Source: Pseudophaeomoniella oleicola
Taxonomy: Eukaryota; Ascomycota; Eurotiomycetes; Phaeomoniellales; Phaeomoniellaceae
Reading direction: 5' to 3'
Assembly (NCBI GenBank): GCA_003868215.1
Contig: QWDQ01000024.1
Coordinates: forward strand, 186,001-250,000
DNA length: 64,000 nt
A program made the position numbers and the translations under genes. Position 1 is the stretch's first letter, and each line of letters begins with the position of its first letter. Below, piece after piece: positions 1-64,000 of this stretch. The notes below the pieces were generated by a model. The model saw nothing but the letters and a program-made list of their open reading frames with translations. It made no database searches and was not told the origin of the DNA.

Positions 1-1118
1 TAAAATTTTTTTATAATTTTTAAATAATTATAATATCGTATTTAATAATTATTTTATATATAAAAAATAATATTATAATAAGTTCTCTACTCTTCTGAAT
101 ATTATATTATAAGATTTTTAGATTATAATTTATTATTTATAAATTTATTTATATTTAACGGTATTTATTTATTTTTTATAATTTAGATTTTTATTTCTTT
201 TTATTCGTTACGTTTATAAAATAATTATAATTTATATATTTTTAAAATATTTAAGACTTGCGTTCCGAATAAAATATTTAATATATTTTAAAATTAATTT
301 TATATTTAAATAATATCTTTTAATGATTTATTTAATTTACGTTTTTTTATTTATTTTTTTAAATTTATTAACGATTATCTCTTTTTTTTAAATTTTTAAA
401 CCGATTTAATATACGATTTAAAAAATATAATTATATTATTATTTATAAATATTTTATTTATTATAAAATAATAATATAATATGATTTTTTTAATATAATT
501 CGTTCTTTTTATTTTTCTTTTTTAAATATAATATGTATTCGATTTAATATTATATTTATTTTATAAATAATTATAATATCTATTTTTTAATTATTAATTA
601 TATACGTTTATTTTATATTTTCCGACGTATTAATTATATATCGTTTTAAATTAGTAATTATATTATAAATAATTATATTTTTAATATTTATAATATTATA
701 AAACCCTTAATTTTCGTTTAAAATATTAATAATATTTAATTTTATATTTAATTTATATATTGTTTTTTATTATATTATTAATTTACTTTTTATATATTAT
801 TTTTATTATTATAAAAACGTAGATTTTCTCCGGAATAATATTTTTATAAAATTATTTTATTTTTTTAATTTTTAATTATTTATTTTTTCTAATTTTAACT
901 TTTTATATTTTTTTAATAAATATTTTTATATTTTTTCCGATGATCTGCCGGTATAATTTATATATTATAATTATATATAATTTATTTATTATATATTTTA
1001 TTTTTAAAATCGATTCGATTTAGTTTATATTTAAATATAATATTTTTATTATATTATAATTTTTAATCTAAATAAATATCCGTTTAGGTTTAACGAGTCT
1101 TATTTTAAATATTAATTT
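1..1118 (+). repeat. Repeat segment S, copy 1 (cut by window start)
   Basis: This segment matches 9,114-10,231 in the same orientation at a constant offset of about 9,113, so almost no insertions or deletions separate them. It also matches 1,719-2,836 in reverse complement (coordinates sum to about 2,837). The copies differ mainly by C/T and G/A transitions, as expected if they were duplicated first and mutated by RIP later. It is probably an internal part of a retrotransposon and may extend beyond the window. Confidence 0.85.
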
Positions 1119-1718
1119 TAATTAATAGGAGAAAAAGGAAAATGAAGGAACCTCTTATAGAATCTAGAATATATCTAGAGAAAATAAGACTATTAGTTTT
1201 AATAAAAAAAAAATTAATATCGTTATAATATTTAAAACTAACGAGCCGCGTGCTAAAAATATAAAAATAATAAATATAACGCGAGATAATTCTTAATTAT
1301 AATAATAATTAAATTAAATATAATTATAATTAAATTATTAAACACATCGAATACTTCTGGTAATAATTTAATAAAAAGAAAAGATTTAAAAAACTATAAA
1401 AAAAATTAAAAAATAAAATTAAAAAAAAAACGATAAATAAAAAATATATAATAATTATACAGAAATATTATAAGAATAAAATTATATTACGAAAAATAAA
1501 AAATAAAATTAATTTATTTTATTAAAAAAAACCTATAATTAAAATATTTACGTAAATAACCGCGGGCGAATCGCGGACTAAATATATAAAAATAAAAACC
1601 GAAAAACGACGTAAAGAGATTATAATTAAAATTAAAAATAAAAAAAATTAATAAATAATTAATAATATATTTAGAGATAAATTATTAATTAAAATTAAAA
1701 AAAAAACGAATTAAATAT
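1119..1718 (-). repeat. Repeat segment T, copy 1 (inverted)
   Basis: About 600 bases that match 8,180-8,790 and 10,224-10,834 in reverse complement. Landmarks are the CpG-bearing words near 1,242-1,250 and 1,560-1,575 and the purine-rich outer end at 1,129-1,180. T could be a long terminal repeat or a long terminal inverted repeat; the orientations seen here do not decide it. Confidence 0.8.
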
Positions 1719-2836
1719 AAAATTAATATTTAAAATAAAACTTATTAAATTTAAACGGATATTTATTTAAATTAAAAATCATAATACGATAGAAATATTA
1801 CGTTTAAATATAAACTAAATCGAATTAATTTTAGAAATAAAATGTATAATAAATAAATTATATATAATTATAATATATAAATTATATCGATAAATTATTG
1901 AAAAGAATATAAAAATATTTATTAAAAAAATATAAAAAACTAAAATTAAAAGAAATAAATAATTAAAAATTAAAAAAATAAAATAACTTTATAAAGATAT
2001 TATTTCGAAGAAAATCTATATTTTTATAATAATAAAAATAATATACGAAAAATAAATTAATAATATAATAAAAAACGATATATAAATTAAATATAAAATT
2101 AAATATTATTAATATTTTAAATAGAAATTAAGAGTTTTATAATATTATAAATATTAAAAATATAATTATTTATAATATAATTACTGATTTAAAACGATAT
2201 ATAATTAATACGTTAGAAAGTATAAAACGAATATATATAATTAATAATTAAAAAGTAAATATTATAATTATTTATAAAATAAATATAATATTAAATCGAA
2301 TATATATTATATTTAAAAAAATAAATAAAAAAAAAATTATATTAAAAAAATCGTATTATATTATTATCTTACAGCGGATAAAATATCTATAAATAATAAT
2401 ATAATTATATTTTTTATATTATACGTTAAATCGATTTAAAAACTTAAAAAAAAGAAGTAATCGTTAATAAATTTAAAAAAATAAATAAAAAAATATAAAT
2501 TAAATAAATCGTTAAAAGATATTATTTAAATATAAAATTAATTTTAAAATATATTAAATATTTTATTTAAAACGTAAATCTTAAATATTTTAAAAATATA
2601 CGGATTATCGTTATTTTATAAATATAACGAATAAAAAAAATCTAAATTATAAAAAATAAATAAATATTATTAAATATAAATAAATTTATAAATAATAAAT
2701 TATAATTTAAAAATCTTATAATATAATATTTAGAAAAGTAAAAAAATTATTATAATATTATTTTTTATATATAAAATAATTACTAAATACGATATTATAA
2801 TTATTTAAGAATTATAAAAGAACTTTATATAAAATA
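1719..2836 (-). repeat. Repeat segment S, copy 2 (inverted)
   Basis: Reverse complement of 1-1,118 and of 9,114-10,231. A shared landmark is the CGGATAT word at 1,756-1,762, mirrored as ATATCCG at 1,075-1,081. With copy 1 it forms the arms of a 2.8 kb palindrome around segment T. Confidence 0.85.
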
Positions 2837-3115
2837 TTATTTATTAATTAATAAAAATTAATTTTAGACTTTATTATTTTAATAATAATTAAATAAAAAT
2901 ATATTTTTATATTAATAAACGTATTTTAAATAATATATATAAATAATATATAATTAATATACATCTCGCAACTTTATTAATAAATATTATATACGTAATA
3001 ATATATATATATAACGTATATAACTTTTCGTAAGAATTTATAATAATAAATTTAAAAATATTAAATTAAATTAAATCTAAATTTAAATAATTAAAAAAAT
3101 ATATAATAATAAAAA
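2837..3115 (-). repeat. Repeat segment R, copy 1 (inverted)
   Basis: Continues segment S inward and matches 8,815-9,113 in reverse complement, including the run of alternating T and A near 3,003-3,015. It extends the shared part of the two main copies to about 2 kb (1,119-3,115 against 8,815-10,834). Confidence 0.7.
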
Positions 3116-6100
3116 ACTTTAATCTTTATTATTTAATATAAAACGGATTATAAATATAATATATATATTTAATTATTATAAACCTTATTTATATAATAAA
3201 AATTAAAGAGATAAATTAAATAATCTTATTAAAAATATTAATTAAAATTAAAAAAAAGAATTAAATAATATTAAATTTAATATTCGTAAATCGATATTTA
3301 ACGGAATATATATTATATTATCGCGTTACGTATAAAATAAAATAAATATTAAATTATTTTTTAATTTATATAAATCTCTTTCTAATAACCCCCGAAGCTG
3401 AGAAAAAAACGATATATAAATAAAAAAAAAAAAATAATAAAATGACGGAATTACTAAATATATATAAATCGTAAATAAACCGTATAATGGGTATAATAAT
3501 TATAATTAATAAAAAAATCAATTAATTTATTAAAGCCTATTAGAAAACGGTTAAAAAAATAATATTAAAAATAATTATTAAAAAAACTAAAACGAGAATA
3601 AAAAAAACGGACTAATTAATAAAATATTAAATAATAATAAATAACGTAAAACGCGCGAAACGTATATTTAAAATAAATAATTTATAGAAAATTAAATAAA
3701 AATATTAAAAATTTATAAATAAAAAAAAATTTATTATTAGAAAATATAGAATAAAATAATAAAAAAAATTTATTAAAAATCTTTAAAAAAATAAAAATAT
3801 TTATAATTTTATAAAAAAAATATAAACGAAACGCGGTTATAATATTATTATTATATTAATATTAAAAAAAGAAGAATTAAAGATAATAATAAATATATAA
3901 AAAAAAAATTAAAAATAAAATTCTTTTTTTAAATTAAAAATATTAATTTAATAAATATTAACGAGACGGTTTATCTTATTTTAATAAATATTTTTAATAT
4001 AATTAATTCGCGTATAATAAATAAATTTATAATACGCGTTCCGTTTAATAAAATATTTAAATTAAATAAATTATCGAATCGATTCTAAAAAGAAATAAAT
4101 AAAGTAATTATAAAATAATTTTAATTTATATTTTAAATATATATAATATATAAATATTATCCCGTTTATTTTAAAATAATTATTATCGTAATTATTAAAA
4201 AATTAAATAAAAACTATACGTCGCTAAAAATATATAGATTTATAATTTTATTAAATATAATTAATAAAATATATAAAAATTATTTAACGAAATATATTTA
4301 TATTATTATTAAAAAATATATCTTATTTCCGTTTAATCAGATGAGGGCGAGAGAAAAAAAATTAATTAAATTAATTTTATATTATATTATATAATATATT
4401 TAGATAATATAATAATAAAAATTAAAAAATAAATAAATAATATTTATATTTAATTTCGATATAACTGAAGTTTTTAATAAAATTTTATATTAAAGATTAT
4501 TATATAATCTAAAAAAAAAAATCGGAATAAATAATAATTTATATAAAATTATTTTTAAATAAATAATAAATAAATCTTTAACTAAAAGAATAAATCTCGT
4601 AATTAAAATATATAATATATAATATATTTTAAAACTTGATTTTTTTTTTAATTCTTTTTCTTTTTTTTTAACGCTGATTTACTAAATCTATATCAGAGAC
4701 TTAAATTCGGGGTAATTATTTATAAATTTATAAATAATATTAATTTAATAATTATAAATAGATTAATGAAGAAAACTTATTAAAAATTAAAAATAATATA
4801 CGTAAATTATATATAATAAATAAATATATATAAAATAATCTTTACGTTTATTAAATATAAATTAATTTATATAATGAACAATCTGAGAAGATATAATTTA
4901 AAAAAATAATTTAATTAAAAAAAATAATAATAATATTAAAAAAAAATTAATATATTAAAAATACGTATTAATACTAAATTAATTTAAAAATCTTAAATAA
5001 TTAACGTTATTAATAAAATCTTAATATAAATAAAATATCTAATATCGCTGGCGATCAGTATATAAAACGTAATTATATTATAAACGAGACGTATTTATTT
5101 TTAAATAATTAAATTTATAATAATATATATTATTATTATATAAATTTTAGTTATTTTAAATAAAAAATAAAAAAACTAAATTAAAAAATTAAAAATTATT
5201 TAAATATAAATCCTTCGGCGTATAATAAATATTTATTATATAATATTTATATTAACTTTAAAAAAAGAACTCATTATTTTAATTTTAAATATATATATAA
5301 ATTAAACGATATTAAAGGCCAGCGAAAGATAAAAAAAAAATTAAAAATAATATATTAAGAAAATTCTTAATAAACTATTTCTTATAAACGGGCGAGAATA
5401 ATATAAATTAATTATATTAAATAAACGAATAAACTAAGCTATAAATATATTAAATAAATAAATAAAGAAAATAAAGAAAAGTTATAAAAAAAATTAAAAA
5501 AATCTTAAATATTTATATAAATAATAAAATACGAGCTAAATAAAAAGGATTTTAAAATAATAAAAATAAAAATTTATTAATTAATAAAAAAGAATAATTA
5601 TAATAAAATAATATTTTATATATATATTTAATAAAAACGGAGAACTTAATTATTATTTAATTTAAAATTAAAAAAATTAATTTAAAAAGCTTTTTATATT
5701 AAAGAAAGATTTTAAAAATAGAAAATTCTTATTATTTTTATAAAAATAATAAATAAATAATAAGATATATAATTTTATATTATAATAAATAAAATACGGA
5801 AAGACTGCGGAACGTATATAAATTAATTAATTATAATATATTATTTAATATAGCGAAAGAGCTAAAGAAATTAATAAAATAAATAATAATAAAAAAAAAT
5901 TTAAAATAATTTAGATTAATAAAGAAAATAAAAAAGAAATAAATTATTAAAAAAATAAAAAAAAAATAAAAAAAAAGTAAATAAAATATTAATATTTAGA
6001 TTAATTATAATCAGCGTAACGTCTAAACGGATTTATTAATTAATTAATTAATAAAAAAAAATAAAAATTAAATAAATATAATATAATATTATAATAATAA

Positions 6101-8179
6101 AAATAAAAATAAATCAGTTATATATAATACGCAGAAATAATATAAATTTATTTTAAATTAAAAGTCTTTATTATTTTTTTTATATTTTTTTTAATATTTT
6201 TTTTATTAGTTTTTAATTTTTTTTTTTTTTAAATTTAATTATATCTTCTCTGACTAAAAAGAAAAAATTATATTATATTATTATAATTAATTTTTATTAA
6301 TCGTATATAAAAAATATATTTATAATAATAATATTAATCTCTATAATAATATATATAATTTAAACTAAAAATCGAATATTTATATTAATAATATAATTTA
6401 AATTAGTTTTTTAATTAACGGTATTTTTAGCGGTTTTATTAACGATAATAAAAAAAACCGACGGAAAATAAATAATTTATAATAAAAATATTTAAATTAC
6501 GTATAAATAGAAATAATTAGATATTGAAGATATAAAAATAATAATAATTATTAATAATAAATTAATTTAAAATAATTTTTAAAATAATATATATATTATA
6601 AATAATATATTTATAATTCTTTAGAATCTAATATACTGTTAGCGATAAAAAAATAAATTTAAAATAATATTTATAAATTTATAAATATAATTCGTCTTAA
6701 AATAATATTTATAATTAATTAAAATAAAAACTAAATAAGATAATTAATAAATTAAATATAAATAAATAATAAATAATATTCACGGGTAATATAATTATAA
6801 TTATTAATTCGAGAGTTAAAACGCTTAACGTAATAAATATATTATTAATATTAATTAAAAGCTATATAAACGAGGAAATAAACGGAAATAATAATAAATA
6901 AAATCATTATATTTATAATTAATTAACGGAACGCAGATTAAACGCGAATATATTTATAAAAAAAAAAATAAAAAAAAATTTAAAATAATATTAAACGATT
7001 AATCGCTCTTAGAATTATCAGAAAATAAAAAAAAATTAGATTTTTTTATAATAATAAAAACACGGAACGTTTATAAAAAAAATATTAATAACGAAAATAA
7101 TAAAAACGTCGAAAGTAATAAAAATAATAAAAATAATAAAAATAACGAAAATGATTAAAAACGTAATAAATTATTTTTTTAATATTATTTTTTTTATATT
7201 TATCTTCTTTAATATAGTTTTTTTTAATATAATTTTTTTTAAAAATATTATATTTTACGAACGTTAATTAAATGTTATTAAAATGAATTAAAAAGGATAA
7301 AAACAGACTAATATAATATATAAATAATTAAGAAAATTAAATAAGTAAAAGATATAAAAAAAACTATATCTTTATATTATATTAAAAATATATAAATAAT
7401 AATTAAATTTATTATTTTTATTAATAAAAGACTTCTTAATAAGAAATTATTATTTAAAACTATTAATAGAAATAATAAGAATAATAGAAATAATAAAATA
7501 TTATTTATAAATAATTATAATTATAAAATATAAATAAATGATATATTAGATAAATAAGTTAAAAGTATATTATTTATATACTAATTAACCGCGATTAATA
7601 TGTAATTAATTAATTTTATTATTAATTACAGAATAAAGACTAATTAAAAGAATAAAATAAAAAAAATATATATATATAACGACAGAACTAGATATTTTAT
7701 TAAATAAAAATTAATTATTATATTATAATTATATATAACGGGTAAGATTTATTTACGAAAAGAATACTTTTAAACGATTTTATTATAAAACGAATTAAAA
7801 GATATATAAAAAAGAAATAAAAAGTTAGAATTATAAAATAAATTATTATTTAATTTTTTTTTTATAATCTTCTACGGGCCACTAGCCAGCGGGTAATTAA
7901 TAAATAAAAAATATATTAAATAATTATATAAATTATTACTAAAATATTTCCGAAGTATTTTAAAAAAAAATATATTTTATATATAAAAAATATAAATATA
8001 TAGACTAAAAGCCGATTTATTTAATATATATAAATAAAATACGGAAGATATATTTATTCTTTATTAATAAAAAAGATAAAGGTAGCGGTTTATTTTAAAA
8101 ATAAATTTATATTATTAATTAGAAACGGCTATAAGGACTAGATAAAAACATTAGTAAAGCTAATAATATTAATTAAATA

Positions 8180-8790
8180 TTAATTTTATTTTTAATTTAT
8201 TTTTCTTTTTAATCTTAACTAGTAGTTTATTTTTAAATATATTATTAATTATTTATTAGCTTTTTTCATTTTTAATTTTAATTATAATCTTTTTACGTCG
8301 CTTCTCAGCTTTTATTTTTATATATTTAATTTATAATTCGCCCGCGGTTATCTACGCGAATATTTTAATTATAGATTTCTTTTTATAAAATAAATTAATT
8401 TTATTTTTTATTTTTCGTAGCGTAATTTCATTCTCGTAATATTTTTATATAATTATTATATATTTTTTATTTATTATTATTTTTTCTTTAATTTTATTTT
8501 TTAATTTTTTTTATAATTTTTTAAACCTTTTCTCTTTATTAAATTAATATTAAAAATATTCGATATACTTAATAATTTAATTATAATTATATTCGATTTA
8601 ATTATTATTATAATTAAAAGTTATTTCGCGTTATATTTATTATTTTTATATTTTTAATACGCGGCTCGTTAATTTTAAATATTATAACGACGTTAGTTTT
8701 TTTTTTTTTATTAAGATTAATAGTCTCGTTCTCTCTAAATATATTTTAGATCCTATAAGAGATTCCTTTATTTTTCTTTCTAATCTGTAT
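8180..8790 (+). repeat. Repeat segment T, copy 2
   Basis: Direct repeat of 10,224-10,834 at a constant offset of about 2,044, and inverted relative to 1,119-1,718. Landmarks are the CpG-rich word at 8,659-8,664 and the pyrimidine-rich outer end at 8,720-8,785. Confidence 0.8.
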
Positions 8791-8814
8791 ATTACAAATA
8801 ATCTTATTAAAAAT

Positions 8815-9113
8815 ATTATTAAAATCTTTTATTATTATATATTCTCCCGATTATTTAAATTTAAATTTAATTTAATTTAATATCTTTAGATTTATTACCG
8901 TAAATTCTTACGGAGAGTTATATACGTTATATATATATATTATTACGTATATAATATTTATTAATAAGATTACGAGATATATATTAATTATATATTATTT
9001 ATATATATTATTTAGGATATATTTATTAATATAAAAATATATTTTTATTTAATTATTATTAAAATAATAAAGTCTAAAATTAGCTTTTATTAATTAATAA
9101 ATAATATTTTATA
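8815..9113 (+). repeat. Repeat segment R, copy 2
   Basis: Reverse complement of 2,837-3,115. It joins directly to segment S at 9,114. Similarity to copy 1 fades near 8,800-8,815, which marks a junction or truncation point. Confidence 0.65.
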
Positions 9114-10231
9114 TAAAATTCTTTTATAATTTTTAAATAATTATAATATCGTATTTAGTAATTATTTTATATATAAAAAATAATATTATAATAAGTTCTT
9201 TACTTTTCTAAATATTATATTATAAGATTTTTAAATTATAATTTATTATTTATAAATTCATTTATATTTAATAATATTTATTTATTTTTTATAATTTAAA
9301 TTTTTATCTTTCTTTATTCGCTATATTTATAAAACGACGACGATCCGTATATTTTTAAAATATTTAAAATTTATATTTTAAATAAGATATTTAACGTATT
9401 TTAAAATTAATTTTATATTTAAATAATATTTTTTAATGATTTATTTAATTTACGTTTTTTTATTTATTTTTTAAAATTTATTAATAATTATCTTTTTTTT
9501 TAAGTTTTTAAACCGATTTAACGTACGATATAAAAAACGTAATTATATTATTATTTATAAATATTTTATTTGTTATAAAATAATAATATAATATAATTTT
9601 TTTAATATAATTCGTTCTTTTTATTTCTTTTTTTTAGATATAATATATATTCGATTTAATATTATATTTATTTTATAAATAATTATAATATTTATTTTTT
9701 AATTATTAATTATATATATTTATTTTATATTTCCCGACGCACTGACCGCACATCGTTTTAAATTAATAATTATATTATAAATAATTATATTTTTAATATT
9801 TATAATATTACAGAATCTTTAATTTCCGTTTAAAATATTAATAATATTTAATTTTATATTTAATTTATATATTATTTTTTATTATATTATTAATTTACTT
9901 TTTATATATTATTTTTATTATTATAAAGACGTAGGTTTTCTTTAAAATAATATTTTTATAAAATTATTTTATTTTTTTTAATTCTTAATTATTTATTCTT
10001 TTTAATTTTAGTTTTTTATATTTTTTTAATAAATATTTTTATATTTTTTTCGATAATTTATTAATATAATTTATATATTATAATTATATATAATTTATTT
10101 ATTATATATTTTATTTTTAAAGCCGATTCGATTTAGTTTATATTTAAATATAATATTTTTATTATATTATGATTTTTAATCTGAATAAATATTTATTTAG
10201 ATTTAACGAGTTTTATTTTAAATATTAATTT
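9114..10231 (+). repeat. Repeat segment S, copy 3
   Basis: Direct repeat of 1-1,118 and inverted repeat of 1,719-2,836, collinear over about 1.1 kb with mostly transition differences. Here S runs straight into a T copy in the same orientation (10,224-10,834). Confidence 0.85.
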
Positions 10232-10834
10232 TACGTTTAATTTTTTTTTTTTTAATTTTAATTAGTAATTTATTTTTAAATATATTATTAATTATTTATT
10301 AATTTTTTTTATTTTTAATTTTAATTATAATTTTTTTACGTTATTTTTTAATTTTTATTTTTATATATTTAGTCCGCGATTCGCTCGCGGTTATTTATAT
10401 AAATATTTTAATTATAAGTTTTTTTTTTATAAAATAAATTAATTTTATTTTTTATTTTTTATAACGTGATTTCATTCTCACAGTATTTTTATATAATTAT
10501 TATATATTTTTTATTTATTATTTTCTTTTTTTTAATTTTATTTTTTAATTTTTTTTATAGTTTTTTAAATCTTTTTTTTTTATTAAATTAATATTAGAAA
10601 TATTCGATATATTTAATAATTTAATTATAATTATATTCGATTTAATTATTATTATAATTAAAGATTATCTCGCGTTATATTTATTATTTTTATATTTTTA
10701 ATACGCGGTTTATTAATTTTAAATATCGTAACGACGTTAGTTTTTTTTTTTTTATTAAAATTAATAATCTCGCTCTCTTTAGATATATTTTAAATCCTAT
10801 AGAAGGTTTCTTCATTTTTTCCTTCTTAATTCGA
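10224..10834 (+). repeat. Repeat segment T, copy 3
   Basis: Direct repeat of 8,180-8,790 and reverse complement of 1,119-1,718. The outer end, with a purine/pyrimidine-biased stretch, lies at 10,765-10,834. Confidence 0.8.
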
Positions 10835-11840
10835 TTTTTTCTATTAAATATTATAAATATATTTTACGTTTAAAACGCTGCTAATAATATTTTATAAAAT
10901 TTAAATTAAATAAATATAAAAATAAAATTAATAAATATATTCTAAATTCCTTAAAAACGCGTTAATTATAATTCGATGTATAGATTTTTACATTATTTAT
11001 TATTAATTTATTTTAATTCGTTTATAAAATCTTAAATTATAAAATAAAGTTTTCGATAATGTTAATTAATATAAATAATATAACGTCGTTACGTTCTGAA
11101 TCTGAATTAAATTTAAAATATATAAAGTCCGAAAATTTATTTTTTTAAATTATAATAAATATTATAATTATTATATCTTATCGAGGCTTATTTTTATAAA
11201 TTATAAAAAAAAGAATTCTTTTCGTAATAATATTAACGTTATTAAAACGACGCGCCGTCGGCGTTAATTTAAATAAAATATTTATTATAAAATAAACGTT
11301 ATAATTAATTTATATTTAAACGATACGTTTATTTAAACTAAAAACGCAGATTTTAAATATATTTAGATATATATTAAATTTTTTTAACGCGATAACGTTT
11401 ATAATGTTTTTTAATATATTATTTAAATCATTTATAAATAATATATTTATAAAGATTTTATTTAATAATAATATTTTATTATTTTAAATCTGGATTCAGC
11501 CTCGTTCGAATATATAAATAACGATAAATATTATTATTTAGTTTAATAAACGCGTTAAATCTTAAAATATTAATTTAAATATATAAACGTTTATTTCGTA
11601 TACGTTAGATATATTTAATTAAATTTATATATATATATATATTTTTTTAATTATCTAACGTTTGAATAAATCTGATTTAAATTTCGAAATTACGCGAATC
11701 CTTCGTTTAAATAAATATTAATTATTTAAATTTATTTTTAATGAAATCCTAAAGGTCTATAATGACTGATTAAAGTCAGAATAAAAAAAATAATTGTAAT
11801 AAAAATCGTTAAATTTTAAGGTAAGTAAAAACTTAATCGT

Positions 11841-12739
11841 TCTAGATGTACAATGATAGAGAGTCTGTCTGAGCGTACGTAGTAAGAGGGTGGGATCTGG
11901 GCAATCAATCATCCGTGGGGGTTAAGCCTGTACTGTAGCCTTCATTCTGCTATGGTGACTTAGGTGCAATTGGCGCCGATAACCACCTGCAAACCTGCAC
12001 CAGACCAGTTATCTCTGCTATGCTTCTACCCCCAATTTCAATTTTCTTCCTTTAATGGTTTCCTCACTCTCTCCAACTCAAGTCCTGCTGTGGGAATAAT
12101 CTACAACTCTAGAATTCATTTGCTATACGACTTCTTCTTTATCTTCATCTTTCTGTTTGATGATCGATGTCATCGCTTTCATTCGACTGTGCTGAGGACT
12201 CCTCTCTTCTATCCCTGACTTTGACCCTGATCCTGACCCTGCTCGCCTGACCCTGACCGTTACCCACCATCCACTAAACCCATCAGCGCTGGATTGTCAA
12301 GCGGTGAAGACTGAACTAGACCTGGTCCAGCTCTAGATCATCATCTCCATCCATTTGACCCCATTCAAGCCTTGATCTATTCCGCCCGACTGGTGCTTTC
12401 ACTGGCCCGACTTTGCACATCCCACGGGGCAGAACTAATATCATTGATTATGATCTCTCTTAAACTCCCCCCGTCTCTTTCCTGACCGACACATTGGTCG
12501 GATTGTAGGTCATTGTGGTCTAGGCTGATCTGACCGCAATTGAGAGTCTTCATTATGCTAAACCCTACCCTTTGCATATTCTTCCTTGTGTGTGACGTGA
12601 GTTGGTAACAGGAAGCCAGTCTTTGATTCATGTGGTATACGATACTGCCGGTCTGGCATGCAGTAAACAACAGCCTTCACTGTCTCTCACCTCCATAACC
12701 CCTTCGCAGCGACTGTACACGAATGCGCAAGTTAGGACA
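11841..12739. other. Gene-free stretch upstream of the DUF7514-like gene
   Basis: Ordinary composition resumes here. No convincing gene is seen. At 12,213-12,262 there is a loose array of CCTGAC/CCCTGA words. The short frames are not supported by codon use or homology. The stretch probably holds the promoter and leader of the next gene. Confidence 0.5.
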
Positions 12740-14617
12740 ATGCCTTCGGAGTCGACTGGTAACTTTTGGGGTTCTAGTTTGATCAGACACGACAAGAGCG
12801 CCTCACCGCTATTGGAACAACTGTGCCTGGGTATCGCACGCGTTATTGTAAGAACGCAACCCCTTGAGTAGAAGCTCCGAGCTGACATGATGTTCCAGGC
12901 GACCTTGGAACCGACTGCAACGGACCTACTGATCCCCTCGAAGCTTGCAACATTTTACCGTTCAGTTGGCGGCAATTATGATCCCCTCTTCATGGCGACC
13001 TCGAACGCCGGCATCTCGCTCGTGTACCGTTCTCTGGGATGTTTCCACTCTCTACAACCTTCTGTAAATCCGTTTGAGAAACCGAGTATACCAGCTCTGC
13101 TTCCGTCCGGATTTGTGAGGTGGCAGACCATTCAGCTACTGCTGAACCCAGATGAAAATGTCCCGTACTTGCAGGAAGCACTCAAGCGGTTTGACGTCCT
13201 CAACCCGTCGACAGGGCTTCCATTTCCGAAACATCTACCCCGGGGCGCATTTGCGGAGTATCCAGACAAGGACATGACGGCGTGGCATGACGAAGTTTCG
13301 CGCCGCTTGCAGCAGGAAGGTCAGAACATCAATTATCAGAGCTCGCCTATGCACTCCCCTAGGCGAGGGAGGGAGCACTATCCAGATTATTTTGCCGCGA
13401 ATGGCTTCAATTCGCGACGGTCATCCCGCCATTCCAGGGCGAATTCACGTGATCAGGTGATGGAATATCCCAACGACAGAAGAGGAAGTCTACCGGAACG
13501 TCACAACTCTTACAATGGTAATGGAGACCTGAAGCGCAATATGACGAGCGTGAGTATGGGGGACATGCGATATCCACATGGTGTACGCACATCTATTTTA
13601 CAAGGTCGGGAATCTTCTGGCAGTAGACATCGTCATAGTTCATCCTCTACGCACCGCCACTCAAGTGCAACTCTACGCCATCGACCATCATCCTCCGGTC
13701 AACGCCCGGAACCCTATGTATTTGATACTTCACAGGTACCTGCGCAACGCCGCCAGCGTTCATCGACTACTACGTCTTCTCCGGGTCCCAAATTTCGACC
13801 ACTAAGCCCCAGTAGTGCTGAGAATACTCCTTCATCTGGTTCGGACGCTTCGTCTGAAACGTCTTCACCCAATCATATTCCGGAAAAGCGTCGAAGCAGT
13901 CTGTTTCCGCCATCGTCTTTCTTCCGTCAACATCACCGTCGCCATTCTGCTGATCCACCCCCATCTTATGATGCCAAGCACTCTCCCGAGGAAGTATGTC
14001 CACCTTTGCCGCCTCGGCCGTCCAAATCCACGTCCAAACAATACGAGTATCCATCTGTGCCTCCTTCATCGTATAGCTATGTCCCTGGGCCGACTCTCCG
14101 CCATCGAGATCCATTGAAGTCCACTTCCTCCGTCCCCGGTGCGAATTTTCGAGATGTAAAACCTCGCGAGCCGTCAGGTCTGTTTGACAACGTCCCGTGG
14201 GACAACACGAACCCTTTTCCCGGTTCCAAATCGACTACCACTGCCGAATCTTCTCCTACGAGTGCATCCTACCCGCCGATACCGAAAGTACGCTATTTCG
14301 ATCCGAAAGGCCAGCCAAGCGTGATCAATTCTGCCAGTAACGGCAAACATAGTCCAACGAGTCGATTTCCAGCTCTATATACCAACCATACCGACAATAA
14401 TAATGGGAATGTCTCTGGTGACAGGAAATCTGGTATCAGTGGCGGTTTAGGTCGTTCGCGTACGGTAGCGGGCTCAGGAGGGAGAAATTACGGTTCATCC
14501 AAACCTGCTGGACCAGTGCCCTGCATGCCACCCCATATTTCAGGTGCAGCTACTGGTCCTGCAACGGCGACAGCAGGTGGTAATGGAACCTCTATACCAA
14601 AAGCTGCTTGGGATTGA
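12740..14617 (+). CDS. DUF7514-like domain protein with disordered tail
   Basis: Function is unknown; this is a fungal family with a globular N-terminal domain (DUF7514 by remembered similarity) and a long disordered tail. I read two exons, 12,740-12,847 and 12,899-14,617, giving 608 residues. The 51-nt intron has GTAAGA at its start, a GCTGAC branch site and TTCCAG at its end, and both exons meet at a codon boundary. Exon 1 encodes the opening of the domain (FWGSSL, then a PLLEQLCLGIARVI helix), and exon 2 continues it to about residue 155 with the conserved YRSLGC and PALLPSGFVRWQT stretches. The rest is rich in Ser, Arg, Pro and His and has no recognised domain. A start at 12,887 would delete the first part of the domain. 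An in-frame ATG exists further upstream at 12,602, but 12,740 gives a family-like N-terminus. Confidence 0.83.
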
Positions 14618-16665
14618 CTAGCCGTTGGATTTGGTGTTCTCGAAACTGTTGGCGAAGAGGTACTTGAAGCTGTGATGTGAGGATGCGTGCGGCAGGTACT
14701 TGTGGAATCAATCTGCGAGACACTCGTGGTAATTTTGCGAACACTCTCACGCGTCCTTGGGCCAGGTGAAGACCCTGTTAGACGGTTTCCCTCAACCTAC
14801 AATCTACATCCAGCTTGCTTCTTCACGCCTACCATACTCTCCTCTTCCAGCCGACATGTCCAGCACACCATAATCCAATAACAGAAAGAAATGAGGCCAT
14901 GAGATTCATCGCCCATGCCATCATGGCAGACCCTGCCTTTCGGGTGGTCATTCACCACTCATAAGGACGTTATGACCTACTTACCTCGAAACTCGACAGT
15001 ACTCTCATCGAACGTCTTCCGGCCAAATATACGTACGGAGTCACTTCCTTCACTCCCCTTACTCTCCTATTCCCATCCGTAGCCTCCACTGCATGCTACG
15101 CTCAAACAAATACTCAACATATTTCCGATCGCCTTCTACCAAGGATACGGAATCCAACCAAAAACTATGCTCATACTATGACCCAAGGCACGAAAAGATC
15201 CAAGCGCGCACACATATGCACATACGACGAAACGAAACGAACATTTTACGAACCCGCAATGAAATGATCTGCTTGCTTACTTAGAGAAGCACAGAAATGA
15301 AAACGAACCCGACGAGTCCAACGATATGATTGATAACACAATCACGAAGTTTATTTACCACCTACATATCTACCTACCTCCAACCAGCGCGCCTTTTTCT
15401 TCCCCGTTGTCCCCCTTTTTTGACGACGATGCGAGTTAGCTAACATATGATCTATTGCGCCGCCGGGGTGTGAACAATACCCAGGAGGAAGCATGAAAGA
15501 ATACACGGGAGGATGGAGTGGTATAGACCTTACCTATGTTATATAGGTACATATATACATAGCTCCTTGATGACGAGATGCTCTCAGACAATATTCTGAT
15601 ACCAAGTCCTGCCCATCTAGGTACCTACCTAGCTATCTACATTTCACATGCCGTATCAAAGAAACCAACCCTCTATACATGTCTCTCTTTTCATTCTAGT
15701 TTCATCTGTTCAATATATTATCATTCTTCGGGAAACGGTATAATAAAACAGTCAGCTGCACATCTTGATTATTTTGTTCTTTGGAGCTATCCACTTGACT
15801 ACCTACGTACCTCCTACCTAAAGTACCTAAGGTAGGTGAGGTACATGACCTAAGCTGAGCTACTTGATCTACATAAAGAGGTAAAGTTGGGTATGTACAT
15901 GTAAAAGGCAAGTTGCTGCCGTGAAAGAAAGCAAGGCTTCTTTCTACTCTTCCGTTCTTTTCTTGTCTTTTCTTATCTTTTCTTTTTCTTTTATGCGAAA
16001 GCAAGAGATTGTGTTGTGCCCTCTGAGCGGAGAAAAATAGGGCCTTCAGTCCAATCTTTTTCAGCATGCAGTCTTCTGGGGAATTAATGGAAAAGAGAGA
16101 AGAAAGGGAGGTTGCGAGACGCCGATGAAGAGGACCTGAACCTTCAAATTTTCGCCTCCTTGAACCAGTACGCCATCGCTGTAAGTAAACGAAACTGCAA
16201 TCTCGGAGGGATTAGGTCCTGATTAGGGGAATGTAATGGTTAGTGTGATCTTTAAGGAAGTTAAAGAGATTGTCTCGTGTATCAGACGCGTCAAATCTTG
16301 GAAGAAGCATCCGCTTGCTCGTTGTAGTATCTCTTATTGATCAAGTTGACGGCAGCGTGACAACTATACCGGAGAGCTTCTCTCTCGTCGAACGGAGTCG
16401 ACACCTTCTGGATTGACCTGGTTCGAGTCAGTCGTCAAGCATAAACAGCCAAACTTGCTCACGGTCACTTTTTTGTCCTTCTTTTTTTGGTTTATTTTCA
16501 CTGCTCTCGTCGTGACGCTTGCCATCTAGTAACTGTGATGTCAGGCTGTGCAAAAGGGCACTGCTTACTTCATGCCGAAGTCCTCTCAGCTCTAATGTCG
16601 CAAGTGTGACCTTTGTTAAACTGAGTAGCTTTTGTGTTACATCAGTCCTACTCCTGACGACCTTT
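14618..16665. other. 2.0-kb intergenic stretch
   Basis: No supported gene. 15,540-15,860 is dense in TACCTA/TAGGTA words, and 15,940-15,995 is a polypyrimidine tract. Both flanking genes end here (convergent), so it should hold their 3' UTRs and poly(A) signals; ATAAAA near 15,742 is one candidate among many. Confidence 0.4.
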
Positions 16666-18565
16666 TCATGCAGGTGCTGCCGTGGCCATTGCTGACGTTG
16701 AGGCCTGGCGTTTGACGCTTTCACTGACTCCGTTCTCTGGATCAAGTTGTTCAAAAGTCCTTTTCTGTCCCTGTGTGCTTTTCTTCGCCGCAGGTGTGAC
16801 CTTTTTCTTGGGCTTCGTAGGCTTCATGTCACCCTTCTCGAAATCGAAGACATCATCAGGTAGATCATAGCTGCGAGTTGGTGTAACGTGCAAGTGGTGT
16901 AAGGTCTCGTTGAAGTTCGGCCATGATGTGCAGGTATCCCTAAATGTAGTGATTGGGTATGATATGTTGAGGTTCTTGTTGTTCGGTTTGACGTCAAGTC
17001 CGATATAAAACGTGGTCGTGTAAATGATATGGCCGTCGCCTTCTGTTTCCGGTTTCGCATCTGTGTCAGGGCCATCTACAGCCACTCCATCTTGCACAGC
17101 TGCAGCCCTCTTTGGATCGTGATTCTCATCCGTTGTTTGGGTTTCCGATACCTGATACTTTACTGATCCTTTCCTAACTTCCTCAATTTCTTGATCCGTC
17201 TTGCACTTATGTATCCTCTCATATCCTTTAGTGAAAGGTCTGGCAAGATCTATCTGATCAAATTGATCTTCGAGTTTCATTACCAAGATTCTGACCTTTG
17301 ACTCGACCAACCCCGACCATGCCAACGCTGCATCTTTATTCGTGCTGGCGGCAACGACACTGAGGTAATATTTATGGTCTTGAGTAAAAAAGGTATGCTT
17401 TTCGAATAAAGCGGACCATGGTAGTTGGCCATTCATGATTTTATTGACAACTTCCAACCCACGGTTGAGCTCCTTCACGATAACCTCCTTACCTGACTTT
17501 GAGATATTGAAAGTCGCACACATAGACGGGTATGCAGGTGTGATGATCGGCATAATATTCCTCTTATCAGATGGATATATTTGAGGATTCCATACTTTGA
17601 GAGGTCCGTTCTCAATTTGCTTCAATACCACGGGTGACGGCCAATTCCATTTACCGATGATCATGAAGAATTTGGAGACAATTGTTGACCCCGTAGCGGC
17701 AGGGTATAACTGACAAACTCGAGCAACAAGCATAGCCCATGCGACGCCGCCTGGAAATCCCATAATATTGGCATAGATTGCTCTCCTCTGCGCCCAAAGC
17801 TTGACTGCTCGGAGTGCTGTACGGAAAGTCTTCGCCTGAGGTACCAGTGACAATATTTCATCCGTAACACGTGTCCCATTGACCGACCGAAGTTCTCTCT
17901 CATCAAGGCCTTTCAGCAAGTTGTTGTCCTTTAAATCGAGATTCACAGGTACAGTATGCAGAGAGGCGATTCGAGCGAAGATAAGATCTATCTCGATGTT
18001 ATTTAGCTCCATCTTGATGATCGGAACGAATGCGTCAGGAACTGGTGTCAGGAAACTGATTGACCCCGGGGGGGCCATCTTCTCCAGAAGGCTTGGGAAG
18101 ATCTCAAAGAAGTCGTCTCGGCTGACATGTCGAGGCGCAACAACAAGGGTGTCGATATCAGACCCTGATATGATCTGTTAGATAATGTCGTTGAGACAGT
18201 TTCAAACCCTTGACTCACCTGGGCCATAGACACCAAGCCTGTAGCTGCCATAAGGAAAGATCTTGCCGCCAAACTGATCCAGTTGTTTCTCCGCAAATCC
18301 TCTGCGCCTGCTCGCTTCTTTCACAAACTCGAGTGTTATTCTATACAGGAGATGCAGCGTTTGCTTTCTAAGTTTTGATCAGTTGTGCTTTCATTGATCG
18401 ATATACAAAGACTCACCTTTTCTCCGTTTCTTCCGGCGCCTCGTAGTTGTTCTGCTTCTTGAGTTCGGCGATGAGTGCATCATTCATGGCATTGTCTTGG
18501 GAGGTAGGAAGCGCCGTTGATATTGAAGGCGTTACGCCCCATTGTTTTGTCGGTTGCGCGGACAT
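16666..18565 (-). CDS. PAP1: Poly(A) polymerase
   Basis: Nuclear template-independent polymerase that adds poly(A) tails to cleaved pre-mRNA. Three exons on the minus strand, 18,565-18,417, 18,367-18,219 and 18,164-16,666, give 598 residues. Both introns (49 and 54 nt) start GTGAGT; they end CTTAG and TATCAG. The N-terminus (QWGVTPSISTALPT) is the standard fungal one. Catalytic Asp residues are visible as the DID pair (about D102 and D104, just after the second intron, in the GSYRLGVYGPGSDID context) and D159 in the ELNNIEIDLIF strand, matching the Asp triad of yeast Pap1. The central and RNA-binding domains follow, and the last 70 residues are basic with KPKKK and KRTF motifs that look like nuclear localisation signals. 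Length fits fungal Pap1. I am very sure of the family and fairly sure of the splice sites. Confidence 0.96.
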
Positions 18566-19075
18566 GTTCAGACAGGAAAGTGCCTGAAGCAAGGAACGGA
18601 TGGCAGCAAGGGTGATCAATGATAGAAAAGTCGCAAGAGCGTTGACGAGATGAATTCCATGAACAAGCGAAGGGAACTTCTGAACGTCAAATTAATGACT
18701 CAGAGGATGCAGATACCATGCAAGTCCAAGAATGGTTGGGTGCCAGATCTCCTAGCTACGTTCACAAGTGAAGCATGTGCAATAAGAAATTGAAAGAAGA
18801 CATCGATCATGAAGCTTCGAGGTCTACGATTTCTGAGACTCAGATATCCGAGCCTGCGGGATCCTTTGCCGCTGTAGTCCAACTTCCCCACAAAGGGTTT
18901 GCCCAGCCACTTGCTTGCAGACGACCCCGATGTATCTTCCTCGACGGATATGGCATTTGTTCAAGTGAATGTGTTAGAGAACGCAAATAACGTCCATATG
19001 TTGCGCTAAGTTACATTGTATTTAGAGCTCTAACCGAGTTTATATTAAAACAGACTGCTCTATCAACCATAGTTC
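18566..19075. other. Intergenic stretch between PAP1 and the flavin-reductase gene
   Basis: About 0.5 kb with no supported gene; the short frames have no family resemblance. It should contain the PAP1 promoter and the 3' UTR of the gene on its right. Confidence 0.4.
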
Positions 19076-20122
19076 TCATTGACCGTCTGCCTTCTGTTTT
19101 AACAAGGATTCCAACTGATCCCCCTTCTTCTCCAGTTCTTCATTGTACACAGGCCTGGGTATTTCTATCGCATCGACTGTCCTTCCGTAGGTAATACCGC
19201 CCAATCTACTCATCGGCCTGAGGATGTTCGGGTCGATGAGATTCCTCTCTGCATTGATGGCATCTTCTCGCACCCAGAAATTTATCCCCTCAATGACTGC
19301 CAAACAACCCGACTTCTTTCCTGGAGTAGCACGCGATTCGAATTCTTGGGTGTTCATTAGCTTGCCTTCGATGCTAAAGACAGCTTCTTTCACACGAGAC
19401 GGTGCCACCGTGGTACTCGCTGCTGGATGGAGGCCTGCTATCGTCCACTCAGACTCTTCATAAGGGGCATTGATTGAGGCCGCATTGGCAGCTTCGACAA
19501 AATGCTCGGAAATGATGTTTATAACGCACTCTCCAGTCTCCACTAGATTCTTCAACGTATCTTTCGCATTGGCTATACCACCGGAAAAGCCAACAGTGAA
19601 GACTGGTGGGTCATGGTTGACAACCTGCGTGTAACTGAAGGGCGCCAAATTTGTGCATTTTCCGTCTTTCGATTGCGTGCTGATGAACCCGATTGGTCGT
19701 GGTATTATGCCCGAGATCAATAGCTTGTAATTTGCGACAGGTTGTCTGCCTTCCTCGTAAGGATTGATCTCGACGTGATCTTTCTTCAGGCTCTCTCCGC
19801 TGTCGTTCCCACCTTGCCCATACTTCCAATTGGGATCAGGTGTTTTGCTGAAGGCAAATTCCCGGGACTTGTCAAAGTCAGGTCGTGAAGCTTGGACCTT
19901 GTTGAAGTCACCATGAGGATTGCGCTTGACGGCCTTTTCAGCATCGAGATGTTCGTGCTTTGGTAATTCATTGGATTTAGAGGCCATATTAGTTGCGTAT
20001 GTTGAGGATACGGCGCTTGCGGCACTTGCAGATATTCTCGAGGAGTGTCGCGCCAGAGAGTATGGCAGTAGAAGAGCTCGGGAAGGACGATAACTCAATC
20101 GCGGACAGCGGTAGATAAGCAT
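19076..20122 (-). CDS. Flavin reductase-like (FMN-binding split barrel) protein
   Basis: Predicted flavoprotein oxidoreductase of the flavin reductase-like family; the substrate is unknown. A single exon gives 348 residues from the ATG at 20,122. The split-barrel domain spans about residues 130-310, opening with NYKLLISGIIPRPIGFIST and continuing with the family-typical NLAPFSYTQVVNHDPPVFTVGF and the ETGECVINII strand. The first 45 residues are rich in Arg, Ser and Ala with no acidic residue and look like a mitochondrial presequence. A second ATG, MASKSNEL, follows this presequence and could give a cytosolic form. The C-terminus is a charged helix. It lies in the same orientation as RDH54 and HSP104, but these are separate fungal transcription units. 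Confidence 0.87.
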   Translation of the reverse strand: MLIYRCPRLSYRPSRALLLPYSLARHSSRISASAASAVSSTYATNMASKSNELPKHEHLDAEKAVKRNPHGDFNKVQASRPDFDKSREFAFSKTPDPNWKYGQGGNDSGESLKKDHVEINPYEEGRQPVANYKLLISGIIPRPIGFISTQSKDGKCTNLAPFSYTQVVNHDPPVFTVGFSGGIANAKDTLKNLVETGECVINIISEHFVEAANAASINAPYEESEWTIAGLHPAASTTVAPSRVKEAVFSIEGKLMNTQEFESRATPGKKSGCLAVIEGINFWVREDAINAERNLIDPNILRPMSRLGGITYGRTVDAIEIPRPVYNEELEKKGDQLESLLKQKADGQ

Positions 20123-20466
20123 ATGCAAGTGGGAAACTGGCACAGACTCGTGTATCTATTAAAGGAGTATTTTTTTCAAAAGGTAAGACGTCAGAGAGCG
20201 TGAGATGATGAGAAATCAACATGACCGATCGAGGCCGCAGTAAGTATCGGCGCGTCATGGCTCCATTTAGATGCGGACATTTCCTTCGACAATCGTAATT
20301 GGAGCCCCGCAATGCAATGCTCGGGCCTGCCGCCGACGCTGATAAAGCTATGCTCTACGAGATATCAATATCTGGAATAGATGGCAGTCCCAAGACAATG
20401 TGTAAGCAGCAACCGTTAATGATCCCGCTTGACGTCGTAGCAGACAATCTGGAACATCCAGGTGAT
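20123..20466. other. Short intergenic stretch
   Basis: 344 bases between two minus-strand genes. Nothing recognisable beyond probable promoter and 3' UTR sequence. Confidence 0.4.
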
Positions 20467-23400
20467 TTAGGCGAGGAACGCTGATATTTTCCTTTTGTCA
20501 ATCTTGCATTCCCCATCCTTGGTAACAAGCTTCGCATGTTCACTCGTTTTCTTGAACACCCATTTCACTCGATTGCCTTCGCTCCTGAGAATATTGAGAA
20601 GGACATCATCCCCAATAGTCTCTTCTCCTGTTGCATCAAGATCGTCATCTTCAACATCTGGTCTAGCTGGGAGCTTGCCAACTTCGATATGCTGGTATAA
20701 CATCAGGCTGGCCCTCTGTATGGCATGATCTCTCTCTGTTCCTTTAGCGCTCTTGATCTGGTGAGGATGGAACCCTGAACCAACGAGCTTCTCTTGCTTT
20801 TCCAGGTCTATTTCAGAAGCCTTCACCGTTCTTCCTCGGACTGGAATGTTTTCCTCGTCGTCGGAAGTGGTGACTGACGATTCGTCCTCGACCACTAGAG
20901 CCGGTGTTGCCGCACCAGAGGCCTGATCGAGCGCGTCGATGTCAATGTATTCATCTTCATCTTTGACATCTGCTTCGGCTTTGTTTCCCCCGAGGCCGCC
21001 ACAGTTGCAACTGAGAAGCTGATGTGTTCTGAGCTCGTCGCTCTCATCAAGTCGAAATAAGTCTTTCAGCTCGTCTCTTGAAAATTGCGCGGCAGCACTT
21101 GCTCCATTGCCACGTCCGCCGGCGCCCATCTCCATGACGCTATCGGCCAGACCTATCTTGGTTACCTGTCTTTGCCAAATCCTCTCTTCAACGCTGCCTT
21201 TTATGATGAACCGATAGATTCGGCACTCTCGCTTTTGCCCTTCGCGGTGAATGCGCGCCATGGCTTGCAGGTCCGTTGCCGGATTCCAATCTACATCAAA
21301 TAATATCAAACGGCTAGCTCCAATCAAATTCAGCCCCATACCACCAGCCTTGGCCGACAGTAGGAAAGCAAAGCAGGAGGTATGAGACGACCTGTTGAAG
21401 TCATCTACCAGGGACTGTCTTTTCGACGCTGGTGTACTGCCATCAAGCCGAAGAAATGGAAGACCGTTAGACGCTAGTAATCCGGCCAAAAGGTCTAATG
21501 TCGAAGTGTAGTTCGATACTAGAACAACTTTCTCGTGCGTCTCCCTGTGAATTGAATCAAGAAACTGATCAAGTATCCTTAGCTTTGTACTTGCCTGATT
21601 AGAAAGTGATTTGTGAAGATGTGGCGGCAGGGCTTCGATGAGATCTGTCAACAGCTTTGGCGAGTTTGTGTTGTCTGAATCGGTCACGGTCCGAGGATTG
21701 AGGAGAAATGGACTATTGCACATCTTCTTTAAGATTGTAATGAGCTGCAAAGCATTCTCAGAGGTACCGACTGATTGGAATATAGGCGAAGCAAGTACGT
21801 TCCGATAAACATACGCTTGTGCAGGCAGTGGGTCACAAAACAATACGTATTCCGTTTTTCTTGGAAGGTATTCTGACAGAAGATCTGCAGTTCGGCGAAG
21901 GATAAATGGTGTGGTTAACCGTGCAAGCTCTTCACTACATTCTTGTCCCTGTTCGATATGCTCCTCGAGGGCGTTGGGCTGTCGGCTTCTGACAATAGGA
22001 TTCTCGAATTGCTTGACAAATTGCTTATAGCTCCCAAGGATCCCATCATTGACGAAATTGACCATAGAGAAAAACTCCCGCAAGTCGTTCTGTATCGGCG
22101 TGCCCGAGAGAATAACTCTCTTCGGGGTATTTAGCGACTGTATAGCCTGGGCACTCTTGTTCTGGACGGTCTTCAATCTGTGACCTTCATCTGCTATAAC
22201 GATGTCAATCCCAGCGCCTTTTGTGAGATCTTCAGCGACTTGTCGGAGCCTCTCATATCCTATTATCATAACGCTGTAGCTTTTACCCATTGTAAAGTCC
22301 GTCAGACGTGTCTTCTTTCCATCAGCAACGAAGACACCGATCCTTTCATTACCCAGCCATTTTCGAAATTCCTTCCTCCAGTTATTGATCAAGGTGACAG
22401 GACATACAATCAGAGCTTTCTTGATGACTGGAGGAGATCCAAAAATCGGATTCTGTTTCAACAAAGTCCATAGTAGCGTAATTGTTTGCAGGGTCTTGCC
22501 CAAGCCCATGGCGTCCGCAAGAATAGCGCCTTCTCCATCAAACTTTCTCAAACCCATAACACATTCGTAGAGAAACTTAACACCATCACGTTGGTGTTCT
22601 CGAAGGTGTTTATTCAGGAGCGGATCAACTACCACATCCACAATTTGCTTGCTTTCTGGAACCTGTTCAGGTCGCTTCATAACAAGTGCTCCTGGGCTTG
22701 AAGGATCATGTCTAGGAACTGGTTCTGGACCCTTCTGTAATTGAGGCATATTGGTTGTGTCTTTGAGAGGGTTTTTGAAAGAAGACTGTTTTGCAAAGTT
22801 TTTCGGTGCAGGATTACTGGGTTTCTTCTTTTGTTCCCTATGTTGCTTATCGATTGCTAGTTGAAATGCGTTTGCCTGCGCTGGTGGTTGCGGTAAAGGC
22901 CCTCTGATATGTTTCACTTTCGCAGTGGAGGGATTATTACTGATGTCTTCCTTGTCAAAAGTAGGTCTCTGTTTCAAGACTTCATCCACTTCTATCTCCT
23001 TGCCGGCCATGGAGAGAGCGGAGCCAGCCAGCAACGGCTGATCCAAGGCCAAACGACCTAACTCTTTCCCGGTCGAGGTGTCCCGAAGGATAGCTGTCCC
23101 ATTGCGCACGACAAGTACTGCATCTCCATCCCAAGTCTTATGCTTTTTGGCTGTTGGTTTTCGCCAAAGGACTTGATAATAAGCCGCATGGAGGCTCGGT
23201 GCCTCATGGGTCTCCGTATCGGCGTCGTGCAGCAGATCTTCGTCCTCAGACCTGGTTGGATTTCTGACATTGATTAAGGGTTTGCGAGGCAGCGAGGTCT
23301 TCTTCTCCAGCACAGATGCTCTAGCTGGAAAGGAACTGGAGCCTTGAGAGACAGGTCCATTGTCGATATGACTGGCATCCTTCTCGTCGCTTATGCGCCG

Positions 23401-23517
23401 CTTCTTCGCCGGTGGTTCGTGTGATTGAGACGAAGTCGATAGGGCCGGTACAGTAGTAGTATTATCCGACTCTGTTCGTTGTCGAAAGGTCGGCGGTCTA
23501 AAAGGCTTGTTGATCAT
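20467..23517 (-). CDS. RDH54: SNF2-family DNA translocase Rdh54/Rad54B
   Basis: Swi2/Snf2 ATPase that works with Rad51/Dmc1 recombinases in homologous recombination and removes recombinase from duplex DNA; nuclear. A single exon gives 1,016 residues. The start MINKPFRPPTF is the conserved Rdh54/Rad54B N-terminus. Residues 110-180 carry the conserved small domain with LWRKPTAKKHKTWDGDAVLVV. The ATPase core begins near 300 (HLREHQRDGVKFLYECV). Walker A is DAMGLGKT at about 335-342, the DEAH-type box is DEGH at 443-446, motif III is SGTPIQND, and motif VI holds ARIHREGQKR. The C-terminal 200 residues are acidic and include a SCNC cluster. Length and order match the family, and Rad54 itself has a different N-terminus. 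Nothing suggests damage. Confidence 0.95.
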   Translation of the reverse strand: MINKPFRPPTFRQRTESDNTTTVPALSTSSQSHEPPAKKRRISDEKDASHIDNGPVSQGSSSFPARASVLEKKTSLPRKPLINVRNPTRSEDEDLLHDADTETHEAPSLHAAYYQVLWRKPTAKKHKTWDGDAVLVVRNGTAILRDTSTGKELGRLALDQPLLAGSALSMAGKEIEVDEVLKQRPTFDKEDISNNPSTAKVKHIRGPLPQPPAQANAFQLAIDKQHREQKKKPSNPAPKNFAKQSSFKNPLKDTTNMPQLQKGPEPVPRHDPSSPGALVMKRPEQVPESKQIVDVVVDPLLNKHLREHQRDGVKFLYECVMGLRKFDGEGAILADAMGLGKTLQTITLLWTLLKQNPIFGSPPVIKKALIVCPVTLINNWRKEFRKWLGNERIGVFVADGKKTRLTDFTMGKSYSVMIIGYERLRQVAEDLTKGAGIDIVIADEGHRLKTVQNKSAQAIQSLNTPKRVILSGTPIQNDLREFFSMVNFVNDGILGSYKQFVKQFENPIVRSRQPNALEEHIEQGQECSEELARLTTPFILRRTADLLSEYLPRKTEYVLFCDPLPAQAYVYRNVLASPIFQSVGTSENALQLITILKKMCNSPFLLNPRTVTDSDNTNSPKLLTDLIEALPPHLHKSLSNQASTKLRILDQFLDSIHRETHEKVVLVSNYTSTLDLLAGLLASNGLPFLRLDGSTPASKRQSLVDDFNRSSHTSCFAFLLSAKAGGMGLNLIGASRLILFDVDWNPATDLQAMARIHREGQKRECRIYRFIIKGSVEERIWQRQVTKIGLADSVMEMGAGGRGNGASAAAQFSRDELKDLFRLDESDELRTHQLLSCNCGGLGGNKAEADVKDEDEYIDIDALDQASGAATPALVVEDESSVTTSDDEENIPVRGRTVKASEIDLEKQEKLVGSGFHPHQIKSAKGTERDHAIQRASLMLYQHIEVGKLPARPDVEDDDLDATGEETIGDDVLLNILRSEGNRVKWVFKKTSEHAKLVTKDGECKIDKRKISAFLA

Positions 23518-24047
23518 TTTCTGCAGCGTACAGGAGCCTCAGTCATCGAGACTACAAAGTGTAGGAGACAGGGGAAGACAATGAAAGCCTAGGTACACGT
23601 CAAATGCAGCGGAAAGCGCGTCACTTAGCAACTTTAAACGCGAACTCACGTGTATTCAATATGACTAATTTGGGAAATAGCTACGGAGCCTCATCTGAAC
23701 TAAGTTACCGTTACTCACCTTACCATGTATGTTTACTTGAGTCCAGCTCTACGACACAATGAACAACCATTAAATAGGGCTTTGATGTGAAATAACCTTG
23801 AATTATGAGCCTCTTATTGACATGGACTATTTACAAAATGTTCAGGAATTAAATCATATTTCCTGAGCTCATCTGAATCATTGAATCATTTCCTTCATAC
23901 CGACAAACGCCTATTGCTGTCTGCAACAAAACAAGTTGTTGATCCGTTGCCGAATTTCCCAAGCGCCTGAACCCTTTTGACGACTTCCAATATATATCCT
24001 TCAGCCCGGGGCCCAATCCAGCCCTACTTTATATAAAGACATGTGTT
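23518..24047. other. Intergenic stretch between RDH54 and HSP104
   Basis: About 530 bases of moderately AT-rich DNA without a gene. It should contain the RDH54 promoter and the 3' end of the HSP104 transcript. Confidence 0.4.
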
Positions 24048-26834
24048 CTATTCGTAGAGTTCCATGCCTGTATCCCTGTCCTCAATCTCCGCAATCGCCT
24101 CATCCTCGTCAATCATATCTTCGTCATCCTCGTCGTCCGTATCAGTATGATTTGGGAGAACAACTATCCTGCCGTCTTCAAGTTCGACGCGAGCAATCTC
24201 ACCGTCTCTTACTTGTCCTCTGAGAATAAGGACAGCCAGACGGTTGAGAACCTCTTTCTCAATGATACGTTGAAGAGGCCTGGCACCGTAAGCAGGCGAG
24301 TACCCAGCACTGCCAAGGTAATCCTTGACTTCCTCGGAGCATTGAATAGTGACTTTTCTTTCGTTGGCCTCCAGACGTTTCTGAATTTCGCTAATACGTA
24401 GATCAACGATCCTGCGGATCTCGCGTCTGCTGAGTCTGTTGAATATGACAGTGGAGCTGATACGGTTGAGGAATTCAGGCAAGAAGTAGTTCCGCAACGC
24501 TGTCATGACGAGCTCCCTTGTTGTTGGGTCGATCTTACCATCGGGTGCGTTTTGCCTCGAAAGGTACTCAGCCCCAAGGTTGCTTGTCATCACAACGATG
24601 CAATTGCGCGCGTCGACCACTCTACCCTGGCCGTCGGTAATACGGCCATCATCCATGAGCTGGAGAAGGACTGTCAAGACTTCCTTTGCTGCCTTCTCAA
24701 CTTCATCGAACAAGAGAATGGAGAACGGACGTCTCCTGAGTGCCTCAGTCAACTGACCACCGGCATCATGGCCAACGTATCCTGGAGGCGCACCAATCAT
24801 TCTGCTCAGTGAATGCCTTTCCTGGTATTCAGACATGTCGAAGCGTATCATCGCCTTAGGGTCGTCGAACAAGAACTCTGCAAGAGCTTTAGTAAGCAGA
24901 GTCTTACCAGTACCAGAAGGACCACAGAACAAGAAGCTTGGAGGTTGATTGGGGTTGCTGAGACCGGACCGTTGCAATCTGATTGCATTGGAGACAGATC
25001 CAACCGCTTCTTTCTGGCCAATTACGACTTTTCCGAGGTATCTTTCCATATGGAGCAGCTTGTCTTTCTCGCTTGTCTTAAGTCTGGTAACAGGAATACC
25101 AGTCCATCTTGCAACAATTTCATTGATTTGGTCGGGTCCAACGGCGTCAGTGACGAGGATTTCTCCTGAACCTTGTCTTGCAGAGTTCTCGGCTTCAGCT
25201 CTCAACCTTTCTTGTTCCAAGAAGTGAATGCGTTTTTCGGTATCTGGGATAGCGTAGTAAGTGAGGTCAGATGCTGTCATCAAGTCACCTGATCGCTCCG
25301 CCTCCTCCTTCTTGATCTTGAGTTGATCAAGTTTCATCTTTGCTTCCTGAATGTCCCTACTTCTCGCCTTCTCGCTCTCGTAGTGTTCACGAAGGGGCCT
25401 CAACTCTTCCTCGACATTGGCGGCTTCGGCCTTAGCCTCGTCCAGACGGATCTTCGATGCCGCATCCTTCTCACGTTCCAACGCGTGGATCTCGATCTGT
25501 AATTGACGCAGTTTCCTTTCGAGGTTGTCTAGTGCTTCTGGTTGCGATTCACGAGTGACACGGACTGCTGCTGCTGCTTCATCGATCAAGTCCACGGCTG
25601 AGTCTGGCAGTCGGCGTGCCGTTAAATAGCGCGCTGCAAGATTCGCTGCCGCGACAATAGCACCATCGAGGATGTTGACACCGTGGTGGACTTCGTATCT
25701 CTCTTTGAGACCTCGAAGAATGGAGACGGTTTCTGGTATTGTAGGCTCCTTGACAAGGACCTGCTGGAATCTTCGTTCGAAGGCCGCATCTTTCTCAATA
25801 TATTTCCGATATTCGGCGAGGGTAGTGGCACCGATACAGTGCAATTGACCACGGGCTAGCATGGGCTTCAGTAAGTTAGCAGCATCCATGCCGCCTTCGC
25901 CGCTAGAGCCAGCACCCATCAGAAGGTGGATCTCGTCGACAAATAGAACGACCATCTCCTTCGAGTCCTCGATCTCTTTGAGAACACCCTTCATACGCTC
26001 TTCGAATTCGCCCCTGTATTTGCTGCCAGCGACCAGTGAGCCCACGTCAAGGGACAACAGTCTGCAAGCTGCCAGATTTGCTGGGACATCGACGTTGACG
26101 ATTCGTTGTGCCAAACCTTCAACGACTGTGGTCTTACCAACACCAGGTTCACCAATCAGCACGGGATTGTTCTTGGTGCGCCGGCTGAGAATACGGATGA
26201 CTCTTCTGATCTCTTCTTCTCTGCCAATGACGGGGTCGATCTTCCCTTCTCGTGCCATCGCAGTCATATCGATGGTGAACTTCTTAAGGTTTTCGTTTTC
26301 TTGCTCTGCGTCTGCTGTCTTCGAGTCTACCCGCTTTGTACCTCTGATTTGCTGAATCGCATCGGTGATGAGTTTTGGATTGGGGACATTAGCCTCAGCC
26401 AAAGCTTTTTGGACATCTTTGTCTTGCGCCAGACAAGTAATCAGGTGGTCGATGGCAATATAGCTATCTTTCTGCGTCTTCGAGAGTTCGTTGGCGCCTC
26501 GGAGGATCTTTGAGAAGGCCGGTGACACGGAAACGTGTTCTGGCGGGGGATCTTGACTTGGTAATCTGACTAGATGTTTGTTGATGGCCCTGCTCAGTAG
26601 TTGTACGTCTCCATGTGCTCTCTCAACTACTTGTTTAAACAAAGGTGCTGAACTGGTGTTATGTGAGGCGTTAAATGAGGCTTGTTGATCTTTCGATTCA
26701 TCGACGGGTGGATCGAAGAGGACGGATGCTAGATGAATGGGTAATATCTGCGCGTGAGAATATTGTTCTGCAAGTGCTGCGGCATCGCTCAATGCTTTCT
26801 GAGCACGATCTGTAAATTGCATATTCGCAGCCAT
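24048..26834 (-). CDS. HSP104: Hsp104/ClpB disaggregase
   Basis: Hexameric AAA+ chaperone that pulls proteins out of aggregates with Hsp70/Hsp40 and gives thermotolerance; cytosol and nucleus. A single exon gives 928 residues from ATG 26,834, chosen because CCAACATGG is a good initiation context and MAANMQFTDRAQKAL matches family N-termini. Domains in order: Clp N-domain (about 5-165), AAA-1 with Walker A GEPGVGKT near 228-235 and DEIHLLMGAG, coiled-coil middle domain (about 410-530), AAA-2 with GPSGTGKT and LLFDEVEKA, then the C-terminal small domain and a very acidic tail. The tail (DTDDEDDEDMIDEDE) places it with cytosolic Hsp104 rather than mitochondrial Hsp78, as does the N-domain. A stepped heat-shock element lies 286 bases upstream. 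Confidence 0.97.
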   Translation of the reverse strand: MAANMQFTDRAQKALSDAAALAEQYSHAQILPIHLASVLFDPPVDESKDQQASFNASHNTSSAPLFKQVVERAHGDVQLLSRAINKHLVRLPSQDPPPEHVSVSPAFSKILRGANELSKTQKDSYIAIDHLITCLAQDKDVQKALAEANVPNPKLITDAIQQIRGTKRVDSKTADAEQENENLKKFTIDMTAMAREGKIDPVIGREEEIRRVIRILSRRTKNNPVLIGEPGVGKTTVVEGLAQRIVNVDVPANLAACRLLSLDVGSLVAGSKYRGEFEERMKGVLKEIEDSKEMVVLFVDEIHLLMGAGSSGEGGMDAANLLKPMLARGQLHCIGATTLAEYRKYIEKDAAFERRFQQVLVKEPTIPETVSILRGLKERYEVHHGVNILDGAIVAAANLAARYLTARRLPDSAVDLIDEAAAAVRVTRESQPEALDNLERKLRQLQIEIHALEREKDAASKIRLDEAKAEAANVEEELRPLREHYESEKARSRDIQEAKMKLDQLKIKKEEAERSGDLMTASDLTYYAIPDTEKRIHFLEQERLRAEAENSARQGSGEILVTDAVGPDQINEIVARWTGIPVTRLKTSEKDKLLHMERYLGKVVIGQKEAVGSVSNAIRLQRSGLSNPNQPPSFLFCGPSGTGKTLLTKALAEFLFDDPKAMIRFDMSEYQERHSLSRMIGAPPGYVGHDAGGQLTEALRRRPFSILLFDEVEKAAKEVLTVLLQLMDDGRITDGQGRVVDARNCIVVMTSNLGAEYLSRQNAPDGKIDPTTRELVMTALRNYFLPEFLNRISSTVIFNRLSRREIRRIVDLRISEIQKRLEANERKVTIQCSEEVKDYLGSAGYSPAYGARPLQRIIEKEVLNRLAVLILRGQVRDGEIARVELEDGRIVVLPNHTDTDDEDDEDMIDEDEAIAEIEDRDTGMELYE

Positions 26835-27919
26835 GTTGGGAGATATCAAAATGTAACTTGCGATGTGTATGTGAAGCGCTTCAATCTGCGCGATGTGATT
26901 TCGATTTTAAAACACTCATGCAAAGTGTATGTTCATCTATGGTTAGGAAAAAAGAAGAGAGAGAAGCAAAAAGCAAGTCAAGCCAGAAGGAAAATATATC
27001 TCTGGTCTCCTGCCAACTTGAACCGGGTCGTTCGGGCACTGGAACAATCGTTGAATTTGAAAGAACTGGCCAGTAAATGCTCGTCTCTACCCGATATGCA
27101 CAGAACGGAGACAGAAGCATTCTGGGCGCTTCTAGGACCTTCGTCATAGCATTTCCATTTCTGGTTTAGTGTGGCGTAGGTGAGCGGCGAGGCGGGGCAG
27201 AATGGAAATGGAAGGCGGTCGGCGGCGGGGATGGTTTGGGATTGTTTCTACTTTGAATACATAATTAATACCTAACGTACTAATTTACGTAGCATAGCAT
27301 AACTACTACGTACACACGAGATGAGATGCGTCTGAATTCGATCAGTGCGGACCGGTAGGATTCTGCATGCTGTGTGCATCTGTACTGTACAGCAGTACAT
27401 ACTATGGTCTAGTCGATCATAAAGGTAACATTTCAACAAGGCAAACGTATCCCAACTCCATTCGCTCTCATCGATGTGATCTTCCCTTTCGAGGCAGATG
27501 ATTCCGTCCGCTTCCGCGTTTCAATCCTACGTTTGTTAGGGACTTGTACTACGTAGTGCATAGTGTGGCTTTCTGCAAGACCCAGGATACTGAGGTGAAG
27601 GAGTCTGGTCGGCATTATGACATATGCGAAGGGTAGTTTCGAGACGAGTGGATTTCAGGGAATAGATCGAGAGCATTGTATTTGGCAACGATGACCAGAG
27701 AATATCCAGTACTTCACATTTAGGACCACAGTGGTCTTTGGTATCCTGCCGATCTCAGTATGCAATCTGTCTCAAGTCAATTGGAAAAAGAGCACCTTGT
27801 ATACAACTAATTTGGATATCTTTATTTACAGTGAACACATGCGTCGGGACGCAATTCAGTAACAGTCGCTTGAACGCTGAAATTGCAATACAACAGAATA
27901 CAACGGGTCTTTCCCCCTA
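26835..27919. other. Intergenic stretch upstream of HSP104
   Basis: About 1.1 kb with no supported gene. It carries the stepped heat-shock element, a GC-rich patch near 27,178-27,235 and two ACTACGTA-type words (near 27,303 and 27,548). The downstream end of the glucan synthase relative lies at its right edge. Confidence 0.45.
27120..27142 (-). promoter_or_regulatory. Step-type heat-shock element upstream of HSP104
   Basis: TTC triplets stand at 27,120, 27,130 and 27,140, exactly ten bases apart, the spacing of the step-type heat-shock element bound by yeast Hsf1 trimers. Extra GAA words at 27,103 and 27,114 flank it. Position and spacing are read directly; Hsf1 binding is inferred. Confidence 0.65.
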
Positions 27920-30900
27920 CTATGGTTTCGTCAACTGCTCCTTTCTATAAAACTTGAACGCAACCAAATTGATCCCAAGGTTGAGCCCCAAGCCAATCCA
28001 GAACCACGGCTGTCTGATGCCAGCCATGACATCGATGCCAAAGTTTGGAAAGACTGGACCCGGTCCTTCACGGTCTGGGCCAACCGCCTGAGCAACAATA
28101 GTTGCAGCAGCACCGATAACCTGAGCCGTGATCAGAGTGAACGAAACGTGCAACCTCGTCAATGTCGCCAGGAGGATCATGCCAAAACCGACCCCTTGGA
28201 ATGAGTCGAGCACGCCTAGCCAAAGCCAGAGTGCCCGACCGGCAAATGCTGAAGCGGCTGCTGAACCAGTCCAAGGTAAGTAGGCTCCGATACCAGAGGT
28301 ACCCCAAAGCATTTGCGCCCATCGAGGAGCCCCTAGCCCAATGGCGAAGAGGGGCATGATCCATGAATGCCTATTGCTTAGTACGCCAAAAACGAGGAGG
28401 ATGGCTGTCCAGACAACGATGAAGAACAAGGCCGCCAAAAGAGCCATTTGCCATGTTGGCACGGCCCGTGAGCCCCAGAAATAGAGCCAGCTGCGGCCGT
28501 ACGGTGCGGAGAGAAAGAAGTTCTGAATAAGAATAGATCCGAAGAACCAAAGAATGAGTCTGCGGCGGTATATGCTTCTGAAGAAGCTCGGAACGCTTCC
28601 TGGTGTCTGTCTGTAGTAGTCTGGGAGACCCATGAATAAGACCAGGCCGGCTAGGCACATGATAGCACCGATCGTGACACCTACGGTGGTAGCAACCACA
28701 GGCTTCGTGACGATTAAGGTGGCTGTATTGGTACCAGCAGCTTCAAGCCTGTTCAAGGTCGACGCCCACCACCAAAGCCCGGCAAGGTAGACCTGCTGGG
28801 TTCCCTGGATAATACACGCTCTATACACCCACATTGGGACAGTAGCACCACCTATAAACGTCAGTATCGTTACCTGCAATAGTGTGACCCAACATACCTT
28901 GATCCCCGAAGTTCAAGGCGAAGTAAATTGAGCCGCTCGCGGATGCTGCGGCGTAAAAGCCAGTACCAACATTCTGATTCCACGTCTTGCCGTAATCGGT
29001 GCTGATCAATGGCGCCACCCCGATCAAAATGAACGAGATGCCATAGAGGAAGAAAGGCGATGACAATATGAAGCGAGATTGGAGTTGACGGTAGAGAAGC
29101 CACCAGATGATGGAGAAGACCAGATATATACCCGACACCGTGTACAGCTTGGAAGCTGGGCCTCCAACTTGTCCTGTGAGAAGTGTGACTTGATAAGAGT
29201 TCGCCGCCATGATCTGACCAAGCGCAAGTAGAAACGAATAGACTGGCCAATCTCCGATTTTTCGCACCAAGAATTTCCGGAGACCCTTGGGAGCAATATA
29301 GTCATCATGAAGGGCAAATTGCTCGTCGTCTTCAGCTTGTGAGACCATGAGGTACGGCGCCTGAGCTTTGTTGTTGAATACGCGGCTCGCACGTTTACCC
29401 ATCTTGACCTCGCTCATGCGGCTGAACCAATCTTTCTCACTCTTCTCAATATATTCCTCGATGCATGTCTTTGTCGAATTTTTACCGCTAAGGTCTCCAA
29501 GCATGGATTCAAACTCTCTGGCGTAGTCCTTGTTCTGATCCTTGAAAAATGGTGCGACATTCTGCAGTTGGAAGTCTTTCCTGTCACCAACGATGCTGTT
29601 AATGCTCAAATTAGATGTCCGGCGCGATCGCCTGTATGGATATTGATCTTCCGTGTGTAGAAGATTCTCCGCCGATGAATGAGCGGAATCATTGTACGCC
29701 CCGAATTCGGGTTGCGGAAGCCCGTCGTCAGGAGCGATGGAGCTAGCTCTTGACGCTGTTGGCTCTGGTAGTGAAATCGACGGCAGTCGACCACTCTCTA
29801 GCCATGCCGGAAATGATGTCGTATTGGAAGATGATTGGACGCGTGTACCAAGTCCGTAGCCAAGCTGTGGTTCCACAGCTAGTAAAGTAGCACCGCTTGT
29901 GGACCGTGCCCTCGTGCGTCGACCGCTTTGTTCCTCGGTTCCGGTGTCCACAGTCAGCCCAAGACCTGTTGCAGCTGTTGAGAGCCTTCTCTTATGTGTA
30001 GAAGCATATCGATCTCCGCTGGATGGGCCAGTTGAGGAATCACGGTAAGTAGCATCCAGATCTGGTGTGTTTGCCCTTGAAGCTTGCTCGGAGTTTGGGT
30101 CAATAGTGTCGGTCGATTCGCGACGAGACGAATCATGGCCAGGGCCCTTGACACTGCCCATTCGAGTTATATCAATTCGCGGCACAGGTGGTAACGTAAG
30201 ATCTATGGCGCTGCTTGTACTTGTCGCGCGAGATCGAGTCACTGGGACATTGGGGTCATCATAGGTGCTCAATCTGACTTGGCTTGAGCGGCGACGATCT
30301 TGGCTCATGCTGATGCGGCCTTCTGAGGGTAGGTCGGTGAAGCTGCTAATGGATCTTCGGTGTGACTGGAAGCTAGCCCGCTTCGATCTGTTCGCGTACT
30401 TGTTATGCTTATCGATAGACATAGACTGGAGAGTCTCAAGGTCTCCAACCCATTGGGCGACCGGGAATCTTTGCTTTGCGCTACGTGCACGCAACTCGGC
30501 TCTGACCGACTTCTTAGACCCCAGCGCATCTTCAATAGCGTTCCCGAATTGGCTAAGCATATGCTTTGTCGTTGTAGATTCGACGGTGAACCACCAGCCC
30601 GGCATCTGCCCCAATCCACCAACACGAGCGCCGACTCCCAGTGCACCTTTCCTTCCGAATTCAACGGCGACGAGACCGAAAGGTTCATCCCTAGATGGGA
30701 TTAGGGCGAACTCGGCGCCAGAGAAGATGAATGGAGGGAGTGCAGTAAATTCTGGTTTCGAGAAAACTCTTCCAGGAAAGACTTGCATAAGCTTGTCTAA
30801 TTTAATCGCCGCGAAGCGGCCATAAAGATCAATGACTGGTCCAATAGCGATTAGTTGAGCCTTGGGGTGCTTCTCCAAGATGCTAGGGAAGATGTCGGCT

Positions 30901-32716
30901 ATAAGATCGACTCCTTTCTGCATTGACCAACGCCCAACAAACACGAAGAGTTCGGCTTCAGGATCGACGTTGAGGCCAGCCCACTCTTGAGCCTTCCTAC
31001 GGAGCTCACCGCGCTCTGCTTCAAATGCTGCATCGACGGTGACTTTCGAGGTTTCGGCAGGGTCATTGCGGTTCCATTCGGCAGTGTCGCTGGGATCCGG
31101 ATTTGGGAGAGCTCCAATCGTCTGTAGACCCCAAAATATGGGGTATCTTGCCCAAGAACGTTTACCATATTTCTTTGATACTCCTACCGCTCCGAATCCC
31201 TTCTGATGTATACGAAGGTAGCTGGCGCCCGCGTGAAGAAGGTTGAACACTTCTCCAAATTGAACATATTCTTGGACAATCTCGTTGGAGAGATTGTAAA
31301 CGCGGCATACCTCATCCGCTTCCTTCTCGTTCCGCATCGGCCACAAGCCTTGAAACTCGGCGTTATGAAGTGAAAGGCAACAGGGAATAGTATCAGGTAA
31401 AAGGTACAAGGGTGCAATTGCGCCGTGGTAATCATTGATATGGTAGAGATGAGGCTTGTACCGGCGGATGGCTTCTGCGATGCATTGGTTCCAGGCAGAG
31501 TAATAGACTGTTCAGCGTTAGTGAGAATCGGTCCGCCTCCACTACTTCGTTACTTACTAGCACTTTCGAGGTCGTCCATACGCTCTGGATAAGGATCGGT
31601 CTTTGACTGTTGTCGAAACACAGGAGCATCCAAAAGGACGTAGGTGATATTACGCAGCACGTGCATTCGAACATGGATCTCGTATCGACTGCCAAGGATT
31701 TGTGCAACCATTGGTTCTTGCTCCTCCTCTGGCTTTTCTGGGTATTCGACACCTCCTACACAGGGTACGACCCAAATGAGATCCTGGTGACCAAGATTTT
31801 TACCCATTAATTGAGCCATAACGCCCAGGCCACCGATTTTTATCTTGATAGACCAGTCCTCGATATCGTATTCCATCGTAGCAATGAGTACGCGTCGACG
31901 ATTTGGAGCGCCTAAAGCTGCAGCAAGGCCCAGCTCGGTATCAGGTCCAGGTGTCGGAAATCTCGAAGGTGGAAGTAATGATAGGGTGCTCTTCATCTTT
32001 TCAGAAAATCGCTGATCTTGCATTGAAGGTCCAGAAGGTAACCGAGTAAACTTCTGCCGGAGTCTCAGGGGGATGAATGACGAGTTTGATACCCCGTACT
32101 TGTTGAACTTGACTTGGTAGAATGACTGTATGTATAGCAGGACGCCGACGGAAGCCGTCAGGATTGGAACACCGGCAAGTAGTCCGTACATGAGGATCTG
32201 ATGTAATTGCGAACCCATCGGATACAATGTCATCTTCCGGGTATCAGGAGCCAATTCCACGGTCCACCCTAAATAAGGATAGTCTGGACTGCTAGAAATC
32301 TCGAACTTGTTGGTAAAGACCACATGGTGGCGCGTAGTGGTCGTATCTAGAGAACTGGTTAGCTCATCTCAGCTATACCAGTCGCAGCCCGCGTAAACCA
32401 TCAGCCATGCGCACTCACTTCCATCAGGTTTGTTTGAAATCGCTGTCACGTTGATATTTTGAGGCCATTCGGCTAGAAGCTCATAGGTATAATCCCCATC
32501 CGACAGATGTTTCATTTTATGAGATATTCCTGCATCTGATTGCCACTGGTTGAAAGGCCCCTTGATATCAACCTCAGAAAAGGTGGCATTCGCGATATCT
32601 CTGGCGCCATGGTCGATCCGTCTCGCTATATCTACTTGTATCGACTCTGATACCGAGAAGAGAACAACAAACGTAACAGAAAGCACCGACGAGACAAACG
32701 GAAATGGGGACTTCAT
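27920..32716 (-). CDS. Alpha-1,3-glucan synthase relative lacking GH13 domain
   Basis: Predicted plasma-membrane synthase of cell-wall alpha-glucan. Four exons, 32,716-32,419, 32,346-31,558, 31,507-28,898 and 28,851-27,920, give 1,542 residues; the introns are 72, 50 and 46 nt with clean GTGAGT, GTAAGT and GTATGT donors. Order: signal peptide (1-25), a short extracellular carbohydrate-binding-like segment, one membrane helix (about 150-172), a cytosolic GT5 starch-synthase-type domain with KIGGL at 269-273 and the E-x7-E motif at E637/E645 (DEPFGLVAVEFG), a Ser/Arg-rich linker, then a multi-helix export domain from about 1,140 to the end. Canonical Ags1/Mok1 proteins are near 2,400 residues because an extracellular GH13 domain precedes this. 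Here no GH13 sequence exists upstream on this strand, and the protein starts with its own signal peptide, so it looks naturally short, as reported for fission yeast Mok14. Confidence 0.9.
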
Positions 32717-34665
32717 GGCTAGCCACAGATGTAGATGGTCTCGAGTACGTCTGTGACCGACTGAAGTCGATATAAAGGAGAAACTTGAACAACTGAGAAA
32801 GAAACAGGAAAGGAAATAAACAGATGCAATGGTCGAGATCACAGTGTTGATCTATGTCCACACGAGATCCATGCCTACCCTGATTGAGGGGGTCCAACCA
32901 TATAAATTCCTCACCGGCAGCTCATAGATGTTGGTGGATGTATGTTGCGGCTTCTCGCTCCACTGCCATGGGTCGAAGGATGATGCTGTTTTAGGACAAA
33001 TCACAGTGGGCGCAGTATTCCCACGAGTGGAGAGCAAGGCTGAAGGGGAGCTCAAGGTGTATGAAGGTGATGTTAAATTGGTGCTGAGGTGAGGCGGAAA
33101 ATACATTCCTTGCAAGGCTAACGTAAGGTCGTCGGGCAAGCCACTTGGGCGTACAGTGCATTGAGCGCGTGGACGTTCGAACCCGCCCTGCCATAGCTGT
33201 CGCGTACCTCAAGTAAAGGTGAGGACAATTGGGAAATCACTTGAAACGTGAGCCAACACATGGAATTGCGGAGTATGACACATTGAGGCGATGTTGAGGG
33301 GGGTAAAGAGCAGGAGTCGATCAGGTAAGCGCCAACATACGCTCCAAAGATGATGCTGTACTAGAAGCGGAAAATTGTCAGCAGCCAAGCTTCGCTTACC
33401 CCCAATCCAACTATCATCATCCTATTATAAGGCATGTTGACATGCGAAGGATCATTTGCAACTTCGAAGCTGCACGGCAGGGTATCAGCATTGGCGTTTT
33501 GGCGTTTTGGCGTAAGTTGGCAATGCAGTCAGGTTGGGAGGAAGAACTGATGTTGAACGGCGAGGTCGTTCACACCGGAAAGACGGGCATGTATGCGATG
33601 CGGCATGTGGCGTACACCTAGTATGATACTGTACAGTATGATTGTATGATTACACGAGAGACATGCATGCAGTAATATGCAACTTTGCTGTACTCTCAGG
33701 CCACTTCACATATGTCGGTCTCTCTATGTTGACATATAACATGTTTCCTGTTGATGTCGTCGTGGAGAGTCACAGTCGCAGACGAGAGGACTCACCCAAC
33801 ACAACATCACCTTGTACAGAGCATAATCGACTAAATGAAGTTGGTGAAAGTGCTGTCAAACCATTGCTAATTATAGGTTAGATAGTGAGCCGCAGCATTG
33901 TGCCCAACGAGCCGCTCACCTTCATCATTACATCCACCGATTGGAGGTTTCGTAAGATGAATATGTTCATCTTTCATTCAATCTATAACATTTCCTCCAC
34001 ACCAGGCTGGGGACCATCACAAGCTGCAAACGCTCCAGCATATCGAAGTGGAAGCTCCAGGCTGTAAGCCGTAGAGCAAGAAACAAAAGATCGGCACGTC
34101 TGAGCTGACTCTTTTTAAGAAAACCAGTAAGAGCCGAGTCTTATATGGCATACCTCCAAGCATCTGGAGACATTCCACCATCAGATGCCTATCTCTCTAT
34201 ACCGCTTCTCGAGTGTCTGTGCAGAATCGTGTCCTAGTGTCTTTGTCGCCAACTCCATAGGCGCAGACCTTAGCCGAAGCTGACACAGAAGCAAGCAAGG
34301 CTGACGATATCCCCTGCTTTCTGATTCACCAGTTCTGTTTTGGTTCAGCAGTTTAAACTAGGGTAGGCAGTCTATAGTGCTTTACGATGTGTTCATCGCC
34401 TCGCCGCCCTCGTTTGCTGACGCCCAATCACCCGAGACTGAGCTTCCATGTTCAGTAGTATTGGTTCGTCCGTTTGTCTAATTTAAGTACTGGTGCCTCA
34501 AAGCATTCATATACAGTCTGGATCCTTACGGGAGGTATGGCAGAACGTCTAAAGCACATACTCTTTACTCGAGACCTCGAAATATAACGGCGGGTGAGAG
34601 GTAACACCAGTTCAAGCAAATCTTTTGTGTTTTGGTTTCGCATTACAATCTACCTCATATTCAAT
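32717..34665. other. Shared divergent promoter region of the alpha-glucan pair
   Basis: About 1.9 kb between the start codons of two head-to-head genes. No GH13-like or other supported frame is present on either strand. It must hold both promoters and any shared control sites. A 9-base unit is repeated at 33,495-33,513 (GGCGTTTT type). Confidence 0.5.
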
Positions 34666-36354
34666 ATGTTCTTTGCCTTCATTTTAGGAGTCTTCTCTCT
34701 CTTCTTCCGTCCTTCTTGGCAAGCAACGTCTGCAGAATGGAGGGCCAGATCGATCTACCAGATAGTGACGGATAGGTTCGCGTTAACGAAGGAGTCCACG
34801 GCGTCGATCTGTAACACAAGTTTGGGGAAGTATTGCGGAGGGACATGGCAAGGAATCAAGGGCCAACTAGACTACATACAGGGTATGGGTTTTGATGCGA
34901 TATGGATATCGCCCATCACCAAGCAATTCGAGCAACATACCGCAGAGAACGAATCCTACCATGGTTACTGGCAACAGGATTTACATCATCTCAACGAACA
35001 TTTCGGGACCGCGGACGACCTCAAAGATCTCGCTACCGAGATACACAGACGGGACATGTTCCTCATGATCGATGTGGTTGTTGGCCATGTGGCTTGGCCT
35101 GGCCCGCGCAGTAGCGTCAACTACAGCGTTTTTGAGCCATTCAACGATGAGCGCTTTTTTCACCCATCAGATTGTTTCGCGTCCGATGCTGGTACAAATC
35201 AGACCATGGTTCAGGATTGTTGGCTCGGTGACGATACTGTGTCTCTGCCAGACCTTCGCACCGAGGATGACGATATTGCCAAGGTGCTCTATTCTTTTGT
35301 CGCAGATACGGTTAAAAACTTTTCTGCCGATGGTCTCCGTGTCGACTCTGTTGTCAATCTATCCCCTGATCTCCTGCCTGGACTGAGCAAAGCCGCCGGT
35401 GTATATGCTATCGGAGAGGTGCTGCAGGGTAACACTACTGCCGCCTGTAGTTATCAGGACTTGATGGACGGCTTTCTCAACTACCCTCAGTATTTTCCGC
35501 TCGTCAGGCTTCTACAAGGCACTGACGAGATCGCTGAGGACTTAGTTGAGGAACTCCTCTCCATTCGTACTGGCTGTAAGGATCCGTCATTACTAGGCAC
35601 GTTCTCGGAAAATCATGACAATCCTCGGCTTGCGTCATACACCGACGACATGTCTCTCGCTTCGAATGCGATGGCATTTGACATCATGTATGATGGAATT
35701 CCTGTCATCTATTACGGGCAGGAACAGCATTTCAGTGGCACAGACAGCCCGATGAACAGAGAACCGCTTTGGCCAAGCGGATACAATACGTCTGCTCCTC
35801 TTTACAAACTGGCTACGACGCTCAACTCCCTGCGCAGCCAAGTCATCCAGTCTAATGACAGTTATCTTGGCTATCTCAGTGATATTGTTTATTCGGACGA
35901 GCACAATATCGCATTCAGGAAGGGCTATGCCGGAAATCAGGTCGTCACCGTTATCAACAACAACGGAGCCATCGAATCCAACTTTACGATCCAAGTCCCG
36001 GAGACGGGCTTCATCCAAGGTGCAAAGGTGACCGATGTTGTCAGTTGCACCTCTGTCAAAGCAGGCGTGAATGGCACGCTAACGGCCACCATCTCGAACG
36101 GAATGCCAGTTGTCTACGTGTTAGACTCTATCATTGAGCAAACTGGGGTTTGTAATCCAGCGAAAGCAAAGGCTCTAGCATCAGCATCTGCTGCAGCTCT
36201 AGCCACGGCGACGGCCACAAACACCGCGACAGCAACAATAACTGGTGGAGGTATAGTGACTGCCACTGTGCCGAGATCGAGTGGAGGAAGTTCGATCACA
36301 AAGAGCAGTACAACCGGACTGGTAGCTTGCTTTTTGTTGTTTTCCATGTTATGA
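34666..36354 (+). CDS. GPI-anchored GH13 alpha-amylase/alpha-glucanotransferase-like enzyme
   Basis: Secreted GH13 enzyme likely acting on alpha-glucan at the wall. Intronless, 562 residues from ATG 34,666, chosen so that a hydrophobic signal peptide (MFFAFILGVFSLFF) begins the protein. The catalytic barrel matches fungal Taka-type enzymes: IYQIVTDRF near the start, nucleophile D227 in GLRVDS, acid E251 in AIGEVLQGN, and H317/D318 in ENHDNPR. Two consensus positions differ: region I reads DVVVGH where amylases have NH, and region II reads DSVVNL where the Taka enzyme has Lys and His, so the His is Asn. The tail is an Ala/Thr-rich linker, a Ser/Gly stretch and a hydrophobic end (GLVACFLLFSML), a GPI signal. 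These features recall the AmyD/AgtA group, known to sit beside ags genes in Aspergillus. It is divergent from the synthase relative. Confidence 0.92.
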   Translation: MFFAFILGVFSLFFRPSWQATSAEWRARSIYQIVTDRFALTKESTASICNTSLGKYCGGTWQGIKGQLDYIQGMGFDAIWISPITKQFEQHTAENESYHGYWQQDLHHLNEHFGTADDLKDLATEIHRRDMFLMIDVVVGHVAWPGPRSSVNYSVFEPFNDERFFHPSDCFASDAGTNQTMVQDCWLGDDTVSLPDLRTEDDDIAKVLYSFVADTVKNFSADGLRVDSVVNLSPDLLPGLSKAAGVYAIGEVLQGNTTAACSYQDLMDGFLNYPQYFPLVRLLQGTDEIAEDLVEELLSIRTGCKDPSLLGTFSENHDNPRLASYTDDMSLASNAMAFDIMYDGIPVIYYGQEQHFSGTDSPMNREPLWPSGYNTSAPLYKLATTLNSLRSQVIQSNDSYLGYLSDIVYSDEHNIAFRKGYAGNQVVTVINNNGAIESNFTIQVPETGFIQGAKVTDVVSCTSVKAGVNGTLTATISNGMPVVYVLDSIIEQTGVCNPAKAKALASASAAALATATATNTATATITGGGIVTATVPRSSGGSSITKSSTTGLVACFLLFSML

Positions 36355-37411
36355 CGAGCACCTTGCATTTGCAGCATAGCGACGGAGTTTGGATTGGTCT
36401 GGCATGCCATGTAAATAGATAGATCGGGATCTTCTTTGCGCTAAATCCAATCAAGTCGAGGTCATTTTGCATTTTATAACGGTCCAACATGGAACACTTT
36501 GATAGAGACTCCAGATTAGAATCATGTTCAACACGGTCGGCCATATATAATACGATAAAACAGCATTTCCCTCTTCACCAGGGAGACATCTTGTCGTCAA
36601 AAAGTCAGTAATGTTGGACTCGTCGATTCTAATAGTACGGATGATTTCAGAGTAGATCTCACAGTTCAAAGGCACGATATAATTTGGAAAGATGAGTTGG
36701 AGCTCGCCAGTAAATGAAATATCGACAACACTATGGAAATTCTCCACTTAAGCGCCATATCTCAAACACTGGGCCGTGATCTTATGTTTGGCCCCAGATT
36801 AAATGAAATCACTTCTTTTCCAGCACACACCTCTTCCACTGATTTCTGATGACAACAGTCTATGTACGTTGAGCTTTGACCAGCTTTGTATCTGTTTGAT
36901 TGCGCTCATCAAATCCCACTCTCTGTCCTTGAGGTTCCTTACCCAATTCGGATATGGTGATTGTCGAGCGGCAGATCTGATATGATGAAAGACTTGGTAA
37001 CTACCCATTGGTTGTAATCTGAGTTGATATACCAGTGGTCTCCATGATCGTCGCCACCTACCTCTGCTGCAATTTCCAGCTGCGAAATCACGGTGAGCCC
37101 AACCAATAGACTAGGTAGCGTGAACCTGGGATGTTCAGCCATCGTCTACAGTACAGGCGGCAGACCGGTGTGAGTACTCGCAGACTTCTTTCACCTTCAA
37201 CCACCATCGACATTCACCTATGTGAGTGAAGTGCAGCACACTTGCTCCTCTACCTTTCAAATCTGTGAGCTTGATTTGCTCCGTCCACTCCTTTGTCGTA
37301 CACGACATTCCTTTACGTACGAGATTTAGCATCAGACGTTGCTTTCATCCCTTCTCTCGCTACCCCCGATACTGTTGACAGATATCTACCATCACTCGTC
37401 CGCCAACCATC
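36355..37411. other. Stretch between the GH13 gene and a small membrane-protein gene
   Basis: About 1.06 kb. It holds one weak minus-strand candidate gene (listed at 36,838-37,142) and otherwise short frames of no recognisable family. Confidence 0.4.
36838..37142 (-). CDS. Weak candidate: small secreted protein
   Basis: An ATG at 37,142 opens a frame whose first 27 residues (MAEHPRFTLPSLLVGLTVIS, then QLEIAAE) look like a signal peptide. Read through, it gives 67 residues ending at 36,939. A GTAGGT donor right after the signal peptide and a CATATCAG acceptor near 36,976 would instead give a 65-66 residue product ending around 36,838-36,850. No family is recognised and coding bias is not clear. 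It may be chance. Confidence 0.18.
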
Positions 37412-37924
37412 ATGGCTGTGACAGCATCAATTCTCATCCTGGTTGCTGCTATAGTGGCCTCAGCGCTACTCTTACTGGCCCTTTTGTTCCTGCTGCGGAG
37501 AAGGAGACCGTTCGGTAAACGTCAGAACGCGGATGCGTTAGCTGCATTGGAAGGCTCCTTTTCATCTTCCATGGGCGATCTCGAGAAGCCGCCCATTATC
37601 ACTGGAGATGATCGAAATTCACGTCGCTATCGACATAAGACGGGCGCAAGTCAAATGTCCATCCCTTCCATTGTCATGACGGCCTCTCTAGCCGGCCCGG
37701 GCATTGCCAAACCAAGTCCATCGCATCTTCAGCCGCCCTCGGTCCGCGGCAGCAGACTCAGTGCGGGTGATCCAGGTCCTGAATGGAAGGAATTGGGACT
37801 GCCTCTGCCGCCAGCAATCAGCGAGGCGCGAAGAGCGAGCAGAGGTAGCAAAACCTGGTCGATCCTCTCGGTCAACGGCTGGAAAAAGAGAAAGACGGTC
37901 CGGCTGACATACTTTGCTATGTAA
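37412..37924 (+). CDS. Small single-helix membrane protein, unknown function
   Basis: 170 residues, one exon, start in a good context (ACCATCATGG). Residues 5-29 form a strong hydrophobic helix followed at once by RRRRPFGKR, the usual mark of a type I or III membrane anchor with the rest in the cytosol. The remainder is Ser/Pro-rich and looks disordered. There is no signal cleavage site beyond the helix and no known domain. It might continue through an unseen 3' intron, since the end (RLTYFAM) is not distinctive. Functional assignment is not possible. Confidence 0.6.
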   Translation: MAVTASILILVAAIVASALLLLALLFLLRRRRPFGKRQNADALAALEGSFSSSMGDLEKPPIITGDDRNSRRYRHKTGASQMSIPSIVMTASLAGPGIAKPSPSHLQPPSVRGSRLSAGDPGPEWKELGLPLPPAISEARRASRGSKTWSILSVNGWKKRKTVRLTYFAM

Positions 37925-39523
37925 AGCACACTCATAGTATTTCAAGGGTCGCGGTCGGAAAGCCATTGTCGCCCAATGGCATGTGAAGGAAAATCACCAT
38001 CACTAGAGCGGGGCTCCAATGTGTAATGTTTATCATTCTTGTGCATTTCACTTACAGAACTTGCCTTGACATCAGGCCATTTAGTTCTCTCATATCCTTC
38101 TCGCGGTTGGACACCATACCCACGAGATACCGCCTTTTTCAGATAGATCAGCAGCAAGAGGCTGCGGCAGGGCCGAAAGCCCTATCGAAAAGAAGCATAC
38201 CTCTCACGTTTCCACTGTGTCTGGCAAGGTCCACGAGACCCTTACCGGTGGTCGTTCCAAGTGCCGCATATACTTTGAATACAGAATATCAAGCTTAAAC
38301 CCCCTTTCATCTATTTTTTTCTCTTGATCATTCCACCTGCGAACGGTATCATGGGAGAACAATGAGGGGTTTCTATTGTGATCCAGGAACCATCCCGGAT
38401 GACCCTTAGTCGTATGTACAGTATGCACAGAATCACCACAAGACGGCGACAACTACCGAGACCTCTCGCATCGTGCCGCCGATAAGTGCGAGTTACATTT
38501 ACTGACCAGGTGCCGACTCGGAATGGGGTTTTCGTTGTGCAACGTTGTTAAGCCTTTACCAGTGATGATGGTCAAACAGCGCAGCGAATTCAATCGACTC
38601 GGCTAAATTAATTGCCTTTTGATCTACTACGGACATCTTTCCCTCCAGAACCCACCAGACGGGGCTCAACGGGTATTTTGCAATTCGCCGGTAAAGCAAC
38701 GTAGGTAGGTAAGGGTACCGGCAGTGGGTGACTTATATTGAATCCCTCTTTTAACTGGGAGCTGGGTTAAGTGGTACTGGTCCAGCTGGCCAGGTAATCC
38801 AACAACCAAGCCTCATCGTTGCCAACGAAGAAGTAAGGGTATGCTCAATTCTCAATCCGGGAAAAAGCCGTCACAATATCTCTACGAGTAAGGTTATTAA
38901 TCAGGTTACAGTTCCGGTTCAGAGAGCTATTCGGTGCGATAGGCGTCGTCGATCTTACTACGTTAGCTGTAGAGTCCTTTGGGTGCCTACCTCTATTACT
39001 ACCTCTTTACCTCTAACGTTATGGTGAGTTACCGTACTGCGTACTACGTAGTAAATTATGGTGTTATGGTGTGTAACCGTAGTTATGACCAAACATTGCC
39101 CCGCTATCGCTATCGATAAAGAAAGTAATTTATCCGCGCGTGGGGGGAAATGCCATCATATTTCCTTACTACGTTAGGTACGTACACTGCAGGGAGGGAA
39201 TTATATACCCAACTGACAGCTCAGTTTCTATGCTGAATTCATGTGACTTCTTTTTTAGATTTTATCTCGCTGTAACTCACCACTCTTTCGAAAAGCATAG
39301 AGATAGACCGGTGCGCTGCTTCGTTTGATCTCTTCTTGTTGCTCTGCAATCACATCCTCTCTTAACTTCACCCACTCTTCGAACATCCCGTGCTCCAGTG
39401 TCCAACAACCCCGCATACTTTCAGTTCATCAACTGTTCCTCAATTTCCTGGGGAACTACAGCTTGACGAACCTCGAAACCGACGAGCAACAAGCTCTGCA
39501 AAGGACAAGAAAAATCTGTCCAA
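37925..39523. other. 1.6-kb stretch upstream of LAD1
   Basis: No supported gene. It contains a GGCTAAA word (38,601-38,607), palindromic ACTACGTAGT-type words near 38,957, 39,042 and 39,167, and a pyrimidine-rich leader at 39,330-39,480 just before the LAD1 start. Confidence 0.45.
38601..38607 (+). promoter_or_regulatory. Possible XlnR/Xyr1-type site upstream of LAD1
   Basis: GGCTAAA, the published core of XlnR/Xyr1 binding sites, lies 923 bases upstream of the LAD1 start codon. Pentose catabolic genes are controlled by this regulator family, but a seven-base word at this distance may be chance. Confidence 0.25.
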
Positions 39524-40777
39524 ATGTCGACGACTACAGTCACGGCTTCCAAAGCCAACATTGGTGTCTTCACGAACCCTCAGCACAAGCTCTGGATTGC
39601 TGAAGCAGGCCCCACGGTCGAAGAGGTGCAAAAAGGAGAAAACTTGAAGCATGGTGAGGTCACAGTAGCGGTGAAGTCGACTGGAATATGCGGGTAAGCA
39701 TCTGAGCAACGTTCTGTTGGAAACTGTGAATATTCCCGCGCGGGACACAGGTAGAACCAGACCCTTGAGGTGGCAGTAGCTATTTTCTCTGGTGTAAAAC
39801 ATGTTCTGGACTAATGGACCGTCTCCTGTACCAGATCCGATGTACACTTTTGGCACGCAGGATGCATTGGGCCGATGATTGTCGAAGGTGATCACATCCT
39901 CGGCCATGAATCCGCTGGGGTCGTCATTGCAACCCACCCGTCGGTGTCTCACCTCAAAGTCGGTGACCGCGTCGCAATTGAACCCAATATTCCATGCTTT
40001 GCCTGCGAACCCTGTCTCACAGGTCGTTACAACGGGTGTGAATCTGTACAGTTTCTCTCGACGCCACCAGTACCAGGTCTTCTACGGCGCTACGTCAACC
40101 ATCCAGCAGTGTGGTGCCACAAGATCGATGACATGAGCTACGAGAATGGCAGTCTTCTAGAACCGCTCTCCGTTGCCCTTGCCGGGATGGAACGTTCAGG
40201 TGTCAAGCTCGGTGACCCTGTCGTTGTCTGCGGTGCCGGTCCAATCGGTCTCGTCACTCTCCTCTGCTGCCAAGCGGCCGGGGCCACCCCAGTCGTGATC
40301 ACCGATATCGATCAAGGACGTCTCGACTTCGCTAAATCCCTTGTTCCATCCGTCACAACATACAAAGTCCAATTCGGTCTCTCCCCTGAAGAGCAAGGGA
40401 AGAAGATCGTCGAAGCCATGGGCGGAATCAAGCCTTCGATAGCACTGGAATGCACCGGTGTCGAATCATCCGTCAGCACAGCAATCTGGTCCGTGAAATT
40501 CGGCGGCAAGGTCTTCATAATCGGGGTCGGAAAGAACGAGATGAGCGTGCCTTTTATGAGACTGAGCACGCAGGAGATCGATCTACAGTACCAGTACCGA
40601 TACTGCAACACCTGGCCACGGGCTATCCGGCTAGTCAAGGCCGGCGTGATCAATCTCGAGAAGTTGGTTACCCATAGATTCCCCATTGAAGATGCATTGA
40701 AGGCGTTTGAGACGGCGGCCGACCCGAAGACCGGTGCGATCAAAGTGCAGATCAAGAACGACGACGATCAGTCATAG
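39524..40777 (+). CDS. LAD1: L-arabinitol 4-dehydrogenase
   Basis: NAD-dependent zinc medium-chain dehydrogenase that oxidises L-arabinitol to L-xylulose in fungal arabinose catabolism; cytosolic. Exons 39,524-39,693 and 39,835-40,777 give 370 residues; the 141-nt intron runs from GTAAGC to TACCAG and splits the Gly codon of [13 protein letters not shown]. Catalytic zinc ligands are C56, H81 and E82 (GHESAG); structural zinc cysteines are C111, C114, C117 and C125. The Rossmann motif GAGPIG is at 190-195, and an acidic residue in ITDID (D213) favours NAD over NADP. The sequence follows known LAD proteins more closely than xylitol dehydrogenases, notably [11 protein letters not shown], the WCHKI segment and [14 protein letters not shown]. 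It is convergent with the next gene, 247 bases away. Confidence 0.93.
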
Positions 40778-41024
40778 ACTTCTGCATGTAAACTTACACT
40801 CTGAGATCGAATTTGGCCAGCTCCGTGAAAGGAGAGAAGGGACCTCGGTCTAGAACAGCGTGGCTCTGATGAGAAGGACAGATAGCTATCTTAGATACTA
40901 TACGATAGCAATCTCACCCGCGAGTTATAGTGCTAGAAATGGAAGACCCTGTCTACTGTTCCCAAAGTACCTGCCTGACTTCTATGCCTAATACATATGT
41001 GCATCATCTTCATCCCGTACTCTC

Positions 41025-42101
41025 CTACGTCGTGACCTTGATCTTATCCACGACCGCCTCCTCTCCTCCCTCCAACCACCTCTGCACATTCTCCGCCTGC
41101 TCCTCATACCACGACCGCAACACCTGCTCCTCGACATACCCCATATGCGGCGTCAACACGACCTCGCTCCTCCCTCCCGTCCCCCACTCCGTCGTCCTCC
41201 ACTTGCTATCCGCGACCAACGGCTCGTCGTCGTCCGCGAACACGTCGAGCGCGGCCCCGCGAATCGTCCCCGTCTGCAGGTGCGCGAGCAGCGCTTGCTC
41301 GTCGATCAGAGCGCCGCGGCTCGTGTTGATGAGGAGTGCGGAGGGGCGCATGAGCGCGATGTCGGAGGACGTGACGAGGGAGTGGCTGCGGGGGCTGAGG
41401 ACGTAGTGGATGCTGAGCACGTCGGAGAGGCGGAAGAGATCGGCTTTGGAGGGGACGGCTGTGATGGTTCCGGCGGGGAGGCCGTTGGTGAGGGCTTGCG
41501 CGTCGGCTTTTTCTTGGGTCAGGTTCGTGCTCCAGGCGATGGGTTTCATGCCGAAGCCTAAGGCCCCTGTGCGGGCGACGTGGGCTCCTAGTTTGCCAAG
41601 GCCAAGCAGACCCAACGTCTTCCCGGCGAGGGAGAGGGAAGGTCGTGATTCCCATCCTCCACGGACCTCTTTAACGATCTTGTCGTCTCTCGCAACCCCT
41701 TTGGCGAGAGCCAGGATCAATGCCCAGCAGTGCTCGGACGTGTTGTCATATCCTTCGGCTTTGACCTTGACTTTCGAGCCCCGGGTCCCCGTCAGTGTGA
41801 TGCCGTGATCCTCGCACGCCTGCACATCGATACTCGCGTTCCGCATACCTGTCGTCAGCAAGAGTTTCAGGTTCGGAAGCTCTGCCAGGACGGACTGCGG
41901 GAATGCCGTGCGTTCACGCATGCTGGACACCATCGTGTAGGGCTTCAGGCGGGAGATCAGAGCTTCCGGGTCCTTCTGGGCGTTGATTGTGGTTGGAAAG
42001 GAGTCGACGGCGGAGAGGTGGTCTGGGACGAGATGGGAGAAATATGAGGGGGCGATGTCGAAGTAGTCATCTAGGATGGCAATAGATGGTTTAGATGCCA
42101 T
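41025..42101 (-). CDS. D-isomer-specific 2-hydroxyacid dehydrogenase
   Basis: NAD(P)-dependent oxidoreductase of the D-2-hydroxyacid dehydrogenase family; the exact 2-keto acid substrate cannot be told. One exon, 358 residues from ATG 42,101 (MASKPSIAILDDYFD); codons upstream of it are not family-like. The N- and C-terminal parts form the substrate domain around a Rossmann domain with GLGKLG at 167-172. The catalytic triad is visible: R262 (INTSRGALID), E293 (DDDEPL) and H319 (LTPHMGYVE). Base composition is odd: the 41,050-41,650 part is clearly richer in G and C at third positions than the neighbours. Plain cytosolic enzyme with no targeting signal or membrane segment. Confidence 0.92.
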   Translation of the reverse strand: MASKPSIAILDDYFDIAPSYFSHLVPDHLSAVDSFPTTINAQKDPEALISRLKPYTMVSSMRERTAFPQSVLAELPNLKLLLTTGMRNASIDVQACEDHGITLTGTRGSKVKVKAEGYDNTSEHCWALILALAKGVARDDKIVKEVRGGWESRPSLSLAGKTLGLLGLGKLGAHVARTGALGFGMKPIAWSTNLTQEKADAQALTNGLPAGTITAVPSKADLFRLSDVLSIHYVLSPRSHSLVTSSDIALMRPSALLINTSRGALIDEQALLAHLQTGTIRGAALDVFADDDEPLVADSKWRTTEWGTGGRSEVVLTPHMGYVEEQVLRSWYEEQAENVQRWLEGGEEAVVDKIKVTT

Positions 42102-43659
42102 TTTGTTGAGATCACTACTTGATTCCTGGGAATTATGTCTCTGTTGTCGTCGAGAATCTGGTCTGAGCTGACAGTGTTTCTTGTCTCTCACTTGCCAGGT
42201 AGCAAGTATACTTTCGCAGTAATACTTCAAATTGCGTGTGAATACTACAGCCTCGTTCCCATTTCAAAAACCTCCTCCCAAGAACACACTATCGATGAAG
42301 TTTCCGATGACTGTTGATGGTAGGCAAGGCCCCTTTTTATGCCTTGATGTCAGATAATCTGCCGATGACCACCTTCTTACCTTCTAGATGTCGTGACGGA
42401 TCGTCAGATGCACAAGAGTGGCGTTGAGCAATTGCCGAGGTCTTTGAATCCAGGACAACTTCTCGTCCAAGACGCCGATGGAAATGAGTTCAGTTGCTCC
42501 TTGATGACGTGATCACACTGCTCATAGACTCAATGTTAACCAGTGTGTACTTGAGATGGGTCAGTAGATATATACTATGTAGATGTATGGAGATATATAG
42601 CCCACCTACTCGACACTGATTCCCTGGTGCAGACGAGTTGGATAAGGATAAGGGGAGAGGGGGTGAAGAAGCAACTCATCCGAGCATTCGGTCTAGATGT
42701 ACGGCATTTCTTATGATTAACAATGTAGAAGTCGCATAGCTGTATTGTACACTACCTATGTATCTTAGGGACATATGTGGTTTTTTCATTGCTTGCCCTT
42801 CGATGGGTCGTAGGGTTGGACTCGATGAGGTTAAAATATATTACCTGACACCCAATATGAATATCCCGACCTGCATGATACATCTGGGGAATGACACAAC
42901 ACGCTTAACGACCACTAGAAGAAGATTGCATCGATTATTCTACCTACTACATGAATCAATTCATCCTGGATACAATGGCCTACTCGAAGAACACCTTTCT
43001 GACTCTTCCGCTACTTCTTGATATCTCAGAGTCGCTTAGCGCGTAGCACGCGGTCCAGTACACAATGTTCGATCGAAGGATAGAACAATAAAGGATCGTT
43101 GTTCGTTACTTTCGCAATGCGATTATAAGAATAGGTTCACAAGGTAGATTTTCTAGCTGGCTGATGAGGTCACAGGTGTCTTTCGTTCTCCATCTAGACA
43201 GTCGAGTGCCGGTGGGCAAACCGACGCCTGATAAAAAAGAGGATCAAAGATGGGGAAACACCTATACACGAGTCAATGGGAACCTGGCTGAGTAGCCCGG
43301 AGCTAAGAGACTGCACAATTCAATCCAGATATCAGTTGTGACGATACCACAAGTCCCGGAATGCAGTGATATTCCGTGTAGTCACATCTTTACCCGCTGC
43401 GTTGTTCAAAAAGGAAATGGAGGGCCATTTGGCTCGAAGAATCACAAAGAATGGTAGATAGAAGAAAATGAGGTCAGAAGCTCTTTGTATAACGGGAACA
43501 AAAGAAACATGGTGTATGTGACCGAGTTCTGGTATCCATCTTTGCCTGACGGATGACATGACCGACCTAATGTACACGACTCAGTCCTCTTCTCTACCAC
43601 TCACACCCGTTCATCGCCTCAACCCTTATTGCTCCCCCACACCATTGTTAAAATCTTGT
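42102..43659. other. 1.6-kb intergenic stretch
   Basis: No supported gene on either strand; the longest frames (under 90 codons) lack coding character. It includes the promoter of the dehydrogenase on its left and the 3' UTR of ATP20 on its right. Confidence 0.4.
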
Positions 43660-44433
43660 CTAGTGGTGACTGGTTTCTCCCCTGTATCCCACGACCTTGA
43701 ACTTTCCGATCATAGTACCAACAGTGAAAAATCCAACGACCTCAGCGCCAACGACACCAACGGCGGCCATTTGTTGTCTGTTCAGGTTACGGACACTGCT
43801 TAAGATTGATTCAGGACTGTAAGAACTGGCCGCGCTGCTTGCTTGGGAGAGCTTCGAAAGGAGTGTCTTTGGGTCCTTGGCGGCATTGATGAGAGGTTGG
43901 AAGTAGGATTGAAATGTTTGCAGGCTCCTATAGGAGAAGATATGTCAGTCATAAGTTTTCCAGAAATGTGTCTGTGTCAACGTTGGTATAGACATACGGA
44001 GGGGTCATATTCTGGCCCTTAAAGACGAGCTTGGCAAGTTCGAGACCGACGCGCGAGTAGTAGACGGTTGGAGGTATTAATGCTGAAGCCGCCAGACTGG
44101 TCAGTAACTGAAAGAAGGAAAAGAGAACTCTGATGTCCACGAGAGAGCGTGCGTACAGTCAATGAAGGCCACCACCTTTCCCGTCCTGCCACCAACATTC
44201 CTCAAAGCGTTACCGGCTCCAGAAACAGCATTGGTGATCGCTGGACCTGCAGATGCTGAAACCCTGCTAAGACCCTGGGAAGCCTTGGAAATGTTAGAAG
44301 CAGCGGTTTCTTTAGCCTTGGTAGCTGCTTCGCTCGTTGAAGAAGCTCGTCGGATGGTCTGTTGTTGAGGCTGGCGACGGGTAAGGAATCGAGTCTGGCG
44401 CACAATGGCGCGTGAAGCTGCTGCGGATGACAT
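43660..44433 (-). CDS. ATP20: Mitochondrial ATP synthase subunit g
   Basis: Small membrane subunit of the F1Fo-ATP synthase, needed for dimers and cristae shape. Exons 44,433-44,157, 44,082-43,998 and 43,927-43,660 give 209 residues. The N-terminal 30 residues (rich in Arg and Gln, no acidic residue) are a mitochondrial presequence. The conserved core spans the second intron: the SLIPPTVYYSRVGLELAKLVF stretch, broken here as SLIPPTVYYSRVG and LELAKLVFKGQNMTPP, then TFQSYFQPL; the C-terminal membrane helix has the expected Gly-rich GVVGAEVVGFF face. For intron 1 the acceptor must be CTTCAG at 44,083-44,088; two nearer AGs (after TTTCAG and ACCAG) break the frame. Introns are 74 and 70 nt. Confidence 0.92.
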
Positions 44434-45275
44434 GGCGGAGAGGTAGTTTCCGCAAAGAGTATGCCAGCAGCAGGATGCAAATGGTCTCGTTGCAGGTTTT
44501 GAGAGACCAATTGGGTGTTGATGAAAGGTATGAGCTGATAGTCGCTGAAGGAGAAAAAGTCGGAATTTTGCGGCGACCGGAGGTTCGAACAACCAAGCTC
44601 TCATCTGACTCGTTGATTGGCCAATTCGCTTTTCTCCCTTCTCACCTTGAAAAGTCTCGCGTCTAAGTATGACGATTCACTTGTCTGCCATTCTTTCTTT
44701 TGTATCACTCATAGATCAAAGCCTCATTATTACAATTATGAAACTCCTTTCATGTCAAAAGAACCGTGATCTCTTTGTCCACCTAACGATGGCCTGTTGC
44801 AATCTGAAGAGGGTAACATCTTGTATTGCTCAGCAAAAGTCTTCATAATGGAACTGCTTCTTGTCAGAGTATAACATCTGAAATGCTACAACAGCATCAC
44901 GAAGACCATCCTTTCAGAGCGTAAGGACTACTGCAATACTCACTGTCTACTGCGAGCCCATTGAGTACACATCATGACCGCTGTCAGACCTTGAGCAGGC
45001 TCACCATGTCTCATGACAACAATGGTGTCTTCTCTACCATACATATCCGTTCTATACTGTCTGATTGTTGCATTCGCGAATGATGATTTTCTCCTTGTTT
45101 CAGTCCTTTCATTTTCTTTTGCCATCTTCATTCAGCGCGATCCTTATGTCTGTTTCATTCACTGCCGGTTTTGCGAATGTGCAATATAAAGGCTTGCACT
45201 TTTCCATATCTGCTCTGAATCAACTTTGCCTATCAACAAAACATATTATACTCCCCTATACTTGCATCAGACAAC
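44434..45275. other. Stretch between ATP20 and the PAS-like gene
   Basis: 0.84 kb holding the ATP20 promoter, the promoter of the PAS-like gene and one weak minus-strand candidate (44,736-45,131). Nothing else is recognised. Confidence 0.4.
44736..45131 (-). CDS. Weak candidate: 109-residue protein, two exons
   Basis: Exon 45,131-44,944 joined to 44,877-44,736 stays open for 109 codons. The 66-nt intron has a consensus GTGAGT donor and ends CATTTCAG. The product begins MKMAKENERTETRRKSSFA and is basic and soluble, with no recognised domain, signal or helix. The frame continuing through exon 2 for 46 codons is mild support; no homologue is recalled. It would be divergent from the PAS-like gene, 144 bases away. 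Confidence 0.28.
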
Positions 45276-46982
45276 ATGGAAACGTCTGGAAGACAAGGCC
45301 ATGAAGGCCAACTGAAGAGTCTGAGAGACGTAATACGTCGACTTGTCAAGAAGAACGACCACACCATTACCAGGAAGCCATCAATCTTTATTCGAGATAT
45401 TGAGGTGGTTCAGGACCAGAAAGCTCCATCTGCGACCGAGCCCTCACACTTGAAATGCAGAATGCTGGCGACGAATTCATATTCGACTTTGCCTTTACCA
45501 CCCTTTTTCCAAACTACAACGGTGCCCGGGTGGCCTTGTCATCTGAGCGCACTCTCAATGAGTCAGCGTGATATCAGCAATCCCCCATCTCTAACTGCTA
45601 TTGATATGACTGCAAATGATCCGTCTTTCCAACCTGGTGCTGAACATCAACTTCGTGTTCATGGTGGAAGAAACTCGGTCACAAGCTTGAGAGCGGAAAT
45701 GAGTTCTTCCTCTAGATCAACACTGAGAGCTAGTCATTCTACATTGCGGTTACCGTCTCTTCGAGAAGAGGATTCTTTGCTATCATTGGTGAGTACACCA
45801 CGCCTCTCGACATTTCGAACGGTCAGAAAAACGAAGAAGTCAAGCAACCTTCGCAGTCATCTGGATCTGCCCAACGTCGCAAAAGAGACTTCTAGCAGTC
45901 AGCCCGAAATGATGCCGGCAACAGCTGTGAGAGGAACGAATTCAAGGAGCGGTGCGACCCGAGCTACGGCCAGTGGAACTAAGGCTATCAAGCACTTCCG
46001 GTCTTTTTGCGTAGTGGATACATTTGTTGCTGGTTGTCCAGTCACCGCCACTTCAGACGATCTTCGATTTCAACTAAGAATAGAGGAGCGCTTTCGTCTC
46101 AATGTTGAAGCAACAACAACTCCGTGGATTGACATGGTGACTAGCACTGCCTTCAATGGTGACGAGGTGACCCAGCTCGTCATGTTCAGCCCTCTCGTAT
46201 CTGTAGGATCGTCCGCACCTCGCTTCTTCCTGGCATCATTGATCGACGTCAGCGAGTTCATCCAGGATGCCATCAATGATGCGGATTACGATCCTCAAGT
46301 TGACCTTGCACAGCCGGAGAGAACCTGGTCGAGAAAGAGCTATGAACTCCGCCCAGGTGAGCTACTGGGAGGGTGTTGTCTACCAGATGACCTGGACGAC
46401 ACAGAAACCATTAGCTCGGTCGCAGCGCTTTCGAGTAACGATGAGGAGATTCAACCCTCGTCAGAGGACATATGGACAACTTTGGCACGAGAAGGGTACT
46501 GCACGCCTGATCACCAGCAATTATCCACCGTGTCACAAGAAGCACCAAGTTATTCTGTGGCGCATTCGAATAGGACATCTCTCGGCGCTCCTTCGCTAAC
46601 GTATTCAATGTCAACAGTGGAAAGCACTGCCAGCAAACTAGACAATGTCCTCGCCGAGTTTATGTCGAGCCTGCAACGGCTCTACTCTGAATTTTTCATT
46701 CTTGCGAGATCAGCGCTGGACGACCAGTATTACGAGGTACATAAGGTATCCCCTTCAGTGTATGCAAGCGGTGAATACATTGCTGGACATCTGACTCATA
46801 CACCGAGGGATAAGATTGAGCAATTCAGCAGGAAATTGGCTAAAGGAAGGAGGTTCTGGATGATAGTCAACTGGGGTGAACGAGGCGTGGCGAGACAGTG
46901 CTATTGTATTCCTCTCTATGGAGAGCAAACAGTGACCTGGCTTTGTATCCTAGTTGACATCGGCATGGGACTGGTATGGTAG
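45276..46982 (+). CDS. PAS-like protein without LOV cysteine
   Basis: 568 residues, one exon. Residues 1-235 are Ser/Thr-rich and probably disordered. From about 237 (KHFRSFCVVDTFVAGCP) to 330 (RFFLASLIDVSEFIQDA) the pattern follows fungal PAS/LOV proteins, which read like VVVD..LPDCPI and RYFLGAQVDVS in those places. The loop that should carry the flavin-binding NCRFLQ cysteine is absent, so it cannot act as a standard LOV photosensor. A second conserved part (about 455-565), with LYSEFFILAR and CILVD at the end, resembles the C-terminal region of the same fungal group. The role is unknown; signalling is a guess from the fold. Assignment rests on remembered pattern similarity. Confidence 0.7.
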   Translation: METSGRQGHEGQLKSLRDVIRRLVKKNDHTITRKPSIFIRDIEVVQDQKAPSATEPSHLKCRMLATNSYSTLPLPPFFQTTTVPGWPCHLSALSMSQRDISNPPSLTAIDMTANDPSFQPGAEHQLRVHGGRNSVTSLRAEMSSSSRSTLRASHSTLRLPSLREEDSLLSLVSTPRLSTFRTVRKTKKSSNLRSHLDLPNVAKETSSSQPEMMPATAVRGTNSRSGATRATASGTKAIKHFRSFCVVDTFVAGCPVTATSDDLRFQLRIEERFRLNVEATTTPWIDMVTSTAFNGDEVTQLVMFSPLVSVGSSAPRFFLASLIDVSEFIQDAINDADYDPQVDLAQPERTWSRKSYELRPGELLGGCCLPDDLDDTETISSVAALSSNDEEIQPSSEDIWTTLAREGYCTPDHQQLSTVSQEAPSYSVAHSNRTSLGAPSLTYSMSTVESTASKLDNVLAEFMSSLQRLYSEFFILARSALDDQYYEVHKVSPSVYASGEYIAGHLTHTPRDKIEQFSRKLAKGRRFWMIVNWGERGVARQCYCIPLYGEQTVTWLCILVDIGMGLVW

Positions 46983-47910
46983 GTTGCGTAGTATGACGAG
47001 GTAAGACAAATTGGTATTGTTCTTCAGAAATGATGGATAGGTACCTATATAGAGACAGATGAGTACGTCTACATAACACAATGATTCGAGAGCATTAGTT
47101 AATATCGGCCACTACACATGCCCACGGAGGTAATCAACTCACGTGTCCAAAGATACAAGAATGGGTTCCGACATTCGATCCTGTCCGATGTAAACTGGTC
47201 TCCGTTGTCACTTTGAACATTGATTCGGTGAGATAATAGGTTGGAAGCGATAAGAAGTACAGTCAGCGTGTATGCAAGCCACAATGCTGAATCAGCGGGT
47301 TCCCCGACTCCGTCTCCCCGGTTCATTGGATGTGCGGAGAGTAAGTTGGTACCTAAACACCGCAAAAGGTAACCTTCGGTACCGAAATGGCGAGCCTAAA
47401 GTCGACTAATGTTTAAGCTTTTTAGTTAAGAACTCAGCGCGTCATTTAAATTATGGGTACTTACATAGGTAAGGTACGGTAGGTTGGTAGGCGCTCGGTG
47501 TGGGTGATCTACCTGCTAGACCGCCGAAGTTTGGGGACCATCTGCCGACTCTACCTTTCTTAGGTAATTCATACGTTGAGCAATGTGCACTCACTACAAT
47601 TACCAATTGACAATTGCGTGCCGAGTGCCGGCTCGATTCATATGATCTCATCTATTCTTTCACAGCTTTGATATGATGGCTTCATGCTGAACATTGCTCG
47701 CGCAGTATCGTTGTTTCTGAAACCTGTCTTGGTGGTGCGCCTCGCGAAGCAACCCACTCCTCAAATCCGAACCTGTGAAATCCTCATACATGACCCCCGC
47801 GACGGCAGCTGGAAGTCGATAACCATACATACACGGTCCTTGAGACAAATACAGAACTTTAGAGGCTTCAGTCTGATCGTTGCTGAGGTTACGCACAAAG
47901 GACATAGAAA
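46983..47910. other. 0.9-kb intergenic stretch upstream of the MFS gene
   Basis: No supported gene. 47,455-47,565 is rich in TAGGTA/GGTAGG words like those at 15.5-15.9 kb. The probable MFS promoter lies in the last few hundred bases. Confidence 0.4.
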
Positions 47911-49964
47911 ATGGACGACGTCGACCGAGATCTGGAGAAGGCCGAGTATGAAGCTACGCGGACATATTCCCAGGAGCAGAGAGAGAGAAGGGCCAGCGTC
48001 CGACAGGAAAGCTCACAGCGGAGAGACTCTAGAGGCTCAATGGCCTCTTCGACCACGGGTTCTAGCACTTCTACGGCCTCCAGTATGGACTATCGCACAA
48101 GAGCGCGAAGAGCGCCTACAGTGACGAGCCTGGCGCGCACTACCACGCGTCCACTCGAAATCGAACGGACAGAGACACATCGTCTTCAACAGAGTGAGAC
48201 AGTAGGAGCTAGTATGAAGTCTGAATCGAGAGCCTCGAGGAGGCCTTTACCTCAAATGGGTGGTGGGAAGCCATATCCACCACCGCTGCCAGAGATGGAA
48301 CAGTATGTCGTTGAATTTGACGGAGTAGATGATCCCTTACATCCTCAAAATTGGCCTTTTAGCAAGAAGTAAGAACTAGATTCATGTGTTCTGGCAAGAT
48401 GACTAACAATCAATACCAGGCTTCTGTTGGGCGCGATATTGGCATTCACCTGCATTTGCTCGACCTTCAGCTCCTCCATATTCTCTACCTCGACAGCACA
48501 TGTTGGAGAGTCATTTGGTGTTTCGACAGAAGTTGCAACATTGAGTAGCTCGCTTTTCATACTTGGCTACGCCTTTGGACCTAGTATGTGGGCACCGTTT
48601 TCCGAATTGAAGGGTAGAAAACTACCAATTCTGGTGGCCATGTTCGGGTTCAGTGTTTTCCAGATTGCAGTCGCCGTCGCTAAGGATCTTCAAACAGTGA
48701 TGATCGGTCGATTTTTTGGTGGGTTTTTTGGTTCCTGCCCACTATCTGTGGTCGCCGCTGTCTTTGCCGATATGTTCGACAATAAGCAGCGTGGTACGGC
48801 CATTGTTGTTTTCTCAACGATGGTGTTCCTTGGCCCGATGTTTGGGCCATTCGTTGGGGGCTTCATCAACCTGTCATATCTTGGATGGCGATGGACGTCT
48901 TACCTTACGGGCATCATGGGTTTCGCATCCTTCACACTGAACCTTCTGTTCCTGCAGGAAACCTACGCCCCAGTAGTCCTTGTATCGAAAGCGGCGGAGC
49001 TACGCAGAAGGACCAAGAATTGGGGTATTCACGCGAAGCAGGATGAGGTCGAAGTGGACTTTCGAGAACTGGTGACAAAGAACTTTTCGAGACCCCTTCG
49101 GTTACTGACCACAGAGCCGGTTGTCTTTCTCGTGTCCTTCTACATGTCTTTCATTTACGGTAGGCGAGCACGAACCCTCATGATGCAGCATAATGTTAAC
49201 GATGATAGGGCTGCTGTATCTCTTCTTGACTGCTTACCCTCTGGTCTTTGAGGGTGTTTACCACATGAATGCTGGCGTTGCCGGCTTGGCCTTCTTTGGC
49301 ATGGTAGCAGGGGTGTTCACTGTATCCGCGTGGATCATATTTTCTGCTTCTTCCTACAACAAGAAGCTGGAGCAGAACGGTGGGATACCTGTACCCGAGT
49401 GGCGGCTCCCACCAGTCATTGTTGGCGGAGTTCTCTTCGCAATAGGCTTATTCTGGTTTGGATGGAGCTCCAGGGCCAGCGTCCACTGGATTGTGCCCAT
49501 ACTGAGCGGCCTATTCACTGGATTTGGCTTATTGGCTATCTTCATTTGCCTGTTCAATTATCTTATTGATTCGTATCTAATGTTGTGAGTACATCCTCCG
49601 TCTGAGGACCTTAACGGATCTAACGTCTGTGAACAGCGCCGCTTCCGCCATAGCAGCAAATACTCTTCTTCGATCTTGTTTTGCCGCCGGGTTTCCTTTG
49701 TTTGCTCGATATATGTTCAATGGAATGGGCATCGACTGGGCGGCGACTATGCTGGGTTGTATAGCCGCTATTTTGGTGCCGATTCCCGTTTGGTTCTATT
49801 TCTTCGGTCATAAATTGAGAGCGAAGAGTAAATTTGCACCGACCACGACGATCAAGCGTGAACCGGAAGAGGAAGCAAGCACAGATCAAGGTGGTGGTAC
49901 ATCCAACCCAGTTGGACAGGAGGATACCGGGCTGACGAGAGGAACTGTTGAGAAGGCAGAGTAA
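47911..49964 (+). CDS. MFS drug/polyamine transporter (DHA1 type)
   Basis: Twelve-helix proton antiporter of the major facilitator superfamily in the DHA1 group that holds fungal polyamine and drug exporters; plasma membrane or vacuole. Exons 47,911-48,368, 48,420-49,159, 49,209-49,584 and 49,637-49,964 give 633 residues; three introns of 49-52 nt with clean signals. The first 150 residues are a Ser/Arg-rich cytosolic tail ending in the group-typical [13 protein letters not shown]. Motif A lies between helices 2 and 3 as SELKGRKLP; helix 4 begins [10 protein letters not shown]; helix 5 holds the [12 protein letters not shown] antiporter motif and is followed by [12 protein letters not shown]. 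The C-terminus is a charged tail. Substrate cannot be told. Not part of a visible biosynthetic cluster. Confidence 0.92.
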
Positions 49965-50374
49965 CGTTCAAGACATCCTCTTTCAGTGTGGTCTGCTAGT
50001 TAGACATGATCCTATCTTACTGGCACATTTCGTTGGTAGTATACTTCTATATCGTAGCCTTCTATAACGTAACCTGATGTATCTACCTACGTCTCTAAAT
50101 GCGTGATGATGACTTAGTCTACTACCGCTCCCTAGATATTATTTGCCGGGTCGGTGGAGATGGAGTGTTCGCCGCGTCACTTTTCCATTGGCGCTCAGAC
50201 AAGTAGAACAGTTAAAGAAGTATGATCTGCTGCTGTCGCCATGCTTTGTAACGCTCTTCTAAAGCTGAGGCAGCATTATAGGTGCTCACTTCGGCTGTTT
50301 GCACTTAAATAGTAGGTGCGACTCCTGCATACGTTGTGGACACATCATAGAACGAATTCCTACCATCAGTATCG
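49965..50374. other. Short intergenic stretch
   Basis: About 0.4 kb between two plus-strand genes with no feature recognised. Confidence 0.4.
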
Positions 50375-52459
50375 ATGGCATCTCCCTCCAACGGCGCACA
50401 GGCGCCAGACAGCACACGAGCAGAGGATCTGCCCGCCATACATGCATTGTTCCTGATACAATTCGACTTGCGAAAAGGGTAGGGAGTTCTCTGGCCGACT
50501 CGTTCCCAATGGTTCTCGTGAACTGACTGACGGAAATCCTTGACTGTAGTTATACGATTACCTGGAAGCAAGCAGTCCCTGGTGGTTCGCATTCACGCCA
50601 TAGCCCGAGCATTTGGTCTTGTCAAAGCTGACCTGTTCTCTGTATCTTGCAGTTGACCTTGATGGAGCTGTCGAATTCAAATCCTTGCCCTCGGGCCTGC
50701 ACAACGTGCGCGAAGATCTTGTGTGAGTGATCGTCGTCACGAAAAGGATATAGAAATTGATGGATACAATAGATACTTCCTACACAACACCTATGCAGGG
50801 CTGAGCGCATTCATAAATATACCCGCGGATGAGGCATCAAGGAATGCTTTAATGCTTGCCGTCGGTGTACTTCTACCCATCGGTGAAGGTCGCATGGGCA
50901 AGAGCTGGACATACGCTAAGAGTCTCCGTGGTCTATCGCGGTGGGTGTAGAGTTCAAGTCTGTCTTGACCTCTCACTAATGCGTTACCAGAGAAGTTGCC
51001 AATGATCCTAATGATCTTATAAAACTCGAAAGCTTCTGGAACCAGCATCGAGCTGCGACACCAACCCAAGAGGAAATCCAGGCTCAAGGGGGGACGACGG
51101 CCACGGTATCTCCCAAAGAGCGTCCATTTCAAGGCTATAAACGGAACCGGGGTATGAGCAATGCCGCTGCAACGTTGGGAAACAGACAATCCCTTTCCGA
51201 ATATCACCCTGCCAGATCTTTGTTGGATTTCATACGCGTATTCGGCCCCCTCGTTTTCCCATTATATCGTGCTGCTCTCTTGAGAAAACGCATATTGTAT
51301 GTGGGTGGAGCACCAGTACATAAGGCTTGTGACTATGGTAGGAATTTCACAGGGTTCCCATCTCAGCCACTAACTTTCAGTAGTATATGCTCTTTCTATC
51401 CTCACCTCAGTACCTCAGAACGCTCTCGAGCTTCTACCTTCGGACCTGAATCCGAGTCTTAGGCTAAAGCCGCTGTTCAACGTAGGTATCCACGATACTC
51501 CGTCACTCTCTGTACCATCAGGGGACGATGGAAAATCTTCGTTCCCAGCCAGCTGGGTTGCATGTACTACGGACGATGTGCTTTCTACTAAACCACAACT
51601 GTTTGATGTGCTCGTACGACTTCCTCCATCGTATGCGAAAGATGCACCAGTAAGGATTTATCCAAAACTGCAATTGTCCAATCCAATGCTGGCACAATCA
51701 CGGCAAGCTTTACCAGAGCTCAAAGCAAGTCAACGTGATGGAAGGCGGTTTCAGAACTTGGATTACAACCTCCGAAGACCACCGTTCTCTACACCGTCTA
51801 CTTCTTCGGCGCAAGATAGAACAGACGCGGAGTCAGATTCCAGCTCGTCAATTTCATCTACGTATTCAGCCTCGCCTGTGGTTGAACCCATATCGTGGCC
51901 TCTTGCAGCTTATACATCTTTCATGTGGTGGGCATCGGCAGGCGAGAAACGCCAACGCGCGGAAGAACAGGAACAGGAGTTGCAACAGGATGAGGATATG
52001 CTTCTGCAGGATTTTCCGCATTCAGCTTCGGAAGAGAGCGACCACCCACAACCATCTTTGGAATTGGCTATCATTGCGTACTTTCAACGTCTTACAGGCA
52101 TCATAATGGAAACATTGAGTCGGGCTGTTGACAGAGAGCATGCTCGGCAGCAGGGTCAGAGTAATCCTTCCGAGAGAAGATCTTCGCATAGTAGTGCTAG
52201 CTCATATGTCGCACACTTGGAAGATTCAGATACGTCGGATCAACACCCGCTGCTTGAGCAGGAAGACGATGCTGATACAGGAAGGCACGAGGATGCCGAA
52301 GCCGTTCAAATCTTTGCTGAAGACCTCAAGCAGATGGGGCTTGATCCCTGGTCCGCTACAGATCGGTCATTTGTGTCTGACATGCTCGAGTTATGGTGGG
52401 GCAGGAAAGCTAACGTGAATGGCGGCAGGGTTGACTGTTGTGGCATTCATCTCCTGTGA
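50375..52459 (+). CDS. DENN-type protein, LCHN/Anr2-like
   Basis: Resembles the DENND11 (LCHN)/yeast Anr2 group of DENN-related proteins, thought to act with small GTPases in membrane traffic. Six exons, 50,375-50,478, 50,550-50,584, 50,653-50,722, 50,773-50,940, 50,991-51,337 and 51,381-52,459, give 600 residues. The core runs from LFLIQFDLRKGYTITW through the FKSLPSGLHNV motif and HNTYAGLSAF to PLVFPLYRAALLRKRILYVG. Exon 2 is only 35 nt. Its donor is unusual: cutting before GTTCGC restores the family-typical PGVDLDG, whereas a cut two bases earlier fails the frame and one three bases earlier (GTGGTT) drops the Gly. After residue 330 come a Ser/acid-rich linker and a conserved C-terminal part ending GGRVDCCGI. 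Splice sites 1 and 2 are the least certain. Confidence 0.85.
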
Positions 52460-52707
52460 AATACTTGCCTGAGTCTGAACCCAAGAGAAAGAATGAGGTT
52501 ATTGGGTGTCAGTAGTTGTCCAATGATGTTCAGCATGTGTATCTCATGTGCAACCGAATGTCTCTGGGGTCGGAGTTATCCGAGCTTACTATCACTTATC
52601 TCTTGAATAGCCCGACATCATGGACGAGGCGAACATTCCTTCCTCCATTCGACACACTCTCGCGAGGCAGATTTGAGAGACTGTGCACTTCGATACCATT
52701 GTTCAGG

Positions 52708-53685
52708 ATGTCGTTCCCCATCATTGACATCTCGCAGATTGACGAGCCGCAATCACAACAGAAGATAGCGCAAGAAATAACTAAAGCTTGCAGGGAATGG
52801 GGTTTCTTGTTGGTGAAGGGCCACGGGATCCCATCAAGCCATATAGATGAGATGTTCCAACTTAGCAGCGATTTCTTTCATCTTCCCGAGCAGCAGAAGG
52901 AACCTTGGCCCCTCAACAAGAAGTCTGTGGGTTACATCGGTGCATTGAAAGATCGGGCAAAGGATGATAAAATGTCAATGTGGTTAACCGGAGTCCCTGG
53001 TGCCCTCGCATCAGATCTGTCATCCTTACCACCTTACTGGCACCAACCTACGGAAAAGGTCGAGAGGTTCAAGCATCAATGTCACGGTATCGTGGTCAAA
53101 ATGCTCATATGTTTTGCTCTGGCTATGGGACTATCGGACAAGAACTATTTTGCCGATGCTCATAAAGAAGATGCTGGCAACGGCAATGGATTTCGCTTGA
53201 TCATGTACCCTGCAAGAGACAGTGAACCCGATGGTACTCGCATGAGTCCACATACTGACTCTGGTTCCGTCACTCTGCTTTTCCAGGACGCTGCAGGCCT
53301 TGAAGTTGAGTCACCAACAGGAGACTGGGTCAAGGCACCCTGCTTGAAAGATCATATCTTGATAAACCTCGGAGATGCCCTTTGTTTTTGGTCTGGAGGC
53401 CAGCTGAAGGCCACCATGCACCGCGTCACTAAGGAAGGTGTCCCTTATAACCGAGAGCGCCAGACCATGGCTTACTTCGGCTCTGCATCCCCTGATACAG
53501 TCCTTGAACCCATCGACAAAGAAGGTATCAAAATGGGCGCGTACAACATGAATGGGATAACCATCTATCCGGGAATTACTGTGGGTGAATATGGGCGTCT
53601 GATCATGGAGAAGATCTACGGCTCAGCGGCAGATCAGAAAGCCGAATCAGCTGCCATGCCGAAAACAATAGCGACTGCATCTTGA
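52708..53685 (+). CDS. 2-oxoglutarate/Fe(II) dioxygenase, isopenicillin N synthase-like
   Basis: 325 residues, one exon, start at MSFPIIDISQID, the usual opening of this family; the 64 codons in frame upstream are not family-like. The N-terminal DIOX_N part (about 5-110) contains CREWGFLLVKGHGIP. In the jelly-roll domain the iron ligands are the His and Asp of SPHTDSG and the His of ATMHRV; the 2-oxoglutarate-binding Arg follows in RERQTMAYFGS. FRLIMYPA and the DALCFWSGG strand are also typical. Substrates in fungi range from small metabolites to thymine and cannot be told here. The start lies 248 bases after the DENN-type gene. Confidence 0.93.
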   Translation: MSFPIIDISQIDEPQSQQKIAQEITKACREWGFLLVKGHGIPSSHIDEMFQLSSDFFHLPEQQKEPWPLNKKSVGYIGALKDRAKDDKMSMWLTGVPGALASDLSSLPPYWHQPTEKVERFKHQCHGIVVKMLICFALAMGLSDKNYFADAHKEDAGNGNGFRLIMYPARDSEPDGTRMSPHTDSGSVTLLFQDAAGLEVESPTGDWVKAPCLKDHILINLGDALCFWSGGQLKATMHRVTKEGVPYNRERQTMAYFGSASPDTVLEPIDKEGIKMGAYNMNGITIYPGITVGEYGRLIMEKIYGSAADQKAESAAMPKTIATAS

Positions 53686-53972
53686 TATGCATGTACATAA
53701 CCCTTTGATTGAATACTCTCTATAGTCTGTGCCAACTAAAGCATTGTTACTGTACGGACGCTCTTTTGTATATTGGTTTCTCTTCAGACTGTGAGTGGTT
53801 ACAATGTGGCAATAGCACGGTGGACAGCGATGAAAGATAATTGCGGCCACGCACCATGACCCCTGGACGCTGCACAGGATTGTCCACACCAAAAATTATA
53901 ATCAATAGTGTAGAGCTCCAGACCATGTAGACTTTCGGTGTTGCAATCACACAATCTAATTCAGCGCAGAAT

Positions 53973-54780
53973 ATGGCTTCATCAGCCGTGAACGCTTTGC
54001 ACCCTTACTTCCCTGTCGAGGCTACCATTGTCGACTACGTACCCAATTTGTACAGCGTACCGACTTTGCTATGTATTTTCGCAGCAGGAACAGGCATCAT
54101 ATTGGGTTCAACGTACCTGGGACTGTCCCAGTTCGCTCCTTGGGTCAAGACTGGGGACAGACTTATCGTCCTATGGTTCATTCTCTCAGGATGCATACAT
54201 TGCTTTTTCGAAGGGTTCTTCGTTCTGAATCATACCCGCATGGGTTCTGCGACCAACGTTTTCGCACAGCTGTGGAAGGAGTATGCTTTGAGTGATTCCC
54301 GGTATCTCTTCAGCGATCCGTTTGTCCTCTGCATGGAGACAATCACCGCCGTTTTCTGGGGACCATTGAGTTTTACAGTCGTCTACATGATCACTGTGCA
54401 ACACCCTCTTCGTCATCCATTTCAAGCTCTTGTTTCGACTGGACAGTTATATGGCGACATCCTGTACTACGCAACCAGCTTGTTCGATCTTTATTATCGA
54501 CGGGTATCGTATTGCCGGCCTGAAGCATACTACTTCTGGACTTACTTTGTGCTCATGAATTTCTTCTGGATAGTCATTCCAGGCTGTAAGAGTCATATAA
54601 AATTATATGCAGACGTCTGTTCACTAACGACGTCTCTTAGATCTCCTATACCAAAGCTCAACTGCTACGGCGCGTGCATTCAAGGGATTAGACAGAGTAA
54701 CCGAGAAAGTACAGGCTAACGGGGGTACGACCACAAATGGAAAGCTGAGAGCAAATGGCAAGGCGAAGAAGCGCCGATGA
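53973..54780 (+). CDS. EBP-type sterol delta8-delta7 isomerase homologue
   Basis: Integral ER-membrane protein of the emopamil-binding protein family, whose animal and plant members shift the sterol C8 double bond. Exons 53,973-54,585 and 54,641-54,780 give 250 residues; the intron is 55 nt and splits the Tyr codon of PGYLLYQ. Conserved signature residues are visible: the His and Glu of CIHCFFEGFFV, then KEYALSDSRY, the CMETITAVFWGPLS helix, QHPLRHPFQ, GQLYGDILYY and FVLMNFFWIVIPG. About five helices are predicted. It ends KAKKRR, a likely ER-retention or topology signal. Ascomycetes normally use unrelated Erg2 for this step, so it may be redundant or work on another substrate. Confidence 0.92.
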
Positions 54781-55817
54781 ACGAACGAGCCTGATCAAAT
54801 ACCCGGTGCGTATGATGCATCCTACGCTTGCTTGTCCTTGGAACGATGCCATTTCTGCGGCAGATGTGCATTATACATAAGATATTGGCCATGACCAGAT
54901 GGACGCATATGTAGGGTGTTTAAATTGACAGCTTTCGTCACGAATAAGGTAGACAGACGATGATCTTTCTGCTAAGCTACCAAGGAAGTTAGATACATAG
55001 AGTACAGAATAGATAGAGTACATGATCTCTGTAATCATAGGAATCAGTTCATTGACTGGTACCTCACCGATCAACCTCGATGCCTTACTAAAAGCGAGAC
55101 ATGCATGCACAATCGCTACAGGAATTGGAATTGGTGTCAGTATAACTTATGACTTACCTGAAATTGTTTCCGTCGGTTGAGTCGTGATTGGAGACAGTTC
55201 AGCTGACTTCTCTTGTTCAACAATACCACTTTGCCTGCTCTGGCTAGTGAATACAATATTGGGAGTGTAGCGGATTAAGAAACCTGATATTATCTTAGGT
55301 AAACAATGAAGGCGGCCGTTATCAGCAGAATCGAAGTCGGGAAGATCCATTGCCAAGGTTCATTGTTGTGGTTGTCCCGTGCAACCAACTTGTGGCTGGG
55401 CTCCATCAACTTATTGTCCGATGAGTGGTCAGTTCCACGCCTGAGGTCCCGGTTTAGGTCCACGGTATGCGTAAGAGCTCTCCCGCAGGTGCGCAGACAT
55501 GAGATCCTGATACCTTGCACATCTTGCAGATCTTGCGATTGTCTGCTTTTTGCAACTTCACAGCGTCCGCACGCGTGCATTGCAAGAGGGGAGAGCTCAG
55601 TATATACAAAACATGGAAAAGGCCCATTAGCGACCGTGACCAGACAATAACACGAGTAAGTGCTATACCATAACATTTGTTGCTCTGGTCTGCGCGGTTA
55701 GAACTCTACCTCGTCTAGATAGACCTGACGTTGTCGCGATTGCGGACGTCACAAGTCGTCTGCACCTCCTACTTACGCGTATGTCGCTGATCCATTGCAT
55801 CTTCAGCATCCAATGCC
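54781..55817. other. Stretch before the DH/PH-like gene
   Basis: About 1 kb with weak minus-strand frames only (see 55,147-55,676). The last part should be the promoter and leader of the large gene. Confidence 0.4.
55147..55676 (-). CDS. Unresolved candidate: small membrane protein
   Basis: Two overlapping minus-strand frames (55,290-55,676 and 55,147-55,356) suggest a possible gene. The first ends in EPWQWIFPTSILLITAAFIVY, which splits into a polar lead and a membrane helix (IFPTSILLITAAFIVYL). I could not find an intron of plausible length that joins the frames. No family is recognised; it may be chance. Confidence 0.15.
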
Positions 55818-58800
55818 ATGCCTGCACCAAATACACCGAGGCGACTCTCAGCCCGAAATACGCCTCAGACAACTCCGTCCAAGCCAGCTACATCTAAAGC
55901 CGCAATCGCCGCCAAAGGCGGCACTCCATCTTCAGTCAAGGACCGTATCCGTCAATGGCAGGATCAGGGTGGAGGAGCGGTAGCACCACCAAGCCCTGTA
56001 CCTGGTGCGCGAGGCAGCAGCGGCTCATCGCTATCAGCAACGGATCCCGTCGTCGAAACGCCAAAGGTGACACCAAAAGCAACTAGTAAGCCGAAGTCGA
56101 ACCCTGAACCCGACGAGGACAAGGCCAAGAAGGTGGTCGTAGTCCGCAGATGGGTTGATCCGGACGCGCAGCAATGGGTGAGGGAGAGGCCACGGAGTAG
56201 CAGCACTCCGAGGAAACGTGTCGTCAGCGATGAGCATTGGAAGAAGAACCGTGTCGGAAGCCCTCGAATAGGGCAGTCTACACCTGTGACGGCACAACCC
56301 AGGCCAAGGAGGGTATCGCCGTCTCAGAACAAGAAATCGCCGTCGCAAAATAAAACATCGCCCGGGCACAAGACCCCCGAGCGAGGCGAAACTCGACGGA
56401 GAAAGAGGCAAACATGGGCAGGAAAGAGTATCGAGACTGCCTTCGGTCACGTCGAAGATGATGATGAGCAATTAATTGGCTTGAGAAAGTTGCCCGATGC
56501 GCGAAAGCTTTCATACAGTGACGATATCATCGTGGAGCTGGAGTCTACTGTTTTAGGGAAGGAAGAACTTAAATCAGACAGGACATCATCGCCGCCATCG
56601 AAACGGCGTTCCTCCAGAAGAGATCGGGAGAAAGAGAACTTCCCTCCTGAAGAGGATGATGGCAGGGGCCGCAGGAAGACCAGCTATGCTGAGGCTTTGG
56701 AGTCAGCATCACAAGCCGCCGATGGCTCTGTAGGGAATCCCATGGGTAGTCAAAGGTCAAAGAAAGGCGGTATTTTAGGCCAGATATTCTCAAAGCCAGA
56801 ACCAGCGCCTGCCACCGTTCCCAGGGTACCAACCATTGAGGCCTGGCTCGATGACCAATCAGACCCATTCGTGGATGACAACGGTCCCCCTGTCGCTGTT
56901 CCAGCTCCTCTGAAAATGAGGTCCTCTCGGCGAAGAGTATCTAAGGAGCCCAAGGCGACCGAGGAAATAGTGGTTGAAGAGCAACCCCAAGAGCAAACGG
57001 AACAACATCAGCAAGCACCTCTTGACGATGATTTTATAAAACGTGAGAGTCGTCGCAGGCGAAGACGAAAGACACGCTCCTCGTTAGAAAACGGCGGTAC
57101 TGAAGGAGGGTCCCCTGGACAAAATGGTGTACAGTACAAAGAAATATCATCTGAGTCACGGGTGAAAGAGCAAGAGTCACACGAGACGTCCTCTTCAACC
57201 CTGAGAAGAAGAGGTGCCGCAAGGGGCGACAGATCGAGGTCACGGAAGCGTGCCTCACTTGCAGCAGATGCGATAGGTCCGCAAACCCCAGACACGAGCA
57301 GCCCGATTGCAAGTCCGAACGAGACTGGAGACAAGGTTGGACCCCTCAGAGAAACAGATACAGCCTCAAGAAGGAAACGGCCACCTACATCTGGCCGTCA
57401 GCTCTCTACCATCGAGTCCATCGCTTCTGCAGATGATTACTCGAGCCTTCTTGGCACAGAGAGAGAGGAAGATGTGATGCTTGCAACAGGACCGAACGAG
57501 CTAAGGAGAAGACTAACTACGAACGAAGACCTGATGTCCGTACTATCTTTACCAAAGTCTGGCTCTAGAAAAATCAGGTCTGCGAGGAGCGTCAGAACCC
57601 TGAAAAATGAGCCGCCAACGCAAGACACAAGTCATCTATTTGCCGATCTTGCAGAAGACGAGAACAAGTACATGCGAGAGTTGAAGACCTTGGTTGATGG
57701 CGTTATACCGGTTCTCCTCCAATGTATCCTTTCGAAGACGGACATGTCAGCGGCGGCCGGACTCTTCGGCTCGAATACGTCTTCTGATGATACAGCGATC
57801 ACTAGACCTATTATGGATATGGGGATCGCATTGGAAAGGCTCAAGTCCTTACACAGACGTATCCCTCTACGGGATGCAGACTCGTTGCTTTCATGGGCTC
57901 AAGGCGCTCATAAAGTATACCTGGACTACATCAAATCATGGCGAATGGGGTTCCAAGACGTTATCATCAATCTTGCCCCTGCTGATAAGAACAAGCAGGT
58001 AGATGCACAGAGTGAAGGTGGAATGGCACGAGACGCTGAAGGTGACGTGATCGACAGCGAAGGAAAGAAGGCAGATGTTGCTCACCTATTAAGGCGGCCA
58101 CTAGTGCGCTTGAAACATCTTTCGAAGACATTCCAACAGCTCAACGATACCATTCCGTCGGAGCGGGCTACTGGTGTCTTCCGTGACTACCAAGATCTCG
58201 TCGATCTTGCCAGACGGAAATCTAACGAAGAACGTGCACGCCTCGAGGATGAAGCTGCAGCAAGCATTGATCCTACAAAGGCTCGCGATACACGCACTTT
58301 GGCTGTTCTACCTGGAGTAACGATCAGCAAATTCAGGAAAGTTAAGGCAAGAGATTATTTTGAATTGACTTTACATCATTCTAGTGGGCAAAGAATAGAT
58401 TGTCATGCGGAACTGTTGCTTCGTGATAATCAACTAGGCGATGGTCCGGGTGGCGATGTTTTGCTTTGTGAAGTTGATGAGCGTAGCCGTTGGCTCCTCT
58501 TCCCACCTCTGATGACTCAGTGTCTGTCCGCCAGAATAGGCGATATGCCAAATGAAATCATTCTAATGATTCGTGGTACCTCGGCGCACGAGCAAGGCTG
58601 GCATGAGCTGATTTCTTTACGGACCGATGACGAACAAGCTCGCTTGGAATGGGTGGATATGCTGGGATCAAACCCAATGCCACCGAGATTACAACGATCC
58701 CAAAGCTTTATCAACCGGCAGAAAGAGACATCTAGCGGTGTCGTTGTACCGCTCACAAAGGCAACACTACAACTGACTAGAACACCAAGCCCGACCGAAA

Positions 58801-61244
58801 TCGATGTACCGATCGGCGAGCCTTCCGTGCTATCAGTCGTAGAAGAGACACGTCGTTCTCCTAGCCAGCTATGGCGGGAAGCCCAACGACCTTCCTCTTC
58901 GCTCGGAGAGCACACGACGACAGAGGGTCGGACTTCACCTACACATCCCCCTACAGTTACCCGCAAACCCTTACCAAACAGGCCTAAGATCTCAACGAGG
59001 TCCGCACCAGCGTCACCCGCCATGATGCAGACTCCATTCAGCTTAGAAGGAGCTGTGGAAGTAATACAATCCGAAAGCCCAACAAGACCGAGCAACCAAA
59101 GAAGCAGACCCTCTAGGTATAAAGATAGTTCAAGGCTGCACGGCCTGTCTCCATCAACAGAGAGCATTCAGCTTGAGACCAGTCAGCCACAGACAAGAAC
59201 TCCTAGCGCACCTGTGCATGAAACCAAGCAGGAAGGATATTCCCCGAAGGTGGAACGCTCGACTTCACCTGAACCTTCTCCACGTGGAGAGGACCCTTCA
59301 ACACCTACTAAGGAATCTCGACCGACCTACGGGCGTGCACCGTCCTCCGTACCTTCAAGAGAACTGCCCACCATTCCTCGTACTCGTCAGAACAGCCCCA
59401 CGAGTAGCGGTAACAGTACTCCACTGACGAGTTTCATGCGCGATCAATGGGCCAACATCAGTGGGTTGATGTCAAAATCGAGTGATAAGTCTCAACGGCT
59501 GCAAAAGAGTCCTAAGTCTCAGCAAGAGCAGGAAGGTATTCTGAGTGAGAACCTGCCACCCTCCCCGCCACCACATCGATCATCCACCGCCTCAGAAGTT
59601 GGTCTATCGAACGTCCCCGACCTGAAACCTCAGCAGTCACCTGCTGCAGAGAAAGGCTTACGACGCCGCTCTTCTTCACCTCTCAAGCGTGAATATGCTC
59701 CTTCCACGGCGTCAGCTTCTTCATCCGAATCAGATTCCGATAGCGACTCGACTTCCGATACATCCGAAGATGAGTTGGAGAGCGATGACATTCCTGGACC
59801 ACTAGTACCCATGGGTGCCGCAAAACGACGACAACACAGCGTTCCATCCTCTCGTCCAACCGTGGCGAGTACTTCACTAGCTCCCTCTGATTCGGCCTCT
59901 CAAGGTCCATACCGGAAAGTACCCACCCAAGATCATAACAATTCTGTGAAGGCCATTGCCACTGCGTACTACTGGTCTGACAAAGGCTGTTGGAATCCGA
60001 TCCATCAGGATGAGTGTAGTATTGTGGTAAGCCCAGGCATGATCGAGGCTTTTCAGATGACTGCTGCTCATTCGGGAGCCAATGAAAACCTCGAGAGCGC
60101 CTCAGATGGCTCTTCCTCGATCAAAGATGGCGTTGACAGGCCTCTTATCGGCCTCGAGCTCACTCCATTGGTACCACTCCGACGAGGCACCGCCCTTGAT
60201 ATCAGTATTCGCTCTCCACCTGTTGAGCGATCCAGATTCAAGGCCAGCAACAACATTATGCTTCGGTCTAGGAATGTGGAAGAGTGCGATGCTTTATATG
60301 GTATGATCAACCAAGCTCGCATCAACAACCCTACCTATATCGCTCTTCAGAACGCTAGACCCAGCTACCAACCCCCTGTCTCATTCAATACTGGTGGAAC
60401 TCAGGGCGCAAGACATTCTAACTCTCATAAAAGGCCGGCATCATGGATTTTTGGTGGTGGTGGAAATGGGAGCAAGCCATCATATCGAGCCTCGTCAGCA
60501 CCTACAGGTCCTTCTATCACAGGAGCCTCAGAAAACTCGGCTGGTACAGTTACGAGTGCCTTCCGTCGATTGTCGAACTCCGGGGTGTTCAATTTGTCGC
60601 GATCTTCCGTTCTCAAGAAAGCAGGTGGCCCAAGCGCTGGTACGGCGTCATTATACTCATCAGACTCCGGAGGTACTGGTGGTGGGAGCGGGTCCGCTAC
60701 ACCAACTGGCCATGGACAAGCTAGTATGGGCGGTATAAACAATCTCAAAATCCGGCTCTACATCAGGGAGGATCAAAACCGATGGCGAGATATCGGTGCT
60801 GCTCGTTTGACAGTATTCCCCGCTGCGTCGACGGCCACTTTCAGCCCACCTGGCACTCCAGCAACTGGTATCCAAACACCACCGTTGTCCGCTTCTGCTC
60901 CTACCACGCCCATAATATCTTCGGCAGCTCGCGGTCCACGACTCTCCTCGGCAAATTTTTCGCCTCACCGGAATCACGGCAATGCAAGCGAGAAACGGAT
61001 ACTCGTCACGTCGTCGAAGAAGACACCTTCGCCCATCACATTGCTTGATGTCTGCCTTCACGAATCCTGTTTCGAACGCGTAGCGCGAACAGGGATTGCG
61101 GTCAGCGTATGGGAGGAGCATGAAAACGGTATTGCTAAGGAAGGCGGTGTCGTCGGCGGCAAAGCTAAAGTATATATGGTACAATGTGCGGGTGAGGCTG
61201 AAGCTGCCTGGGTCTTCGGTGTGGTTGGCCGAGCGAGATACTGA
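55818..61244 (+). CDS. Large DH/PH-like scaffold protein
   Basis: 1,808 residues in one exon. The first 590 residues are disordered, rich in Arg, Ser, Lys and Pro, with several S/R blocks. A helical part at about 600-770 (LAEDENKYMRELKTLVDGV, then MGIALERLKSLHRRIP and WRMGFQDVIINLAP) resembles a Dbl-homology domain of Rho GEFs. It is followed at about 820-955 by a PH-like segment containing GVTISKFRKVKARDYFELTL and LLFPPLMTQC. A second long Ser/Pro-rich linker follows, and from about 1,370 a conserved C-terminal part with NSVKAIATAYYWSDKG and, near 1,645, LKIRLYIREDQNRWRDIG, perhaps another PH-type fold. Fungal relatives are often named as SRm160/300-like because of the S/R content, which I think is misleading. 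A role in cell polarity or Rho signalling is inference. Confidence 0.85.
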   Translation: MPAPNTPRRLSARNTPQTTPSKPATSKAAIAAKGGTPSSVKDRIRQWQDQGGGAVAPPSPVPGARGSSGSSLSATDPVVETPKVTPKATSKPKSNPEPDEDKAKKVVVVRRWVDPDAQQWVRERPRSSSTPRKRVVSDEHWKKNRVGSPRIGQSTPVTAQPRPRRVSPSQNKKSPSQNKTSPGHKTPERGETRRRKRQTWAGKSIETAFGHVEDDDEQLIGLRKLPDARKLSYSDDIIVELESTVLGKEELKSDRTSSPPSKRRSSRRDREKENFPPEEDDGRGRRKTSYAEALESASQAADGSVGNPMGSQRSKKGGILGQIFSKPEPAPATVPRVPTIEAWLDDQSDPFVDDNGPPVAVPAPLKMRSSRRRVSKEPKATEEIVVEEQPQEQTEQHQQAPLDDDFIKRESRRRRRRKTRSSLENGGTEGGSPGQNGVQYKEISSESRVKEQESHETSSSTLRRRGAARGDRSRSRKRASLAADAIGPQTPDTSSPIASPNETGDKVGPLRETDTASRRKRPPTSGRQLSTIESIASADDYSSLLGTEREEDVMLATGPNELRRRLTTNEDLMSVLSLPKSGSRKIRSARSVRTLKNEPPTQDTSHLFADLAEDENKYMRELKTLVDGVIPVLLQCILSKTDMSAAAGLFGSNTSSDDTAITRPIMDMGIALERLKSLHRRIPLRDADSLLSWAQGAHKVYLDYIKSWRMGFQDVIINLAPADKNKQVDAQSEGGMARDAEGDVIDSEGKKADVAHLLRRPLVRLKHLSKTFQQLNDTIPSERATGVFRDYQDLVDLARRKSNEERARLEDEAAASIDPTKARDTRTLAVLPGVTISKFRKVKARDYFELTLHHSSGQRIDCHAELLLRDNQLGDGPGGDVLLCEVDERSRWLLFPPLMTQCLSARIGDMPNEIILMIRGTSAHEQGWHELISLRTDDEQARLEWVDMLGSNPMPPRLQRSQSFINRQKETSSGVVVPLTKATLQLTRTPSPTEIDVPIGEPSVLSVVEETRRSPSQLWREAQRPSSSLGEHTTTEGRTSPTHPPTVTRKPLPNRPKISTRSAPASPAMMQTPFSLEGAVEVIQSESPTRPSNQRSRPSRYKDSSRLHGLSPSTESIQLETSQPQTRTPSAPVHETKQEGYSPKVERSTSPEPSPRGEDPSTPTKESRPTYGRAPSSVPSRELPTIPRTRQNSPTSSGNSTPLTSFMRDQWANISGLMSKSSDKSQRLQKSPKSQQEQEGILSENLPPSPPPHRSSTASEVGLSNVPDLKPQQSPAAEKGLRRRSSSPLKREYAPSTASASSSESDSDSDSTSDTSEDELESDDIPGPLVPMGAAKRRQHSVPSSRPTVASTSLAPSDSASQGPYRKVPTQDHNNSVKAIATAYYWSDKGCWNPIHQDECSIVVSPGMIEAFQMTAAHSGANENLESASDGSSSIKDGVDRPLIGLELTPLVPLRRGTALDISIRSPPVERSRFKASNNIMLRSRNVEECDALYGMINQARINNPTYIALQNARPSYQPPVSFNTGGTQGARHSNSHKRPASWIFGGGGNGSKPSYRASSAPTGPSITGASENSAGTVTSAFRRLSNSGVFNLSRSSVLKKAGGPSAGTASLYSSDSGGTGGGSGSATPTGHGQASMGGINNLKIRLYIREDQNRWRDIGAARLTVFPAASTATFSPPGTPATGIQTPPLSASAPTTPIISSAARGPRLSSANFSPHRNHGNASEKRILVTSSKKTPSPITLLDVCLHESCFERVARTGIAVSVWEEHENGIAKEGGVVGGKAKVYMVQCAGEAEAAWVFGVVGRARY

Positions 61245-61573
61245 AAGAGGATCATTAATTATTCAGGGAATGGAGTGCTTGGAGTATTTATTGGTGGGCT
61301 GGAAGTTCAATGATTTTGAAAAGAGGGAGGGGTTTTTTTTGATTGTTTATCTGCTCATGATCAACGACATCTACATGCGTTTTCTTGCGTTTACCATCTG
61401 TTTATACGCCGACCGAGGAGGATGATTTCTGTACAAATACCAGAGCTTGTAACGAGCGTTGTTGAAGTGAGTGACTTTGATATCCCATTGTCCATTAGGG
61501 ACATTGTACATACTGCACAAAATATATGAGCAGCTGTGGATGGTGTTCGTTATACAAGTCAGCTTCCTATCTC

Positions 61574-61627
<54 letters not shown>

Positions 61628-63140
61628 GAGTGCTGATCCGGTATCAGCTTCCCCCATAGGAGGTCACGGGTGGGCTGTTGCCGCGAGATTGCCGGATATA
61701 TCCCAGGTTAGATTAGTATAACGCAGTAAGCAGCTCGTCTATGTGTGAGTCAATGATCTTTGTTTAACGATAGGGGGGAGAACTGGGTGATCATAGGGCG
61801 TTGGCAAGGTTCGACTTCCAGAGCAAGCTATTATAGTAACGACGAACAGACTGACTGCCCATGCCCATGCCCACGCCCTTCAGAAGGAGTGGACGGAGAA
61901 GGGTGGATGATAAAAGATGCAATAGATTTATGAGCTGCAGGCCTCAGTCATACCTACCCGTTCCGCATGATCGCATATTGAAGAGCAAGCTATGCTGTTC
62001 CAATCGTATTAGTCTGTGTCTGCTTACGCCCTTTGATCAAGGATGGAGTGTGGGAGGGAAAGGACGCCTTATTGGTATCAGTATCATGATCATGGTGTGT
62101 AACTTGCTTAGTGGATGACGAGGATGATGATTACGATATTGAAGGATGAGTAAGGTAATTAAGGTAATATGAAAATAAGAGGAGAGGAAAGGTATGTAAT
62201 GGTATTACCACACCGGAAGGGATGTGTTGATGCAAAAGATACCGAAAAGCGGTGAACAGGCGGTAATGTACGGAAATCCATCGCGTTCAAAATAACTTCA
62301 AGCCCGAAAACGCTCTTCACTGGAGCTTTGTCACTTAACGGCATAGTCATGATGGACGAATGACAAACGAGAAAATTTTCACGCTCTACGCTTTCCAGTT
62401 AATGGCAATGGATGAAATGGAAAGTGAGAACCCTGGTAATGAATGACAAAGAGAAATCAGAGAAATCAGAGAAATTGAGGACTTCGCGCGTACGACTGCT
62501 GTTAGCGATTGGTTTGGATCCCACACGCCGTGCATGTCTCGCCTTTGCGTGCAACATGACTCCCCCAGACTACACCTTTGGCGGTTGTCGCTCCAACTCT
62601 GCCTGGCGCTTCCTCCTCATCGTGCTCTATGGCTTTCCTACGCTATCCGATGACTGGATCACCTCAGCACGAAATTGTGGATTACTCGTGACCCTCACCG
62701 TCTTCGGATTCTTGATCATTCTCGGTGGCTTGTTCCCTAACAGCAGGTCTTGTCGATATGTCTTGCTCGAATTTTTCTTGGGTGATTCAGCATCTCTTAG
62801 GGGGATTGTCCATGGTATCAGCAAATATATAAAGGTAGGGAGATCTCTCTTGTGTGTTCCATCTCATTTGTCATTCATCAAGCAAAAGAGAGCAATTCAA
62901 AAGCTCTATATTCCAGTGACATATCTATATCATTACCCCAGAAAGCATATCAACGTCCCTCTTCTATCCCTTTCCTTCCTGTCCCACACCATCCATCACA
63001 TTACATACGTCTAGTTGAGAGCATTGACTGCCGTTATACGTCTCTCATATACTACTCATCATCCAACTTCAGTACATATATCCAACTTGAAGGACTTACC
63101 CCATCATCGTCCCCGTCTCCACTCATCCTCCGCCATCAAG
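61245..63140. other. 1.9-kb intergenic stretch
   Basis: No supported gene. It holds a CT microsatellite (61,576-61,626), a CCCATG-type triplet repeat near 61,858-61,875 and a short 9-base tandem (AGAGAAATC) at 62,451-62,477. A 200-codon frame at 62,412-63,014 lacks coding character. Confidence 0.45.
61576..61626. repeat. (CT)n microsatellite
   Basis: About 25 uninterrupted CT units, read directly. Likely polymorphic in length. Confidence 0.95.
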
Positions 63141-63548
63141 ATGACTGCTTATGGAGCTTACTATAACCTCACTGCCGGTGACCACATCTACGTCACCGAC
63201 CCTACCACCGGCATTGTGACCGACAATCCTCGTTTCTCCCACACGTCCTCTTCTATCTCCAACAAGCAATCCTCTTCCAGACTATCGCGTTTCCTAGACC
63301 AATTCAAGCCAATCGAAGACCCACTACCACCAACCCGAATCTACGAACCGGTCATGCGTCGTCCGTTGTTCGGAAGATCCAAGCCCGACAATTCAACCAC
63401 GTCGTTGGACAAGAAATTATGGGAAGCTGGGAAGGGTGTTGGCCAACAGCAACTGAAGAGGAGAGGAAGTGATGCCACCCTCGTGGAGGAAGACCAAGGA
63501 CTTCTGAAGGAGAAAGAAGGATACGAAGTCAGAGTGGAAAGGGTCTAA
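63141..63548 (+). CDS. Short protein of unknown function
   Basis: 135 residues, one exon, ATG in a good context (ATCAAGATGACTG) after a pyrimidine-rich leader of the type common before highly expressed fungal genes. It begins MTAYGAYYNLTAGDHIYVTD, is hydrophilic, and has a Ser-rich segment (about 38-50) and a charged C-terminus (KEKEGYEVRVERV). There is no signal peptide, membrane helix or known domain. C-ending codons dominate the first part, which supports real coding use. An in-frame ATG at 63,015 exists but the leader there looks untranslated. Confidence 0.65.
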   Translation: MTAYGAYYNLTAGDHIYVTDPTTGIVTDNPRFSHTSSSISNKQSSSRLSRFLDQFKPIEDPLPPTRIYEPVMRRPLFGRSKPDNSTTSLDKKLWEAGKGVGQQQLKRRGSDATLVEEDQGLLKEKEGYEVRVERV

Positions 63549-64000
63549 ACGCCCAAGTCATTACTCTGACTTCCGATTTCCTTCTCCTTCTCGAATAAAT
63601 ATGTCCCTGCTTCTTGACTTAACAACATCGCCTCATTACATTCCTTCTCCTTTTCGATATCCCTCGGCGTCACAATGGCTTTCAGTCGGTAACAACCCCA
63701 ATTCCAAAAGCACAGGGGAGAGGATGAAACGTCCAAGAACCTCACCTCGACGGTCTTCCTCCCTCCTCGACTTTGAAAAAGAGACACGAGCGTTTGATCT
63801 TATTATCTCCGACTCTCTCTCTCTCTCTCTCTCTCTCTTTACACACACACACACACACGCACGCACGCACATTCCAACAAACCAATCAGCAAACCCACGA
63901 CTTCCAAACGACACGAACGACCTACGCGAACGACCTGCACGAACGATATTTCGTCTTAGTACCTACCCTATATAATTGCTCTTTCTTCTAAAAGTAATTC
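63549..64000. other. Right-end stretch
   Basis: Probably 3' UTR of the preceding gene, then a compound microsatellite (63,811-63,870). No gene is seen before the window ends. Confidence 0.4.
63811..63870. repeat. Compound microsatellite (CT)n-(AC)n-(GCAC)n
   Basis: A CT run (63,812-63,838) is followed by an AC run (63,841-63,858) and then GCAC units to 63,870, read directly. Confidence 0.93.

Follow-up and report, generated by a model that had tools for sequence, protein, structure and literature searches.

A short-form α-1,3-glucan synthase relative without a GH13 domain, adjacent to a divergent GH13 gene, in Pseudophaeomoniella oleicola

We describe a Pseudophaeomoniella oleicola gene whose product resembles α-1,3-glucan synthases (Ags) in its synthase (GT5) and exporter domains but lacks the extracellular GH13 domain. 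Judged from its sequence features, this short form is real, old and conserved (within one genome). We predict that the protein (hereafter short Ags) makes α-glucan chains and exports them; these would likely leave unjoined and be coupled or trimmed, if at all, in trans, most likely by the product of an adjacent GH13 gene. We regard this reading as moderately probable. The short form may reasonably be taken to separate synthesis and export from transglycosylation. All positions refer to the window (i.e. the whole stretch of 64,000 nucleotides that was analysed).

The initial annotation had placed a gene for ~1,540 residues on the reverse strand, and its coordinates, strand and start hold after splicing and translation (Table 1). 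The three introns (72, 50 and 46 bases) all have GT–AG borders, the 1,542 codons contain no internal stop, and no in-frame ATG precedes the one at 32716 in its open frame. The encoded protein has the domain order signal peptide, extracellular remnant, one membrane helix, GT5, linker and multi-helix exporter. Hydropathy places the hydrophobic leader at about residues 5–23 and many hydrophobic helices from about residue 1150 onward. The extracellular portion (∼125 residues) matches the stretch next to the membrane in the extracellular region of the full-length proteins. It carries three N-glycosylation sequons (residues 43, 89 and 100) and lacks a YGDxD...LPP loop of ∼15 residues that is present in all four full-length paralogs of the same genome. 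The GT5 domain, earlier called intact-looking, is recognized by Pfam at residues 251–457 (E 3.2e-15), with two GT group-1 matches within 542–663, and its KIGGL (269–273) and E-x7-E (637–645) motifs are identical in all five paralogs. Short Ags thus has the core of the Ags family, a GT5 domain with KxGGL and E-x7-E fused to a C-terminal multi-helix exporter. Introns 1 and 2 are private to the short-form gene among the five paralogs.

Table 1. Features of the short-form ags gene and its surroundings in the window
Feature	Position	Strand	Basis or remark
Short-form ags gene, 1,542 aa	27920..32716	-	Sequence reading, splicing and translation
Exons of short-form ags (n = 4)	32716-32419, 32346-31558, 31507-28898, 28851-27920 (stop included)	-	
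Predicted signal peptide, ~residues 1-24	32645..32716	-	Hydropathy only
Extracellular remnant, ~residues 25-150, intron 1 inside	32195..32644	-	Alignment with four paralogs
Single transmembrane helix, residues 154-172	32129..32185	-	Hydropathy
GT5 synthase domain, ~residues 244-741, intron 2 inside	30372..31915	-	Pfam, motifs, paralog alignment
Multi-helix exporter domain, ~residues 1111-1542, intron 3 inside	27923..29264	-	Hydropathy, paralog alignment
Intron 3 of short-form ags	28852..28897	-	Matches an intron of C43 (a full-length paralog) in alignment column and phase
Shared intergenic region, 1.95 kb	32717..34665	.	Without GH13 remnant; no open frame reaches 170 codons
Divergent single-exon GH13 gene, 562 aa	34666..36354	+	Pfam, alignment to solved amylases

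We then compared short Ags with its relatives in the same genome (26.1 Mb, 112 contigs). A search with the GT5 family PF08323 gave five matches, one of which is the short-form gene; the other four ags genes were modelled by spliced protein-to-DNA alignment and encode proteins of 2,401 (C63), 2,462 (C70), 2,468 (C90) and 2,440 aa (C43). The genome is also RIP-like. Pfam finds no GH13 domain (PF00128) in short Ags and so no extracellular GH13 of the full-length type, but it detects GH13 in all four full-length models (57.0 to 85.4 bits, cut-off 22), which serve as a positive control and answer the earlier suggestion to look for full-length ags genes elsewhere in the genome. An exon-wise genome search recovered GH13 inside ags for C63, C90 and C43 but not for C70, whose spliced model is positive. 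In the same search, which gives a lower bound, no separate GH13 gene was found on the contigs of the four full-length paralogs among the matches listed.

The GT5 domain of short Ags is 65.2, 76.7, 72.5 and 73.3% identical to those of C63, C70, C90 and C43, respectively (67.7–76.3% among the four). The exporter is 49.0–55.2% identical over 427–429 aligned residues (49.4–57.8% among the four), and the extracellular remnant 27.8–31.6% (40.2–54.1% among the four). Two structure models of C70 are of low confidence: that of the membrane-proximal extracellular region (pLDDT 48.8, 4 sequences) carries no evidential weight, and that of the exporter (pLDDT 51.3, 6 sequences) is a lead only.

We propose that the GT5 domain of short Ags would polymerize UDP-glucose into α-glucan in the cytosol and that the helical exporter domain would pass the chains out. 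Without GH13, these chains would likely leave unjoined, and a separate wall enzyme, most likely the divergent GH13 protein encoded next door, could couple or trim them in trans. The expected product is of half length and perhaps rich in α-1,4 bonds (iodine-staining). Half length would be expected because, in published work, GT5 makes α-1,4 stretches and GH13 joins two chains. The α-1,4-rich reading draws on fission-yeast Mok14, which is not known to carry GH13. The synthase domain of fission-yeast Ags1 makes α-1,4-glucan that stains with iodine, and a temperature-sensitive mutant in the extracellular domain of Ags1 makes single chains of ∼120 residues (PMC5753165).

The neighbouring gene, which the initial annotation does not mention, encodes a protein with a leader, a GH13 domain (6e-50), a domain C and a Ser/Thr-rich tail with a hydrophobic end, which by eye is GPI-anchor-like. 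It aligns with Taka-type amylases of known structure over residues 17–490 of 565 queried; the sequence is conserved around the residues that we take to be the catalytic Asp, Glu and Asp, and its region II has DSVVN in place of the DTVKH of the solved enzyme. The genome holds at least six further Taka-type amylases, and six of them share 37–44% identity with the neighbour over 480–538 aligned positions (BLASTP). We also considered whether the neighbour is the excised GH13 domain of the short-form gene (i.e. a gene fission) and rejected this: its best matches to Ags GH13 domains are ∼30% identical over at most 161 positions. The two genes lie head-to-head with 1.95 kb between them, the adjacency known from the agsB–amyD cluster, and no second GH13 gene was found on this contig among the matches listed (the exon-wise search being a lower bound).

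Judged by position alone, no candidate for joining or trimming the chains lies nearer than the neighbour. A more specific form, in which the two genes are a head-to-head unit of a GH13-less synthase/exporter and a wall-anchored Taka-type GH13 enzyme that couples or rebuilds its chains into a surface glucan unlike the one made by the four full-length paralogs, is tentative and somewhat unlikely. Published activities of comparable enzymes point both ways: Aspergillus niger AgtA transfers α-1,4-glucan onto nigerose and nigerotriose (PMC5753165), while A. nidulans AmyD shortens or reduces α-1,3-glucan rather than joining it (PMC10512252), which counts against the neighbour as a joining enzyme. Other points against the partnership are the other Taka-type amylases of the genome and the full-length paralogs, which could supply GH13 activity.

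The four full-length paralogs, together with the conservation of GT5 and exporter in short Ags, would also fit an accessory subunit that works with a full-length Ags, for instance in a hetero-oligomer; the GH13 of the full-length partner would then join the chains made by the two proteins, and the neighbour would be incidental. We consider this unlikely: nothing in our results supports such a contact, and of the three regions compared, conservation is lowest in the extracellular part, across which the GH13 domain of the partner would have to reach.

Constraint was compared at alignment columns identical in all four full-length paralogs. Short Ags keeps 275 of the 290 GT5 columns of this kind and 136 of the 152 exporter columns, but 12 of 28 in the extracellular part, where another 6 of the 28 are gaps in short Ags. 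When each full-length protein was left out in turn, the left-out protein and short Ags kept, respectively, 290 and 311 of 331 columns (C63), 290 and 279 of 301 (C70), 290 and 286 of 312 (C90) and 290 and 286 of 307 (C43) in GT5; for the exporter, the counts were 152 and 162 of 189 (C63), 152 and 147 of 171 (C70), 152 and 151 of 172 (C90) and 152 and 148 of 176 (C43). Short Ags thus lies slightly below the left-out full-length protein in three of the four sets and above C63, and the GT5 counts indicate that its GT5 is about as constrained as those of the full-length proteins. In the extracellular part, it is far behind every time (13–15 versus 28, of 33–40 columns). On a fixed tree, the short Ags branch measures 0.24 for GT5, 0.51 for the exporter and 1.40 for the extracellular part; full-length branches span 0.12–0.48 for GT5 and 0.37–0.56 for the extracellular part, where the short Ags branch is 2.5 to 3.8 times longer. 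Fast evolution in short Ags is confined to the extracellular remnant, and its GT5 branch is ordinary. The fast-changing remnant is what a paralog that lost GH13 and is decaying into a pseudogene might display, but an open frame of this length free of stops and frameshifts, the retained common GT5 columns and the ordinary GT5 branch make such decay very unlikely.

Relatives were also sought beyond this genome. None were found in viral contigs (one search gave no pattern match and another gave 92, 0 confirmed) or in prokaryote genomes (210 pattern matches, 0 confirmed), and the 19 plasmid records are all <60% identical, the best 10 of the 19 being glgA. With no confirmed relative outside, the whole-protein comparisons rest on five genes of one genome.

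A tree of GT5 plus exporter has the shape ((C63,C70),(short,(C90,C43))), in which the main split has SH-aLRT/bootstrap support of 99.1/99 and the pair C90 + C43 has 81.7/79. The exporter alone supports these two groupings at 96.1/98 and 90.2/86; the tree of GT5 by itself has this topology as well, weakly supported (82.8/74 and 9/45). The GT5 phylogeny that had been proposed as a check thus gives, within this genome, a deep branch and not a shallow twig inside one full-length paralog. A recent truncation of one paralog is ruled out by this deep branch, the column retention and the 65–77% GT5 identity to each paralog. The earlier view of a stable short form, as opposed to a broken gene start, agrees with the deep branch, the retained columns and the lack of an upstream remnant.

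On these trees the divergence of short Ags is deep, and both a domain loss and a protein that never had the domain would be compatible with the rooting data. With three bacterial GlgA sequences as outgroup, the root falls on the short Ags branch and the four full-length proteins group together (80.6/74), as would be expected if the lineage had split off before GH13 was fused to the synthase and so never had it. Several observations make such a primitive origin very unlikely: (i) all four tested trees lie in the confidence set of an AU test (0.20–0.84; based on 1000 resamplings, a number that the program warns is too low), so that three other root positions are not rejected (0.20–0.33), and the outgroup branch is 3.6 long; (ii) intron 3 is common to the short-form gene and C43; (iii) the extracellular segment is common to short Ags and all four paralogs; and (iv) a survey of 309 synthases across Dikarya reports that they have amylase motifs and average 2376 ± 166 aa in length (PMC7389562), which makes loss simpler than late gain. 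This published survey favours loss of GH13.

The region upstream was searched for a GH13 remnant by tblastn (word size 2; target 32420–34656) with the first 1,150 residues of the four paralogs and the neighbouring amylase as queries. Each paralog yields a single clear match (E 5.2e-6, 5.7e-7, 4.5e-8 and 4.9e-5), in every case on the retained segment in exon 1, and no GH13 remnant was found in 32717–34656, where no match is better than E 0.28; the earlier statement that GH13 is missing from both the protein and its upstream region is borne out. That a full-length gene had its 5′ exons missed by the gene model or dropped by the assembly is hardly credible, given that a hydrophobic leader follows the first in-frame ATG and that 1.94 kb without better GH13 similarity is followed by the divergently oriented gene.

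The bond types made by fungal synthase domains and the contribution of the fused GH13 are described as unsettled, with further studies and an in vitro assay called for (PMC5753165); one reason is that the two domains occur together in the usual enzyme. A natural, conserved synthase/exporter without GH13, alongside four full-length versions, is a ready-made test of what GH13 contributes. It also means that ags gene counts can conceal proteins that may make a different polymer.

Compared with the Ags1/AgsA/AgsB/AgsE type, as represented by the four paralogs of this genome, short Ags likewise has a signal peptide, a membrane helix, a GT5 domain bearing KIGGL and E-x7-E, and an exporter, but it lacks GH13, and of the extracellular region it keeps just the final portion. 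Its 1,542 aa contrast with the surveyed mean length given above (309 entries; PMC7389562). In the literature that we consulted, we found no filamentous fungus described as having an Ags that lacks GH13. AmAgs2 of Aureobasidium (pullulan) is similar in its published model, in which GT5 makes a long α-1,4-glucan that the exporter passes out; it differs in being said to use its own amylase domain (PMC11905612), which short Ags lacks.

In the Aspergillus agsB/agsE–amyD(agtA)–amyG cluster, too, ags adjoins a GH13 gene whose product has a GPI-like tail (judged by eye for the P. oleicola neighbour), and agsB clusters are described as including a GPI-anchored amylase (PMC10512252); agsE and agtA of A. 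niger are numbered consecutively (NRRL3_00248 and 00249; PMC7389268). By contrast, the AgsB of that cluster is full-length and described with an extracellular domain (PMC5753165). The cluster further includes an amyG-like intracellular amylase; on the contig of the short-form gene, the matches listed, which are a lower bound, show one GH13 gene.

Mok14 of fission yeast is a protein of ∼1,370 aa that is not known to carry an amylase (GH13) domain. Both it and short Ags are membrane α-glucan synthase paralogs, and the Ags core without GH13 is found in short Ags and, as far as is known, in Mok14. Mok14 is said to make an iodine-reactive (α-1,4) spore-wall polymer (PMC9214231, PMC4065261) and is named as an α-1,4-glucan synthase in a gene list that also holds two α-amylase homologs (PMC7712723). 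The two differ, as far as a comparison by description goes, in that the short-form ags gene adjoins a GH13 gene.

The start of the window, taken together with sequence of contig C30 outside it, makes up a tract of about 30 kb with about 10% G+C, while the adjoining sequence is normal (48%); this tract may represent a centromere or a group of inactivated repeats. CpA and TpG are almost absent from its window part (47 and 60 dinucleotides, versus 240 for ApC and 205 for GpT), and this near-loss, together with a TpA/ApT ratio of 1.05, is a strong RIP-like signature.

Features described in this section
Feature	Location	Strand	Basis or character
G+C-poor tract (L046, L047)	window 1-11900 + G000:C30 about 168000-186000		base composition
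Hsp104/ClpB-type AAA+ gene	window 24051-26906	(-)	
Amylase L037	C26		GPI-like tail (by eye); region I NDM
Amylase L038	C58		GPI-like tail (by eye); region I NDM
Amylase L040	C28		GPI-like tail (by eye); region I YEV

The Hsp104/ClpB-type gene lies immediately downstream of the ags short-form gene. Among the genome's five ags genes, GT5 divergence is highest in the full-length paralog C63 (L006), and third-codon-position G+C is 71% in this gene versus 52-54% in the other four.

Besides the neighbouring amylase, three more amylases carry GPI-like tails. Their altered region I residues, which may be a transferase marker, deviate from the NHM of the solved Taka-type enzyme.
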